Virus record (IMG/VR): IMGVR_UViG_3300036945_000296
Coordinates: 1 to 38,358 of that record
Direction: 5' to 3' (one strand)
Length of the DNA: 38,358 bases
Source: a virus
Shown: in pieces, positions 1 through 38,358 of the stretch
How the letters are laid out: every line of letters starts with the position of its first letter
Numbering within the stretch: position 1 is the stretch's first letter
Program-made: the position numbers and the translations under genes
Notes under the pieces: model-generated
The model's input: only the letters and a program-made list of their open reading frames with translations
Databases searched by the model: none
What the model was told of the DNA's origin: nothing

Positions 1-249
1 AATAATGTCAATTCATACCAGCACAGCGCAATTATCATTGACATCCACGACTACGCATCTACTACTCGAAACAAAACTTTTAGGATGTTTTATGGTGCAG
101 ATTACAACACAACAGGTGGCGAAGTTTATCTTGGTTCAGGTTTGACAACTTCAACCTCAGCAATTAGTTCTTTAACATTTACAGCATTGGGTGGTGCTGT
201 TTTTGCAAATCCATCACAGTTCTCACTATACGGAATCAAGGGAGCGTAA
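1..249 (+). CDS. Fibre/virion protein, 3' part (gene continues from window end)
   Basis: The reading frame is open from base 1 and stops at 247-249, giving 82 residues. Its end (S-A-I-S-S-L-T-F ... S-L-Y-G-I-K) matches the ends of the next two proteins, so it is the C-terminal part of a member of the same beta-rich family. The missing N-terminal part is at 38023-38358: that frame ends exactly on a codon boundary at the last base and continues here in phase. Function is inferred as a virion surface or fibre component from its place between fibre-like genes and the tail gene. No catalytic motif is visible. Confidence 0.85.
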   Translation, partial: NNVNSYQHSAIIIDIHDYASTTRNKTFRMFYGADYNTTGGEVYLGSGLTTSTSAISSLTFTALGGAVFANPSQFSLYGIKGA

Positions 250-744
250 ATGCCAGCAACATACGAGCCAATCGCTACCACAACTTTAGGTAGTGCAGCA
301 GCAGACATAACCTTTTCGAGCATTCCTGCAACTTACACAGACTTGCGCTTAGTAATTGTTGCCACTTGCACAATTTCAGACAATATGCGTATGCAGCTAA
401 ATGGCGATACTGCATCCAATTATTCTCGAACAGCATTAGAAGGCGATGGTTCGACAGCGGCATCAAACCGCACGACAAACATCTCCATTCTTGGTCTTAG
501 CACAGTTGCTCTATCTACGACTATTCCAACACTTGTAACAGCGGATTTCTTTAGTTATGCTGGTTCAACAAATAAGACAGTCTTAGTAACCAACTCACAG
601 GACTATAACGGCTCTGGAGAAGTTGGTCGCATTGTGGGTCTATGGCGTAGCACCTCAGCAATTACTTCTATCAAGTTCTATATGGGCTCAGGCAACCTTG
701 CCACAGGCACAACAGCCACGCTCTACGGAATCAAGAAGGCGTAA
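250..744 (+). CDS. Fibre-associated beta-rich virion protein, paralogue 1
   Basis: A 164-residue protein rich in Ser, Thr and Ala. The N-terminal part carries the pattern ITFSSIPATYTDLRLV, the middle part has F-x-Y-A-G-S-T-N-K, and the end is SAITSIKF ... LYGIK. The same pattern occurs in 746-1267 and in the gene split across the window ends, so these are three tandem paralogues. The start ATG at 250 follows an AAGGGAG ribosome binding site and lies directly after the previous stop. Such sandwich-like repeats next to Gly-rich and collagen-like fibres suggest a receptor-contact or fibre-decorating role, but this is inference. No enzymatic signature is seen. Confidence 0.8.
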   Translation: MPATYEPIATTTLGSAAADITFSSIPATYTDLRLVIVATCTISDNMRMQLNGDTASNYSRTALEGDGSTAASNRTTNISILGLSTVALSTTIPTLVTADFFSYAGSTNKTVLVTNSQDYNGSGEVGRIVGLWRSTSAITSIKFYMGSGNLATGTTATLYGIKKA

Positions 745-745
745 A

Positions 746-1267
746 ATGGCAACTACATACACACTCATCTCAAGCAATGTGCTGAGCAGTTCTGCTGCAA
801 GCGTGACCTTTTCTGCCATTCCTTCAACCTATACTGATTTGATTGCTTTTGCCACAATTAGAAGCGATTCTGCATCTACTGAAAACGCTTTGCAGGTGAG
901 AGTAAACGGATCAAATACAAGTTATAGCGAAACTTATTTACGCACACAGGGCGGTTCTACTGGTTCAGGTAGTGGGTCTTTTGGTTATTTATTAAACTCA
1001 TACGCAACCAATGGAAGCGGCTCTACAGCTAATACTTTTGGAACTAGCGAACATTACTTTCCAAATTATGCCGGAAGTGCCAATAAAGTAATTAGTGAAT
1101 TTTCTGTTAGCGAAGGCAATTCAACTACTTATCCAGGAATCGCTGTAACCGCTGGACTATGGAGCAATACTTCAGCAATCACTTCAATAACTTTTACACC
1201 TTCAGGTGCGACCCTTGGCTTTGTCTCAGGTTCATCTTTCTATCTATACGGCATCAAGAACTCATAA
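746..1267 (+). CDS. Fibre-associated beta-rich virion protein, paralogue 2
   Basis: A 173-residue paralogue of the preceding gene, sharing VTFSAIPSTYTDLIAF near the N-terminus, N-Y-A-G-S-A-N-K in the middle and SAITSITF ... LYGIK at the end. I chose ATG 746, two bases after the previous stop and preceded by AGAAGG. An upstream in-frame ATG at 623 would lie deep inside the previous gene and is not credible. It carries a longer Gly/Ser-rich loop (about residues 70-90) than its neighbour. Probable fibre or particle-surface component; function not established. Confidence 0.8.
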   Translation: MATTYTLISSNVLSSSAASVTFSAIPSTYTDLIAFATIRSDSASTENALQVRVNGSNTSYSETYLRTQGGSTGSGSGSFGYLLNSYATNGSGSTANTFGTSEHYFPNYAGSANKVISEFSVSEGNSTTYPGIAVTAGLWSNTSAITSITFTPSGATLGFVSGSSFYLYGIKNS

Positions 1268-1276
1268 GGAGCAACA

Positions 1277-1501
1277 ATGACAACAGCAATCGAAGTAAAC
1301 TGCACAACAGGCGAGGTCATCGAACGTCCTTTGACTGCCGAAGAACTAGCAGCACAGGCAACAGCAGCAGCACAGGCTGCAGCAGCAGCCCACGAGGCAG
1401 AGATTAAGGCAGCAGCAGATGCTGAGGCTAAGGCTAATGCAGAAGCAAAGCTAGCAGCACTTGGCTTAACACCAGAAGAGATCGCAGCACTATCTAAGTA
1501 A
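1277..1501 (+). CDS. Small Ala-rich helical protein
   Basis: A 74-residue protein whose residues from about 20 to 65 are almost entirely Ala, Glu, Lys and Gln, predicting one long helix or coiled coil. The N-terminal segment (EVNCTTGEVIERPLTAEE) resembles short proteins found beside tail-fibre genes in many phages. It ends in LGLTPEEIAALSK. The start is supported by ATAAGGAG. It is sandwiched between fibre paralogues and the large tail gene and could be a fibre chaperone or a minor virion component. I do not recognise a named family. Confidence 0.75.
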   Translation: MTTAIEVNCTTGEVIERPLTAEELAAQATAAAQAAAAAHEAEIKAAADAEAKANAEAKLAALGLTPEEIAALSK

Positions 1502-1536
1502 TTGCAGTACCCATCAAACAACATAAGGAGTAGTTA

Positions 1537-3738
1537 ATGCCATACGGAGACGACATCACCGAGGGTTTACCCTTTGTCCTATCAAACCCAGCAGGAAACA
1601 TTAACTACACAGCAACTGGTTATGCCTATGACATAGCCATTGCTGGACTTCCTTTCTTCATTTCACCACTGGATGACTCACCATACCGTCGTGTAACAGC
1701 GCAGTATCGTAAGAACCAGTTTGATACTAGCCGTGAACCAGGTGAGCAGACTCTCACCGGTTGGTGGTTACGTAGCCAGTCATCATTCCACCTGGGTCAA
1801 GGAATCAAGTTCTACGAGCCAGCTCAAGATGAGTCACTGCGCTTTCAGTACACAGAGTCTAAAGGCCTAGATGTATGGACCAAGGGACAGGCAACACTGC
1901 TTAAGTCCTGCAATAACCAGCACATCACTACAGGTGGCATCAGAACTGATGGCCGTCCGTGGCAGACAATGCGTTCTATCCAGTGGGTAACTAACAGCAA
2001 CACCTACAACGGTGTGCTTCTTGCAGATGAGTATGACGTAGACAAGGTCTTCCCTGCTATTACAGTGTCAATTAACACCAAGGCTTTGACATCTAACGTA
2101 GCAACGCTGACAACTACAGCAGCACACGGTCTATCTACAGGTATGCAGATCACCATTACTGGAGTAGATGCAACCTTTAACGGTTCATACCGCATTACAG
2201 GTGTACCTACAACTACCACCTTTACCTATGCAAAGACTGCATCTAACGTACCATCAACTGCAGTATCTCCAGTAGGTACAGGCGTTGCAGATGTTATCCA
2301 CTTTGTGGACTACAACGCAGGTACAGATGACCCAGTGTATTCAATCTGCGATGACGGAGTCTATGCCTATTGGGTCACCAATGACACAGCATCTGGCAAG
2401 TTGGAAGTTAACAAGAAGCTACTTAATGCTGACTCAACTACATCTCCAACAGTTATGTTTACTGCTCCTGGTATTACTGTAGTTAACGCTGTTATTGAGT
2501 ACACAAAAGAGCGTTTGATTATGTGTGTCAACGACAAGATCTATGAGTTTGCAAGCAGCGCAACAGCGCTACCTACTCCTGTCTATGCACACAATGATCC
2601 AGACCACGTGTTCACCAGTATCTCATCATCAGGTGCTGCTATCTACGTAGCAGGTTACAGCGGTATCCAGTCAAACATCTACAAGTTCACACTTGAGTCA
2701 ACAGGTGCAATGCCTACGCTGTCATCTGCCATCACTGCAGCTGAACTGCCAGTAGGTGAGATTACATTTAAGATCAGTTACTACCTTGGCTATATGGCTA
2801 TCGGAACCAACCAAGGTGTACGCATTGCTGCAGTATCAGACCAAGATGGATCTATTAACTATGGACCATTACTGTTTGAATCAGAGCAGCCAGTCTATGA
2901 CTTTGCTTTCCGCGATAAGTTTATCTGGGCGTCAACTGGTGTTGACGGGCAGGTAGGCGTTACTCGTATCAACCTTGGCCAAGAGATCAGCCAGCTAGTC
3001 TTTGCTTACGCTTGGGATCTATACAGCCCAGCAGATACTCTGACTCATCACACAACAGCGTGTGCATTTATGGGTGAGACTAACCGCCTTGCATTCTGCA
3101 ACGCAGGTAATGGTTCAGATGGAACCATCTACATAGAGTCAGCTACAGAACTAATAGCAACTGGATACCTACGTACAGGTTACATCCGTTACAACACACT
3201 TGAGGGCAAGATCTTCAAGTTAATTCAACCACGCATTGACACCACAGATGGTGCTTTCTCAATGCAGTCAATTGATGCAACTGGTTCTGCCTACAACATC
3301 GGTACCTTCTCACAAGGTACAAGCGTTCCAGAGGTTAACGTTAACTACCCAGTAGGAGCACAGCAGTATGTAGGCTTCAAGTTCACCTTGAACCGTTCAT
3401 CTACTGACTCATCACTTGGACCACTATTTACTGGATACCAGGTTAAAGCTCTACCTGCTATCCCACGTCAGCGACTTATTCAATACCCAGTGATGTGTTA
3501 TGACCACGAGATGGATAAGTTCAACAATGAGGTTGGCTACGAAGGCTCTGCCTATGCTCGTATGTCACAGCTTGAATCAGTAGAAAATGTTGGAGACACC
3601 ATCAAGATTGAAGACTTCCGTACAGGTGAGTCTTACATCGGACTCATCGAAGAGATGGACTTCATCAACCGTACCCCAACCGATAAGCGATTCTCCGGCT
3701 TTGGAGGATTGCTCCTAGTAACTATCCGGAGCGTTTAA
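1537..3738 (+). CDS. Large tail protein, probable tail nozzle/tubular protein
   Basis: A 733-residue protein with no signal peptide or membrane segment. It is rich in short beta-strand-like stretches (for example VYSICDDGVYAYWVTND and AIYVAGYSGIQSN), suggesting a beta-propeller body. Residues about 178-250 hold an inserted beta domain (ALTSNVATLTTTAAHGLSTG and following) of a kind recurring in actinophage structural proteins. Size and fold pattern resemble the nozzle (gp12-like) proteins of podoviruses, which cap the tail and contact the adaptor. It stands just upstream of the lysis genes. The start has AAGGAG. The nozzle identity is inference; a minor tail protein of another tail type is the alternative. 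Confidence 0.65.
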   Translation: MPYGDDITEGLPFVLSNPAGNINYTATGYAYDIAIAGLPFFISPLDDSPYRRVTAQYRKNQFDTSREPGEQTLTGWWLRSQSSFHLGQGIKFYEPAQDESLRFQYTESKGLDVWTKGQATLLKSCNNQHITTGGIRTDGRPWQTMRSIQWVTNSNTYNGVLLADEYDVDKVFPAITVSINTKALTSNVATLTTTAAHGLSTGMQITITGVDATFNGSYRITGVPTTTTFTYAKTASNVPSTAVSPVGTGVADVIHFVDYNAGTDDPVYSICDDGVYAYWVTNDTASGKLEVNKKLLNADSTTSPTVMFTAPGITVVNAVIEYTKERLIMCVNDKIYEFASSATALPTPVYAHNDPDHVFTSISSSGAAIYVAGYSGIQSNIYKFTLESTGAMPTLSSAITAAELPVGEITFKISYYLGYMAIGTNQGVRIAAVSDQDGSINYGPLLFESEQPVYDFAFRDKFIWASTGVDGQVGVTRINLGQEISQLVFAYAWDLYSPADTLTHHTTACAFMGETNRLAFCNAGNGSDGTIYIESATELIATGYLRTGYIRYNTLEGKIFKLIQPRIDTTDGAFSMQSIDATGSAYNIGTFSQGTSVPEVNVNYPVGAQQYVGFKFTLNRSSTDSSLGPLFTGYQVKALPAIPRQRLIQYPVMCYDHEMDKFNNEVGYEGSAYARMSQLESVENVGDTIKIEDFRTGESYIGLIEEMDFINRTPTDKRFSGFGGLLLVTIRSV

Positions 3739-3941
3739 TGTCAGCGCAAGACTATGCAACCTTAGCAGTAGCCGTATGCACAGTAGTGGGAGCTTTTGCT
3801 ACCGCAGTGCGCTGGCTAGTAAAGCACTACCTAGCAGAACTTAAGCCTAACTCTGGCTCAAGTATGCGTGATGAACTCACTGTACTTAAGCACGAAGTAG
3901 CAATCATTAAAGACCTAGTTGTCGAGTTAGTAAAGAAATGA
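3738..3941 (+). CDS. Small membrane protein of the lysis cassette
   Basis: A 67-residue protein with one hydrophobic N-terminal segment (about residues 8-25, containing AVAVCTVVGAFATA), followed by a basic stretch and a C-terminal amphipathic helix. Its start ATG shares one base with the stop of the tail gene (TAATG). It sits directly upstream of an M15-type peptidase and a holin-like gene, so it is probably a holin, holin partner or spanin-like accessory. Similar short proteins are common before endolysins in actinophages. Which lysis role it has is not visible in the sequence. Confidence 0.7.
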   Translation: MSAQDYATLAVAVCTVVGAFATAVRWLVKHYLAELKPNSGSSMRDELTVLKHEVAIIKDLVVELVKK

Positions 3942-3947
3942 GTAGCG

Positions 3948-4439
3948 ATGAAACCTGTTGCCAAGAAAGCCACACCTGCCGCTATTGCTGTACTACGTCA
4001 GGCCACAGCGATAGCACCATCGCGTATGAAAGCCTCCGATGGATTGCTCCCATCGAAGTCGCATATCCTTCAGAATCCCAACAGTGACCACAACACAGGC
4101 TACGCAGTAGACCTGACACACGATAAGGCAGCAGGCATTGACTGCTTCCTGATCTATCAGAAGTTAAAGACTGACCCACGTGTGAAGTATCTAATCTTCC
4201 ACGGCAAGATCTGGTCAGCAAAGAACGGTGAATCCAAGTATGACGGGATTAACCAGCACAACAAGCATCTTCATATCTCCATCAAAGACGAGTGTGGCAA
4301 AGACACTTCCCCGTGGTTTGCCTGGTTAGACAAACCTAAGTACACCACTGCTGACCAAGCCAGGTTAGCAGCATCAAAGCTAAAGCCACTACCTAAGAAG
4401 AAAGCGAAAAATGAAACTAAAACTAAGCAAAAAGCATAA
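3948..4439 (+). CDS. M15-type peptidoglycan peptidase (endolysin candidate)
   Basis: A 163-residue protein with the arrangement of zinc ligands of the M15 (VanY/Ply-type) peptidases: S-D-H48-N-T-G-Y-A-V-D55, then H107-L-H109 in NKHLHISI. The C-terminal 30 residues are Lys-rich and could bind the cell wall. It probably cuts peptide cross-links at lysis. No signal peptide is seen, so release would rely on the neighbouring holin-type proteins. The gene overlaps the following holin gene by 29 bases. The gene is the only hydrolase in the late lysis cassette; a second cell-wall enzyme is encoded on the other strand at 12523-12960. Confidence 0.75.
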   Translation: MKPVAKKATPAAIAVLRQATAIAPSRMKASDGLLPSKSHILQNPNSDHNTGYAVDLTHDKAAGIDCFLIYQKLKTDPRVKYLIFHGKIWSAKNGESKYDGINQHNKHLHISIKDECGKDTSPWFAWLDKPKYTTADQARLAASKLKPLPKKKAKNETKTKQKA

Positions 4440-4614
4440 GGCAATCTTGAAGTCCTACATCCGTGCAATCGCAGGTGCTGCAGTTGCAATGGGTATCGCA
4501 CTACTTACAGACCTAGCTCCGCAGTATGCAGTATTGCTCGGAGCAGTCGCAGCTCCAGCAATCAAGTGGGCTGACAAGACAGAGGCAGAGTTTGGAAGAG
4601 TGCTAGATAACTAA
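4411..4614 (+). CDS. Holin-like membrane protein
   Basis: A 67-residue protein: basic N-terminus (KLKLSKKHKAILKSYIRA), then two hydrophobic stretches separated by a short turn (about residues 18-34 and 38-52) and a charged tail (KWADKTEAEFGRV). This layout is typical of small phage holins of actinophages. It overlaps the M15 peptidase gene and is the last gene before the late terminator. The Shine-Dalgarno site is weak (GAAAGCG), suggesting coupled translation with the peptidase. Confidence 0.7.
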   Translation: MKLKLSKKHKAILKSYIRAIAGAAVAMGIALLTDLAPQYAVLLGAVAAPAIKWADKTEAEFGRVLDN

Positions 4615-4642
4615 TCTAGCGTAAGCGCGAGGCAACACAGGA

Positions 4643-4676
4643 GGTCGGTCCCTACGGGGACCGGCCTTCTTTTTTT
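4643..4676 (+). terminator. Strong rho-independent terminator of the late operon
   Basis: GGTCGGTCCC, loop TACG, GGGACCGGCC form a 10 bp stem with one G-T pair, followed by TTCTTTTTTT. It stands 28 bases after the holin stop and is oriented for rightward transcription. There is no T-run on the opposite strand, so the leftward gene at 4685 is not served by it. Confidence 0.95.
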
Positions 4677-4684
4677 ATGCCGTT

Positions 4685-4984
4685 TTATTCTGCATCTACT
4701 GGGCAGGGAACTGTCACCAGATTGCCACAGTTAACACAGGTAGCATCAAGGAAGTACCAGACCAGCTCGTAGTCTTCAAAGCTAGCCATAACGTTAAACA
4801 CCTGAGACCCACACGGACAGACGTGAACAGGGCCAAAGGCCCTTAGATCGGTCCCAAAAGGCTCAGGAAGGGCATCTGTACGACGCCATAAGAATTGCAG
4901 GGTGAGTAGACGGAACCAACTGGTAGACTGTACTGTCCGTCTGTCGCGCCCTTTGAGGGCGCCCGTCTGTTTAATTCGCCTCAC
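4685..4984 (-). CDS. Zinc-ribbon protein of unknown function
   Basis: A 99-residue protein read leftward. The C-terminal half has a two-knuckle zinc ribbon, CPCGS ... CVNCG, separated by the acidic-aromatic stretch SFEDYELVWYFLDA. The N-terminal 35 residues are basic. Proteins with the same C-terminal pattern are familiar as hypothetical actinophage proteins. The GTG at 4984 is taken as start because a TACAAT -10 element ends eight bases upstream, which would make the message leaderless; there is no good ribosome binding site. It is the only leftward gene in this part and converges on the late terminator. Confidence 0.65.
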   Translation of the reverse strand: MRRIKQTGALKGRDRRTVQSTSWFRLLTLQFLWRRTDALPEPFGTDLRAFGPVHVCPCGSQVFNVMASFEDYELVWYFLDATCVNCGNLVTVPCPVDAE

Positions 4985-4991
4985 GGCTCAT

Positions 4992-4997
4992 ATTGTA
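4992..4997 (-). promoter_or_regulatory. Candidate -10 element (TACAAT) for the leftward zinc-ribbon gene
   Basis: Read leftward, TACAAT is followed after seven bases by the GTG start of the zinc-ribbon gene. This spacing matches leaderless transcription, common in actinobacteria. No convincing -35 box is seen at 16-18 bases. Confidence 0.4.
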
Positions 4998-5041
4998 GCG
5001 AGCCAGGTGTGTTCGATCAGGTAAGACACGCCGATAGATGT

Positions 5042-5047
5042 TAGGAT
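5042..5047 (+). promoter_or_regulatory. Candidate -10 element (TAGGAT) of the early operon
   Basis: TAGGAT, a common actinobacterial -10 form, ends six bases before the ATG at 5054, so transcription would start on or near the start codon (leaderless). The early block must be transcribed from the short gap 4985-5053, because a terminator and an opposing gene precede it. The -35 region is poor. Confidence 0.5.
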
Positions 5048-5053
5048 GTGACT

Positions 5054-5611
5054 ATGACAACTATCGCAGCCATTCAAGGTATTGATTACGCAGTGCTAGT
5101 TGCTGACTCACAGATCACTGAGGATAACCTGGTGACTCTTGCAACCAGCACACCCAAGATCGTAGAGGTGGGTAAGTTCCTCGTCGGTATCTCAGGTGAC
5201 ACCAGACCAGGTGACATCCTTTCGTACAACTGGAAACCACCCATCTATCGTGGTGAAGATCCCGTCCAGTTTATGGGAAAGAAAGTTATACCAAGTCTCA
5301 ACCAAACATTTATGGATAACAACTACGACTACAACAAGGTGGACAAAGATGGCGGTTTTGATTATCTCGTGGCTTTTAACGGCAATGTCTTTAGGATTGC
5401 TTGTGATCTCTCTTTTTTCCAAAGTAATGTCGGAGCGTACGCTATTGGTAGTGGTGGGCAGTTTGCTCTTGGTTATTTGTATTCAAGCTGTAAGCCTGAT
5501 ATGGAGTTAGCCTACGCAAAGAGACACGCCCGTAAAGCCGTTGACATTGCTTCAATCCTTGACGCCAATACTGGCAAGCCTTTACAGTTGGTTGTACAAG
5601 AACGGTTCTAG
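5054..5611 (+). CDS. Proteasome/HslV-like Ntn-hydrolase
   Basis: A 185-residue protein starting MTTIAAIQG. After removal of Met the N-terminal Thr is exposed, as in HslV and proteasome beta subunits. Counting from that Thr, Asp falls at 17 (VLVADSQIT), exactly as in HslV, and a Lys at 34 (TPKI), one residue from the usual Lys33; the glycine motif VGISGD follows. Length fits a beta subunit without propeptide. Later features include GGFDYLVAFNG and YAIGSGGQFALGYL, the latter resembling the conserved beta-subunit region before the last helices. Known relatives form rings that degrade unfolded proteins. Here it is the first early gene; possible roles are takeover of host protein turnover or trimming a phage protein. 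No partner ATPase is seen. Start 5054 rather than the GTG at 5048 is supported by the exposed Thr. Confidence 0.8.
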   Translation: MTTIAAIQGIDYAVLVADSQITEDNLVTLATSTPKIVEVGKFLVGISGDTRPGDILSYNWKPPIYRGEDPVQFMGKKVIPSLNQTFMDNNYDYNKVDKDGGFDYLVAFNGNVFRIACDLSFFQSNVGAYAIGSGGQFALGYLYSSCKPDMELAYAKRHARKAVDIASILDANTGKPLQLVVQERF

Positions 5612-5619
5612 GAGGAGCT

Positions 5620-5742
5620 ATGGAAATTAAACAGATACCAATGACAGATGAATATGCTGCTCATTACTTTTATCAGATGGGTTGGATGGCTTGCCGTCTT
5701 GCTTACAAGTTAGAAGAAGAGAAGAACAATGTCAGTAACTGA
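5620..5742 (+). CDS. Small protein of unknown function (40 aa)
   Basis: Forty residues beginning MEIKQIPMTDEYAAHYFYQM, with an aromatic helix and a charged C-terminus (YKLEEEKNN). A strong GGAGGAG stands directly upstream of the ATG. Its last codons overlap the start of the nuclease gene at 5729, indicating translational coupling. Not recognised. Confidence 0.75.
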   Translation: MEIKQIPMTDEYAAHYFYQMGWMACRLAYKLEEEKNNVSN

Positions 5743-6676
5743 TCCGAAGGAACTGCTGCTCACTGCACTGCGTGCAGGTGATGCTAAGCGTTCACGATCT
5801 ACTCAGGTACAGATTGGTCCATCTGAGGTAGGCGGTTGCCGACGTAAGGTTTGGTACCGACTTAACGATCAACCTGAAACTAATGACAACGAGTTAAAGC
5901 TCGCTGCAATTATGGGTACTGCTATCCACGCTGAGATTGAGAAGGCGTTAGCAGATAACCCAGATGTGCTTATCGAAACCGAAGTTGAATACAACGGAAT
6001 GAAAGCACACATTGACTGTTTTGTACCTGGTACTGGCGATGTTATTGACTGGAAGACAAGCAAGGTCCGGAACCTTTCTTACTTCCCATCAACGCAACAG
6101 CGTTGGCAGGTACAACTTTACGGCTACCTCCTAGCTAAGAACGGCTATGCGGTCAACCGAGTGTCACTGGTAGCAATTGCCAGGGACGGGGACGAACGCG
6201 ATGTCAAGGTTCACACCGAAGACTACGATGAGTCCATTGCACTAGAGGCACTCGGTTGGCTAGCGGCTGTTAAGGAAAGTAAAGAGGCGCCAGCACCTGA
6301 GAAGGATGCAAGCTACTGCCAGCATTACTGTAAGTTCTATGACGCAACTGGGCAGATGGGATGCGTTGGTCTAAAAAAAGAACTTACGTCAGTCAGTGAA
6401 GTAATCATTGCTGACGCAGATATTGACAAGAATGCACTGTTGTATCTACAGTTAGCAGAACAAATTAAAGAGTTAGAAAAGCAACAGGATTCTTTGAAGA
6501 CATCCTTTGAAGGAGTACTGGGTACTACAAAGAGTGGGTTCGAAGTAAGTTGGACAACTGTTAAGGGACGAGAGTCAGTTGACAGTAGCGAGGTAGAAAA
6601 ACTATTAGGGTTTGTCCCTAAGAAGGTAGGAGCTGAGAGTCAGCGACTATCTATAAAGCAAAGTGGAGGTAAGTAA
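5729..6676 (+). CDS. Cas4/RecB-like PD-(D/E)XK exonuclease with iron-sulfur cluster
   Basis: A 315-residue protein. Cys37 (GGCRRKVWY) plus Cys197, Cys201 and Cys212 make the split four-cysteine arrangement of Cas4/AddB-type nucleases. The nuclease core shows His67 (GTAIHAEIE), Asp96 (HIDCF), Asp107-W-Lys109 (DVIDWKTS) and the QVQLYGY motif near 127-133. The last 100 residues form a helical, probably coiled-coil extension (LAEQIKELEKQQDSL). In phages this family processes DNA ends during recombination or replication. It opens the replication module and abuts the next gene with no gap. Usual Cas4 proteins are about 200 residues, so the C-terminal extension is notable. Confidence 0.85.
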   Translation: MSVTDPKELLLTALRAGDAKRSRSTQVQIGPSEVGGCRRKVWYRLNDQPETNDNELKLAAIMGTAIHAEIEKALADNPDVLIETEVEYNGMKAHIDCFVPGTGDVIDWKTSKVRNLSYFPSTQQRWQVQLYGYLLAKNGYAVNRVSLVAIARDGDERDVKVHTEDYDESIALEALGWLAAVKESKEAPAPEKDASYCQHYCKFYDATGQMGCVGLKKELTSVSEVIIADADIDKNALLYLQLAEQIKELEKQQDSLKTSFEGVLGTTKSGFEVSWTTVKGRESVDSSEVEKLLGFVPKKVGAESQRLSIKQSGGK

Positions 6677-7051
6677 ATGGCTACAGAAGGTACAAAGTTT
6701 CAGATCAACTACAAGTTGAATGACGGAACACTCATCAATCTTTACGCAGCAAACGTGCAGGAACTAGAGACAGGTCTTAACGACCTAGGTATGGTTGCTG
6801 CATTGATCGCAGCAACAGGCAATGACTTGCGCGGTGGCGCACCAGCAGCAGCACCAACAGTTGCATCAGTTGCTCAGGCATTTAATGCAACACCAGTTGC
6901 AGCAGCACCAGCACAGGCAGGTGGACATACCTGTAAGCACGGCGTGATGTCACTACGTTCAGGCGTAGGACAAAAGGGTCCGTGGTCAGGCTATATGTGT
7001 GCTGCTCCAAAGGGCGCACTAGACAAGTGCGACACTATCTGGGTTCGATAA
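6677..7051 (+). CDS. Cys-containing protein, possible ssDNA-binding accessory
   Basis: A 124-residue protein: an N-terminal alpha/beta part (FQINYKLNDGTLINLYAANV), an Ala/Pro-rich linker (about 53-83), and a C-terminal knuckle, H-T-C-K-H-G ... Y-M-C ... K-C-D-T-I-W, likely to bind zinc. The start follows the nuclease stop directly, with AGTGGAGG upstream. Similar two-part proteins occur in actinophage recombination modules, so a DNA-binding role alongside the nuclease is plausible but not shown. Confidence 0.65.
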   Translation: MATEGTKFQINYKLNDGTLINLYAANVQELETGLNDLGMVAALIAATGNDLRGGAPAAAPTVASVAQAFNATPVAAAPAQAGGHTCKHGVMSLRSGVGQKGPWSGYMCAAPKGALDKCDTIWVR

Positions 7052-7054
7052 CTA

Positions 7055-7324
7055 ATGCGGGAGCCTAGATTCTACGAAGCTCCTAGTTGTGAAACAATCG
7101 GTGGAGACTTCTGGTTTCCAGATAATGACACACCCTTTTCATCTAGCCACGATGCTGCTTTTGCTAAGAGCATTTGTGGTAGATGTCCTCACCGCAGAGA
7201 GTGCGCTGAGTGGGGCATTGCAAACGAGGCTCACGGTATCTGGGGCGGTCTAACACCTAGACAACGCCAACAGATACGACGTGATCGTGGTACCAAAATT
7301 CATCAGGAGGAAGACGTTGCTTGA
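7055..7324 (+). CDS. WhiB-family iron-sulfur transcriptional regulator
   Basis: An 89-residue protein with the four WhiB cysteines (Cys12, then CxxC at 41 and 44, and Cys50) and the family signature GIWGG at 61-65, followed by a basic tail (TPRQRQQIRRDR). WhiB-like proteins hold a [4Fe-4S] cluster, bind the host primary sigma factor and alter promoter choice; they are restricted to actinobacteria and their phages. This is the strongest host clue in the window. Its last codons overlap the helicase gene, so it is part of the early operon and probably redirects transcription toward phage promoters or blocks superinfection. Confidence 0.93.
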   Translation: MREPRFYEAPSCETIGGDFWFPDNDTPFSSSHDAAFAKSICGRCPHRRECAEWGIANEAHGIWGGLTPRQRQQIRRDRGTKIHQEEDVA

Positions 7325-8165
7325 CTTATCCCGTGCTTGGAGTGGTGTGCTTACCAAAGCCACACCGCTACCAGATGTATGGGTAGGTCTTAAGAACAAA
7401 GAGATCAAGTTCCGTAGAGGACAGGTCTGTATGGTCGCTGCTGCACCTAATGCTGGTAAGTCAATGTTCGCATTGATCTATGCAATCAAGGCGCAGGTGC
7501 CAACACTATTCTTCTCAGCCGATACTGACACAACTACCGTGATGATGCGAGCTGCTGCTCACACATCTGGTCACTCACAGGTAACTGTTGAGTCTAACTT
7601 GGCTAGCAATAGCCACTACTACGACCATCACTTTCAGAAGTTTGGTCACATCAAATGGGTCTTTGACTCATCACCATCATTAGATGATATCGAGATGGAG
7701 ATTAGAGCATACGTAGAACTCTACGGAATTGCGCCGGAACTAATCGTCATTGATAACCTGATGAATGTCTCAGCAGAAACTGACAATGAATGGGCAGGAC
7801 TGCGAGCAATTATGATGGAGCTTCACGATATGGCACGTAAGACTGAGGCTTGTGTAATGGTGTTGCACCACGTCTCTGAGCAATCAGAGTACGGCTCACC
7901 AACTAAGCCACCTGCCAGACGTGCTATCCACGGCAAGGTCAGTCAGTTGCCAGCGTTGATCTTAACTCTAGGCTATGACCCAGCACAGGCAGTCCTGTCT
8001 GTTGCTGCGGTTAAGAATAGATTTGGACCACACACAGCTGATGCTTCCAACTATGCAACGTTGCTAGTAAACTATGCAGCGTGCCAGATTGGGGACGAAG
8101 ATGAGTTTGGCTGGATGCTAAGGAGAGATGCAATGAGTAACTATCAAGGAGCTTACAATGTTTAG
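7317..8165 (+). CDS. RecA-fold ATPase/replicative helicase (DnaB/RepA-like)
   Basis: A 282-residue single-domain ATPase. Walker A is AAPNAGKS (42-49), Walker B is ELIVIDN (141-147), followed by VMVLHHVSE, the sensor region typical of DnaB/RepA helicases. There is no DnaB N-terminal domain. I chose TTG 7317 because AGGAGG lies six bases upstream and overlaps the WhiB end; the longer ATG at 7281 would sit deep inside WhiB. With the primase pair downstream it forms the fork machinery. It might need the host loader; no loader gene is seen. Confidence 0.85.
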   Translation: MLDLSRAWSGVLTKATPLPDVWVGLKNKEIKFRRGQVCMVAAAPNAGKSMFALIYAIKAQVPTLFFSADTDTTTVMMRAAAHTSGHSQVTVESNLASNSHYYDHHFQKFGHIKWVFDSSPSLDDIEMEIRAYVELYGIAPELIVIDNLMNVSAETDNEWAGLRAIMMELHDMARKTEACVMVLHHVSEQSEYGSPTKPPARRAIHGKVSQLPALILTLGYDPAQAVLSVAAVKNRFGPHTADASNYATLLVNYAACQIGDEDEFGWMLRRDAMSNYQGAYNV

Positions 8166-8439
8166 TTATATATTCCAGGCAGCACTTTTCTGTGGCTGGA
8201 TAGCATTGTTATTCTTCTTTGTTGGCAGAGCTTTAGATCAAGAAGGCTTGCTATATATCATTGGTGCTGTAGTAATGAGTGTACTTACTGTTGCAATTGT
8301 TATTGGAGTAGCATCAGAAGAAGAGAAGCAAGGTCCTTGCGTTAAGTATGAAACACAGTGGTCATACAACGCAGGAACTAAATCTAATATGCCTTACCGT
8401 GTTTGCGTAGAACGAGGAGAGTGGATCAACAATGGCTAA
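8158..8439 (+). CDS. Two-helix membrane protein
   Basis: A 93-residue protein with two predicted membrane helices (about 4-23 and 32-50), then a polar domain with two cysteines (GPCVKYE and YRVCVER) that might form a disulfide. It overlaps the helicase gene by eight bases. Role unknown; a membrane protein in an early operon could act in superinfection exclusion or in anchoring replication. Confidence 0.75.
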   Translation: MFSYIFQAALFCGWIALLFFFVGRALDQEGLLYIIGAVVMSVLTVAIVIGVASEEEKQGPCVKYETQWSYNAGTKSNMPYRVCVERGEWINNG

Positions 8440-8596
8440 TACAGAGATGCAGTATGTAAAGAACCGCATCAATAAATTAGAGAAGGACTTTGCTGCTTTT
8501 GCATCACTGCTTATCCAAGCAAACATAGTCAGAGTGGAAGAAGAAGATGGAGTCCAAGTCTTCAAGGTCAATCAGGTAAAACTAGATGGCGAATAA
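8432..8596 (+). CDS. Small helical protein (54 aa)
   Basis: A 54-residue protein with a charged amphipathic helix (MQYVKNRINKLEKDFAAF) and a C-terminal beta-like stretch (DGVQVFKVNQVKLDGE). The ATG overlaps the preceding stop region and has AGGAGAG upstream; the end overlaps the next start by 11 bases. No family recognised. Confidence 0.75.
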   Translation: MANTEMQYVKNRINKLEKDFAAFASLLIQANIVRVEEEDGVQVFKVNQVKLDGE

Positions 8597-8936
8597 GAAC
8601 GGGCGCAAGGGTTCTCAGTTCGAGACAGATGTTATGAAGTGGCTCCGTGGTGCTGGAGTTATGGCAGAGCGTCTGACAAAAGCTGGGGCAAAGGATGAGG
8701 GAGATATGGTTGTTATCATATCTGGAGAAACCTATATCCTAGAGCTAAAGAATAGGCAGACTCTTTCCCTGCCAGAGTTCTGGAGAGAAGCACAAGTTGA
8801 GGCGCTTAACTACGCTAAGGCTAGAGGTCTTGGGGAAGTCCCTCTTTCATACGTCGTAGTTAAGCGTCGCAACGCATCAATAGATCAGGCTTGGGTAATC
8901 CAAGACCTGACGCAGTGGCTCAAGGAGAAGCAATGA
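8586..8936 (+). CDS. Holliday-junction-resolvase-like PD-(D/E)XK nuclease
   Basis: A 116-residue protein with the compact Hjc/VRR-NUC layout: N-terminal helix with Glu13 (GSQFETDVMKWL), Asp40 (DEGDMVVI), then Glu53-x-Lys55 (YILELKNRQ). The C-terminal part has the paired-strand pattern SYVVVKRRN. Such enzymes cut branched DNA before packaging or during recombination. It follows the helicase and precedes the primase, consistent with a replication/recombination role. The overlap on both sides shows it is co-translated. Confidence 0.8.
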   Translation: MANKNGRKGSQFETDVMKWLRGAGVMAERLTKAGAKDEGDMVVIISGETYILELKNRQTLSLPEFWREAQVEALNYAKARGLGEVPLSYVVVKRRNASIDQAWVIQDLTQWLKEKQ

Positions 8937-9088
8937 CTCAAGCCGAAAGAGAACGCGAAGAGTTCGATAGATTTAGAGACAACAGGGATATAGATTACTG
9001 GCAAGAAGGAATCTTTTATTCTTTATGGCAGATCAATCAATCGTTAGAAAAACTAATACGAGTAATGGACAAGAAGGAGAAGAAATAA
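8933..9088 (+). CDS. Small charged helical protein (51 aa)
   Basis: A 51-residue protein beginning MTQAEREREEFDRFRDN and ending in Lys/Glu residues, with a central aromatic helix. ATG 8933 is preceded by AAGGAG and overlaps the previous stop (ATGA). No recognised domain. Confidence 0.7.
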   Translation: MTQAEREREEFDRFRDNRDIDYWQEGIFYSLWQINQSLEKLIRVMDKKEKK

Positions 9089-9213
9089 TGCCAGTACCAG
9101 GTGGAGAAATCACAACAACAGAACTATGGCAACAGCCAACAGAGCAGGAACTACCAGAGGTAGTTGAAGAAGTAGTCGAAGAGGTAGAAGATGATTTGCC
9201 AGAACTGTCTTAG
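9088..9213 (+). CDS. Small acidic protein (41 aa)
   Basis: A 41-residue, very acidic protein: about one third of residues are Glu or Asp, concentrated in the run VVEEVVEEVEDDLPEL. ATG 9088 shares a base with the previous stop (TAATG) and has AAGGAG upstream. Strongly acidic small early proteins can be DNA mimics, but nothing here proves it. Confidence 0.7.
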   Translation: MPVPGGEITTTELWQQPTEQELPEVVEEVVEEVEDDLPELS

Positions 9214-9364
9214 AGCAGGGTCAGAGAACAGAGCTAACCACTTCAAGCGTGCCACTGCGTGGCATACTAAGTGCGACTTTAAGGGATGCGTATGCCAGCA
9301 CAAGATTGGACCAGGTCACACAAAGGCAAGTCAAGATCTGATGAAGCAAACTCAATCCCAATAG
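9191..9364 (+). CDS. Small Cys/His zinc-binding protein (57 aa)
   Basis: A 57-residue protein starting MICQNCLRAGSENRANHF, with CxxC at 3 and 6, then H-x-K-C-D-F-K-G-C-V-C-Q-H, a second metal-binding group. It ends in MKQTQSQ. The pattern resembles a short conserved actinophage protein. It overlaps the preceding gene by 23 bases and the primase zinc-domain gene by 73 bases, in different frames. It is long-conserved in pattern despite the overlap, which argues it is real. Confidence 0.75.
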   Translation: MICQNCLRAGSENRANHFKRATAWHTKCDFKGCVCQHKIGPGHTKASQDLMKQTQSQ

Positions 9365-9663
9365 CACCTATCGTCAGCTACTTCGGTGGCGAGGTACGAG
9401 AAGGTCGAGAGGTAGCAGTGCGGTGTGTGATGCACGCTGACTCGCGTAGGTCTGCCTCTATGAATACAGATAAGAACCTTTACTACTGTCAGACCTGCGG
9501 TAAAGGTGGCAATGCAGCTAACCTGGTCTGCATACTAGAGAACTTGGAGTTTAAGGATGGCCTCAAACGCGCAATCGAAATTGCTACTGGAAGCGGCGCA
9601 ACGATACGCTCAGGCGGTAAGTCCAGAGGCGCTAGCCGTCCTAGAAGAACGTGGGATATCTGA
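9292..9663 (+). CDS. dnaG-like (N-terminal domain): Primase zinc-binding (CHC2-type) domain protein
   Basis: A 123-residue protein holding only the zinc-binding domain of a DnaG-type primase: Cys45-x2-His48 and Cys66-x2-Cys69 (YYCQTCGKGGNAANLV), followed by the helical linker LEFKDGLKRAIEIA. The TOPRIM catalytic part is encoded separately by the next gene, in the +1 frame, overlapping by 107 bases. ATG 9292 is chosen because AAGGG lies six bases upstream. The last 25 residues are basic (RSGGKSRGASRPRR) and may contact DNA. In the usual primase both domains are on one chain, so this is a split primase, or a frameshift-joined one. Confidence 0.8.
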   Translation: MPAQDWTRSHKGKSRSDEANSIPIAPIVSYFGGEVREGREVAVRCVMHADSRRSASMNTDKNLYYCQTCGKGGNAANLVCILENLEFKDGLKRAIEIATGSGATIRSGGKSRGASRPRRTWDI

Positions 9664-10207
9664 AGAGGTAGCCTCACGCTTTATGTTGGGTACTGTTACA
9701 GATCCTAACAACGGACACGAGATGTACGAGGGATGGATCTCCATTCCATACATCACTGCAACTGGTAGTTGCGTTGGCTTTAAGTTCCGCAGACTAGATG
9801 ATGGCAAGCCTAAGTACGGTTCACCTACCGGACAGAAGGCACACCTGTATAACGTATGCGACATCACCTTGCAGTCACCACACATCGTCGTGTGCGAAGG
9901 CGAGTTAGATGCAGTCATTACTAGCGGGATGCTTGGCATCCCAGCTGTTGGTGTACCTGGTGTAGCCAGTTGGAAGCCACACTTTCCAAAACTATTTGGT
10001 GGCTATGACACTATCTACGTTGTTGGTGACAACGATGTGAAAGAGGATGGGTCTAACCCTGGCGCTGAGTTTGCCAAGCGTGTGGCTAATGAGGTAATGA
10101 ACTCAACTATTGTTACACTACCACCAGGTATGGACATCAATGACTACTACTTAGTACACGGGTCTGATGCCACAAGAGCGCTATTGATTGGGGAGTCGAA
10201 TGTATGA
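9557..10207 (+). CDS. dnaG-like (TOPRIM domain): Primase TOPRIM catalytic subunit
   Basis: A 216-residue protein. Residues 10-45 carry the linker typical of phage primases (SPEALAVLEERGISEEVASR). The TOPRIM fold follows with the catalytic Glu114 (VVCEGELDA) and the DxD pair Asp158/Asp160 (YVVGDND). It would make RNA primers for the fork. A good GGAG is placed seven bases before ATG 9557 inside the preceding zinc-domain gene, supporting separate translation. There is no helicase domain attached, matching the separate helicase at 7317-8165. Confidence 0.85.
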   Translation: MASNAQSKLLLEAAQRYAQAVSPEALAVLEERGISEEVASRFMLGTVTDPNNGHEMYEGWISIPYITATGSCVGFKFRRLDDGKPKYGSPTGQKAHLYNVCDITLQSPHIVVCEGELDAVITSGMLGIPAVGVPGVASWKPHFPKLFGGYDTIYVVGDNDVKEDGSNPGAEFAKRVANEVMNSTIVTLPPGMDINDYYLVHGSDATRALLIGESNV

Positions 10208-10616
10208 TGATGACAAGAAGCGAGTGGGACACGATGCTACAGACTTTGCAGCATATGGGCTTCCAAATCCTGAGTTACGATACATCAACGGAAGTAGTAT
10301 TGATAAAGCCGATAGCGACAAGATAGATTACAAGCACGTTAAGTTTGTTACTGATGTGTGGGAAGTACTAGATGGTGCAGGTAACCTGCTCATCAAGAAG
10401 CACAAGGACTACGGCCCAACTAACATTAGTCTCTCACCTGGTGGACCACTCAATGGTCTGCGTGTGCGTATGCACGACAAGACAGCACGCATCAATCACC
10501 TGATTGACAGCGGTGCGACACCTGAGAACGAATCATTACGAGATAGCTTTATTGATCTACTCAACTACAGTGCGATAGCACTGATGGTGCTAGATGGTAA
10601 GTGGCCTCGTGACTGA
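10200..10616 (+). CDS. Nmad1/DUF1599-like protein
   Basis: A 138-residue protein whose C-terminal two thirds match the pattern of the Nmad1/DUF1599 family: KKHKDYGPTN, then G-L-R-V-R-M-H-D-K-T-A-R, then E-S-L-R-D-S-F-I-D-L-L-N-Y-S and a terminal GKW. The acidic and basic residues in these helices fit an all-helical nucleotide-binding site. Comparative studies link Nmad1 to DNA base modification or nucleotide clean-up in phages. Start ATG 10200 has GGGGAG four bases upstream and overlaps the primase end. The exact reaction is not known from the sequence. Confidence 0.75.
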   Translation: MYDDDKKRVGHDATDFAAYGLPNPELRYINGSSIDKADSDKIDYKHVKFVTDVWEVLDGAGNLLIKKHKDYGPTNISLSPGGPLNGLRVRMHDKTARINHLIDSGATPENESLRDSFIDLLNYSAIALMVLDGKWPRD

Positions 10617-11241
10617 TCTGCACCCAGTTGCATTTGAGTTAGCCTCTTCAGTGGCTACGACTATCTATCGCAGGTACAAGAACTACGTAGAAAAAGATGA
10701 CATCAAGCAGGAGTGTGTTGCTTGGGCTATAGGTCGTAGTGCTTACATCAACGAGCAGATGTCAGAGCTTGATGATGACAAGCGTAAGCACAATGAAAGT
10801 CGTATCGCATTTCAGATGCGCCGTGCAGCAGAACGTTATGCTCGCAAGGAAAAGGCGTCTAAGTCTGGGTATCAGACAACTGATGAGGCGTACTACAAGA
10901 GCGCCGAACTTGGTCAGTTGCTTCCTTATGTTATTGCATCCGTTGTAGATGGCACAGTACTAGAGCAGATCCAACAGATGATCCAGGATGGACAACCTAA
11001 AGGTAAGTCGTCACCATCAGAAGGTGGCAACCTATTGGCTACCTTAATTGACATCAAGCGTTGCTTCTTAAAGCTAGACATAGAAGATCAGAACATACTA
11101 AGGCTACGTCACTTCGATAGCCTGACACTCAAAGACATAGCAGCGCAGATGGAATGCGCTGTATCTACAGCAGACCGCAGATGTCAGCACTCTTTACGCA
11201 GACTTATTGATCTTCTAGGAGGGCCTAGTCCGTGGCAATGA
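10609..11241 (+). CDS. Sigma-factor-like protein with C-terminal HTH
   Basis: A 210-residue protein from GTG 10609 (ATG 10594 is the alternative). The N-terminal half resembles sigma region 2 (YRRYKNYVEKDDIKQECVAW and a basic helix rich in Arg and Lys). The C-terminus is a sigma region 4-like helix-turn-helix: LRLRHFDSLTLKDIAAQ then VSTADRRCQHSLRRL. The linker (about 125-145) is disordered. It could direct host polymerase to phage promoters, working with or against WhiB. It overlaps both neighbours. Confidence 0.8.
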   Translation: MTDLHPVAFELASSVATTIYRRYKNYVEKDDIKQECVAWAIGRSAYINEQMSELDDDKRKHNESRIAFQMRRAAERYARKEKASKSGYQTTDEAYYKSAELGQLLPYVIASVVDGTVLEQIQQMIQDGQPKGKSSPSEGGNLLATLIDIKRCFLKLDIEDQNILRLRHFDSLTLKDIAAQMECAVSTADRRCQHSLRRLIDLLGGPSPWQ

Positions 11242-11621
11242 AAGAGATAGATCTATTTAACTTTCTCAAAGAGAGTTTGTATCCAGACCTTACCAAGTCG
11301 GAAGGTATCTACGATTCCTTTGACTGCATCAGTGAGCAGGCAGGTCACTACATAGAACTCAAGTGTCGCTATACACACTACGATACCTTGCTGATCGAAG
11401 AGATGAAGTATCGCAAGCTGATAACCCAAGCTGCTGAGCGAGATCTCATCCCGTTCTATATCAACTCGACACCGAAGGGTGTCTTTTCTTTTGACCTAAT
11501 GGATGTAGCAGAACCTGAATGGTCAGTGGGTTGGATGCCTGCGACAACAGAGTTCGCACGCAACCATAAGATGGAGAAGTTAGTAGGTTATCTACCTATT
11601 GAGGAGGCAGTACAACTATGA
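11232..11621 (+). CDS. Probable PD-(D/E)XK endonuclease
   Basis: A 129-residue protein. Asp30 (DSFDCIS), followed by YIELKCR, gives the D-xn-E-x-K core of restriction-type nucleases. Later features (EEMKYRKL and TTEFARNHKMEKLVGYL) match a family of small phage endonucleases by eye. GTG 11232 is preferred because AGGAGGG sits eight bases upstream. Neighbouring genes are regulatory or nucleic-acid related, consistent with DNA cleavage, but the catalytic assignment rests on one short motif. Confidence 0.65.
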   Translation: MAMKEIDLFNFLKESLYPDLTKSEGIYDSFDCISEQAGHYIELKCRYTHYDTLLIEEMKYRKLITQAAERDLIPFYINSTPKGVFSFDLMDVAEPEWSVGWMPATTEFARNHKMEKLVGYLPIEEAVQL

Positions 11622-11791
11622 TGTATGACTATCGTTGCATAGAGTGCAACAGCGAGATAACTATTGAGCGTAGCATCCACGATGAACCACGTTCGCCTTC
11701 TTGCTTTGACTGTCACATAGAGATGGTCCGTAAGTTTGATGCACCTAGTATCCAGTTCAAGGGTGGAGGGTTCTACTCCAATGGAGGATAA
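11618..11791 (+). CDS. FmdB-type zinc-ribbon protein (57 aa)
   Basis: A 57-residue protein starting MMYDYRCIECNSEITIERS, with a second knuckle CFDCHIEM and the end FKGGGFYSNGG. This is the FmdB-family pattern (YDYxCxxC, CxxC, F-K-G-x-G-F-Y). The family is often called a regulator, but its role in phages is unsettled. GAGGAGG lies upstream; the start overlaps the previous stop and its last codons overlap the methyltransferase start. Confidence 0.85.
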   Translation: MMYDYRCIECNSEITIERSIHDEPRSPSCFDCHIEMVRKFDAPSIQFKGGGFYSNGG

Positions 11792-12344
11792 GTTTCCCAA
11801 CTGGTTCAAGATAACTGCTCAGGAAAACTTTGAGCGGTTCCTAATTCCGTTAGCGGGCGTGGATAATTTAACCTTCCTGCAACTGGGTGCATACACAGGA
11901 GATGCTAGTGCTTGGATGCTAGAGAATGTACTGACTGGCGCTAACTCCATACTGATTGACGTTGATACCTGGCAAGGTAGCGATGAAGAGGTGCATCATT
12001 CGATGGACTTTTCTGAAGTTGAGTCAGTCTATGATGCAAAGATCAATGGCAGGGCTGCTAAGAATAAGAGCACAACAGTTGATTACCTATTGAAGAATAG
12101 TTTTGAGTATGACTTTGTCTATGTAGATGCAGACCACACCGCTGCCTCTGCCTTGATAGATGGTGAACTAGCGTGGCAATATCTTAAACCTGGTGGCATC
12201 CTCGCCTTTGATGATTACACCTGGGGTTCGGAGATGGCTGCTCACCTAACACCAAAGCTAGGTGTTAATCTATTTATCCACCGCTATCAAGGAAAGTTTG
12301 AGAACCTTATAGTTAATGGACAAGTGTGGATACGTAAGCTATAG
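11781..12344 (+). CDS. Class I SAM-dependent methyltransferase
   Basis: A 187-residue protein with a Rossmann-type start: motif I FLQLGAYTGDASAW, acidic strand end ILIDVDTW, then YDFVYVDADHTAASALIDG and GGILAFDDY. This is the Methyltransf_24-like layout, whose members usually modify sugars or small molecules rather than DNA. No DNA methyltransferase catalytic motif (DPPY/NPPY) is present. The ATG lies inside the end of the FmdB gene, with GGAGGG upstream. As the last early gene before the terminators it may act on cell surface or virion glycans; this is inference. Confidence 0.8.
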   Translation: MEDKFPNWFKITAQENFERFLIPLAGVDNLTFLQLGAYTGDASAWMLENVLTGANSILIDVDTWQGSDEEVHHSMDFSEVESVYDAKINGRAAKNKSTTVDYLLKNSFEYDFVYVDADHTAASALIDGELAWQYLKPGGILAFDDYTWGSEMAAHLTPKLGVNLFIHRYQGKFENLIVNGQVWIRKL

Positions 12345-12386
12345 TTAATGCACGGGACAGCAAATCGCTGTTGAGTGCTGGCAACA

Positions 12387-12416
12387 AGCTCTAGTCTTAA
12401 TTGGCTAGGGCTTTTT
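12387..12416 (+). terminator. Terminator of the early operon
   Basis: AGCTCTAG and CTAGGGCT pair over eight bases (one G-T) around a ten-base loop, followed by TTTTTG on the + strand. It lies about 40 bases after the methyltransferase stop. Confidence 0.8.
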
Positions 12417-12430
12417 GTCTTTGCAAAGCA

Positions 12431-12465
12431 GAAACCCCACCGGTTCCCGTTACCGATGGGGCTTC
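12431..12465 (-). terminator. Terminator of the leftward operon
   Basis: CCCCACCGGT and ACCGATGGGG pair over ten bases with one mismatch-type G-T, extended by GAAA/CTTC flanks to about 14 bp. Read leftward the stem is followed by a short TTTC, so it fits termination of the leftward genes that end at 12519. Confidence 0.7.
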
Positions 12466-12518
12466 TATACAGCAGAAGGAAAGGGTTAGCAACCTTCAGC
12501 TGAAACTATAGCATAGCT

Positions 12519-12815
12519 TTACTTAGTACCACCCGCGTCTATCGGAGTGGCTCTTAGCGCGACACGCACTCCCTGAGTAGCGATGAGCAATGTATCTAAT
12601 GCCGTGGAGGATTTGTAATTCAGGTTGGCTACTGCGCTCTCTAAGGAGTTGAGCAACTCCGTAAGCTGACGAAGTTGGTTTGCCCTGAGAGTCTCTTGGG
12701 CGAGCAAGGTGGTCGAACCTGGACTCACGGGTCCAAAGGCTGACGAGACAGTTGATCTGACTGTTGTTGTAACCGAGTGCTCTTGCGTAACTAATCGTAA
12801 GTGCCTTGTTTTCAC
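12519..12815 (-). CDS. Possible gene nested in the transglycosylase gene, alternate frame
   Basis: A 98-residue frame lying almost wholly inside the transglycosylase gene, shifted by one base, starting at GTG 12815. GGAGGAG sits four bases before that GTG. The product has a plausible helical coiled-coil core (LRQLTELLNSLESAVANLNY) and no signal peptide. The homology-like pattern favours the other frame as the main gene, so this may be chance, but the strong ribosome site and sensible composition are unusual for a shadow frame. Confidence 0.3.
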   Translation of the reverse strand: MKTRHLRLVTQEHSVTTTVRSTVSSAFGPVSPGSTTLLAQETLRANQLRQLTELLNSLESAVANLNYKSSTALDTLLIATQGVRVALRATPIDAGGTK

Positions 12816-12960
12816 GCTTCTCCTCCATTGTTGCTTTCGTTCTCGCCTGCATCTGCGGTACTTCCGCTAAATGCAGGGACGGCGTTCGCCCGTGTATGTG
12901 TAGTAATAGTAAGACGGGTACTATCAGTAACGCCAATCCACTTTTTGCCTTCTTGCTCAT
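12523..12960 (-). CDS. Secreted lytic transglycosylase-like protein
   Basis: A 145-residue protein. Residues 1-22 are a signal or membrane anchor (MSKKAKSG followed by LALLIVPVLLLL). From 55 it has the SLT-like pattern: NCLVSLWTRES with the likely catalytic Glu79, then SSAYGVAQLL, ILHGIRYIAHRY and SHSDRRGWY. This is the compact SLT layout of actinobacterial resuscitation or aggregation-promoting enzymes. It would cleave the glycan chain of peptidoglycan outside the membrane. The ATG has AGGGAG upstream and overlaps the previous gene by 149 bases. It is on the opposite strand from the late lysis cassette, so timing may differ; a role in early cell-wall remodelling or superinfection control is possible. 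Confidence 0.75.
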   Translation of the reverse strand: MSKKAKSGLALLIVPVLLLLHIHGRTPSLHLAEVPQMQARTKATMEEKRENKALTISYARALGYNNSQINCLVSLWTRESRFDHLARPRDSQGKPTSSAYGVAQLLRERSSQPELQILHGIRYIAHRYSGSACRAKSHSDRRGWY

Positions 12961-13099
12961 CTAACTCCCTCTCTTCCACAAGCAACTGCTTGTATGTATC
13001 AGCGTATAAATGAGACAGGCGTACTAAAGCTCGGTCTCTTGCCCGTCTGTAATTACGGTAATGAATAGATTGCTTACCGCTTACCTCTCTACTCTCCAT
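12812..13099 (-). CDS. Conserved-looking basic helical protein
   Basis: A 95-residue protein: a very basic N-terminal helix (HYRNYRRARDRALVRLSHLY), then an acidic linker (LLVEERELDEQEGKKW) and a polar tail. The pattern resembles short actinophage proteins of unknown function that may bind DNA. It overlaps the transmembrane peptide before it by 11 bases and the transglycosylase after it by 149 bases. No named family. Confidence 0.7.
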   Translation of the reverse strand: MESREVSGKQSIHYRNYRRARDRALVRLSHLYADTYKQLLVEERELDEQEGKKWIGVTDSTRLTITTHTRANAVPAFSGSTADAGENESNNGGEA

Positions 13100-13172
13100 T
13101 GATCTTGTCCTCCCACACGATAAGTAGATAGACTACCACCATAACCGCAGCTAAACCTAGCCAGTAACTCAT
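13089..13172 (-). CDS. Single-pass membrane peptide (27 aa)
   Basis: A 27-residue frame with one hydrophobic segment (GLAAVMVVVYLLIVW) flanked by MSYWL and EDKINGE. The ATG overlaps the preceding stop (ATGA), and its end overlaps the next ATG, which is the coupling used throughout this block. It may be a small holin-like or anchoring peptide. Confidence 0.65.
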   Translation of the reverse strand: MSYWLGLAAVMVVVYLLIVWEDKINGE

Positions 13173-13429
13173 AGCCCTACCTCCCTTGCCTGTTGAATGA
13201 TCTCTGTTATGTCTATCGTTTGCCCTACTAAATGAGCGTCCTCTTCGTCACTATCCCACGCAGATACCAGTAGGCGTGAGCCTACAGGTGCAAGGTATAG
13301 CCATTGCATAGCAGACTTAACATCTCCTCCGCCCCAGCGTATCCGTTCTCCCCTACCTTCCGGCTCTACAATTTCATAGAACAGGATTAGGTCAGATTTA
13401 GGTGGGTGGATTGTGTATACGTTACTCAT
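13169..13429 (-). CDS. Hypothetical protein (86 aa)
   Basis: An 86-residue protein starting MSNVYTIHPPKSDLILFYEI with two predicted strands, a GGGDVKSAMQWLYLAP helix and an acidic C-terminal half. No cysteine pattern or membrane helix. The start codon is embedded in the end of the upstream gene (ATGAGTAA overlap). Not recognised. Confidence 0.75.
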   Translation of the reverse strand: MSNVYTIHPPKSDLILFYEIVEPEGRGERIRWGGGDVKSAMQWLYLAPVGSRLLVSAWDSDEEDAHLVGQTIDITEIIQQAREVGL

Positions 13430-13580
13430 CAGCCTCCTCCTCTAATCCAAACAGGCGAGCCATTGCGGAGTTCGCCCTCTCCAAGTTCTTAATAGCCAAA
13501 GCTATGTCCTCCTCTTGTATGTTCTTTTCTGCTTGATCTAGGCATAAGTTAAACTTAGCCCGTAGGTATTCCTCATTCAT
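13422..13580 (-). CDS. Small coiled-coil-like protein (52 aa)
   Basis: A 52-residue protein, nearly all helical (EEYLRAKFNLCLDQAEKN and AIKNLERANSAMARLF), with an acidic tail. AGGGAGA precedes the ATG. The gene overlaps both the upstream zinc-type gene and the downstream gene by eight bases. Confidence 0.75.
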   Translation of the reverse strand: MNEEYLRAKFNLCLDQAEKNIQEEDIALAIKNLERANSAMARLFGLEEEADE

Positions 13581-13731
13581 TGCTATCTCCCTCGCACTCG
13601 CACTTTAGTTCATACATACCGCATACAGAACAGATACCACCACTATCTAACAGGCAGTATTTAGTCCCTGTTATGTCTTCGATCATACTTTCATCATCAA
13701 AATCACCTAAGCAAACCATACAAGTACTCAT
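13573..13731 (-). CDS. Small Cys-rich zinc-ribbon protein (52 aa)
   Basis: A 52-residue protein with CMVC near the N-terminus, then CSVC and a CEC pair near the end. The first two pairs are separated by about 27 residues, the spacing of a zinc ribbon. AGGAGGCTGGCGA precedes the ATG. Role unknown. Confidence 0.75.
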   Translation of the reverse strand: MSTCMVCLGDFDDESMIEDITGTKYCLLDSGGICSVCGMYELKCECEGDSNE

Positions 13732-13898
13732 TCGCCAGCCTCCTCTAAATCATAGAAGTACTCTACCCTAGAGTCTTTGTCTAACTCTCTCATTAGATCT
13801 CTTCGCGTGATAGCGAAAGCTCGCGCCTCGCCCTCACTCTCAAACTCATCCACTAGCCGATAAACTACTTTCGACACGGTTACCTCATAGTGTTTCAT
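13728..13898 (-). CDS. Small hypothetical protein (56 aa)
   Basis: A 56-residue alpha/beta protein (MKHYEVTVSKVVYRLVDEF, then a long charged helix). Its TGA overlaps the next ATG (ATGA). GGGTGAGG stands upstream of the ATG. Not recognised. Confidence 0.75.
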   Translation of the reverse strand: MKHYEVTVSKVVYRLVDEFESEGEARAFAITRRDLMRELDKDSRVEYFYDLEEAGE

Positions 13899-13902
13899 TA
13901 CC

Positions 13903-14073
13903 TCACCCTCTCTCTATCTTGTAATCTAATCGGGCGCAAGACTCCATAAAGTTAGCCTTAGCCTCCTCTACCGTGTAGCCGTAAAAGGTGGCGCTCTCTA
14001 ACCACTTTACGCCTTGCCAGTTCACCAGTGCGCTCACTACTAGAGCGCCCGCGTATGTCTTCTCTACTGTCAT
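13903..14073 (-). CDS. Small hypothetical protein (56 aa)
   Basis: A 56-residue protein beginning MTVEKTYAGALVVSALVNWQ, with a beta-rich first half and a helix at the end (EEAKANFMESCARLD). I use ATG 14073, which shares TGATG with the upstream stop and has GGAGG seven bases upstream, in preference to the longer start at 14091. Confidence 0.75.
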   Translation of the reverse strand: MTVEKTYAGALVVSALVNWQGVKWLESATFYGYTVEEAKANFMESCARLDYKIERG

Positions 14074-14213
14074 CACGCTACCTCCACCCATAGGCCTTGC
14101 TCACGGTAGAGCTTGATTAGTCTCTTAACCGCTGCAGGGGTGAGATCGCACTCACCCACTGTCTCGCGTGTATAGCTATCTACTAAGCGCACGTGCTCTT
14201 TCTTTCTGCTCAT
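14073..14213 (-). CDS. Small hypothetical protein (46 aa)
   Basis: A 46-residue protein, MSRKKEHVRLVDSYTRET followed by a C-terminal helix (LTPAAVKRLIKLYREQGLW) reminiscent of a short helix-turn-helix half. It is coupled to the next gene by TGATG. AAAGGG stands upstream of the ATG. Confidence 0.7.
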   Translation of the reverse strand: MSRKKEHVRLVDSYTRETVGECDLTPAAVKRLIKLYREQGLWVEVA

Positions 14214-14290
14214 AATCTAACCCTTTCTAAGATCCGGCTAGGTACCGGCCCCCGCCCTCTCACGCCTAAGCTAGAGAGAGCGAGAGTCAC

Positions 14291-14464
14291 CTACCTAGTG
14301 AAAGTTTCAGCGTAGCAATTGGCCATAGTGTCGAAGCAATAGCGCCCGCCGTACGGGGTAGGCACATACCACACCTGCCCGCTCACCCATACGAGAGCTG
14401 CAACTAATAAGAGAGCGGGTAGGATTACTAACACGATCCACCCGCGACGGGTTAATTTATTCAC
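14291..14464 (-). CDS. Small membrane protein (57 aa), GTG start
   Basis: A 57-residue protein with a basic N-terminus (NKLTRRGW), one membrane helix (IVLVILPALLLVAALVWV) and an outer tail containing two cysteines (GRYCFDTMANCYAE) that may pair. The GTG start overlaps the upstream stop (GTGA). Small secreted-tail membrane proteins of this type could be exclusion or lysis-timing factors. Confidence 0.7.
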   Translation of the reverse strand: MNKLTRRGWIVLVILPALLLVAALVWVSGQVWYVPTPYGGRYCFDTMANCYAETFTR

Positions 14465-14637
14465 GCGCTCACCCTATCCCCGGCCATAAGCTGCGCGAAC
14501 TTATCAGCTCCCGCTTGATCTCCCACGCTCTCGCATAGCTGCATAGCGTGAAGAGCGCATAGGTAGCGCGGTACTAGATAGCCGGACACGGTAACGCGGG
14601 CCATATTCTGGCACTTATCGCATTTATCAATAGTCAT
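14461..14637 (-). CDS. Small CxxC/CxxH protein (58 aa)
   Basis: A 58-residue protein with CDKC at 6-9 and C-A-L-H about 18 residues later, a four-ligand zinc-binding set. The start shares TAATG with the preceding stop. Role unknown; possibly a regulatory zinc finger. Confidence 0.75.
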   Translation of the reverse strand: MTIDKCDKCQNMARVTVSGYLVPRYLCALHAMQLCESVGDQAGADKFAQLMAGDRVSA

Positions 14638-15068
14638 TACTCTAGTCCCTCCACGATAGAGCAGGCGTATTGATAAGCTGGCTCCGTGTCATACACCGGA
14701 AGAGTCGCGGTATCGCCCCAATCGCTGAAGCGGTAAGTCACTTTAAGCACGCAGCTGCCGACGTGCTTGATCTCTAAGTAAGAGCTAGGACCGCCCCACG
14801 ATAGGCAGACAGTGGTAAGAGAGTAGGTGTCAATAGATAGCGCCGGGTCATCGTGGTATTCATCGCCGTCGGGGTCATTCATTAGCTTAGCTAAGTCCTC
14901 GTTGAGTGAAGCTAGTGAGTCCTTAATTCTACCCTTGCAAGTCTTAGACTCTTGAGCCTTGATCGCTGCCTTGAATTGCTCTATGGCGCTAGTCGTACAG
15001 TTAGGGCAGAAAGTAGCCTCACCGGTATAATCGCAAAAGTTGCACTTATTGAGCGTGATTTCATTCAT
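14637..15068 (-). CDS. Zinc-ribbon protein (143 aa), first gene of the leftward operon
   Basis: A 143-residue protein with an N-terminal zinc ribbon (C9 x2 C12 and C21 x2 C24, as CNFC and CPNC), a central helical region with an acidic linker (DPDGDEYHDDP) and a C-terminal beta domain (SSYLEIKHVGSCVLKVTYRF). AAGGG is upstream of the ATG. As the first leftward gene it could encode a regulator acting on the repeat-rich control region beside it. No family recognised. Confidence 0.75.
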   Translation of the reverse strand: MNEITLNKCNFCDYTGEATFCPNCTTSAIEQFKAAIKAQESKTCKGRIKDSLASLNEDLAKLMNDPDGDEYHDDPALSIDTYSLTTVCLSWGGPSSYLEIKHVGSCVLKVTYRFSDWGDTATLPVYDTEPAYQYACSIVEGLE

Positions 15069-15196
15069 TTTTAACCCTTATCCGTAGAGCTTGATTAGGT
15101 AAGTGAGTAGCTCTACAGGGAGAAACTTACAGGACTATGCCGTAGATATGCAACTCTAAAGAGCTATCTAGTGCAATTTATTTAGTGAATCGGATC

Positions 15197-15232
15197 ACAT
15201 AACAAGGTAGACAATAAGGGCGCAACTGTCTA
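15197..15232 (-). repeat. 36 bp two-copy element, copy 1 (palindromic operator-like)
   Basis: Contains TAGACA, 13 bases, TGTCTA (15208-15232). Read leftward the likeness to copy 2 extends past the palindrome (TGTCTACC-x-TGTT), giving 26 matches in 36 positions by eye. Lies about 130 bp upstream of the leftward operon start. Confidence 0.75.
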
Positions 15233-15279
15233 ATGGTTAGCGGGTAAGGCGTTAGCCGATTAGGTAGCTAGATCGCTAG

Positions 15280-15377
15280 AGCTGCAGCGGTAAGAGCTGC
15301 AGTATCGGGTGAGCTATCGGGTGAGAGCTAGGCGGTTAGTAGCTGCAAGGTGAGAGAGCTGCAAGGTTAGGCGGTTA
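15280..15377 (+). repeat. Cluster of short direct repeats
   Basis: AGCTGCAG occurs at 15280 and 15295; TATCGGGTGAG at 15303 and 15315; AGCTGCAAGG at 15341 and 15357; TAGGCGGTTA at 15329 and 15368. Such iteron-like clustering is typical of origins and regulatory sites. Confidence 0.75.
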
Positions 15378-15389
15378 CTTAATCTTAAA

Positions 15390-15416
15390 GGGTTAAGGGT
15401 TAGGGTGTGCCGGGGG
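15390..15416 (+). other. G-quadruplex-type motif
   Basis: Four G-runs (15390-15392, 15397-15399, 15403-15405 and 15412-15416) with loops TTAA, TTA and TGTGCC fit the standard G3+N1-7 rule. More G-runs follow at 15479-15490 (GGGGGGTGGGGG). Confidence 0.65.
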
Positions 15417-15439
15417 TAGAGTCTGCCCGTATCTTTACA

Positions 15440-15475
15440 GTAAAACACGGTAGACAGTTAGGCCCGGACTGTCTA
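15440..15475 (-). repeat. 36 bp two-copy element, copy 2 (palindromic operator-like)
   Basis: TAGACAGT at 15451 and ACTGTCTA at 15468-15475 form a perfect 8 bp inverted repeat. The TAGACA/TGTCTA arms are again 13 bases apart, as in copy 1, and the flank on the leftward side is also similar. Confidence 0.75.
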
Positions 15476-15590
15476 GCCGGGGGGTGGGGGTCACCGGCCG
15501 GACGGCTCACGCGTACCCGGGGTTTGTGAATCCGGGCCGGGGTGTGTACATACTCCCCAAATAAATATTTCGACTAAAGTGAGATCCCAA

Positions 15591-15620
15591 TTGTGGCTCT
15601 GACCAGCGGTTTTATATACT
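15591..15620 (+). promoter_or_regulatory. Candidate sigma-70-type promoter of the late operon/leader RNA
   Basis: TTGTGG (15591-15596), 18 bases, TATACT (15615-15620). The start would fall near 15627, directly before the hairpin chain. There is no better candidate upstream of the terminase gene. Confidence 0.5.
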
Positions 15621-15626
15621 GTGACC

Positions 15627-15815
15627 AACGCCACACCGCGAAAGCGGGAAATGCTCTAAATTTCCTGCCTTATATATAGTAAGGGAGCAAAGCGGGGAGC
15701 ACTGGCTTTGCGACCTCGGTTGGCCTCTTGCGAGGCCCCTAGGCCGAGTACTAACTTACCCCTCAGTTCGCTGAACTCCTTCGGGCGCTAAGCCCGATGC
15801 TAGCGGCGCTTTTAG
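15627..15815 (+). ncRNA. Putative structured RNA/leader (hairpin chain)
   Basis: Five successive hairpins: CCGC-GAAA-GCGG (15636-15647); GCAAAGC/GCTTTGC (15687-15711); a two-part stem CTCGG plus GGCCTC-TTGC-GAGGCC plus CCGAG (15715-15748); TCAG-TTCG-CTGA (15763-15774); TCGGGC/GCCCGA (15781-15797). GCGGGAAAT can alternatively pair with ATTTCCTGC (15644-15668), excluding the first hairpin. A weak T-run (15809-15813) follows a GC-rich stretch. No frame of note is present. It could be a small RNA or the leader of the terminase message. Confidence 0.4.
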
Positions 15816-15828
15816 TTGGGATAGTTAT

Positions 15829-15867
15829 ATCTAACCAGGTGTTAGATGACATTCCCGAACCAGGTGT
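15829..15867 (+). repeat. Palindrome and direct repeats upstream of terminase
   Basis: ATCTAAC-CAGGT-GTTAGAT is a perfect 7 bp inverted repeat (15829-15847). AACCAGGTGT occurs at 15833 and again at 15858, 25 bases apart. Candidate operator or packaging-initiation site. Confidence 0.55.
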
Positions 15868-15914
15868 AAATCTGATTCCGGCCGATTTCAAAAAATTTTT
15901 TTAAGGGAGAATAC

Positions 15915-17774
15915 GTGGCAGAGAACTCGGCTGACATAGCCAAGCGTATTATCCTAAACGCTGTAGCTGAAGGTATGACCATTGAGCAGGCCACGGCCTC
16001 TGCCGGTAAGTCCATTAAGACTTACGAGTACTACCGTCGCACAGACAAGGTCTTTGCAGACAAGGTAGACCGAACCCGCCTGGGCTTAAAGGACAAGTCC
16101 TTCGCATCAGGTGATGTACACGATATAGACTTTACTGAGTTCCGTCAGAAGTTCCTACACTCTAGGACCTTTGACCACCAGAAGAACATTGTAGATGTGA
16201 TCGAGGGCCGTGAACCAGGTTGGCTTCACCCTTCTATGAAGTATGAAAAGGGTCTGGCTAATAACCGTATCCTTGTCAACATTCCGCCCAACCACGCCAA
16301 GTCAATGACTATTACCGTTGACTACGTCACCTGGCAGGTAGCACGCAATCCGAACTTCCGTGTTCTGATTGTGTCCCAGACCCAGCGACTAGCAGCTGAC
16401 TTTCTCTACGCCATCAAGCAAAGACTGACACATCCTAATTATGAAGCATTGCAACAGGCATATGCTGCTGGCGTAGGGTTTAACTCTAAGACCGCTTCCT
16501 GGCAAGCAACCCGCGTCACCTTCGGTGATGAGCTTCGTGAGTCTAGCGAAAAAGATCCAAACATCGAAGCCGTAGGTATCGGTGGTCAGATCTACGGTAA
16601 GCGTGCAGATATGATTATTGTAGATGACGCGGTCACCCTATCTAACGCCAATGACTTTGAGCGTCAGATCAAGTGGTTAACCCAGGACGTACGTTCTCGT
16701 CTTAACCCAACAGGTAAACTTATTATTATCGGAACTCGCGTAGCATCCGTGGATTTATACCGCGAGCTTCGCTCAGAGGATAGATACCCAGGTGGATTAG
16801 TCCCTTGGACCTATCTTGCTATGCCAGCACTACTCGAGGCAGATGAGGACCCAGACAACTGGGTTACCTTGTGGCCTAAGTCAGATGCTCCATTTGATGG
16901 ACAAGAAGAATCTGATAAAGATGAGAACGGCCTATACCCACGCTGGTCTGGTCGTAACCTTTACAACGAACGCCAAGCGATGGACACATCCACTTGGGCA
17001 CTTGTCTATCAACAGCAAGATGTTTCTGAAAACTCAGCTTTCGATCCCGTGTGCGTACGTGGTTCTATTGACGGTATGCGTAAAGCAGGTCCATTAGTTG
17101 CAGGTAACCCTGGCCACCCACGTGACCTTGGTGGTTACTCCATCATCTGCGGTCTTGACCCAGCGATGATTGGTGATACCGCAGCTATTTGTTATGCGGT
17201 AGATCGCAATACCAACAAGAGGTACATCGTAGATGCTATTAAGATTACTAGACCGTCTCCTGCCGATATTCGTGACCTTATATTTAATTGGACTTCCCTA
17301 TACGGCCCGTCTGAGTGGATTGTTGAACGTAATGCGTTCCAGTCTTTCCTTACACAAGATGAAGGAATCCGTCAGCACTTGGCATCACGCGGAGTGCTAC
17401 TGCGGGAACACCATACAGGTAACAACAAGTGGGACGCAGGCTTTGGTGTTGCGTCAATGTCAACTTTGTTCGGCACCAAGCAACACGACGGTAAACACCA
17501 CCGCGACAATCTTATCCATCTTCCATCAGATCAGACGGAAAATGTCAAGGCGTTAATCGAGCAGTTGATTACCTGGACACCTACTACTAAGGGCAAGACT
17601 GACTTAGTAATGGCGCTCTGGTTCTGCGAGATCCGAGCACGTGAGATGCTCAACTATGGTCAGTACAACTCACACCATCTGAAGAATCCGTTTTTAACTG
17701 GCGCTGAAAAGCGTAAGCGATTAGTAGTAAACATTGACCAGTTATTAGCAGACCAAAACAAAACATTCATCTAA
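15915..17774 (+). CDS. terL: Large terminase with N-terminal HTH-like segment
   Basis: A 619-residue packaging motor. Walker A is IPPNHAKS (123-130), Walker B is MIIVDD (233-238) and the nuclease acidic motif is GLDPAMIGDT near 414. The first 55 residues (IILNAVAEGMTIEQATASAG, then YEYYRRTDKVF) form a helix-turn-helix like those of small terminases, so a DNA-recognition part may be fused to the motor; no separate small terminase is seen. The start GTG 15915 has AAGGGAGA upstream. It is the first late gene after the structured leader. Confidence 0.92.
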   Translation: MAENSADIAKRIILNAVAEGMTIEQATASAGKSIKTYEYYRRTDKVFADKVDRTRLGLKDKSFASGDVHDIDFTEFRQKFLHSRTFDHQKNIVDVIEGREPGWLHPSMKYEKGLANNRILVNIPPNHAKSMTITVDYVTWQVARNPNFRVLIVSQTQRLAADFLYAIKQRLTHPNYEALQQAYAAGVGFNSKTASWQATRVTFGDELRESSEKDPNIEAVGIGGQIYGKRADMIIVDDAVTLSNANDFERQIKWLTQDVRSRLNPTGKLIIIGTRVASVDLYRELRSEDRYPGGLVPWTYLAMPALLEADEDPDNWVTLWPKSDAPFDGQEESDKDENGLYPRWSGRNLYNERQAMDTSTWALVYQQQDVSENSAFDPVCVRGSIDGMRKAGPLVAGNPGHPRDLGGYSIICGLDPAMIGDTAAICYAVDRNTNKRYIVDAIKITRPSPADIRDLIFNWTSLYGPSEWIVERNAFQSFLTQDEGIRQHLASRGVLLREHHTGNNKWDAGFGVASMSTLFGTKQHDGKHHRDNLIHLPSDQTENVKALIEQLITWTPTTKGKTDLVMALWFCEIRAREMLNYGQYNSHHLKNPFLTGAEKRKRLVVNIDQLLADQNKTFI

Positions 17775-17784
17775 GGAGACATCA

Positions 17785-18162
17785 ATGGCAGCAACACCTG
17801 CTGAACTTCGCGCTATGATTAAACAAATCGAAGGCGCAATGAAAGAGATGGACTCTTTACGTGGCAAAGCTGAAATCCCTACTTGGGAAAAGAAAGAATT
17901 AAAAGAGCAACGTCAACTAGCTCGTGGCAAAATAGAATGGGCCAAGAAGCAACTTGCTTCTCAGGCAAAGTCTCCAGATCAGGCAAAAGCACAAGCAACT
18001 AAAAAAGTTAGTGCAACAACAAAGCCTAAAGCTACAACTAAAACTTCAAAAACAACTACAGTTAAAGCCCCAAAGACAACACCAAAAATTACTGGCGGTT
18101 CAGGTCTTCGCGGTCCATTAGGTTCACTAGGCGGCGGTATGCGCGGCCCTCTAAATAAGTAA
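17785..18162 (+). CDS. Helical protein with Lys/Thr-rich tail
   Basis: A 125-residue protein: N-terminal coiled-coil (LRAMIKQIEGAMKEMDSLRG and KGKIEWAKKQ-like charged helix), followed by a Lys/Thr/Ala-rich low-complexity stretch (about 68-100) and a Gly-rich end (GLRGPLGSLGGGMRGPLN). Its basic low-complexity tail suggests nucleic acid contact. Between terminase and portal genes it might serve packaging or head filling, but no family is recognised. Confidence 0.7.
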   Translation: MAATPAELRAMIKQIEGAMKEMDSLRGKAEIPTWEKKELKEQRQLARGKIEWAKKQLASQAKSPDQAKAQATKKVSATTKPKATTKTSKTTTVKAPKTTPKITGGSGLRGPLGSLGGGMRGPLNK

Positions 18163-18171
18163 GGAATAACA

Positions 18172-18318
18172 ATGGCAGCAATGAAGAAAGCTCCAGCTAA
18201 AGGATCAGTAGCAAAGACTTTTGATGCAAAGAAGTTAATGCCTAAGATGACTGCACAAGATGCAGCAATGCTTAAACTTCTTAAGAAGAAGTACGGCGCA
18301 GACGTATACAAAGGATAA
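18172..18318 (+). CDS. Small basic protein (48 aa)
   Basis: A 48-residue, Lys-rich protein (MAAMKKAPAKGSVAKTFDAK, then a helix DAAMLKLLKKKYGADVYKG). AAGGAA is upstream of the ATG. It resembles basic DNA-binding peptides packaged in small phage heads; unproven. Confidence 0.7.
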   Translation: MAAMKKAPAKGSVAKTFDAKKLMPKMTAQDAAMLKLLKKKYGADVYKG

Positions 18319-18327
18319 GGAAACCAA

Positions 18328-20079
18328 GTGTTAACACCAAAAGAAGTAAACGATAAGTTAGGTCGCTTGCAGACCAAATTCGCTGCACGCGATCAGCGTA
18401 TGCGTGATGTTCTTTCGGTGCGTCAAGGAGATCTATCAAAGGTCTATCCTTCGATGTTTTCCGAAGACTACCCAAAGCCTTTGGTTGCCAACTTTATTGA
18501 CGTTGCAGCCCGTGACTTAGCAGAAGCGATGGCACCACTGCCATCATTTAACTGCTCTGCAACCAATATGGTTTCAGATTCAGCACGCAAAGCTGCAGAT
18601 ACTCGTACACGCATTGCAAACTTTTATATCTCTGTATCTGAACTACAGCTTCAGATGTATGACGGTGCCGACTGGTATAACACCTACGGTATGGTCGCAG
18701 GTATGGTGGAGATGGATTATGACTCCAACAACCCACGCATCCGCATAATGAATCCGTGGGGCTTGTACCCAGAGGTAGATCGTTTTGGTCGTGTTGTATC
18801 TGTAACGCAGGTACTTGCAACTGACGCTGAAACTCTTTGTGCTCAGTACCCAGAGTTTGCAGATGCAATCTTGGCTAAGAATAACTACCAGCCAGGTAGC
18901 CCATCTATTACGATGGTGCGCTACCACGATAAGGATCAAGACCTTATCTACTTGCCAGAGCGCAAGAACCTAACTTTAGTACGCACACCTAACCAACTTG
19001 GTAAGTGTATGGTTGTAATCGCACAGCGCCCTTCTCTTGACGGTCAAGCACGTGGTCAGTATGACGATGTGTTGGCAGTCCAGCTCGCTCGTGCTCGCTT
19101 TGCAATCCTTCAGATTCAGGCTGCAGAAAAGTCTATCCAAGCACCTATTGCTATCCCACAGGATGTGCAAGAACTTGCTCTTGGTCCAGATTCAATTATG
19201 CGTTCATCTCAGCCACAGAACATCCGTCGTGTAGGCTTAGATCTACCACCAGGAGTCTTTACAGAGTCAGGAGTGCTAGAACGTGAACTACGGCTTGGCG
19301 CTCGTTACCCTGAAACCAGATCCGGAAATACCAGTGCAAGTGTTATTACTGGTCGTGGCGTACAGGAGTTGCAAGCTGGTTTTGATACTCAAATCAAATC
19401 AGCTCAAGCCCAATTCGCTAGAATGTTCAGTGATCTTGTTGGGCTCTGTTTTGAAGTAGACGAGAAGTTATTCTCAAATGTACAGAAGACTATCAAGGGT
19501 TCAGAAGATGGAACACCTTACGTTCTTAAGTACACACCATCTCGTGACATTAAGGGCGAGTACGGTGTAGATGTTCGCTACGGCATTATGTCTGGTATGG
19601 ACCCATCACGTGCAATCATTGCATTGCTCCAGATGCGTTCTGACAAGTTGGTATCACGCGACTATGTACGTCGTGAGATTCCAATGGACCTCAATGTTAC
19701 GCAGGAGGAACAACGTGTTGATATTGAAGAAATGCGTGATGCTCTTCGTGTCTCAGTGGCACAGTACGCACAAGCTATCCCAGCGCTTGCGGCGCAAGGA
19801 CAAGACCCATCTCTCATTGTTTCTCGTATTGCAGAGGTTATTAAGGGACGTCAAAAGGGATTAGCGTTAGAGACGATTGTAGAAAAAGCATTCGCTCCAG
19901 AACCACCACCACCTGCCCCTGAAATGGGTATGCCAGGTGGACCTCAACTTCCAGCAGCAGGTGCGGCCCCCGCTCCTGCCTCGCAGCAACCTCCACAAGA
20001 ACAAGCTGGTACGGCCCCTGCTGCTGGTCAAAAACCCGATATAGCGTCACTACTAGCCGGAATCACCGGCGCAGCATAA
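18328..20079 (+). CDS. Portal protein
   Basis: A 583-residue protein between terminase and scaffold, as expected for a portal. It has the helix-rich N-terminal half (LTPKEVNDKLGRLQTKFAAR), MNPWGLYPEVDRFGR, a basic-hydrophobic crown-clip part and a proline/alanine-rich C-terminal tail (from about 525). It forms the dodecameric vertex through which DNA is packaged and ejected. The GTG 18328 start is preceded by AAGGA. Assignment rests on length, location and pattern; no single motif is diagnostic. Confidence 0.8.
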   Translation: MLTPKEVNDKLGRLQTKFAARDQRMRDVLSVRQGDLSKVYPSMFSEDYPKPLVANFIDVAARDLAEAMAPLPSFNCSATNMVSDSARKAADTRTRIANFYISVSELQLQMYDGADWYNTYGMVAGMVEMDYDSNNPRIRIMNPWGLYPEVDRFGRVVSVTQVLATDAETLCAQYPEFADAILAKNNYQPGSPSITMVRYHDKDQDLIYLPERKNLTLVRTPNQLGKCMVVIAQRPSLDGQARGQYDDVLAVQLARARFAILQIQAAEKSIQAPIAIPQDVQELALGPDSIMRSSQPQNIRRVGLDLPPGVFTESGVLERELRLGARYPETRSGNTSASVITGRGVQELQAGFDTQIKSAQAQFARMFSDLVGLCFEVDEKLFSNVQKTIKGSEDGTPYVLKYTPSRDIKGEYGVDVRYGIMSGMDPSRAIIALLQMRSDKLVSRDYVRREIPMDLNVTQEEQRVDIEEMRDALRVSVAQYAQAIPALAAQGQDPSLIVSRIAEVIKGRQKGLALETIVEKAFAPEPPPPAPEMGMPGGPQLPAAGAAPAPASQQPPQEQAGTAPAAGQKPDIASLLAGITGAA

Positions 20080-20096
20080 CCGAAGGAGGTGCAGAT

Positions 20097-20225
20097 ATGA
20101 ACAAGGGATCACAGGCAAAGGCTTCAGTACAACCAATCAAGGTTGACACTAAGGCTCCAAAGCCAAAGGGCGGCAAGGTTGACTTCGGTTATGCCGGAAC
20201 AGCTCGCAAAGGCAAGAAGGCTTAA
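20097..20225 (+). CDS. Small basic Lys/Gly-rich protein (42 aa)
   Basis: A 42-residue protein, Lys-rich at about one in four residues (SQAKASVQPIKVDTKAPKPK, ending KGKKA). A perfect AAGGAGG lies eight bases before the ATG. Like several other miniproteins in the late block it may be a virion DNA-packaged basic peptide. Confidence 0.75.
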   Translation: MNKGSQAKASVQPIKVDTKAPKPKGGKVDFGYAGTARKGKKA

Positions 20226-20247
20226 TTACTACTGAAAGGTGTACAGG

Positions 20248-20463
20248 GTGTTGAACGATAACGATAGGATTCCGCGCCCTGTACGCCGGACAGATTTATT
20301 AGTAATAATCATTGGGTTCTTCTATAACGTAACCCAGTGCATAGAGACATTGATGTCTGAGATTTATGAACTTTCGATTTACCACGCCAATCATAAAACC
20401 AAAGTCAATAAGGCTTGGGAAGATATGGCACAAGATTTAGAAACTTTAGAGGAGGACAAATGA
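20248..20463 (+). CDS. Small membrane-associated protein (71 aa)
   Basis: A 71-residue protein from GTG 20248 (AAAGG eight bases upstream; a GTG at 20239 overlaps that site). One hydrophobic stretch (LLVIIIGFFYN) is followed by a charged helix. Its TGA overlaps the next ATG (ATGA). The start is uncertain. Function unknown. Confidence 0.6.
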   Translation: MLNDNDRIPRPVRRTDLLVIIIGFFYNVTQCIETLMSEIYELSIYHANHKTKVNKAWEDMAQDLETLEEDK

Positions 20464-20870
20464 CAACTGCGCCAATGAACCCATTAGCAGGTGCATCAGG
20501 TCCTGGTAAGTACGCTGTACGCAGCGACAAACTAACTATGGGTTCCACAGGATACGGTGAAGGCGTTGAGACACAGGCAATTAAGTCTGGTGCTCCGCTT
20601 GCTACAACACCTGATGTTCGCCCTGCACGCGGTGGAGATGTACGCGAAGCAGCAACACAGGCACCAATAACAGAATTATTTGCACCAACTACACGACCAG
20701 GCGAGCCAATCACAGCAGGTATTGATATGGGTCCAGGTCCAGGTTCTAACGCTTTGATGATGCAGAAGTCAGTTGCTAAGACATCTGACACACTAGCCAA
20801 GATGTTGCCCTTTGACACAGATGGCTCTATTGCCATCTTGTATCAGCAGGCAATTGCGCGAGGTGACTAA
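20460..20870 (+). CDS. Pro/Gly-rich structural protein (136 aa)
   Basis: A 136-residue protein with a Gly/Pro/Thr-rich, probably disordered first two thirds and a helical C-terminus (KTSDTLAKMLPFDTDG and AILYQQAIARGD). ATG 20460 has GGAGGA upstream and overlaps the previous stop; the earlier ATG at 20415 would overlap the preceding gene. Possibly a head or internal virion protein. Not recognised. Confidence 0.7.
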   Translation: MTTAPMNPLAGASGPGKYAVRSDKLTMGSTGYGEGVETQAIKSGAPLATTPDVRPARGGDVREAATQAPITELFAPTTRPGEPITAGIDMGPGPGSNALMMQKSVAKTSDTLAKMLPFDTDGSIAILYQQAIARGD

Positions 20871-23800
20871 TTGGCTGATCTAAACGCAGCAGCTAGCGCT
20901 GCAGGTTTAACTCCTGCAGAAAAGAAGGCGATGCAAGATCTGAGCAAGACTCTTGCAACTCACCGTGAACTTTCTAACCTTCCACAAAACGTGGCACAAC
21001 AAGCATTTGCATCTAAGACACCTGCTCAACAGGCAGCGCTTATTAAGACTGCAGGTCAAGAAGATCCAGCAAAGAAGGCTAACCGTGGTTGGCTAGGAAC
21101 TGCTTGGCACTACACACTTGGCGGTGCATTTGCACTGGCACAAGAAGCATCTGACCTTGCTACTCGCGTAGCGCGTACTGGTCTTATTGCTATTGACCAA
21201 GGTGTATCACCTTTTGGCGCAGGCAACGCTTGGGATATTGCAAGCGATAAGGGCGATAATGTATTTAGTCCTAATCGTATTGACACAGCAAAGCGCCAGT
21301 ATGGTGCTGATCGTATCAATGTTGCTATGCGTGTTTCTAAAGGAGACAAGCTCAGCGACATTCTTGCAACTGGTACAGATGCTGAGAAGGCGATCGCTGC
21401 TGCAGTTCAGCAGAACAAAGATACTCTTTGGAACGATGCGCTAGATACAGTCAGCGCTGCTAAGTATTCTCCAGGACGTGCCGTTGCTAACGTAATTGAT
21501 GCACTTACTCCTGGTGACTTTGTCAAGAACGGCTTTATGTATAAGGCTGTTTCAGGTGCTGTTGATGCGGCTTACCGCGTATATGCAGATCCATTACTTG
21601 GTCTTGGTAAGGCTAAGAAGATGGTTGACATTTCACGCTACTCACTAGATGTAGTAGTCGGTGGCAATAAGGTTGAAGAAGTATTTGCACGCCCACAGGT
21701 AGCAGCATTCTGGGATACATACGGAGCGCAACTTACTAAGTACCGCGAGGCATCTACAACTGCAGAAAGAGTTGCAGCTAAGAAGCAGTTAGCAATTACA
21801 GCACCAGAGTTTGGTGATGCAGTTATCAAGTCTTTTGTCAACATTGACACTCCTATCAAGGATGCCAATACAGCTAAGGCTTTCTTCCTTAACGCAGACC
21901 AGACTAAAGAGATGATGAAGGGCCAGATTGGTCGCAAGCGTGTGATGATTCCACGCCTAGATCCACTACGTCAGGCTCGCATCAATACAGTTACAACTGC
22001 TAACAAAGTATTTAACATTGACTTTATGGGTTCTAAGTTTGTTGACAACCTATTTTTTGGTGGAGCAGCAACTGATGACGGCATTAAAGAGACGATCACT
22101 AATAACCGTGAAGCAATTGTTGGCAAGATTAAGCCTAACTATGATGCTAAAGGTATGGCTCGTTTTTCAACAGAGCAGGTTCAGTATCGCATTGACCGCT
22201 TTAAGGCTAAGTTTGAAAAGGTACCTATCTTTGAGAACGAGTCGCTAGATGTTACTGCAGCAGATTCAGCCAAGAAGGTTTATCAGTATGCACGTTTAGT
22301 GCTACCACGCAATGATGCAAAGTTAATTGCTCAGGCATTTGATGATGCTGAGGTAGGACTCAAGAAGGAAATCTTCTACGGCCTACAGTCAACCATTGCA
22401 GATATCCGCGGTCTTAACGTAACTAAAGAAGGTCAGCCAATTGCCCGTGCTTTGCAGGGTAAGGCAGATCCTAAGTTTGCGATGACAGATGCTTCTGGAT
22501 ACAACCCAGCTAAGTTGCCAGGAACAGACGAGCAGGTTGGTCTGATTCTTTCAGATATGTCTGACTATGTAACCACCTTGAGCGTTCGTGATATTGACCG
22601 TGCATCTGCACGATCTGGTCTTATCCAGCGTATGCTCGGTGTAGCGCACTCTGGATGGGTAGATAAGATGACCAGTGCTTGGTCATTTGCAACTCTTGCC
22701 GGTCCACGTTATGCAATCCGTAACGCATCTGAAGATTTAATGGTTCACCTTGCAATTGGTGAGTCACCATTTGGTCTTGTCAAGGGTCGTATGCTGTCAA
22801 CACGCTTGCGTACTGCACAGCAAATGGAAAAAGGTTTAACTAAGTTTGAACAAACTGCAGCAAACCCACTAGGTGGTGCGCTTCGCTTTATCAATAAGAA
22901 AGAAGCAAAGGCATACGGTGCTGCAATTCAAGCAGCAGATGGTGATGTAGCGCAGATCCGCGAGATTATGGCTAATGCTCTCAATGAGGGCAAGATGGCC
23001 CGCTTTTATGAGAAGGCTGGACTAGGTAAGTTTACTGAAGCAGATCGAGCAGCACTTGCTGCACAGATCAAGCACGGTGACCTAGATAACGCCCTTATGG
23101 ATGTTGTTGAAGGTGGAAAGAACTCCTTTACTGGTGTTGATTCCTACACTCGCACACTTAACTTTGCACGTAAGAACAATGTTCGTACAGAAGAACTTAA
23201 GTACAACCTTCCTAAGAACATTCGTCGTGCTAAAGGCTCACGTGGTTTCACAGAGATGGCACCACTTGCTAGCACAGAGTCTGAAGTAGCTTGGGCTATG
23301 CGTATTGGCTACTACGCCAATGACAGACTAGGCGGTATTGCTGTTGCTAACCTTGATAATGAAAAGGTTGCAGTCGGTAAACTGTTTGAATGGTTAACAG
23401 ACAAAGATAACGCTAAGTTAGTTAAGTCTTTCCGTTTAGAAGAGCGTGGAGTAAGTGCAGAAGAGCACGCTCAACGTGTCTATAACGCTGCAAAGCAACT
23501 GTTTGTTAAGCAAGATGGCACAACAATCAACGTAGATCTACTCAATAAGATCCGTAAGTACGATGATGAACTTGGTGGCTACAAGATTTCAGGTCAGATT
23601 TCACTAGATGACCTACCAACTTCAGCAGCAGATGCACCACAGTACATCCTTGGACCACAGCTAGTAGCTGTATCTGATACAGGTAACTACACAACATCAT
23701 TGATGGAGTGGGGTTGGGACTGGCTAGGTAACGCTAACGCTCGTTTCTCACGCGAACCTATGGTTCTGCAGGAAATGATTAAGATTCGTAAAGAGTTTGA

Positions 23801-25535
23801 GAAGACAGGCTTTGCTGATGCTTTCCTTGCAGCTCATAAGCGTGGCATCACAGACGAAAAGGCACTTGTTAAGGCTGAAGCTAGCGCTCAAAAGGAACTA
23901 GCAACTATCATTGAAGAGCGTGCAGCAGCGCAAGTACTTGCATATGTGGATAATCCACTGGTGCAGAGCCAGTTAGCATTCTCCGGTCGTAACTTTGCAC
24001 GCTTCTATCGTGCTACTGAAGACTTCTATCGCCGTGTTTACCGCGTTGTACGCTACAACCCAGAGTCAATTGCTCGTGCATCACTAACATATGAGGGAAT
24101 TACGCACTCAGGTTGGGTACAGCACGACGATCAGGGTGAGCCATACTTCATTTACCCAGGTACACAGTACGTTTACAAGGCAGTTCAGTCTGCAATGGTC
24201 GCATTAGGTGTACCAGCAGAGTTTAAGGTCCCATTGCCAGTGCAGTTTGGTGCTAACTTGAAGATGATTACACCATCTTTGAACCCAGACTCAGCAATTC
24301 CTACCCTTGCTGGTCCACTATCAGGTGTATCTATCAAGGTTCTGTCTAATGTTGTGGATATCTTCAACCCAGGTGCTGCAGATACCATCACAACCACACT
24401 TTTAGGTAAGTATGCAGAAGATCAACCAATGGTTTCAGCGTTCTTGCCAGCACACGTTAACCGTATCTATGCAGCAATGAACACAGATGAGCGCGATGGT
24501 CAGTATGCCAGCGCATCTCGTAAGGCTATGACATACCTTGAGGCATCTGGTCACGGACTAGAGCAAAAGTTTGCTGAAGATGGAACTCCAATTCCATTTA
24601 CTGCTAAACAACTTGAAGATTACCGCGTTAAGTTAAAGAACACCACACTAGGTATCCTAGGTATGCGCGTTATCTACGGTTTCGTAGCACCTGCATCACC
24701 TTCTGTACAGCTCAAGTCTGATATGGCTGACTGGGTACGCGGTAACGGTGAGGCAAACTTTAAGCAAGTTTGGTACGGTCTTCTTGACAAGACTGGTGAC
24801 TATGACACAGCAATGGCTGAGTGGGTTAAGTACTTCCCAGATCAAATGCCATTTACTATCTCTGAATCAGACCGTTCAACTGTTGCGTACTTCCGTTACG
24901 CACAAGAGTCTGGTGACTTTGTAGAGAACAACCAAGAGTTGTTCAAGGAGTTCAAGCAAGGTGCAACCTTCTTGATTCCTCACAAGGCCGGTTACTCTTG
25001 GGATGCTTACAAGACTATGACTGATATGGGTCTTCGCAAGAACAAGACAGTTACAGACTTCCTTCGTGAAGTACAGACCGCTTCAGATATGCAGGTTTAC
25101 TACGAGAAGAAGAACGCATACGAGGCAAACCTTGAGTCTGTTGCAACTGACTTTGAGCGTACTCAACTTCGTAAAGAATTTACAGACTGGGCTACAGTTT
25201 ACAAGGCTGGCCGTCCATTAGTTCAAGAAGAACTATCTCAGGGTAGCCAGAAGGCTATTGAGCGTATGAATGCCTACAATGATTTGTCAGCAATGCTCAA
25301 GTCAAAGGCAGCAGACAAGGCGGCTCCTGGAACTGTTCAGGCTCTACGCAAGATGGTAGACCTTTACGAGAGTTACAAGAATTCAAAGAAGGACCTAGAG
25401 CAGTTTGGTGGTAGCCGATTCTTGTCACAGATGAACAAGGATGAAACCATCATCAAGATGCGAGAACTTTCACAATACAATGAAAACACCGTGAGTGCTT
25501 ACAACGTACTCTTTGGTAGATTGCTAGGAGACTAA
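20871..25535 (+). CDS. Giant virion protein, probable internal (ejection) protein
   Basis: A 1554-residue protein taking about 12% of the genome. The start is TTG 20871, directly after the previous stop. It is mostly helical and contains several hydrophobic or amphipathic stretches (for example near 80-110, 600-625 and 1090-1130) compatible with membrane passage during DNA ejection. No long repeat of a tape measure is obvious. Its length, its place between portal and scaffold, and the lack of tail-tube genes favour an internal virion protein of a short-tailed phage; a tape-measure protein is the alternative. No enzyme motif is recognised. Confidence 0.7.
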   Translation: MADLNAAASAAGLTPAEKKAMQDLSKTLATHRELSNLPQNVAQQAFASKTPAQQAALIKTAGQEDPAKKANRGWLGTAWHYTLGGAFALAQEASDLATRVARTGLIAIDQGVSPFGAGNAWDIASDKGDNVFSPNRIDTAKRQYGADRINVAMRVSKGDKLSDILATGTDAEKAIAAAVQQNKDTLWNDALDTVSAAKYSPGRAVANVIDALTPGDFVKNGFMYKAVSGAVDAAYRVYADPLLGLGKAKKMVDISRYSLDVVVGGNKVEEVFARPQVAAFWDTYGAQLTKYREASTTAERVAAKKQLAITAPEFGDAVIKSFVNIDTPIKDANTAKAFFLNADQTKEMMKGQIGRKRVMIPRLDPLRQARINTVTTANKVFNIDFMGSKFVDNLFFGGAATDDGIKETITNNREAIVGKIKPNYDAKGMARFSTEQVQYRIDRFKAKFEKVPIFENESLDVTAADSAKKVYQYARLVLPRNDAKLIAQAFDDAEVGLKKEIFYGLQSTIADIRGLNVTKEGQPIARALQGKADPKFAMTDASGYNPAKLPGTDEQVGLILSDMSDYVTTLSVRDIDRASARSGLIQRMLGVAHSGWVDKMTSAWSFATLAGPRYAIRNASEDLMVHLAIGESPFGLVKGRMLSTRLRTAQQMEKGLTKFEQTAANPLGGALRFINKKEAKAYGAAIQAADGDVAQIREIMANALNEGKMARFYEKAGLGKFTEADRAALAAQIKHGDLDNALMDVVEGGKNSFTGVDSYTRTLNFARKNNVRTEELKYNLPKNIRRAKGSRGFTEMAPLASTESEVAWAMRIGYYANDRLGGIAVANLDNEKVAVGKLFEWLTDKDNAKLVKSFRLEERGVSAEEHAQRVYNAAKQLFVKQDGTTINVDLLNKIRKYDDELGGYKISGQISLDDLPTSAADAPQYILGPQLVAVSDTGNYTTSLMEWGWDWLGNANARFSREPMVLQEMIKIRKEFEKTGFADAFLAAHKRGITDEKALVKAEASAQKELATIIEERAAAQVLAYVDNPLVQSQLAFSGRNFARFYRATEDFYRRVYRVVRYNPESIARASLTYEGITHSGWVQHDDQGEPYFIYPGTQYVYKAVQSAMVALGVPAEFKVPLPVQFGANLKMITPSLNPDSAIPTLAGPLSGVSIKVLSNVVDIFNPGAADTITTTLLGKYAEDQPMVSAFLPAHVNRIYAAMNTDERDGQYASASRKAMTYLEASGHGLEQKFAEDGTPIPFTAKQLEDYRVKLKNTTLGILGMRVIYGFVAPASPSVQLKSDMADWVRGNGEANFKQVWYGLLDKTGDYDTAMAEWVKYFPDQMPFTISESDRSTVAYFRYAQESGDFVENNQELFKEFKQGATFLIPHKAGYSWDAYKTMTDMGLRKNKTVTDFLREVQTASDMQVYYEKKNAYEANLESVATDFERTQLRKEFTDWATVYKAGRPLVQEELSQGSQKAIERMNAYNDLSAMLKSKAADKAAPGTVQALRKMVDLYESYKNSKKDLEQFGGSRFLSQMNKDETIIKMRELSQYNENTVSAYNVLFGRLLGD

Positions 25536-26194
25536 TGAGTTCACCAGATCAAGCACGTGCTGCGGCACAGGCAAAAGATAGAGCACGTACTGCAGCAGCA
25601 AGTAGCGCAGCAAATACTGGTACTTCTCCAGCAGGTGACTTCACTGACTTCCTTAAGATTGTAGCCAAGAGTCCTGCACTTATTACTGGTTACTCAAAGG
25701 TTCTTAAAGCAGCTGGTTACTACAAGGGTAAGATCACTGGTAAGTACACACCTGCTTTACAGCAGGCGCTAACTAGAGTTGAAACAGATCGCCTATCTAT
25801 CAATGCTGTTAGTCCTATCAGCCGTGATGATTTCCTTGCTCAACTTGAGCCAACAGGAAGCGGCACAGGGCAGCCTTCTGTAGTCGAAGACATCACTGCC
25901 TACACACCAGAAGCAGCAAAGATGCTGATTCAGTCTGTTATCAAGGACTCACTTGGTCGTAATGCAACAGATGCTGAGATCAAGAAGTACACATCTGGTC
26001 TTAAGAAGATTCAGCAACAGGCTGCATCAACTACAACCTACAAGACAGTAGGCGGTAAGCAGACTCGTGTGACTACACCAGGTATTAGTGAGCAACAGTA
26101 TCTACTAGATCAGGTTGCTGGCACAGATGAAGGCAAGGCCAATAAGGTTCTTGGTTTCTATGAGACATTTATGAATGCGTTGGGTGGTCGCTAA
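25535..26194 (+). CDS. Structural protein with PG-binding-like repeat
   Basis: A 219-residue protein. Residues about 45-80 (YSKVLKAAGYYKGKITGKYT then PALQQALTRV) resemble a peptidoglycan-binding (PGB1) helix-turn unit. The C-terminal half is helical with TPEAAKMLIQSVIKDSLGR. Its ATG overlaps the stop of the giant gene (TAATG-type overlap). Wall-binding on an ejection or tail protein would help DNA entry; that is inference. Confidence 0.7.
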   Translation: MSSPDQARAAAQAKDRARTAAASSAANTGTSPAGDFTDFLKIVAKSPALITGYSKVLKAAGYYKGKITGKYTPALQQALTRVETDRLSINAVSPISRDDFLAQLEPTGSGTGQPSVVEDITAYTPEAAKMLIQSVIKDSLGRNATDAEIKKYTSGLKKIQQQAASTTTYKTVGGKQTRVTTPGISEQQYLLDQVAGTDEGKANKVLGFYETFMNALGGR

Positions 26195-27726
26195 TGGCAA
26201 TTGACGTCAATAAACTTATCAAAGATAAGCAAGCAGCGCAGGCTGCTGCGCGTTCTGCAGCTGAAAAGGCACAGGCACAAGCCGCAAAAGAAAAAGCATC
26301 TGCACAGGTCACAGCACTATCTAAGAAGCAACTTGAATACGCTAACAGCCTAAAGCCAACACTTACAGAGTATGAAGCAAAGCTAAAGATCTGGGCTAAC
26401 AAGATCGCTCGTGGAGACAAGCTCTCTGGCGTAGAACAAAAAGAATTTGACAAGCTAGTTAAAGACTACAACTCAGTCAGCAAGACAGTTGATACTGCCA
26501 TTAAGAAGGCAAACGACATCTTGGTTGAGGCACGTCGAGGCAAGACTGCAACAGGACCTACTGGCCCTACGACCTCTACTAAAACTTCTACTGGAACAAA
26601 AACAACTGGACCTACTGGTCCTACTAAGAACACAGGACCAACAGGTCCTACCAAGGTTACTGGCCCAACAGGACCAACCAAGGTAACTGGACCTACAGGT
26701 CCTACTATCACTGGAACAACCACTACTGGTACAACTATTACTGGCACAACAAAGAAGCCATCAGACCTTAAGACTCTTCTTGCAAAGACTGAGTTCTGGT
26801 ATGACCTACCTGATTACCTGTTCAACACAGTGCCAGGTCTGGGTGACATTCTTGTCAAAGCAGTTGACGAAGGCTGGGATAACAAGAAGTTTCTTGCAGC
26901 AGCAGAAGCTACTACTTGGTGGCAGAAAAACTCAGCAAACCTACGCACACGTATTGTTGATCGTGCTAAGTACAACGAACTTCGTGCAGCTGGCGAAGAT
27001 GTATCTAAGACAGATTACGGCTTGTATCTTGATAAGCAGATGCGTTCTGTTAAGGCAAAGGCAAAAGAGATTGCCGGAGTAACTCTTACAGACGAGCAGG
27101 CACAATCTGTTGCTTCCAAGATCTATGACGGTTTCCTAGATGATGACCCACTAGCAATCAACGCTCTTATCGTTCCATTCATTGGCAAGGTATCTAGCAT
27201 TGCTGGTACTGGAACTGGTGCTCAGAATGTAACTGCATACAGCGGTCAGGCATTGCAGAACTACCAGACGCTTCAAGCAATTGCTAAGGCAAATGGCTTT
27301 GGTCTGAAGGACATCCTTCCTGGTATTTCAACCACAGCAACTGGTGGAGACTTAGAGCAGGCGGTTCTTCAGGGACTTGCAGCTGGAACTATTGACATCA
27401 ATCGCGTAGCACAAGATGCTCGCGTTCTTGCTTCCCAAGGACAGCCACAATATGTGCGTAACCTTCTCAACCAAGGCTATGACCTAGAGAATGTTTATGC
27501 GCCATACAAGAACCAGATGGCTGCAGTACTTGAGATTAACCCAGATCAGATTGACCTGAACGATCCAACATTGCGTTCTGCAATCACAGATAAGGGCGAT
27601 ATGAACTTGTACGATTTCAAGCGTCAACTACGTCAAGACAATCGTTGGCAGTACACACAGAGTGCTAGAGATGAAGTATCTAGCGGAGCGCTCAAAGTCC
27701 TTCAAGACTTTGGATTTATGGGGTAA
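26194..27726 (+). CDS. Structural protein with Gly-Pro-Thr linker
   Basis: A 510-residue protein: a helical N-terminal 110 residues, a Gly-Pro-Thr/Thr-rich linker (about 118-190, with repeats like GPTGPTKVT), then a helical C-terminal domain (FWYDLPDYLFNTVPGLGDIL onward). The linker is encoded by a locally repetitive DNA stretch. The pattern recurs in the next gene, so the two may be related virion proteins. It starts at the stop of the previous gene. Role inferred as internal or tail-hub protein. Confidence 0.75.
   Translation: MAIDVNKLIKDKQAAQAAARSAAEKAQAQAAKEKASAQVTALSKKQLEYANSLKPTLTEYEAKLKIWANKIARGDKLSGVEQKEFDKLVKDYNSVSKTVDTAIKKANDILVEARRGKTATGPTGPTTSTKTSTGTKTTGPTGPTKNTGPTGPTKVTGPTGPTKVTGPTGPTITGTTTTGTTITGTTKKPSDLKTLLAKTEFWYDLPDYLFNTVPGLGDILVKAVDEGWDNKKFLAAAEATTWWQKNSANLRTRIVDRAKYNELRAAGEDVSKTDYGLYLDKQMRSVKAKAKEIAGVTLTDEQAQSVASKIYDGFLDDDPLAINALIVPFIGKVSSIAGTGTGAQNVTAYSGQALQNYQTLQAIAKANGFGLKDILPGISTTATGGDLEQAVLQGLAAGTIDINRVAQDARVLASQGQPQYVRNLLNQGYDLENVYAPYKNQMAAVLEINPDQIDLNDPTLRSAITDKGDMNLYDFKRQLRQDNRWQYTQSARDEVSSGALKVLQDFGFMG
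26549..26760 (+). repeat. Gly-Pro-Thr-coding repetitive DNA
   Basis: The linker region has tandem, imperfect copies of a 9-18 base unit encoding GPTGPT. Units drift in third positions (for example ACTGGTCCT versus ACAGGTCCT), so protein sequence is kept while DNA diverges. Confidence 0.75.
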
Positions 27727-27729
27727 CCA

Positions 27730-29379
27730 ATGGCATATACAGCAGAACAATGGAATAAGTTCCAGGCAAATTTGCCAGTAGAAGATCGCACATCTTATCT
27801 TGATTATCTTAAAGAAGCAGACCCTGCAGCGTACAACAGACTTGTCGGTGCAATTCTTGAAAATCTTAAAACAGCAGAAACGCAATCTGGCACCAGTATA
27901 ACTAAGATAGTTGATGAGCAAACTAAAGCTGCCGGAGCTAAGACAGATAAAGCAGCGCAGAAGACTGCGACAGCAACAGCTGCACAGCAAGAAGAGACTC
28001 GTGTAGCACTAACAAGATTGCAAAGTGGGCAACCATTAACTGATGCTCAAAAGGCTTTGCTTGGTATAGCCGTTACGCCTGCTCCTGTTAAGACAACATT
28101 TACACCTACAGAATTACAAAAAATTGTTGCAGATCTTGGCGCTGGAAGGCCTTTAACTCCTGAACAGTTAGCAGCAGTTACCACTGCTGTAACACCAACC
28201 GGACCAACAGGACCAACTCTTACTGTAACTGGTACAGGAACTGGTACAGGAACTGGAACTGGAACTATTACCACAACTGGTACAGGTACATCTACGGTAA
28301 CAACCACTGGAACTGGAACTTTAACCACTACTGGTACTTTGACTAATACTGGTACCTTGACTACAACAGGTACTCTTACTAACACAGGTACCCTGACAAC
28401 AGGTGGACGTACATATACAGCAACTGACGGTACTGTCTTTACAGATCAAGTAGCTTATGTTCAGTATCAAAAAATGCTTAGCGATAAGCAGTTAACAGCA
28501 GATGCAACTAAGGCAGAAAATGCAGCAGAGCGTCAGTCAGCATATGACTTGCTCTATGCAGAGTTTTCAAAGTACGGTCTTGGTTCTTTAGTAGAGCCAC
28601 TACGTGGACTTATCCAATCAGGTGCATCAGCTGCAGAGTTTGCTATCAAGTTGCGTGAATCAGATGCTTACAAGAAGCGCTTCTCAGCTAACTCAGCACG
28701 TATTGCCAAGGGATTAAAGGCAATCTCTGAGGCAGAGTACATTGGTCTTGAGGACCAGTACCAGAGCATCTTGCGTAACGCAGGTCTACCAGATACATAC
28801 TGGAAGACTGGAGATATGGGAGTGCAAGAAGGTTTCAATAACTTCATTGCTAACGATGTGTCTGCAGTTGAACTAGAAGACCGCGTTGCCACAGCACAAC
28901 AGCGCCTGATCTACGCTAACCCAGAGGTCAGCATTGCGCTTAAGACTTTCTACCCAGATATCACTAACGGTGATTTGCTTGCATATGCACTAGACCCAAC
29001 TAAGGGACTAGACCAGATCAAGCGTCGCATCACAGCAGCAGAGATCGGTTCATCTGCAGTCCAGATGGGACTTGCAACGAACGTAACTGATGCTGAATAC
29101 CTAGCACGCTACGGTGTCAACAAGGCACAAGCACAGCAAGGTTACCGAACTGCAGCAGAGGTTCTACCTACTGCTACCAAGTTAGGTGATATCTACTCAA
29201 AGCAGGGACTGGGTGCTTACACACAGCAGACTGCAGAGCAGGAAATCTTTAACGTACCAGGTGCAGCAGAAGCTGCAGCTAAGCGAAAGAAACTGGTCGG
29301 ACTAGAGCAAGCAGCATTCTCTGGTAAGTCCGGTTCAGCACCACGAGCACTTGCACGAGAGCGTGCAGGTAACTTCTAA
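27730..29379 (+). CDS. Structural protein with Thr-Gly-rich linker
   Basis: A 549-residue protein with a helical N-terminus, a Thr/Gly/Val low-complexity linker (about 157-225, with runs of TG and TGTL-like units), then a helical domain (YDLLYAEFSKYGLGSL onward) and a C-terminal segment (YGVNKAQAQQGYRTAAEV and beyond) of coiled-coil type. It is the second linker protein in the block. Start follows the previous stop by three bases. Probably a virion component; no motif names it. Confidence 0.75.
   Translation: MAYTAEQWNKFQANLPVEDRTSYLDYLKEADPAAYNRLVGAILENLKTAETQSGTSITKIVDEQTKAAGAKTDKAAQKTATATAAQQEETRVALTRLQSGQPLTDAQKALLGIAVTPAPVKTTFTPTELQKIVADLGAGRPLTPEQLAAVTTAVTPTGPTGPTLTVTGTGTGTGTGTGTITTTGTGTSTVTTTGTGTLTTTGTLTNTGTLTTTGTLTNTGTLTTGGRTYTATDGTVFTDQVAYVQYQKMLSDKQLTADATKAENAAERQSAYDLLYAEFSKYGLGSLVEPLRGLIQSGASAAEFAIKLRESDAYKKRFSANSARIAKGLKAISEAEYIGLEDQYQSILRNAGLPDTYWKTGDMGVQEGFNNFIANDVSAVELEDRVATAQQRLIYANPEVSIALKTFYPDITNGDLLAYALDPTKGLDQIKRRITAAEIGSSAVQMGLATNVTDAEYLARYGVNKAQAQQGYRTAAEVLPTATKLGDIYSKQGLGAYTQQTAEQEIFNVPGAAEAAAKRKKLVGLEQAAFSGKSGSAPRALARERAGNF
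28195..28410 (+). repeat. Thr/Gly-coding tandem repeat
   Basis: Imperfect tandem repeats of ACTGGTACAGGA-type units encode the Thr-Gly linker of the gene at 27730-29379. Opposite-strand Val/Pro-rich frames here are by-products. Confidence 0.8.
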
Positions 29380-29389
29380 ATAAAGCCTG

Positions 29390-29413
29390 CCAACGAGACG
29401 ACTGGTTCGTTGG
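29390..29413 (+). other. Hairpin in the gap before the scaffold gene
   Basis: CCAACGA, ten-base loop, TCGTTGG form a perfect 7 bp stem shortly after the structural gene stop. No T-run follows, so it is not an ordinary terminator; it could be a processing or stability hairpin. Confidence 0.6.
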
Positions 29414-29503
29414 AGCGATAACAAGACCAGTAGTAGGAGCCATATCAGATTCCCCAGTTTGGTATGAGGCCTACGTAATCAATCAATGATAGGGAGAAGG
29501 ACT

Positions 29504-29971
29504 ATGTCCAATTACGACTACGAGGATGATGACGATTTCGATATGGATTCGTCAGGTAACGACCTTGTGAAACAACTACGCAAAGCAGCCAAAGCTAAAG
29601 ACAAAGAGCTTGCAGAACTTCGTTCTCAGTTTGAAGGACTTAGCAAGGCCCAACGCGAACGATCAATCAAGGACGCCCTTGAACGTCGCGGGGTAAATCA
29701 GAAGATCGCTTCATTTATCCCACAGGACATTGACCCAACTGAGGAGTCTGTGTCTAAGTGGCTTGAGGACTATGCCGATGTATTCGGTATTGAACTTAGC
29801 CAAAACCAGAGAACGAATGTAGATCCAGCAGACATTGCTGCATACAAGAGGATGACCGGAACCGCTGATGCGGGGATGACACCAGAAGCAGGCGCAGACG
29901 TGATGTCCCGCCTAATGAATGCAAGCAGCAAAGAAGAGCTAGACGACATCATTCGTCAATCTGGACTTTAA
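29504..29971 (+). CDS. Capsid scaffolding protein
   Basis: A 155-residue protein, strongly acidic at the N-terminus (YDYEDDDDFDMD), with a coiled-coil (LRKAAKAKDKELAELRSQFE) and a C-terminal helical hook (SSKEELDDIIRQSGL). This composition and place directly before the capsid gene are typical of phage scaffolds, which guide capsid assembly and then leave. Start ATG 29504 has AGGGAGAAGG upstream; the longer start at 29486 is less likely. Confidence 0.85.
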   Translation: MSNYDYEDDDDFDMDSSGNDLVKQLRKAAKAKDKELAELRSQFEGLSKAQRERSIKDALERRGVNQKIASFIPQDIDPTEESVSKWLEDYADVFGIELSQNQRTNVDPADIAAYKRMTGTADAGMTPEAGADVMSRLMNASSKEELDDIIRQSGL

Positions 29972-30000
29972 CCCAAACCACAATCGAAAGGTAAAGCCAA

Positions 30001-30930
30001 ATGGCAATTCCAGCAGGTAATTTAACTGGTACCTCCGATATCAGCGCACTCGTAAAGACAGCATACGATCAATACGTTCGTATGGCTCTTCGTAGCATTC
30101 CTGTTATGCGTGCTATCGCTGATGTCAAGCCAGTACAGCAGGCTATGCCTGGTTCATCAGTTGTGTTCTCTATCTACTCAGATCTAGCTCAGGCTACATC
30201 TACATTGACAGAAACATCAGATGTATCAAGCATTGCTCTAGGTAACCCAAATCAGGTTACAGTAACTCTGAACGAATACGGTTCAGCAGTAACAACAACA
30301 AAGAAGTTAAACCTAACTTCATTCAACGATGTAGATTCAGCACTTGCTGACATCATCGCTTACAACTCAGCAGACTCTATTGATGCTGTAGTTGCGTCAG
30401 TTCTAACAGGTGGCTCAAACGTCATCTACGCAGGAACTGCAACAACAACAAACACAATCACATCATCTATGACAATGGCTGTTGCTGATATCCGTGAGGC
30501 TGTAACACAGCTTCGCACAAACAAGGCTGTGCCACGTATCAATGATTTGTACGCAGCATACCTACACCCACGTCAGGCAGCAGACCTACGTGCAGAGTCA
30601 GGTACTGGTGGATTCCAGGCATTGACACAGTACGTAGATCGCACACCATTCGTCGCTGGCGCAGTAGGCGTCATCGAAGGTGCATTCGTAGTAGAGACAC
30701 CTCGTGTGCCTTTCGCTGCGAACTCAGGATCAGTTAACGTCTACAAGGCTGTTATCGCTGGTCGTGAAGCACTTGCAGAAGCACAAGGACAGGACATCTC
30801 AACCGTTATCGGTCCAGAGATTGATGCTCTCCGTCGCTTCCGCACAATCGGTTGGTACTATATGGGCGGCTTTGCTCGCCTACGTGAAGCAGCTCTATAT
30901 CGCATTGAGTCAGCTTCATCTATTAACTAA
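30001..30930 (+). CDS. Major capsid protein
   Basis: A 309-residue protein with the look of the N4-gp56-type HK97-fold capsid family: VKTAYDQYVRMALRSIP near the N-terminus, KPVQQAMPGSSVVFSIYSD, LNEYGSAVTTTKKLNLTSF and a C-terminal FRTIGWYYMGGFARL. It follows the scaffold gene, is preceded by AAAGG, and has a terminator-like hairpin after it, suggesting high expression. No obvious decoration gene precedes it. Confidence 0.9.
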   Translation: MAIPAGNLTGTSDISALVKTAYDQYVRMALRSIPVMRAIADVKPVQQAMPGSSVVFSIYSDLAQATSTLTETSDVSSIALGNPNQVTVTLNEYGSAVTTTKKLNLTSFNDVDSALADIIAYNSADSIDAVVASVLTGGSNVIYAGTATTTNTITSSMTMAVADIREAVTQLRTNKAVPRINDLYAAYLHPRQAADLRAESGTGGFQALTQYVDRTPFVAGAVGVIEGAFVVETPRVPFAANSGSVNVYKAVIAGREALAEAQGQDISTVIGPEIDALRRFRTIGWYYMGGFARLREAALYRIESASSIN

Positions 30931-30948
30931 GTAATTGGTTGACTGCAG

Positions 30949-30973
30949 AGCAGAGGCGCACGCGCCCTCTGCT
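30949..30973 (+). terminator. Hairpin/attenuator after the major capsid gene
   Basis: AGCAGAGGCGC and GCGCCCTCTGCT pair with one bulge around a two-base loop, followed by TTTG. A weak T-run suggests partial termination that lowers downstream expression relative to the capsid. Confidence 0.65.
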
Positions 30974-30999
30974 TTGTGGTAAGCCCATTAAGGAGAGCA

Positions 31000-31323
31000 A
31001 TGCCATACGAACTAAGAACACCCTGGCAAAATGAAACCTGGTGTGACAGTACATACTTCAATATGTATGCACGTCTTGCTGGGCGCCCACTTGCAGGTGG
31101 CTCCTACACAGGTGCTACTCCGTCATATATGACAGATGTTGCACGTGGAGTTACATTGCTAGTTAATGGAACTGTTGTTACTGAAAGCAGAACTCCATAC
31201 CAAGATGACTTGGCAAATGCCACTACCTACTATCTAGGTGGACACGCTTACACGCTAACAGATGAGGAAGCACAAGTGCTTATCAATGCTGGCTATAGCG
31301 AATACCTCACACCGGTGGTCTAA
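31000..31323 (+). CDS. Small virion protein (107 aa)
   Basis: A 107-residue protein, MPYELRTPWQNETWCDST and a beta-rich body with an Ala/Gly loop, ending YTLTDEEAQVLINAGYSEYL. ATG 31000 has AAGGAGAG upstream. Its place directly behind the capsid gene suggests a head-decoration or completion protein, unproven. Confidence 0.7.
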   Translation: MPYELRTPWQNETWCDSTYFNMYARLAGRPLAGGSYTGATPSYMTDVARGVTLLVNGTVVTESRTPYQDDLANATTYYLGGHAYTLTDEEAQVLINAGYSEYLTPVV

Positions 31324-31592
31324 TGGGAAAACATAGACAAGATCACCCAGTGGATGTAGAGGGTTGCTTCGGATGCAAAGTGCTCGGTTTAACAATGAGT
31401 ACAGGAGCAGCACGTAGTGATGGTGTACCTACTGCCAAAGCTCACGATAAAGAACTAGAGTCTTACTACGGCGCAATACGTCAGGGAATCGAACCACGTT
31501 CAACCAGACAACCTGATATAGATGCTGCGGTAAGAATCAGTAATGAAGCAGGCAAAGCATTTGACGGAACAAGTTTAACCCTAAAACCTTAA
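31323..31592 (+). CDS. Small CxxC protein (89 aa)
   Basis: An 89-residue protein with one CFGCKVLG knuckle near residue 15, then a polar helical stretch. Similar short proteins occur near head genes of actinophages. It overlaps the preceding stop by one base. Role unknown. Confidence 0.7.
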   Translation: MGKHRQDHPVDVEGCFGCKVLGLTMSTGAARSDGVPTAKAHDKELESYYGAIRQGIEPRSTRQPDIDAAVRISNEAGKAFDGTSLTLKP

Positions 31593-31602
31593 GGAGTAAA
31601 AA

Positions 31603-31764
31603 ATGAAAGATGAAGCATACGCTAAAGAAAACGGCAAAGAGTTTGAATATGTCAAGAGTGTTGATGAGGTAGATCCATACCCACTAGCAGACAAGCAGTT
31701 TGCATCTAACCGTAAGTATATGACTTACGAGTCAATCTCAACAGGTGTTGGCGGTAAGAAGTAA
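31603..31764 (+). CDS. Small polar protein (53 aa)
   Basis: A 53-residue, charged protein (EAYAKENGKEFEYVKSVD). AAGGAGT precedes the ATG. The stop shares bases with the next start (TAATG). No family recognised. Confidence 0.7.
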   Translation: MKDEAYAKENGKEFEYVKSVDEVDPYPLADKQFASNRKYMTYESISTGVGGKK

Positions 31765-31829
31765 TGGCCGTGCGTAAGCCTGGCAAGTGCCGCAAGTGCG
31801 GTAAGTCAGACAAGATGTGTAAGTGCTAA
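31764..31829 (+). CDS. Cys-rich miniprotein A (21 aa)
   Basis: A 21-residue peptide with Cys at 9, 12, 19 and 21 (CRKCG and CKC), the four-cysteine pattern of a tiny zinc knuckle, and many Lys residues. Coupled to the gene before it by TAATG. Very short; supported by the neighbouring Cys-rich gene. Confidence 0.55.
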   Translation: MAVRKPGKCRKCGKSDKMCKC

Positions 31830-31832
31830 ATA

Positions 31833-31928
31833 ATGTGCGCTAAATGTGGATGCAAGTGTAAGGCAGGCAAGCCTCAAAAGGGTTGCAAGTGCAACTGCGC
31901 TACCTGTAAGAATGCACGAAAGAAGTAA
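31833..31928 (+). CDS. Cys-rich miniprotein B, metallothionein-like (31 aa)
   Basis: A 31-residue peptide with eight cysteines (residues 2, 5, 7, 9, 18, 20, 22, 25) as CxxCxCxC and CxCxCxxC, separated by AGKPQKG. Lys-rich and lacking aromatic residues, it looks like a miniature metallothionein. It starts four bases after miniprotein A stops; no good Shine-Dalgarno is seen, so translation is probably coupled. Confidence 0.6.
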   Translation: MCAKCGCKCKAGKPQKGCKCNCATCKNARKK

Positions 31929-31930
31929 CG

Positions 31931-32197
31931 ATGCCAGCTAAGAAAGATCCTCGCCTAGAGCGAGCAGGTGTAGAAGGTTTTAACAAGCCTAAGAAGACAC
32001 CGTCACACCCAACCAAGTCACACGTTGTAGTTGCTAAAGAAGGCGATCAGGTCAAGACCATTCGCTTTGGACAGCAAGGTGTAACTGGAGATAAGAAGCC
32101 AACTGCACGACAGGCTTCCTTCAAAGCACGTCACGCTAAGAACATTGCCAAGGGCAAGATGTCTGCAGCGTACTGGGCAAATAAGGAGAAATGGTGA
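31931..32197 (+). CDS. Conserved-looking basic protein (88 aa)
   Basis: An 88-residue, very basic protein. The C-terminal half has the pattern KTIRFGQQGVTGDKKPTARQ followed by FKARHAKNIAKGKMSAAYW, which matches short DNA-associated proteins found in many phages. It probably binds DNA or the head interior. The stop overlaps the next start. Confidence 0.75.
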   Translation: MPAKKDPRLERAGVEGFNKPKKTPSHPTKSHVVVAKEGDQVKTIRFGQQGVTGDKKPTARQASFKARHAKNIAKGKMSAAYWANKEKW

Positions 32198-32361
32198 AGA
32201 AAAAAGAAACAGCATTCTGGGATAAAAAGAATCCCAAAGAAAAATCTAAGACGCTAACGCCAGCACAAAAGGCAGCAGCAAAAGCAAAGGCGAAGGCAGC
32301 AGGTAGGCCTTATCCAAATCTAATTGATAATGCAGCAGTAGCTCGCAAAAAGAAGAAGTGA
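32194..32361 (+). CDS. Small Lys-rich protein (55 aa)
   Basis: A 55-residue, Lys/Ala-rich protein (KKKETAFWDKKNPKEKSK, then an Ala/Lys run and RKKKK end). The GTG at 32194 sits five bases after AAGGAG and is preferred over the ATG three bases upstream. Probably a DNA-packaged basic peptide. Unrecognised. Confidence 0.65.
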   Translation: MKKKETAFWDKKNPKEKSKTLTPAQKAAAKAKAKAAGRPYPNLIDNAAVARKKKK

Positions 32362-32370
32362 GGTAGATAG

Positions 32371-32666
32371 GTGCCAACAGGAAATCCAGGTACAACCCTA
32401 GTAGCAGAACTCAACAGGCTCGCTAATGGAGGCACCTACCCACCAATTACAGAATATGTTGATGAGGCATCAGCTGCTCTTGCTTGGGCTGCATACCGTG
32501 GTGTTACGCCTTATCACACAGATACAGTAGGAGTTCTCAATGACATTGCGGGTATCCCAGATGGCGCAAAGAGCCGTCTTGATTACAGCGGCATATGCAA
32601 CTATCTCGCTGGCACTACTGGCCTTACTGCAAACGCAGCACTCCAAAGCATTGATGAAGGTGCTTG

Positions 32667-32667
<1 letters not shown>
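32371..32667 (+). CDS. Hypothetical virion protein (98 aa), GTG start
   Basis: A 98-residue helical protein (NPGTTLVAELNRLANGGTYP and ALAWAAYRGVTP). AGGTAGATAG precedes the GTG. Its stop overlaps the next ATG (TGATG). No family recognised; probably structural by context. Confidence 0.7.
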
Positions 32668-33982
<1,315 letters not shown>

Positions 33983-33991
33983 ACTAGAGCA

Positions 33992-35053
33992 ATGAAAATT
34001 GCTATCTATACCATTAGTAAGAATGAGGCTAAACACGTTGAGCGTTGGTACAACTCCACCAAGGAAGCTGATTACCACATCATCGCAGACACAGGATCAA
34101 CAGACGATACCGTTGAGATTGCTAGAGATCTTGGTATTACGGTTGTGCCGATCTATGTCAATCCCTTTAGGTTTGATGACGCGAGAAACGCATCGCTTGC
34201 GGTAGTTCCAGCAGATGCTGATTACTGCATAGCACTTGATATGGATGAGGTGCTTACACCTGGTTGGCGTGAGCACTTAGAAGCAGCCTTTGCTAGAGGA
34301 CTTGATAGACCTACATACAGACGCATTGAAGCATTCAATGATGATGGATCTGTAGCATCAGAGTTCAACGGATTCAAGGTACACAGGCGAGAAGGTATAC
34401 GCTGGCACTATCCGATTCACGAAGTACCGCAGTGGTACCACGAGCGAGAAGAAGTCAAAGACTTCATTACTGGCTTTGAGACTCACCACCTGCAGGATAG
34501 AACAAAGTCTCGTGGACAGTACCTGCCAATGCTTGAGATGGCAGTACGTGAGAATCCAGATTCGAGAAACCTTTACTATCTAGGTAGAGAACAGTCTTAC
34601 CACAATCAGTTGGATAAGGCAGCAGAGACTTTGAAAAAGTACTTAGAGATAAGTATCTTCCCAGAAGAGCGTTCTGCAGCTTGTCGCATCTTATCTAAGT
34701 GCGAACCAGAAAATGCTGAAGAATGGTTTATGAAAGGCACAGAAGAGTTTGCTAGCAGAGAGTCAATTCTTGGTTTAGCAAATTATTACTACACGCAAGC
34801 TATGTGGGATGAATGTTTGTTGGTATCAGAAAGGGCTTTGACCTTTACTGAAAAGCCAACACAGTTCCTAGCAGAGTCTTGGGCGTGGGGACATATGGCC
34901 TATGACCTAGCAGCGATTAGTTGCTGGCAACTAGGTAAGTGGAAGATGGCATACAAGTACGGTAAAGAAGCAGTAAAGATAAGTCCAAATGATGAGCGAC
35001 TGGTAAAGAACCTTGCGTTCTATAAGGAGAAAATGAATGGCAACACTAAATGA
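33992..35053 (+). CDS. GT2-family glycosyltransferase with C-terminal TPR-like helices
   Basis: A 353-residue protein. The N-terminal 230 residues have the GT2 fold: IYTISKNEAKHVERW, then Asp33 in ADTGSTDDT, and Asp83-x-Asp85 (ALDMDEVL), the metal and donor-sugar site, plus the HEVPQW loop. The C-terminal 120 residues are paired helices of TPR type. It is embedded among virion genes just after the collagen-like fibre, unlike most surface-modifying enzymes, so modification of the fibre is the leading idea. Start ATG 33992 has only AGAG upstream. Confidence 0.85.
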   Translation: MKIAIYTISKNEAKHVERWYNSTKEADYHIIADTGSTDDTVEIARDLGITVVPIYVNPFRFDDARNASLAVVPADADYCIALDMDEVLTPGWREHLEAAFARGLDRPTYRRIEAFNDDGSVASEFNGFKVHRREGIRWHYPIHEVPQWYHEREEVKDFITGFETHHLQDRTKSRGQYLPMLEMAVRENPDSRNLYYLGREQSYHNQLDKAAETLKKYLEISIFPEERSAACRILSKCEPENAEEWFMKGTEEFASRESILGLANYYYTQAMWDECLLVSERALTFTEKPTQFLAESWAWGHMAYDLAAISCWQLGKWKMAYKYGKEAVKISPNDERLVKNLAFYKEKMNGNTK

Positions 35054-35933
35054 TCTGATATCGGAAGTTAGATCTTCACTTGCAGGTTTCACCCTGCGAC
35101 AAGATCGTATCTCCTATCTGACCAGTGCTATATCCACAACAGATACAGCAATTCAAATCGGTTCATCTAACAACTTAGCAAAGGGCATCATCGAAATTGA
35201 TGATGAACTTATCTGGATTGACAACTTCACTAAAGAGAACAACACAATGAATGCCGCTCCAGGTTTCGGACGTGGCTATCAGAACACCTCACCTGCTCCA
35301 CACTCAGTTAACTCGCAGGTAACTTTGACACCTTCATACCCACGCACCAATATCAAGCAGGCTATCAACGACACAATCGGATCTGTTTATCCTAAGCTCT
35401 GGGCTGTCTACTCATACACATTTACTTTTAACGCAAGCCAAGTAACCTATGCCCTGCCAGATGATGTACAGAATGTTCTGTATATGTCTTGGCAGACAAC
35501 TGGTTCATCAAAGGAATGGCTACCACTGAAGAAGTGGCGTGCTGACCTGATGGCAAACGTTGCAACATTTAACACACAAAAGACTGTCAACCTTTATGAC
35601 AACATCCAGCCAGGACGTACTGTTCAGGTCTGGTATGCAGCAACACCACAGACTATGACATCTGGTACAGATGACTTCAGCGCAGTAACTGGTCTGCCAG
35701 AGTCTTGTCGAGATGTAATCGTTTACGGCGCAGCCTATCGTCTGCTTTCATTTGTAGATCCTGGTCGTATCAATTTGACTTCTGCAGAGTCCGACCTTGC
35801 CGATAGCAAGGTTCCAGGTTCTGCTGGTTCTACAAACTCCAGATACATCTACGCACTGTATCAACAGCGCTTGCAGGATGAGTCACTTAAGTTATCTGAC
35901 AAGTTCCCTATTCGCGTTCACTTCACCCGTTAA
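35037..35933 (+). CDS. Adaptor/tail-tubular-A-like protein
   Basis: A 298-residue protein: TLNDLISEVRSSLAGFTLRQ, YLTSAISTTDTAIQIGSSNN and later YPRTNIKQAINDTIGSVYPK followed by a beta domain (YTFTFNASQVTYALPDD). This resembles the head-to-tail adaptor (tail tubular A-like) proteins of short-tailed phages, which join the portal to the nozzle. It overlaps the glycosyltransferase gene by 17 bases. The identity is moderate; a baseplate or neck protein is the alternative. Confidence 0.65.
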   Translation: MATLNDLISEVRSSLAGFTLRQDRISYLTSAISTTDTAIQIGSSNNLAKGIIEIDDELIWIDNFTKENNTMNAAPGFGRGYQNTSPAPHSVNSQVTLTPSYPRTNIKQAINDTIGSVYPKLWAVYSYTFTFNASQVTYALPDDVQNVLYMSWQTTGSSKEWLPLKKWRADLMANVATFNTQKTVNLYDNIQPGRTVQVWYAATPQTMTSGTDDFSAVTGLPESCRDVIVYGAAYRLLSFVDPGRINLTSAESDLADSKVPGSAGSTNSRYIYALYQQRLQDESLKLSDKFPIRVHFTR

Positions 35934-35952
35934 AGATAAGGCAGCCTAAACT

Positions 35953-36501
35953 ATGACAAGAAAGTTCAGTTCAACTTCCGTTGCGACTACACTTGCAGCT
36001 ACTATCAACAGCTCAACAACAACTATTACGGTGGCTACTGGTACAGGCTCAGCCCTTATGGGTGGAGTAACGCTAGGTGCTGGCAACGTAGATTCATTTG
36101 CTGTCGCGCTAGATGTGGACACCATCAACGAGGAAATCGTTTGGGTCACACAGATCAACACAGACACACTGACAGTTATTCGCGCACAAGCTGGTACATC
36201 TGGCATTTCGCACACTGCAGGCGCAACAGTCCAGCACGTACTCACCGGTGATGATGCAACCTTCTTTACAGCAGGTGTTGCTACAGCAGATGCTGCAATC
36301 CCTGAGTCTGTAGTTACTGCCAAGGCAGATCTACTCGTAGGTGCTTCATCTGGTGTCGTAGATAATCTTGCAGTAGGAACAAACGGTCAGGTTCTTACAG
36401 CTGATGCAACACAAACTCTGGGTGTTAAGTGGGCTACGCCTACCGTTCCAGAGACAGCAGACAATCCGTACAACGTATCTTTTATGCTAATGGGTGCATA
36501 A
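35953..36501 (+). CDS. Virion/fibre protein with GQVLTAD-type repeat
   Basis: A 182-residue Ser/Thr/Ala-rich beta protein. It contains the common fibre motif T-N-G-Q-V-L-T-A-D-A and G-V-K-W-A-T-P before its end. The start follows AAGGCAGCC. It probably belongs to the receptor-binding apparatus together with the next genes. Confidence 0.75.
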   Translation: MTRKFSSTSVATTLAATINSSTTTITVATGTGSALMGGVTLGAGNVDSFAVALDVDTINEEIVWVTQINTDTLTVIRAQAGTSGISHTAGATVQHVLTGDDATFFTAGVATADAAIPESVVTAKADLLVGASSGVVDNLAVGTNGQVLTADATQTLGVKWATPTVPETADNPYNVSFMLMGA

Positions 36502-36529
36502 CTAACCAACAACTAATAAGGAGAAATAA

Positions 36530-36859
36530 ATGGCAACAACTTACAAGGTGCTTGGTCAGTCCAACCCAAGTGCAACAACAGCAACAACTCTATACACAGT
36601 ACCATCTGCAACAGAGGCAGTAGTCTCAACAATCGTTATCGCTAACCTAACCGCAACTGCTGCAACATTCCGCATTGCAATCCGACCAAACGGCGCAACG
36701 CTTGCTAACTCTCAGTACATTGCATACGACATCACAGTTGGTGCATCTGACTCAACAGCTCTGACTCTTGGCATCACACTAGATGCTGCAGATATTATTA
36801 CAGTTTACGCATCTACAGCTAACCTTACATTTACGGCTTTCGGCTCAGAGATTTCCTAA
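36530..36859 (+). CDS. Small beta-rich virion protein (109 aa)
   Basis: A 109-residue protein, nearly all beta-strand prone (YTVPSATEAVVSTIVIAN and FRIAIRPNGATLAN), with no charged core or cysteines. AAGGAGAAATAA precedes the ATG. Likely a fibre or decoration sandwich; unrecognised by name. Confidence 0.75.
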   Translation: MATTYKVLGQSNPSATTATTLYTVPSATEAVVSTIVIANLTATAATFRIAIRPNGATLANSQYIAYDITVGASDSTALTLGITLDAADIITVYASTANLTFTAFGSEIS

Positions 36860-36861
36860 TT

Positions 36862-37731
36862 ATGACAGTATCGAGAGCAAAAACCTCATCGGTATTGCAG
36901 GGCTTTCCTAAGAGCAGAAGTTTGCTTGCAGGCAATACTGCCTATGTCCCACAGATTATTGAGACAGTTGTTGTCGCAGGTGGCGGTGGCGGTGGTAATC
37001 GCTTCGGTGGTGGTGGTGCAGGTGGACTTGTCTACTCATCAACTAAAGCCTTTGTAATAGGAACAACTTATACAGTAACTGTTGGTGCAGGTGGAGCAGG
37101 ATCTCCAAATGCAAATGGTTCTAATTCTGTCTTTGATACCTTCACTGCTATTGGCGGTGGTCGTGGTGCTACAGCAAGCGCAGTATTTTCTGGCGGTTGC
37201 GGTGGTGGAGGAACAGATCAGTCAGGTGCTACAACTGGTGGAGCATCCACTCAAACAAGTCCATCAGGTGCAACTGGCTATGGTTCAGCAGGTGGTAACG
37301 GAAGCGTCTCAAACAACGGCGAAGGTGCTGGCGGTGGTGGCGCTGATGGTTCTGGTAGTGGCTCAGGATCAAATCAAGGTGGTAACGGTGGCCCAGGTAG
37401 AACTTATTTTGGAACCACTTATGCAGGTGGTGGTGGTGGTGGACAAAGCGGAGGCGGTAGTCGCGGCTTAGGTGGTGCAGGCGGTGGTGGTAATGGAGCG
37501 GTCATTGATGATGTGCAAGCAACAGACGGTGCTGCCAACACTGGCGGTGGCGGTGGTGGAGCATCTCAAGGTTCAGGATTTGAACCTAAGAGCGGCGGAT
37601 CAGGAACTGTAATTGTTCGTTACCCAGATTCATTGGCTGCAGCAGCATCAACTACAGGCTCACCAACAATCACAGTTTCAGGTGGATACCGTACTTACAA
37701 ATGGACTGGAAGCGGGAGCATCACTTTCTAA
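36862..37731 (+). CDS. Glycine-rich tail-tip/adhesin protein
   Basis: A 289-residue protein with a short Lys/Arg-rich start and a large glycine-rich region (about 33-270, many runs of three or more Gly interspersed with Ser, Ala, Asn and Phe). A beta-strand end (TVIVRYPDSLAAAA) and a terminal TYKWTGSGSITF follow. Such glycine-rich domains form the receptor-contact loops of adhesins in several phages. The start ATG has no clear Shine-Dalgarno, so coupling with the upstream gene is probable. It is the most likely receptor-binding protein. Confidence 0.8.
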   Translation: MTVSRAKTSSVLQGFPKSRSLLAGNTAYVPQIIETVVVAGGGGGGNRFGGGGAGGLVYSSTKAFVIGTTYTVTVGAGGAGSPNANGSNSVFDTFTAIGGGRGATASAVFSGGCGGGGTDQSGATTGGASTQTSPSGATGYGSAGGNGSVSNNGEGAGGGGADGSGSGSGSNQGGNGGPGRTYFGTTYAGGGGGGQSGGGSRGLGGAGGGGNGAVIDDVQATDGAANTGGGGGGASQGSGFEPKSGGSGTVIVRYPDSLAAAASTTGSPTITVSGGYRTYKWTGSGSITF

Positions 37732-38036
37732 TGGCACACTTTGCTCAGTTAGACGAATCTAATATCGTCACTCAAGTAATTGTAGTTCACAACAATGAGC
37801 TACTAGATAACGGCGTTGAATCAGAAGCCAAAGGCGTAGCCTTTTGTCAGTCACTCTTAGGTGGCAACTGGGTTCAAACATCTTACAACGGCAATATCCG
37901 TAAGAACTATGCTGGCATTGGTTTTACCTATGACCAGACACGGGATGCCTTTATCCCACCTAAGCCAGAAGAAGGCAACTGGGTACTCAATGAAGACACG
38001 TGCATATGGGAAGAGGTAGACAATGGCAGTAACTAA
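37731..38036 (+). CDS. Tail-fibre-associated protein of MAHFAQLD type (101 aa)
   Basis: A 101-residue protein beginning MAHFAQLDESNIVTQVIVVH, with FCQSLLGGNW, RKNYAGIGFTYDQTRDAFI and WVLNEDTCIWEE. This matches a widespread phage family found beside fibre genes in aquatic phages, often called a structural or tail protein. ATG 37731 overlaps the previous stop; the longer start at 37701 lies inside the adhesin gene. Role unknown. Confidence 0.8.
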   Translation: MAHFAQLDESNIVTQVIVVHNNELLDNGVESEAKGVAFCQSLLGGNWVQTSYNGNIRKNYAGIGFTYDQTRDAFIPPKPEEGNWVLNEDTCIWEEVDNGSN

Positions 38037-38358
38037 GATCAAGACTACCTCTAGTTTTACCAACCTAACAAAGTATGACTCATTCCTTGCAGGTAATCCT
38101 GCATTTAGTCCAGGGGCGTTCGATTCCATTGCTTCTACTACTGCAACAGGTGGGTCAACTGTAACCTTTAGCAGCATCCCAAGCACCTACCAAAGCCTAC
38201 AAGTTAGAATTTTGGTTAGAACAACAACTGACAATGTAGATTTTAGAATGACAGCCAACGGCGTAACATCTGGCTATGCTTCTCACTTTCTAGTAGGTAC
38301 TGGAACCGTTGGACAGGCTGGATATTCTGGAGCGGCAAACATAAGATTAGACAGCGGT
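38023..38358 (+). CDS. Fibre/virion protein, 5' part (gene continues at base 1)
   Basis: Open from ATG 38023 to the last base, 112 codons exactly, with AGAGG upstream. It has VTFSSIPSTYQSLQVRI and FRMTANGV, the N-terminal pattern of the paralogues at 250 and 746. Joined to bases 1-249 it gives about 194 residues ending in LYGIKGA. The join falls in the middle of the domain and aligns with both paralogues without gap, supporting a circular or circularly permuted genome. Confidence 0.85.
   Translation, partial: MAVTKIKTTSSFTNLTKYDSFLAGNPAFSPGAFDSIASTTATGGSTVTFSSIPSTYQSLQVRILVRTTTDNVDFRMTANGVTSGYASHFLVGTGTVGQAGYSGAANIRLDSG

Follow-up and report, generated by a model that had tools for sequence, protein, structure and literature searches.

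What kind of factor might read a palindrome that stands twice, with the same arms and the same spacing, between the leftward genes and the terminase gene of a freshwater phage? The DNA considered here is IMG/VR virus record IMGVR_UViG_3300036945_000296, positions 1 to 38,358, and by the window we mean this whole stretch of 38,358 nt. A preliminary description had seen in the two copies either operators of a dimeric regulator or sites for a replication initiator, and had pointed to the product of the neighboring gene, 14637-15068, as a possible binder. Freshwater Nanopelagicales and similar actinobacteria have abundant phages, barely any of them in culture, and we found no description of the control regions of such phages in the literature searched. 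Phage control regions are already known to contain palindromic operators and initiator sites. Weighing the findings set out below, we consider the palindrome to be, on balance, probably a specific site for a putative dimeric DNA-binding protein acting on the divergent promoters of a central control region.

The palindrome and the control region around it

Both copies lie inside an 846-base gene-free stretch that separates the leftward genes, which end at 15068, from the terminase gene; the absence of genes claimed for this region was borne out, with no convincing gene from 15069 to 15914. The features in and around it are as follows.

14637 to 15068, minus strand: first leftward gene, 143 aa, of no known family
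15124 to 15153, minus strand: leftward promoter TTGCAT-N18-TAAGTT, predicted by eye from motifs common to relatives
15201 to 15204, plus strand: conserved AACA to the left of copy 1, TGTT when read on the minus strand, with N3 between it and the left arm
15208 to 15232, plus strand: palindrome copy 1, TAGACAATAAGGGCGCAACTGTCTA, by pattern match, with homologous copies in relatives
15414 to 15428, plus strand: terminator-like hairpin immediately 5' of copy 2
15444 to 15447, plus strand: conserved AACA flank of copy 2
15451 to 15475, plus strand: palindrome copy 2, TAGACAGTTAGGCCCGGACTGTCTA, by pattern match, in a slot filled by DnaA boxes in other relatives
15479 to 15490, plus strand: G-run GGGGGGTGGGGG, adjoining copy 2 on its 3' side
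15524 to 15554, plus strand: predicted rightward promoter, read by eye, with the -10 CATACT at 15549-15554 and the -35 in the TTGTGAAT stretch at 15524
15563 to 15580, plus strand: conserved anchor AAATATTTCGACTAAAGT, the start of the conserved terminase leader and our reference for slot positions
15915 to 17774, plus strand: terminase large subunit gene (phrog_38), downstream of the control region

The coordinates of the two copies, their perfect arms and the 13-nt spacer of TAGACA-N13-TGTCTA all proved correct on re-checking, and the identity between the two 36-bp segments, previously counted by eye, came out at exactly 26 of 36 positions when recomputed. A pattern search of the 38,358-nt record returned exactly two copies even with two mismatches allowed, a setting at which about 2.5 matches per record are expected by chance, and both of the matches found are perfect; the many random copies genome-wide that would have spoken against a specific element were looked for and are not there. 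In none of 150 Markov-simulated windows of the same composition did a 6-nt inverted repeat recur within 300 bp with its spacer length (4-20) unchanged. The real window holds two pairs of this kind, the TAGACA palindrome and TGGTCC-N4 at 33703/33802, the latter within a coding gene. Because AACA-N3 precedes TAGACA on the left of both copies, the two point the same way, and the element is a palindrome plus one additional conserved side, not fully symmetric.

Both promoters are predictions, read by eye from motifs conserved in relatives, and a generic promoter scan of the control region called neither of them at its threshold. The rightward -10, CATACT here, reads TATACT in many relatives. Copy 2 starts 98 bp 5' of this -10, and the corresponding distance is 93-102 bp in 30 of the 34 loci with copy 2, the outliers being 77 and 119-121. 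Copy 1 precedes the predicted leftward start by about 100 bp, and its distance to the leftward promoter differs widely between relatives. Helical phasing of copy 2 relative to the -10 is weak (R 0.40 at 10.5 bp), and that of copy 1 relative to copy 2 gives no signal at 10.5 bp, with R 0.48 at 11 bp, a value uncorrected for the several periods tried. A dimeric protein reading the palindrome would bind both copies; copy 2 would then let it act on the rightward promoter, which serves the terminase and structural genes, and copy 1 on the leftward promoter.

The leader of about 350 nt (15549-15914) that precedes the terminase gene is itself strongly conserved in relatives and contains many inverted repeats, with a terminator-like hairpin at 15644-15668. 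It has no match in Rfam; it may form a structured leader RNA or else include the packaging site.

Conservation of the element among related phages

The search of related phage genomes that the preliminary description had suggested showed the element to be widespread and concentrated upstream of the terminase. A terminase protein search yielded at least 80 loci, some of whose contigs overlap or repeat. In the 75.6 kb of terminase-upstream DNA of these loci and the window, we counted 18 exact and 12 one-mismatch copies, and in the remaining 639 kb of the same loci no exact and three one-mismatch copies. An enlarged set of 111 upstream regions, with duplicates removed and pattern-selected loci added, held 79 exact and 22 one-mismatch copies with spacer 13, and two exact and 15 one-mismatch copies with spacer 14; elsewhere between spacers 6 and 21, spacer 19 had ten one-mismatch copies and all others at most three. 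When all six-base inverted repeats with spacers of 0-24 were ranked in 54 unselected regions, TAGACA-13 came first, with 12 loci. A chance origin is ruled out by the simulations, the enrichment upstream of the terminase and this top rank. The palindrome is nevertheless not universal, being present within one mismatch in 29 of 56 unselected relatives and absent from about half. Two related contigs (G012 at 20131 and G014 at 155) carry an extra exact copy that overlaps a gene's end together with the start of the gene after it; we take this copy as coincidence.

The sequence of the spacer varies, while its length (13, sometimes 14) and the arms stay constant. One-mismatch copies deviate mostly at arm position 2 in either arm, the left one then reading TGGACA or TTGACA and the right one TGTCCA or TGTCAA, and such toleration of the same substitution on both arms fits a symmetric dimer reading each arm alike. 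Judged from these comparisons, the element is a conserved, selected and putatively protein-binding site. The same data bear on whether the palindrome acts instead at the RNA level, as a hairpin or terminator of a transcript. Copy 2 would fold to -9.8 kcal/mol, but copy 1 on the plus strand folds weakly (-3.3 kcal/mol, z -0.84), a T run is absent 3' of the palindrome, and the palindrome has no match in Rfam. The arms, moreover, are kept in sequence and not just in pairing, and the compensatory changes looked for as the mark of a stem were not found, one compensated variant standing against 34 one-sided changes. We consider a role in the folded transcript extremely unlikely.

The one-base tolerance in spacer length would also suit a promoter read by the sigma factor that the phage itself encodes (gene 10594-11241), with the arms serving as -35 and -10 and their symmetry perhaps allowing firing both ways. 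The sigma factor gene is found in the cultured phage E7, described below, and in all element-bearing long contigs that cover the early region, and the minus strand of copy 1 reads TAGACA-N17-TACCTT, resembling a sigma-70 promoter. The perfect complementarity of the arms and the same substitution tolerated on both would, however, be unexpected for a -35/-10 pair; the sigma gene is present also in phages that lack the palindrome (G002, G009), and ordinary promoters seem to adjoin it. We regard the sigma-factor promoter as unlikely, and continue with the dimer site as the preferred reading.

Planktophila phages LanE43-AprE7 and -AprF5 (E7 and F5), according to PMC10202952 the first Nanopelagicales phages to be cultured, have terminases 47% identical to that of the window, and resemble the window phage in having WhiB, a sigma factor and a similar gene order. 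In E7 a single exact palindrome stands 459 bp 5' of the terminase match, and the rest of the E7 genome has none within one mismatch; the window, by comparison, has two copies. The stretch of F5 that was read contains none within one mismatch. The main text of the report on these phages (PMC10202952) does not describe such an element. In a group with about 44-48% terminase identity, represented by pattern-selected loci, the palindrome is again near the terminase, often as two copies 48-49 bp apart, and Streptomyces phage Manuel (terminase 43%) has no copy upstream of its terminase. The window DNA has no near match among annotated phages, and a search of bacterial genomes for relatives of its terminase found none.

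Another, separate phage family has a terminase of its own, through which it was fetched without use of the pattern; it has a similar N13/N14 palindrome between its terminase and portal genes, in the exact form in 40 of the 52 members whose junction was located and with spacer 14 in some others. In L349 around 8152 (G018 28152) and in L383-L450 it reads TTAGACA-N13/14-TGTCTAA and stands between the terminase stop and the portal start. In this family the right arm has the position of a -35: TACAAT follows 17 bp further and the ATG 8 bp beyond it, a spacing that suggests a leaderless promoter in which the right arm is a plausible -35.

A slot shared with DnaA boxes

The slot that holds copy 2 in the window holds DnaA boxes in other relatives, often as TTATCCACA-N3-TTATCCACA. 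Among 93 loci, 34 have the palindrome in the slot, 34 have DnaA boxes, 25 have neither and none has both; for 50 unselected loci the numbers are 13, 15, 22 and 0 (Fisher p 0.005). DnaA boxes were counted with one mismatch allowed, and these exclusivity tests ignore ancestry. The window's control region contains no DnaA box and no iteron array. Copy 1 accompanies either content of the slot, being present at 26 loci with DnaA boxes and 21 with the palindrome. A similar G-run occupies the equivalent place in several relatives whose slot contains DnaA boxes or neither type of site.

The main rival to transcriptional control takes these facts to mean that the region is the phage replication origin, where the palindrome would be a putative initiator or helicase-loader site replacing host DnaA in the same slot. 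Such an origin would explain well why copy 2 and DnaA boxes are exchanged and never occur together; the phage encodes a helicase and a primase with no recognized initiator, and the slot is followed by the G-run and an AT-rich stretch. Against this, copy 1, which so often coexists with DnaA boxes in the slot, is left without explanation, more than a quarter of the loci carry neither type of site there, and the window offers two palindromes only, with no array of iterons. GC skew tracks gene direction, a turning point specific to the control region not being seen, and DnaA can also serve as a transcription factor. We judge transcriptional control the likelier role, while the control region is possibly part of a replication origin; the origin as the full explanation of the palindrome is possible, if doubtful.

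Part of this mutual exclusion stems from exchange of modules. L003 (terminase 99% identical), L005 and L006 (both 96%), the closest terminase relatives among the matches listed, all lack the palindrome. The preliminary description had held that absence of the element from close relatives with the flanking genes retained would count against it. Absence is what these three relatives display, but the left flank is not retained in L003, whose DNA similarity to the window begins at 15514, everything leftward, the slot included, being different; the entire module has thus been replaced, rather than the element alone lost. The same three phages bear on the idea that the palindrome is part of a cos/pac packaging site read by the terminase, which would fit the fact that, in the main family as well as in the 44-48% group and in E7, it stands directly 5' of the terminase gene. 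Terminases 96-99% identical to the window's do without any copy, so the enzyme does not need the palindrome, and a packaging function leaves the swap with DnaA boxes unexplained. We hold this reading to be very unlikely.

The control regions of the relatives contain further repeats. RTAAC-N6-RTAAC direct repeats (GGTAACGATTAGGTAACGATT), with an 11-bp period, occur near the leftward promoter in 21 of 54 unselected loci (e.g. L084, L131, L018), at a density of 34 per 100 kb in upstream regions vs 2 per 100 kb elsewhere; the window has none and host genomes show no clear excess. With their 11-bp period they resemble in form the sites of regulators of the OmpR type, for example GlnR or MtrA. Among further inverted repeats, all of constant spacer, AAGTTAC-N16-GTAACTT is found in eight and GTTGAA-N2-TTCAAC in seven of 54 unselected loci, and TGTCGA-N4-TCGACA in 12 of 109 loci; L005, L006, L018, L060 and L067 provide examples. 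Taken as a whole, the control region has the look of a hub for putative protein sites that can be exchanged.

Candidate binders and known systems

If the palindrome is a dimer site, which protein binds it? As a general binder the product of 14637-15068 is unlikely, because the palindrome is widespread and relatives of this protein are few in comparison, a search returning five; no left-module gene tracks the element. The candidate binder of the preliminary description thus finds no support; its more general proposal does, as the element behaves like a dimeric DNA-binding site (spacer fixed in length and variable in sequence, equal tolerance in the two arms) and regulator and initiator remain the two leading roles. 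Domain searches of the early and leftward genes recognized two regulators, a WhiB-like protein (7055-7324) and the sigma factor, in addition to the helicase and the primase. Neither gene presence and absence across 23 long contigs, the window included, nor the left modules of 77 loci revealed a gene that tracks the palindrome. No integrase, which an attachment site would call for, was found among about 40 ORFs scanned. Ten Nanopelagicales genomes, including that of E7's host LanE-43 (the host of the window phage may differ), contained one exact site, no excess over control, and a recurrent near-match there falls inside conserved coding sequence resembling an RNA pseudouridine synthase; a host regulator with a regulon is rejected on these grounds. 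Since no gene tracks the palindrome and host genomes show no excess, we favor as binder a protein of the phage core or perhaps a host protein with very few chromosomal sites.

Two observations on the phage's own proteins are added here. The leftward module 12812-15068, which adjoins a lysozyme-like gene (12523-12960), encodes small proteins without annotation, several of which have paired cysteines in the manner of zinc knuckles, and much of it is exchanged between close relatives. The 129-aa protein of 11232-11621 is conserved to phage E7 (50%) and has no confident Pfam match; its ELKC motif looks like a PD-(D/E)XK nuclease core.

Of the systems described before, the closest in its arms is the operator of McbR, a TetR-family regulator of Corynebacterium glutamicum, TAGAC-N6-GTCTA (PMC9210681). 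It shares with the palindrome identical five-base arms, TAGAC/GTCTA, an actinobacterial setting and the form of a dimer site, but its spacer is 6 where that between the same five-base arms of the palindrome is 15. Given this spacing, and since 15 of these phage records yielded no TetR domain, we reject identity with an McbR/TetR operator.

Other comparisons concern phages and origins. The operators and stoperators of mycobacteriophages such as L5 and Bxb1 are short, asymmetric and genome-scattered, and have a known repressor. They and the palindrome are alike as phage-borne regulator sites, putative in our case, near divergent actinophage promoters; the palindrome differs in being 25 bp long and in having its two copies together at one place, and a repressor was not found. 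DnaA-box origins are known as bacterial oriC and from some plasmids. The relatives of the window phage with tandem boxes exactly in copy 2's slot resemble them, and the window phage does not, the palindrome being neither a DnaA box nor an iteron array. A literature search for the palindrome arms returned nothing relevant, and in the open-licence literature searched we found no description of the motif or of its either/or relation with DnaA boxes.

For the preferred reading, a site for a dimeric protein controlling the flanking promoters, we count the enrichment upstream of the terminase, the top rank among inverted repeats, the spacer of 13/14, the symmetric mismatches, the distance of copy 2, the copy in E7 and the similar palindrome in a separate family. 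The palindrome has what an operator should have in dyad symmetry, conserved arms and constant spacing; a cognate regulator was not among the findings. Counted against the reading are the lack of a tracking gene and of a TetR domain, the absence of the element from about half of the unselected relatives, the variable distance of copy 1, and the status of the promoters as predictions that the generic scan did not call.

We tentatively propose, from the comparison of these genomes, that in freshwater actinophages a control or origin slot might be filled by host DnaA boxes or, alternatively, by the site of a so far undescribed dimeric factor, and that close relatives may have swapped the mode of starting replication or late transcription by the exchange of one module. 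A conserved site with a defined slot, present also in cultured E7, is a direct handle for fishing out the binding protein, and its either/or relation with DnaA boxes makes the start of replication or late transcription in these phages testable. The importance of the finding would rise if the slot were an origin with interchangeable initiators.

Follow-up and report, generated by a model that had tools for sequence, protein, structure and literature searches.

The element upstream of terL

In the window analysed here, a stretch of 38,358 nucleotides of virus DNA, the gap between a block of leftward open reading frames (up to 15068) and the rightward gene for the large terminase subunit, TerL (terL, 15915-17774), harbours a conserved non-coding structured element of about 180 bases at 15644-15824 in what is a freshwater virus of bacteria. 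Together with a block of upstream DNA the conserved unit spans from about 15574 (CTAAAGTGA) to about 15824 (TTTTAGTTGGGATAG), such that a first-pass annotation, which had placed a possible structured RNA at 15627-15815, pointed to the right region with inexact limits. Equally, its statement that the region has no coding frame holds among the relatives, as no frame stays open across 273 of them and their lengths fall into all residues modulo 3. The features of the locus are, in order:

15574-15582, plus strand: CTAAAGTGA, conserved directional DNA block, always oriented alike and lying about 73 nt ahead of P2 in 205 of 251 loci
15597-15611, plus strand: CTCTGACCAGCGGTT, promoter- or operator-like motif with a near-palindromic core, from alignments and counts of TGACCTGCGGTT
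15615-15620, plus strand: TATACT, -10-like hexamer, presumed promoter of the RNA, with AT-rich counterparts in relatives
15620-15635, no strand assigned: P1, TGTGACCAACGCCACA, palindrome of the CRP/GlxR type TGTGA-N6-TCACA over the presumed start, from match counts in relatives
15644-15668, plus strand: P2, hairpin GCGGGAAAT-N7-ATTTCCTGC, 94% of cells paired in alignment A1
15668-15687, plus strand: linker CCTTATATATAGTAAGGGAG, near-invariant, with an identity of 95% or more at most positions across 220 distinct loci
15687-15711, plus strand: P3, hairpin GCAAAGC...GCTTTGC, 31 different 5' arms with complementary 3' arms among 61 representatives
15716-15748, plus strand: P4/P5, GGCCTC-TTGC-GAGGCC and GGCC-CCTA-GGCC as overlapping alternatives inside TCGG...CCGA, P5 with 93.5% of cells paired
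15755-15765, plus strand: CTTACCCCTCA, invariant columns of alignment A1, probably single-stranded
15765-15780, plus strand: P6a, closing pairs A15765-T15780 and G15766-C15779 around GC-TGTR-GC, with pair 150-166 of A1
15782-15796, plus strand: P6, hairpin CGGGC-GCTAA-GCCCG, 75.9% of cells paired, replaced by GGGAGTTTACTCCC in one subclade
15809-15824, plus strand: CTTTTAGTTGGGATAG, conserved 3' box, with a strong hairpin directly before the T-run in 99 of 273 relatives
15915-17774, plus strand: terL (phrog_38, E = 1.7e-64), constant 3' neighbour of the element

Among viral metagenomes, 273 distinct relatives carry the element, each locus with a single copy. When viral contigs were scanned with TerL, 80 loci emerged, and blastn and nhmmer located a single copy of the element in all 77 that have sequence upstream of TerL. 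Two short-pattern scans that started from the element itself, and were thus blind to TerL, contributed about 200 further loci, and even in loci found by the element pattern alone the element lies directly upstream of TerL and is co-oriented with it. Wherever a downstream gene is detectable (284 of 284 loci), this gene encodes, on the same strand, a TerL of 74-100% identity that lies at a median distance of about 90 nt and at most about 640 nt away; 12 further loci end within 134 nt of the element and have no detectable downstream gene. A covariance model built from 39 sequences recovered the element in 76 of the 79 loci of the more divergent clade B. Of the three loci that it missed, two start too close to terL, which leaves 76 of 77 testable ones. 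The one real exception in clade B (L318) has 716 nt upstream of TerL without the element, and a lysine-rich coding gene seems to abut terL in its place.

Neither the element nor its TerL has a match in bacterial or archaeal genomes, so that a prophage context is lacking; equally, the covariance model did not detect the element in two Streptomyces phages, and the search for the nearest phage genomes at the DNA level gave no match. The clade is a large one of tailed freshwater phages, whose hosts are probably Actinobacteria. The window also carries a gene for a proteasome beta-type subunit (5048-5611; PF00227, E = 1e-12), which is unusual in a phage and suggests an actinobacterial host.

Conserved stems and compensatory change

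The core of the element is ordered as P2, the linker CCTTATATATAGTAGGGGAG, P3, P4/P5, CTTACCCCTCA, P6a, P6 and the box TTTTAGTNGGG. Folding of 15622-15830 gives z = -2.65, with 4 of 200 shuffles equally good, and folding of 15641-15815 gives z = -2.35 on the plus strand versus -1.53 on the minus strand; as a z-score of such size proves little alone, conservation with compensatory change is decisive. Such change backs P2, P3, P5 and P6a. The clearest proof of RNA structure is P3, whose 5' arm reads, for example, GCAAAGC, GTAAAAC, GGGATATAC, GCAGTAAGC, GACTGTAGAC, GAGAGAAAC or CAGGTAGAC with the complement mostly 11-13 nt on; over the 61 representatives, Watson-Crick pairs in the best stem average 7.0 versus 4.2 in shuffled sequences, and double changes are seen at 5 of the 7 pairs. 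P2 likewise varies between CTAAAT/ATTTTAG, CAGGAAA/TTTCCTG and other forms, and its inner pairs (the outermost position, frequently unpaired, is not counted) contain 50 G-U against 7 A-C combinations, which identifies the plus strand as the folding strand. Pair 116-127 of P5 (A1 numbering) occurs as GC, UA, CG and AU, and the P6a pair 15766-15779 (150-166 in A1) as CG (20), GC (13) and UA (1) with zero exceptions.

For P2 and P3 together, in a structure-blind MAFFT alignment, the covariation score amounts to 0.270 versus 0.152 in shuffled alignments (0 of 500 as high; slid versions at most 0.111), and for P2, P5, P6a and P6 to 0.175 versus 0.100 (0 of 500; slid versions at most 0.078). These covariation counts refer to related sequences and not to independent events, the number of different P3 arms being the more robust measure. 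A tree-based covariation analysis of 120 close sequences was weak since the sequences are too alike, and only 15766-15779 stood out clearly. Around P4/P5, putative overlapping alternative stems occur in some subclades, for example AAACCTTC...GAAGGTTT versus the P4 hairpin in L204. In relatives of a separate type (L037, L210, L215, L217 and L276) a short GTACCRCTAAATGCGGGATAG replaces the P6/terminator domain, and the CCACTAAA within it is the reverse complement of the TTTAGTGG box.

The hairpins of the first-pass annotation are present in the letters, including CAG-TTCG-CTG, CTCC-TTCG-GG, CCGC-GAAA-GCGG (15636-15647) and the pairing of GCGGGAAAT (15644-15652) with ATTTCCTGC (15660-15668), and the search for stem covariation that it had proposed finds stems kept by compensatory changes in relatives. 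The switch between two mutually exclusive conformations, which it had considered, is not sustained, as P2 is universal and the rival CCGC-GAAA-GCGG occurs in 3 of 225 elements. CCGC-GAAA-GCGG is nearly private to the phage of the window. A CCTTA/TAAGG hairpin is possible in the linker CCTTATATATAGTAAGGGAG of the same phage; the linker is unique in the window.

That the element is a structured RNA is close to certain, and very likely it is a real and undescribed one. The suggestion of an undescribed structured RNA before the terminase gene is upheld by conservation across relatives, by covariation and by the outcome of the Rfam comparison. Rfam 15, which includes pRNA, GOLLD, ROOL and 6C, gave no match at the gathering threshold for the window and 12 divergent members, and at E values up to 5 the sole match was a chance folP upstream of the element. 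Equally, no description of the element was found in the literature searched.

DNA signals on both sides of the element

Upstream of the stems lie several DNA signals. The motif TGACCTGCGGTT / CTCTGACCTGCGGTT is found forward in 89 loci and reversed in 10, and is rare elsewhere; CTGACCTGCGGTT and ATGTCCGTTTTGG upstream of P1 are inverted in the types represented by L023, L025 and L030 and by L222, L252 and L273. In the window TTGTGG (15591-15596) is separated by an 18-nt spacer from TATACT (15615-15620), and these two hexamers had been proposed as a promoter. The -10-like half finds its equivalent in AT-rich hexamers, common in the relatives, that cluster 5-11 nt before the P1 palindrome, while TTGTGG as a -35 element is replaced there; in a sigma-70 promoter scan none passed, and the claimed promoter was not above chance. 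A phage-specific, T7-type-like promoter at TATATAGTAGGGGAG was rejected, as this sequence is unique in the window and the P2/P3 pairing speaks for it being transcribed itself. A 733-aa protein encoded in the replication gene region (1537-3738) belongs to phrog_11667 with function unassigned and gave no match in Pfam, NCBIfam or PDB and none to known polymerases. A sigma-70/ECF-like protein encoded at 10594-11241 is a candidate regulator of late transcription.

The palindrome P1 matches at least 8 of the 10 positions of TGTGA-N6-TCACA in 255 of 256 relatives versus 4 of 256 shuffled sequences. Its GTG/CAC core is invariant without compensatory changes and its inner positions are unpaired; P1 can therefore be read as a putative operator of the CRP/GlxR type in the DNA and not as an RNA stem. 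Its position at the presumed start would fit simple repression by a CRP-type protein equally well.

At the other end, 99 of 273 elements, versus 9 of 273 shuffled ones, have a GC-rich hairpin immediately followed by the TTTTAGT box, and these 99 elements use 58 different hairpin sequences. Judged from sequence, the combination of hairpin and T-run has the appearance of an intrinsic terminator. A strong hairpin of this kind is missing from the window and from 174 of the 273 elements, so that termination cannot be the universal mechanism. The 3' box TTTTAGTNGGG itself, kept with or without the hairpin, may be a DNA site.

A candidate late leader among known phage RNAs

We tentatively favour, with a confidence somewhat short of even, the reading that the element is a late-operon leader RNA that steers entry into late transcription. 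The start of transcription would lie at the -10-like hexamer 15615-15620 or directly downstream of it, covered by the CRP/GlxR-like operator, and the nascent RNA would fold P2, present the invariant linker and then fold P3 to P6. In about a third of the relatives the RNA would then meet the intrinsic-terminator-like hairpin and T-run just before terL. The folded leader might thereby decide whether an RNA polymerase that is held or terminated there proceeds into terL and the late genes, and a phage or host factor would probably read the P2-linker-P3 segment. The ground for this reading is a resemblance to the lambda arrangement of pR', 6S RNA and tR': the element keeps its place before terL, has an operator over the presumed start, folds into a structured leader and shows a terminator-like end in many members; furthermore, the sigma-70/ECF-like protein indicates that the phage possesses parts of a transcription machinery of its own.

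The sister clade (ct2KA10-like), whose TerL is about 47% identical, offers a comparison. The covariance model detects nothing upstream of TerL there, and a different structured leader, equally without Rfam match, occupies the same place about 50-400 nt before TerL (L381-L460 and L299; for example L396, L451 and L453). It consists of GTGTTCGGTTT, GGTTATCTTATAT and a hairpin with the constant loop AATATATAA on 13 different complementary stems, is preceded by CTCTGACCAGGGCTTATATATA, which is similar to CTCTGACCAGCGGTT, and lies behind a similar CTCTGACC...TTATATAT motif. A different leader at an equal place would be expected if the place needs a leader RNA. A bolder extension, which we consider unlikely as it stands, would see here a new class of late-leader RNAs in freshwater actinophages with at least two unrelated folds at the locus in sister clades, acting as a processive-antitermination or pause-release device. 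This device would be read on P2-linker-P3 while the RNA is being made and would be coupled to a host CRP-type operator, which would tie late expression to a host nutritional signal.

Alternatively, the element might be an independent trans-acting small RNA with its own promoter and an end at the TTTTAG box, which would target phage or host mRNAs by the C-rich CTTACCCCTCA. C-rich loops of Gram-positive and actinobacterial small RNAs are known to act on mRNAs, and the promoter-like signals, the terminator-like signals in many relatives and the invariant, single-stranded nature of the C-rich segment would all suit such a role. However, a trans-acting RNA would not require so strict a link to TerL, most clade A members (the window among them) have no terminator, and some relatives (L037 type) are devoid of the CCCC; we regard a small RNA as unlikely.

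A role in packaging, as an RNA or site element acting with the terminase in the manner of the phi29 pRNA, seems quite improbable. The element always adjoins terL and is confined to its TerL clade, and the proteins scanned showed no recognisable small terminase with a gene of its own. In addition, the zone from about 300 nt upstream of the element into its interior (about 15400-15780 in window coordinates) shows a several-fold enrichment of contig starts, a pattern that might reflect either a genome end or assembly breaks. As to a fixed genome end (cos), however, the starts do not fall on one base; the contig ends lack precision and fall within a variable stretch rich in repeats, as would be expected of assembly breaks. 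Equally, pRNA of the phi29 type comes from phages whose ATPase is a different, small one, and the operator over the start suggests regulation.

To a similarly low degree we credit a part in a replication origin, either by a primer-type transcript or as a single-strand hairpin region read as DNA. Perfect DnaA boxes TTATCCACA are strongly concentrated around the element, within about 400 nt upstream or 150-600 nt downstream (L001-L380), usually on one side only, and are almost absent elsewhere, a pattern that suggests a replication origin shifting around the RNA. On the other hand, such boxes accompany 79 of 156 clade A and 10 of 50 clade B loci (about 43%), while the element is universal, and the window has none nearby even at one mismatch. 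That the inverted repeats are an artefact, conserved just as protein-binding DNA sites, is highly improbable; P1 behaves exactly so, being invariant without compensation, but the P3 arms change completely yet stay complementary, the P6a pair alternates between CG, GC and UA without exception and G-U outweighs A-C on one strand.

The element represents a well-supported RNA family that is known in hundreds of natural variants. Its carriers appear to be phages of abundant freshwater bacteria, in which it occupies the point of the switch to late genes. Comprising forms with strong and with weak termination, two different folds for a single locus and an operator of host type, these variants constitute a ready data set on structure and function, and the way in which actinophages turn on their late genes becomes directly testable. 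Furthermore, many metagenomic phage contigs can be annotated with the covariance model.

Among known systems, the late leader of phage lambda comprises the promoter pR', the 6S RNA of about 194 nt, the terminator tR' and antitermination by Q. The element shares with it a non-coding leader of similar length in front of late genes, a -10-like sequence inside the transcribed leader and, in a subset (99 of 273, the window not included), a terminator-like hairpin before the first late gene. In contrast, the element is far more structured and conserved, the hosts differ and the terminator is missing in most clade A members; a Q-like antiterminator was not found among the scanned proteins, which represent part of the phage's proteins. 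Like the phi29 pRNA, it is a structured phage RNA tied to the packaging gene region, but there is no relation in sequence, structure or terminase and no Rfam match, the TerL here being of the phrog_38 type. GOLLD and ROOL (Rfam) are equally structured RNAs of phage or freshwater metagenomes with unknown function; they are much longer than the element, and neither matches in the region.

In actinobacteriophage infections, as with Rhodococcus phage WC1, intergenic transcripts rank among the most abundant RNAs (PMC10986025), which makes transcription of the element plausible. The RNAs of WC1 and of cluster A mycobacteriophages resemble the element as non-coding intergenic RNAs of Actinobacteria phages, some of them at the left genome end, whereas they were seen as transcripts and not as covarying structures (PMC10986025); a sequence relation to such highly transcribed RNAs was not found in phage records. 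We rate the element as a new RNA family of a known general kind, that of the structured phage leader or non-coding RNA, with a role that lies most plausibly in the control of the virus late genes.

Follow-up and report, generated by a model that had tools for sequence, protein, structure and literature searches.

The window analysed here, the whole of an IMG/VR virus record of 38,358 bases, encodes a terminase (phrog_38, E=1.7e-64, profile match) and a WhiB protein (PF02467, E=2.3e-14). Its major capsid protein shares 42-45% identity with the capsid proteins of Streptomyces phages, Dennebes (subfamily Beephvirinae) among them, which makes an actinobacterial host likely. A chain of small genes leads from the capsid gene to a gene for a collagen-like fibre, and within it lie two adjacent open reading frames (ORFs), of 21 residues with four cysteines and of 31 residues with eight, placed as the original prediction had them between head and fibre genes (Table 1). 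Homologues of the 21-residue peptide were found in other contigs (MAVKKPGKCRKCGKSDKMCKC, MKKKPMAGMCKKCGKSKKMCKCK and MATASKCKKCGKSKKMCKC). Several neighbours merit mention in their own right. The 89-residue protein upstream has a CxxC of its own, a further possible metal site in the same block, and the 88-residue basic protein downstream has relatives, annotated as hypothetical proteins, in Roseobacter, Celeribacter, Lentibacter and Synechococcus phages (about 58-92% identity, best matches); as it is conserved in phages of these four host genera, this part of the array spans host phyla. The glycosyltransferase gene adjoining the fibre gene suggests that the fibre is glycosylated, while the 187-residue protein encoded far upstream is possibly a phage-encoded proteasome-like Ntn hydrolase.

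Table 1. Features of the window referred to in the text
Feature	Position	Strand	Remarks
187-aa protein	5048..5611	+	Proteasome-subunit match PF00227 (E=9.7e-13); HslV and archaeal beta-subunit matches weak
Major capsid protein (Phage_capsid_3), anchor of head block	30001..30930	+	PF13252 (E=1.5e-20); phrog_1357 major head protein (E=1.2e-75)
89-aa protein	31323..31592	+	EGCFGCK; phrog_24600/phrog_10483, unknown-function families
53-aa gene, head of coupled run	31603..31764	+	Product ..NRKYMTYESISTGVGGKK; Shine-Dalgarno-like AAGGAG upstream; kept 5' of the slot in relatives
21-aa basic miniprotein	31764..31829	+	MAVRKPGKCRKCGKSDKMCKC; four Cys (C-x2-C-G-x5-C-x-C); ATG overlaps stop of 53-aa gene
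31-aa basic miniprotein	31833..31928	+	MCAKCGCKCKAGKPQKGCKCNCATCKNARKK; eight Cys (C-x2-C-x-C-x-C-x8-C-x-C-x-C-x2-C); N-terminal MCxxCGC tag and second half CxCxCxxC
MCAKCGC tag of 31-aa protein	31833..31853	+	Cys2/Cys5/Cys7, register as in E. coli HypB high-affinity Ni(II) site
88-aa basic protein	31931..32197	+	Same gene run, 3' of 31-aa gene; phrog_7595
Collagen-like fibre protein	33002..33982	+	GPT/GAT repeats
Family 2 glycosyltransferase	33992..35053	+	TPR-like repeats; directly 3' of fibre gene

Both ORFs are genuine genes. Across the 10 distinct DNA sequences recovered at the equivalent slot of capsid-related contigs, the 31-residue gene has a pN of 0.014 and a pS of 0.625 (pN/pS 0.023), while the two shifted frames of the same sequences, used as a control, gave pN/pS values of 31 and 1.3, and its cysteine codons vary between TGT and TGC only. 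The corresponding pN/pS of the 21-residue gene, 0.057 from 7 sequences, is biased low because the retrieval pattern mostly fixed part of the peptide. ORFs of at most 40 residues with at least eight cysteines number two in the window, the 31-residue ORF and one antisense inside a gene, versus a mean of 0.01 in Markov sequences of equal length and dinucleotide content. The two frames are very short and of low complexity, and a clear AAGGAG precedes only the 53-residue gene, as might be expected of spurious frames within a Lys-rich coding region; however, the low pN/pS at high pS, the frame-shift control and the recurrence of the eight-Cys gene in three unrelated phage types leave that reading virtually no chance, and together with the Markov controls they rule out ORFs arisen by chance. 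As the 21-residue ATG shares its bases with the preceding stop (TAATG), the starts after it lie 2-3 bases past the preceding stop and neither ORF has a clear ribosome-binding site of its own, the two are likely translated by coupling to the 53-residue gene.

The eight-Cys peptide belongs to a widespread family. A DNA pattern that fixed only M-C-x-x-C-G-C-K-C returned 61 viral stretches, and although only the first four cysteines were forced, the second half KGCKC-x-C-x-x-C followed at equal spacing in 59 of these, the two exceptions having another tail (L178) or a frameshift (L214). A wider eight-Cys pattern gave at least 120 matches in viral contigs, and the 146 matches listed for both patterns pooled represent at least 84 distinct 27-residue blocks. 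Among the matches listed, all eight cysteines, partly fixed by the pattern, and G17, which was free, are present in 84/84 distinct blocks, C2, C5 and C7 likewise in 84/84, and G6 in 76/84, so that the cysteine positions, on whose conservation in relatives the original prediction had been made to depend, are indeed conserved. The 71 distinct standalone peptides among these matches have exactly eight cysteines, no His or aromatic residue (F/W/Y) and a net charge of +8 to +11. When one genome from each of 84,980 prokaryotic species was searched with the wide pattern, 16 matches were obtained, and none of the 12 that were translated had the family consensus; apart from L359, a different Cys-rich protein, these were low-complexity frames such as runs of Cys, and a cellular origin was rejected. 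The family is apparently phage-only within the collections searched. In a collection of cultured phages no match was found with queries of 31-34 residues, which the low-complexity filter may have masked, nor with a 203-residue fused protein.

Metallothioneins are small proteins of high metal content, bound in metal-thiolate clusters; about 20-30% of their residues are Cys in CxC/CxxC groups, while aromatic residues and His are rare or absent. The metallothionein-like composition ascribed to the 31-residue peptide in the original prediction is borne out, as it is tiny, 26% Cys in such groups and free of aromatic residues and His; a fixed N-terminal position and modular fusions, described below, set the family apart from metallothioneins. 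Homology searches for metallothioneins gave, at E<=1, nothing in Pfam or NCBIfam, and no convincing PDB match, and by this measure the family is no described metallothionein family. More generally, no family match to the peptide was found in Pfam, PHROG, NCBIfam or the PDB, consistent with the suspicion that such miniproteins had been overlooked. A literature search on phage metallothioneins and on the motif in phages, beyond whose reach most subscription papers lie, yielded nothing relevant. CCHC and CCCH zinc knuckles have a His ligand, whereas neither phage peptide contains His. An AlphaFold2 model of the 31-residue peptide, which is metal-free, is compact (mean pLDDT 88) with a helix at residues 23-29. 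Sequence and fold searches of the PDB gave nothing convincing, and the sole structural match was A0A6J5RC25 (BFVD), an uncharacterized 61-residue protein of an uncultured Caudovirales phage with 67% identity over 30 columns and a TM-score of 0.80 to the model; it is longer than the peptide and has no assigned function. A family of 61 residues and unknown function, phrog_28167, weakly matches residues 2-42 of a fused protein (L236, E=0.015), and no match to it was found with 61 standalone members or the 31-residue peptide.

The original prediction missed three features of the family: its strict N-terminal placement, its HypB-like register and its fusions to larger proteins. Among the matches listed, the eight-Cys block opens nine distinct proteins of 151-352 residues, which adjoin head genes where the context was read. 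Some of these have glycine-rich stretches, one (L252) with a Gly-zipper match just below the cut-off (PF13441, E=1.8e-6), and the AlphaFold2 model of another (L250, pLDDT 49) is too poor for interpretation. Other proteins bearing the block, of 69-96 residues, have a K/D-rich tail. A scan for blocks without a preceding ATG, which covered preceding codons that begin with C, G or T, returned 42 stretches; 41 are of low complexity, and internal copies were discounted on this ground. As the one real copy among them starts with GTG, the block is, in the sequences compared, tied to the N-terminus even in fusions. About 200 further distinct tiny ORFs, a sample partly fetched by the tag itself, start with an MCxxC-x-C tag followed by unrelated tails, some of them acidic or with a loop resembling an EF-hand (EF-hand_1 E=0.009, Dockerin_1 E=0.003; both short of the cut-offs). 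One such protein (L179:7268-7429, reverse-complement coordinates), like those at many other loci, joins the MCxxCGC tag to an EF-hand/dockerin-like DVDKDGKLEGSDF loop and a Lys-rich tail, and proteins of this type would have two candidate metal sites within about 53 residues. The four-Cys motif of the 21-residue peptide similarly opens proteins of 172-217 residues (GGDHYQxEYQHWDW..; L316, L328 and L336), which we take to resemble DUF3310.

E. coli HypB binds Ni(II) via Cys2, Cys5, Cys7 and the N-terminal amine (PMC7055735), and sub-picomolar Ni(II) binding through this set of ligands was taken as the criterion for a HypB site. The phage family shares with this CXXCGC site (NF053667/NF053668, HypB_prefix) both the Cys2/Cys5/Gly6/Cys7 register and the strict placement at the N-terminus. 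The NCBIfam profile HypB_prefix_1 weakly matches two tag-bearing three-Cys relatives from residue 1 onward (E=4e-4 and 7e-4; 20.9-21.5 bits against a cut-off of 30). HypB, however, has a G3E GTPase domain, whereas the phage gene, without one, ends after 31 residues, packs eight cysteines into them and lies within a structural-gene block; with no GTPase and profile scores below cut-off, the eight-Cys family is not HypB. The exact register and the relatives' profile matches could still reflect a nickel-specific site with which the tag captures Ni(II) and withholds it from, or delivers it to, a host enzyme. We consider this quite improbable, as no nickel-enzyme gene was noticed nearby, a HypB-type site would not need Cys9 and the four other cysteines that the eight-Cys members have in addition, and the 31-residue peptide itself has no HypB_prefix match.

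The genomic context ties the family to virion genes. Among the matches listed, 111 of the 118 copies in distinct contexts have, no more than 5 kb away and always on the same strand, a gene for a head, neck or tail protein or another gene of the structural block seen in the window. At least three unrelated kinds of virion are represented among these neighbours, namely the capsid type of the window, that of contractile-tail phages (tail sheath phrog_23, tail tube phrog_4542) and that of phages whose major head protein is phrog_1005. In the 62 capsid relatives whose slot could be read, with capsid proteins 84-100% identical to that of the window, the slot holds an eight-Cys peptide in 11, a four-Cys peptide in 7, a three-Cys MCxxCxC peptide in 11 and none of these in 33, some loci being near-duplicates. 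Looked for at the same place in related phages, as had been suggested, short frames thus recur there, but over half of these relatives have nothing of the kind. The description of the two peptides as a tandem is correct for the window, where they are adjacent, but does not extend to a fixed pair: most relatives carry one peptide or neither, none of the 62 carries both, and outside the window both occur at two loci only (L213 and L281), about 470-540 bp apart. Since most close relatives lack the eight-Cys gene and a frameshift disrupts one copy (L097/L214), the gene is, judging by this distribution, accessory and dispensable.

Such a distribution is what a stress or cargo gene would show, and, along with 26% Cys in CxC/CxxC groups and the lack of His and aromatic residues, it would fit a metallothionein-like buffer, free in the infected cell, that takes up or supplies Zn, Cu or Cd late in infection without a role in the virion. 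A buffer of this kind, however, needs neither N-terminal placement nor linkage to head and tail genes, yet both hold, and the fusions to large head-region proteins better suit a module; we therefore hold it to be unlikely. Tiny ORFs rich in Lys, among them those for DUF6321 and DUF6496 proteins, form arrays around the standalone copies; the DUF6321 and DUF6496 proteins differ in sequence and lack the Cys cluster. By eye, HNH-endonuclease-like genes were also seen among the tiny basic ORFs 3' of the capsid gene in some relatives (L150, L157 and L095). These Lys-rich surroundings, the net charge of +8 to +11 and the Lys/Arg tail raise the alternative of a small, basic, zinc-knuckle-like nucleic-acid binder that is packaged or acts with DNA and whose metal is structural only. 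As the basic character is weaker in the fused versions and the tails of some three-Cys relatives are acidic, we give this explanation, too, a low probability.

On balance, we favour the view that the 31-residue protein is a phage-specific metal-thiolate mini-domain whose N-terminus must be free, an accessory factor made with the virion proteins. From the invariance of the cysteines, the composition, the N-terminal register and the predicted compactness we infer that the peptide binds metal, while its position and its fusions point to a part in the virion or its assembly. The peptide would be translated late, coupled with virion genes, and would fold round one or two thiophilic metal ions, held through Cys2/5/7/9 and Cys18/20/22/25; the N-terminal amine might add a ligand, as it does in the nickel site of HypB. 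The Lys/Arg-rich tail would stay available for binding to nucleic acid or to a protein of the virion, and the 21-residue ORF would encode a similar but smaller knuckle with four Cys. As the module appears to occur by itself, to carry basic tails in other cases and to open larger proteins of the head region in yet others, its likely role would be that of an accessory, metal-held module in head or head-tail assembly. That it brings zinc into the head, as was originally proposed along with chelation for a neighbouring protein, is possible.

A broader reading, which we advance tentatively and consider more doubtful, is that the MCxxCGC motif, here extended to eight cysteines, is a portable N-terminal metal clip that needs a free N-terminus and is carried by many unrelated small virion-operon proteins in phages of aquatic bacteria. 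It might then serve as a viral form of metal tagging, for instance in loading heads with metal or in locking proteins of the head-tail junction. Should the clip indeed bind metal, phage miniproteins of a kind that is common but has been overlooked would acquire a chemistry open to test, and MCxxCGC at residue 1 would offer a simple rule for finding its members below the usual gene-calling length. Metal handling would then be written into the virion gene blocks of unrelated types of tailed phage.
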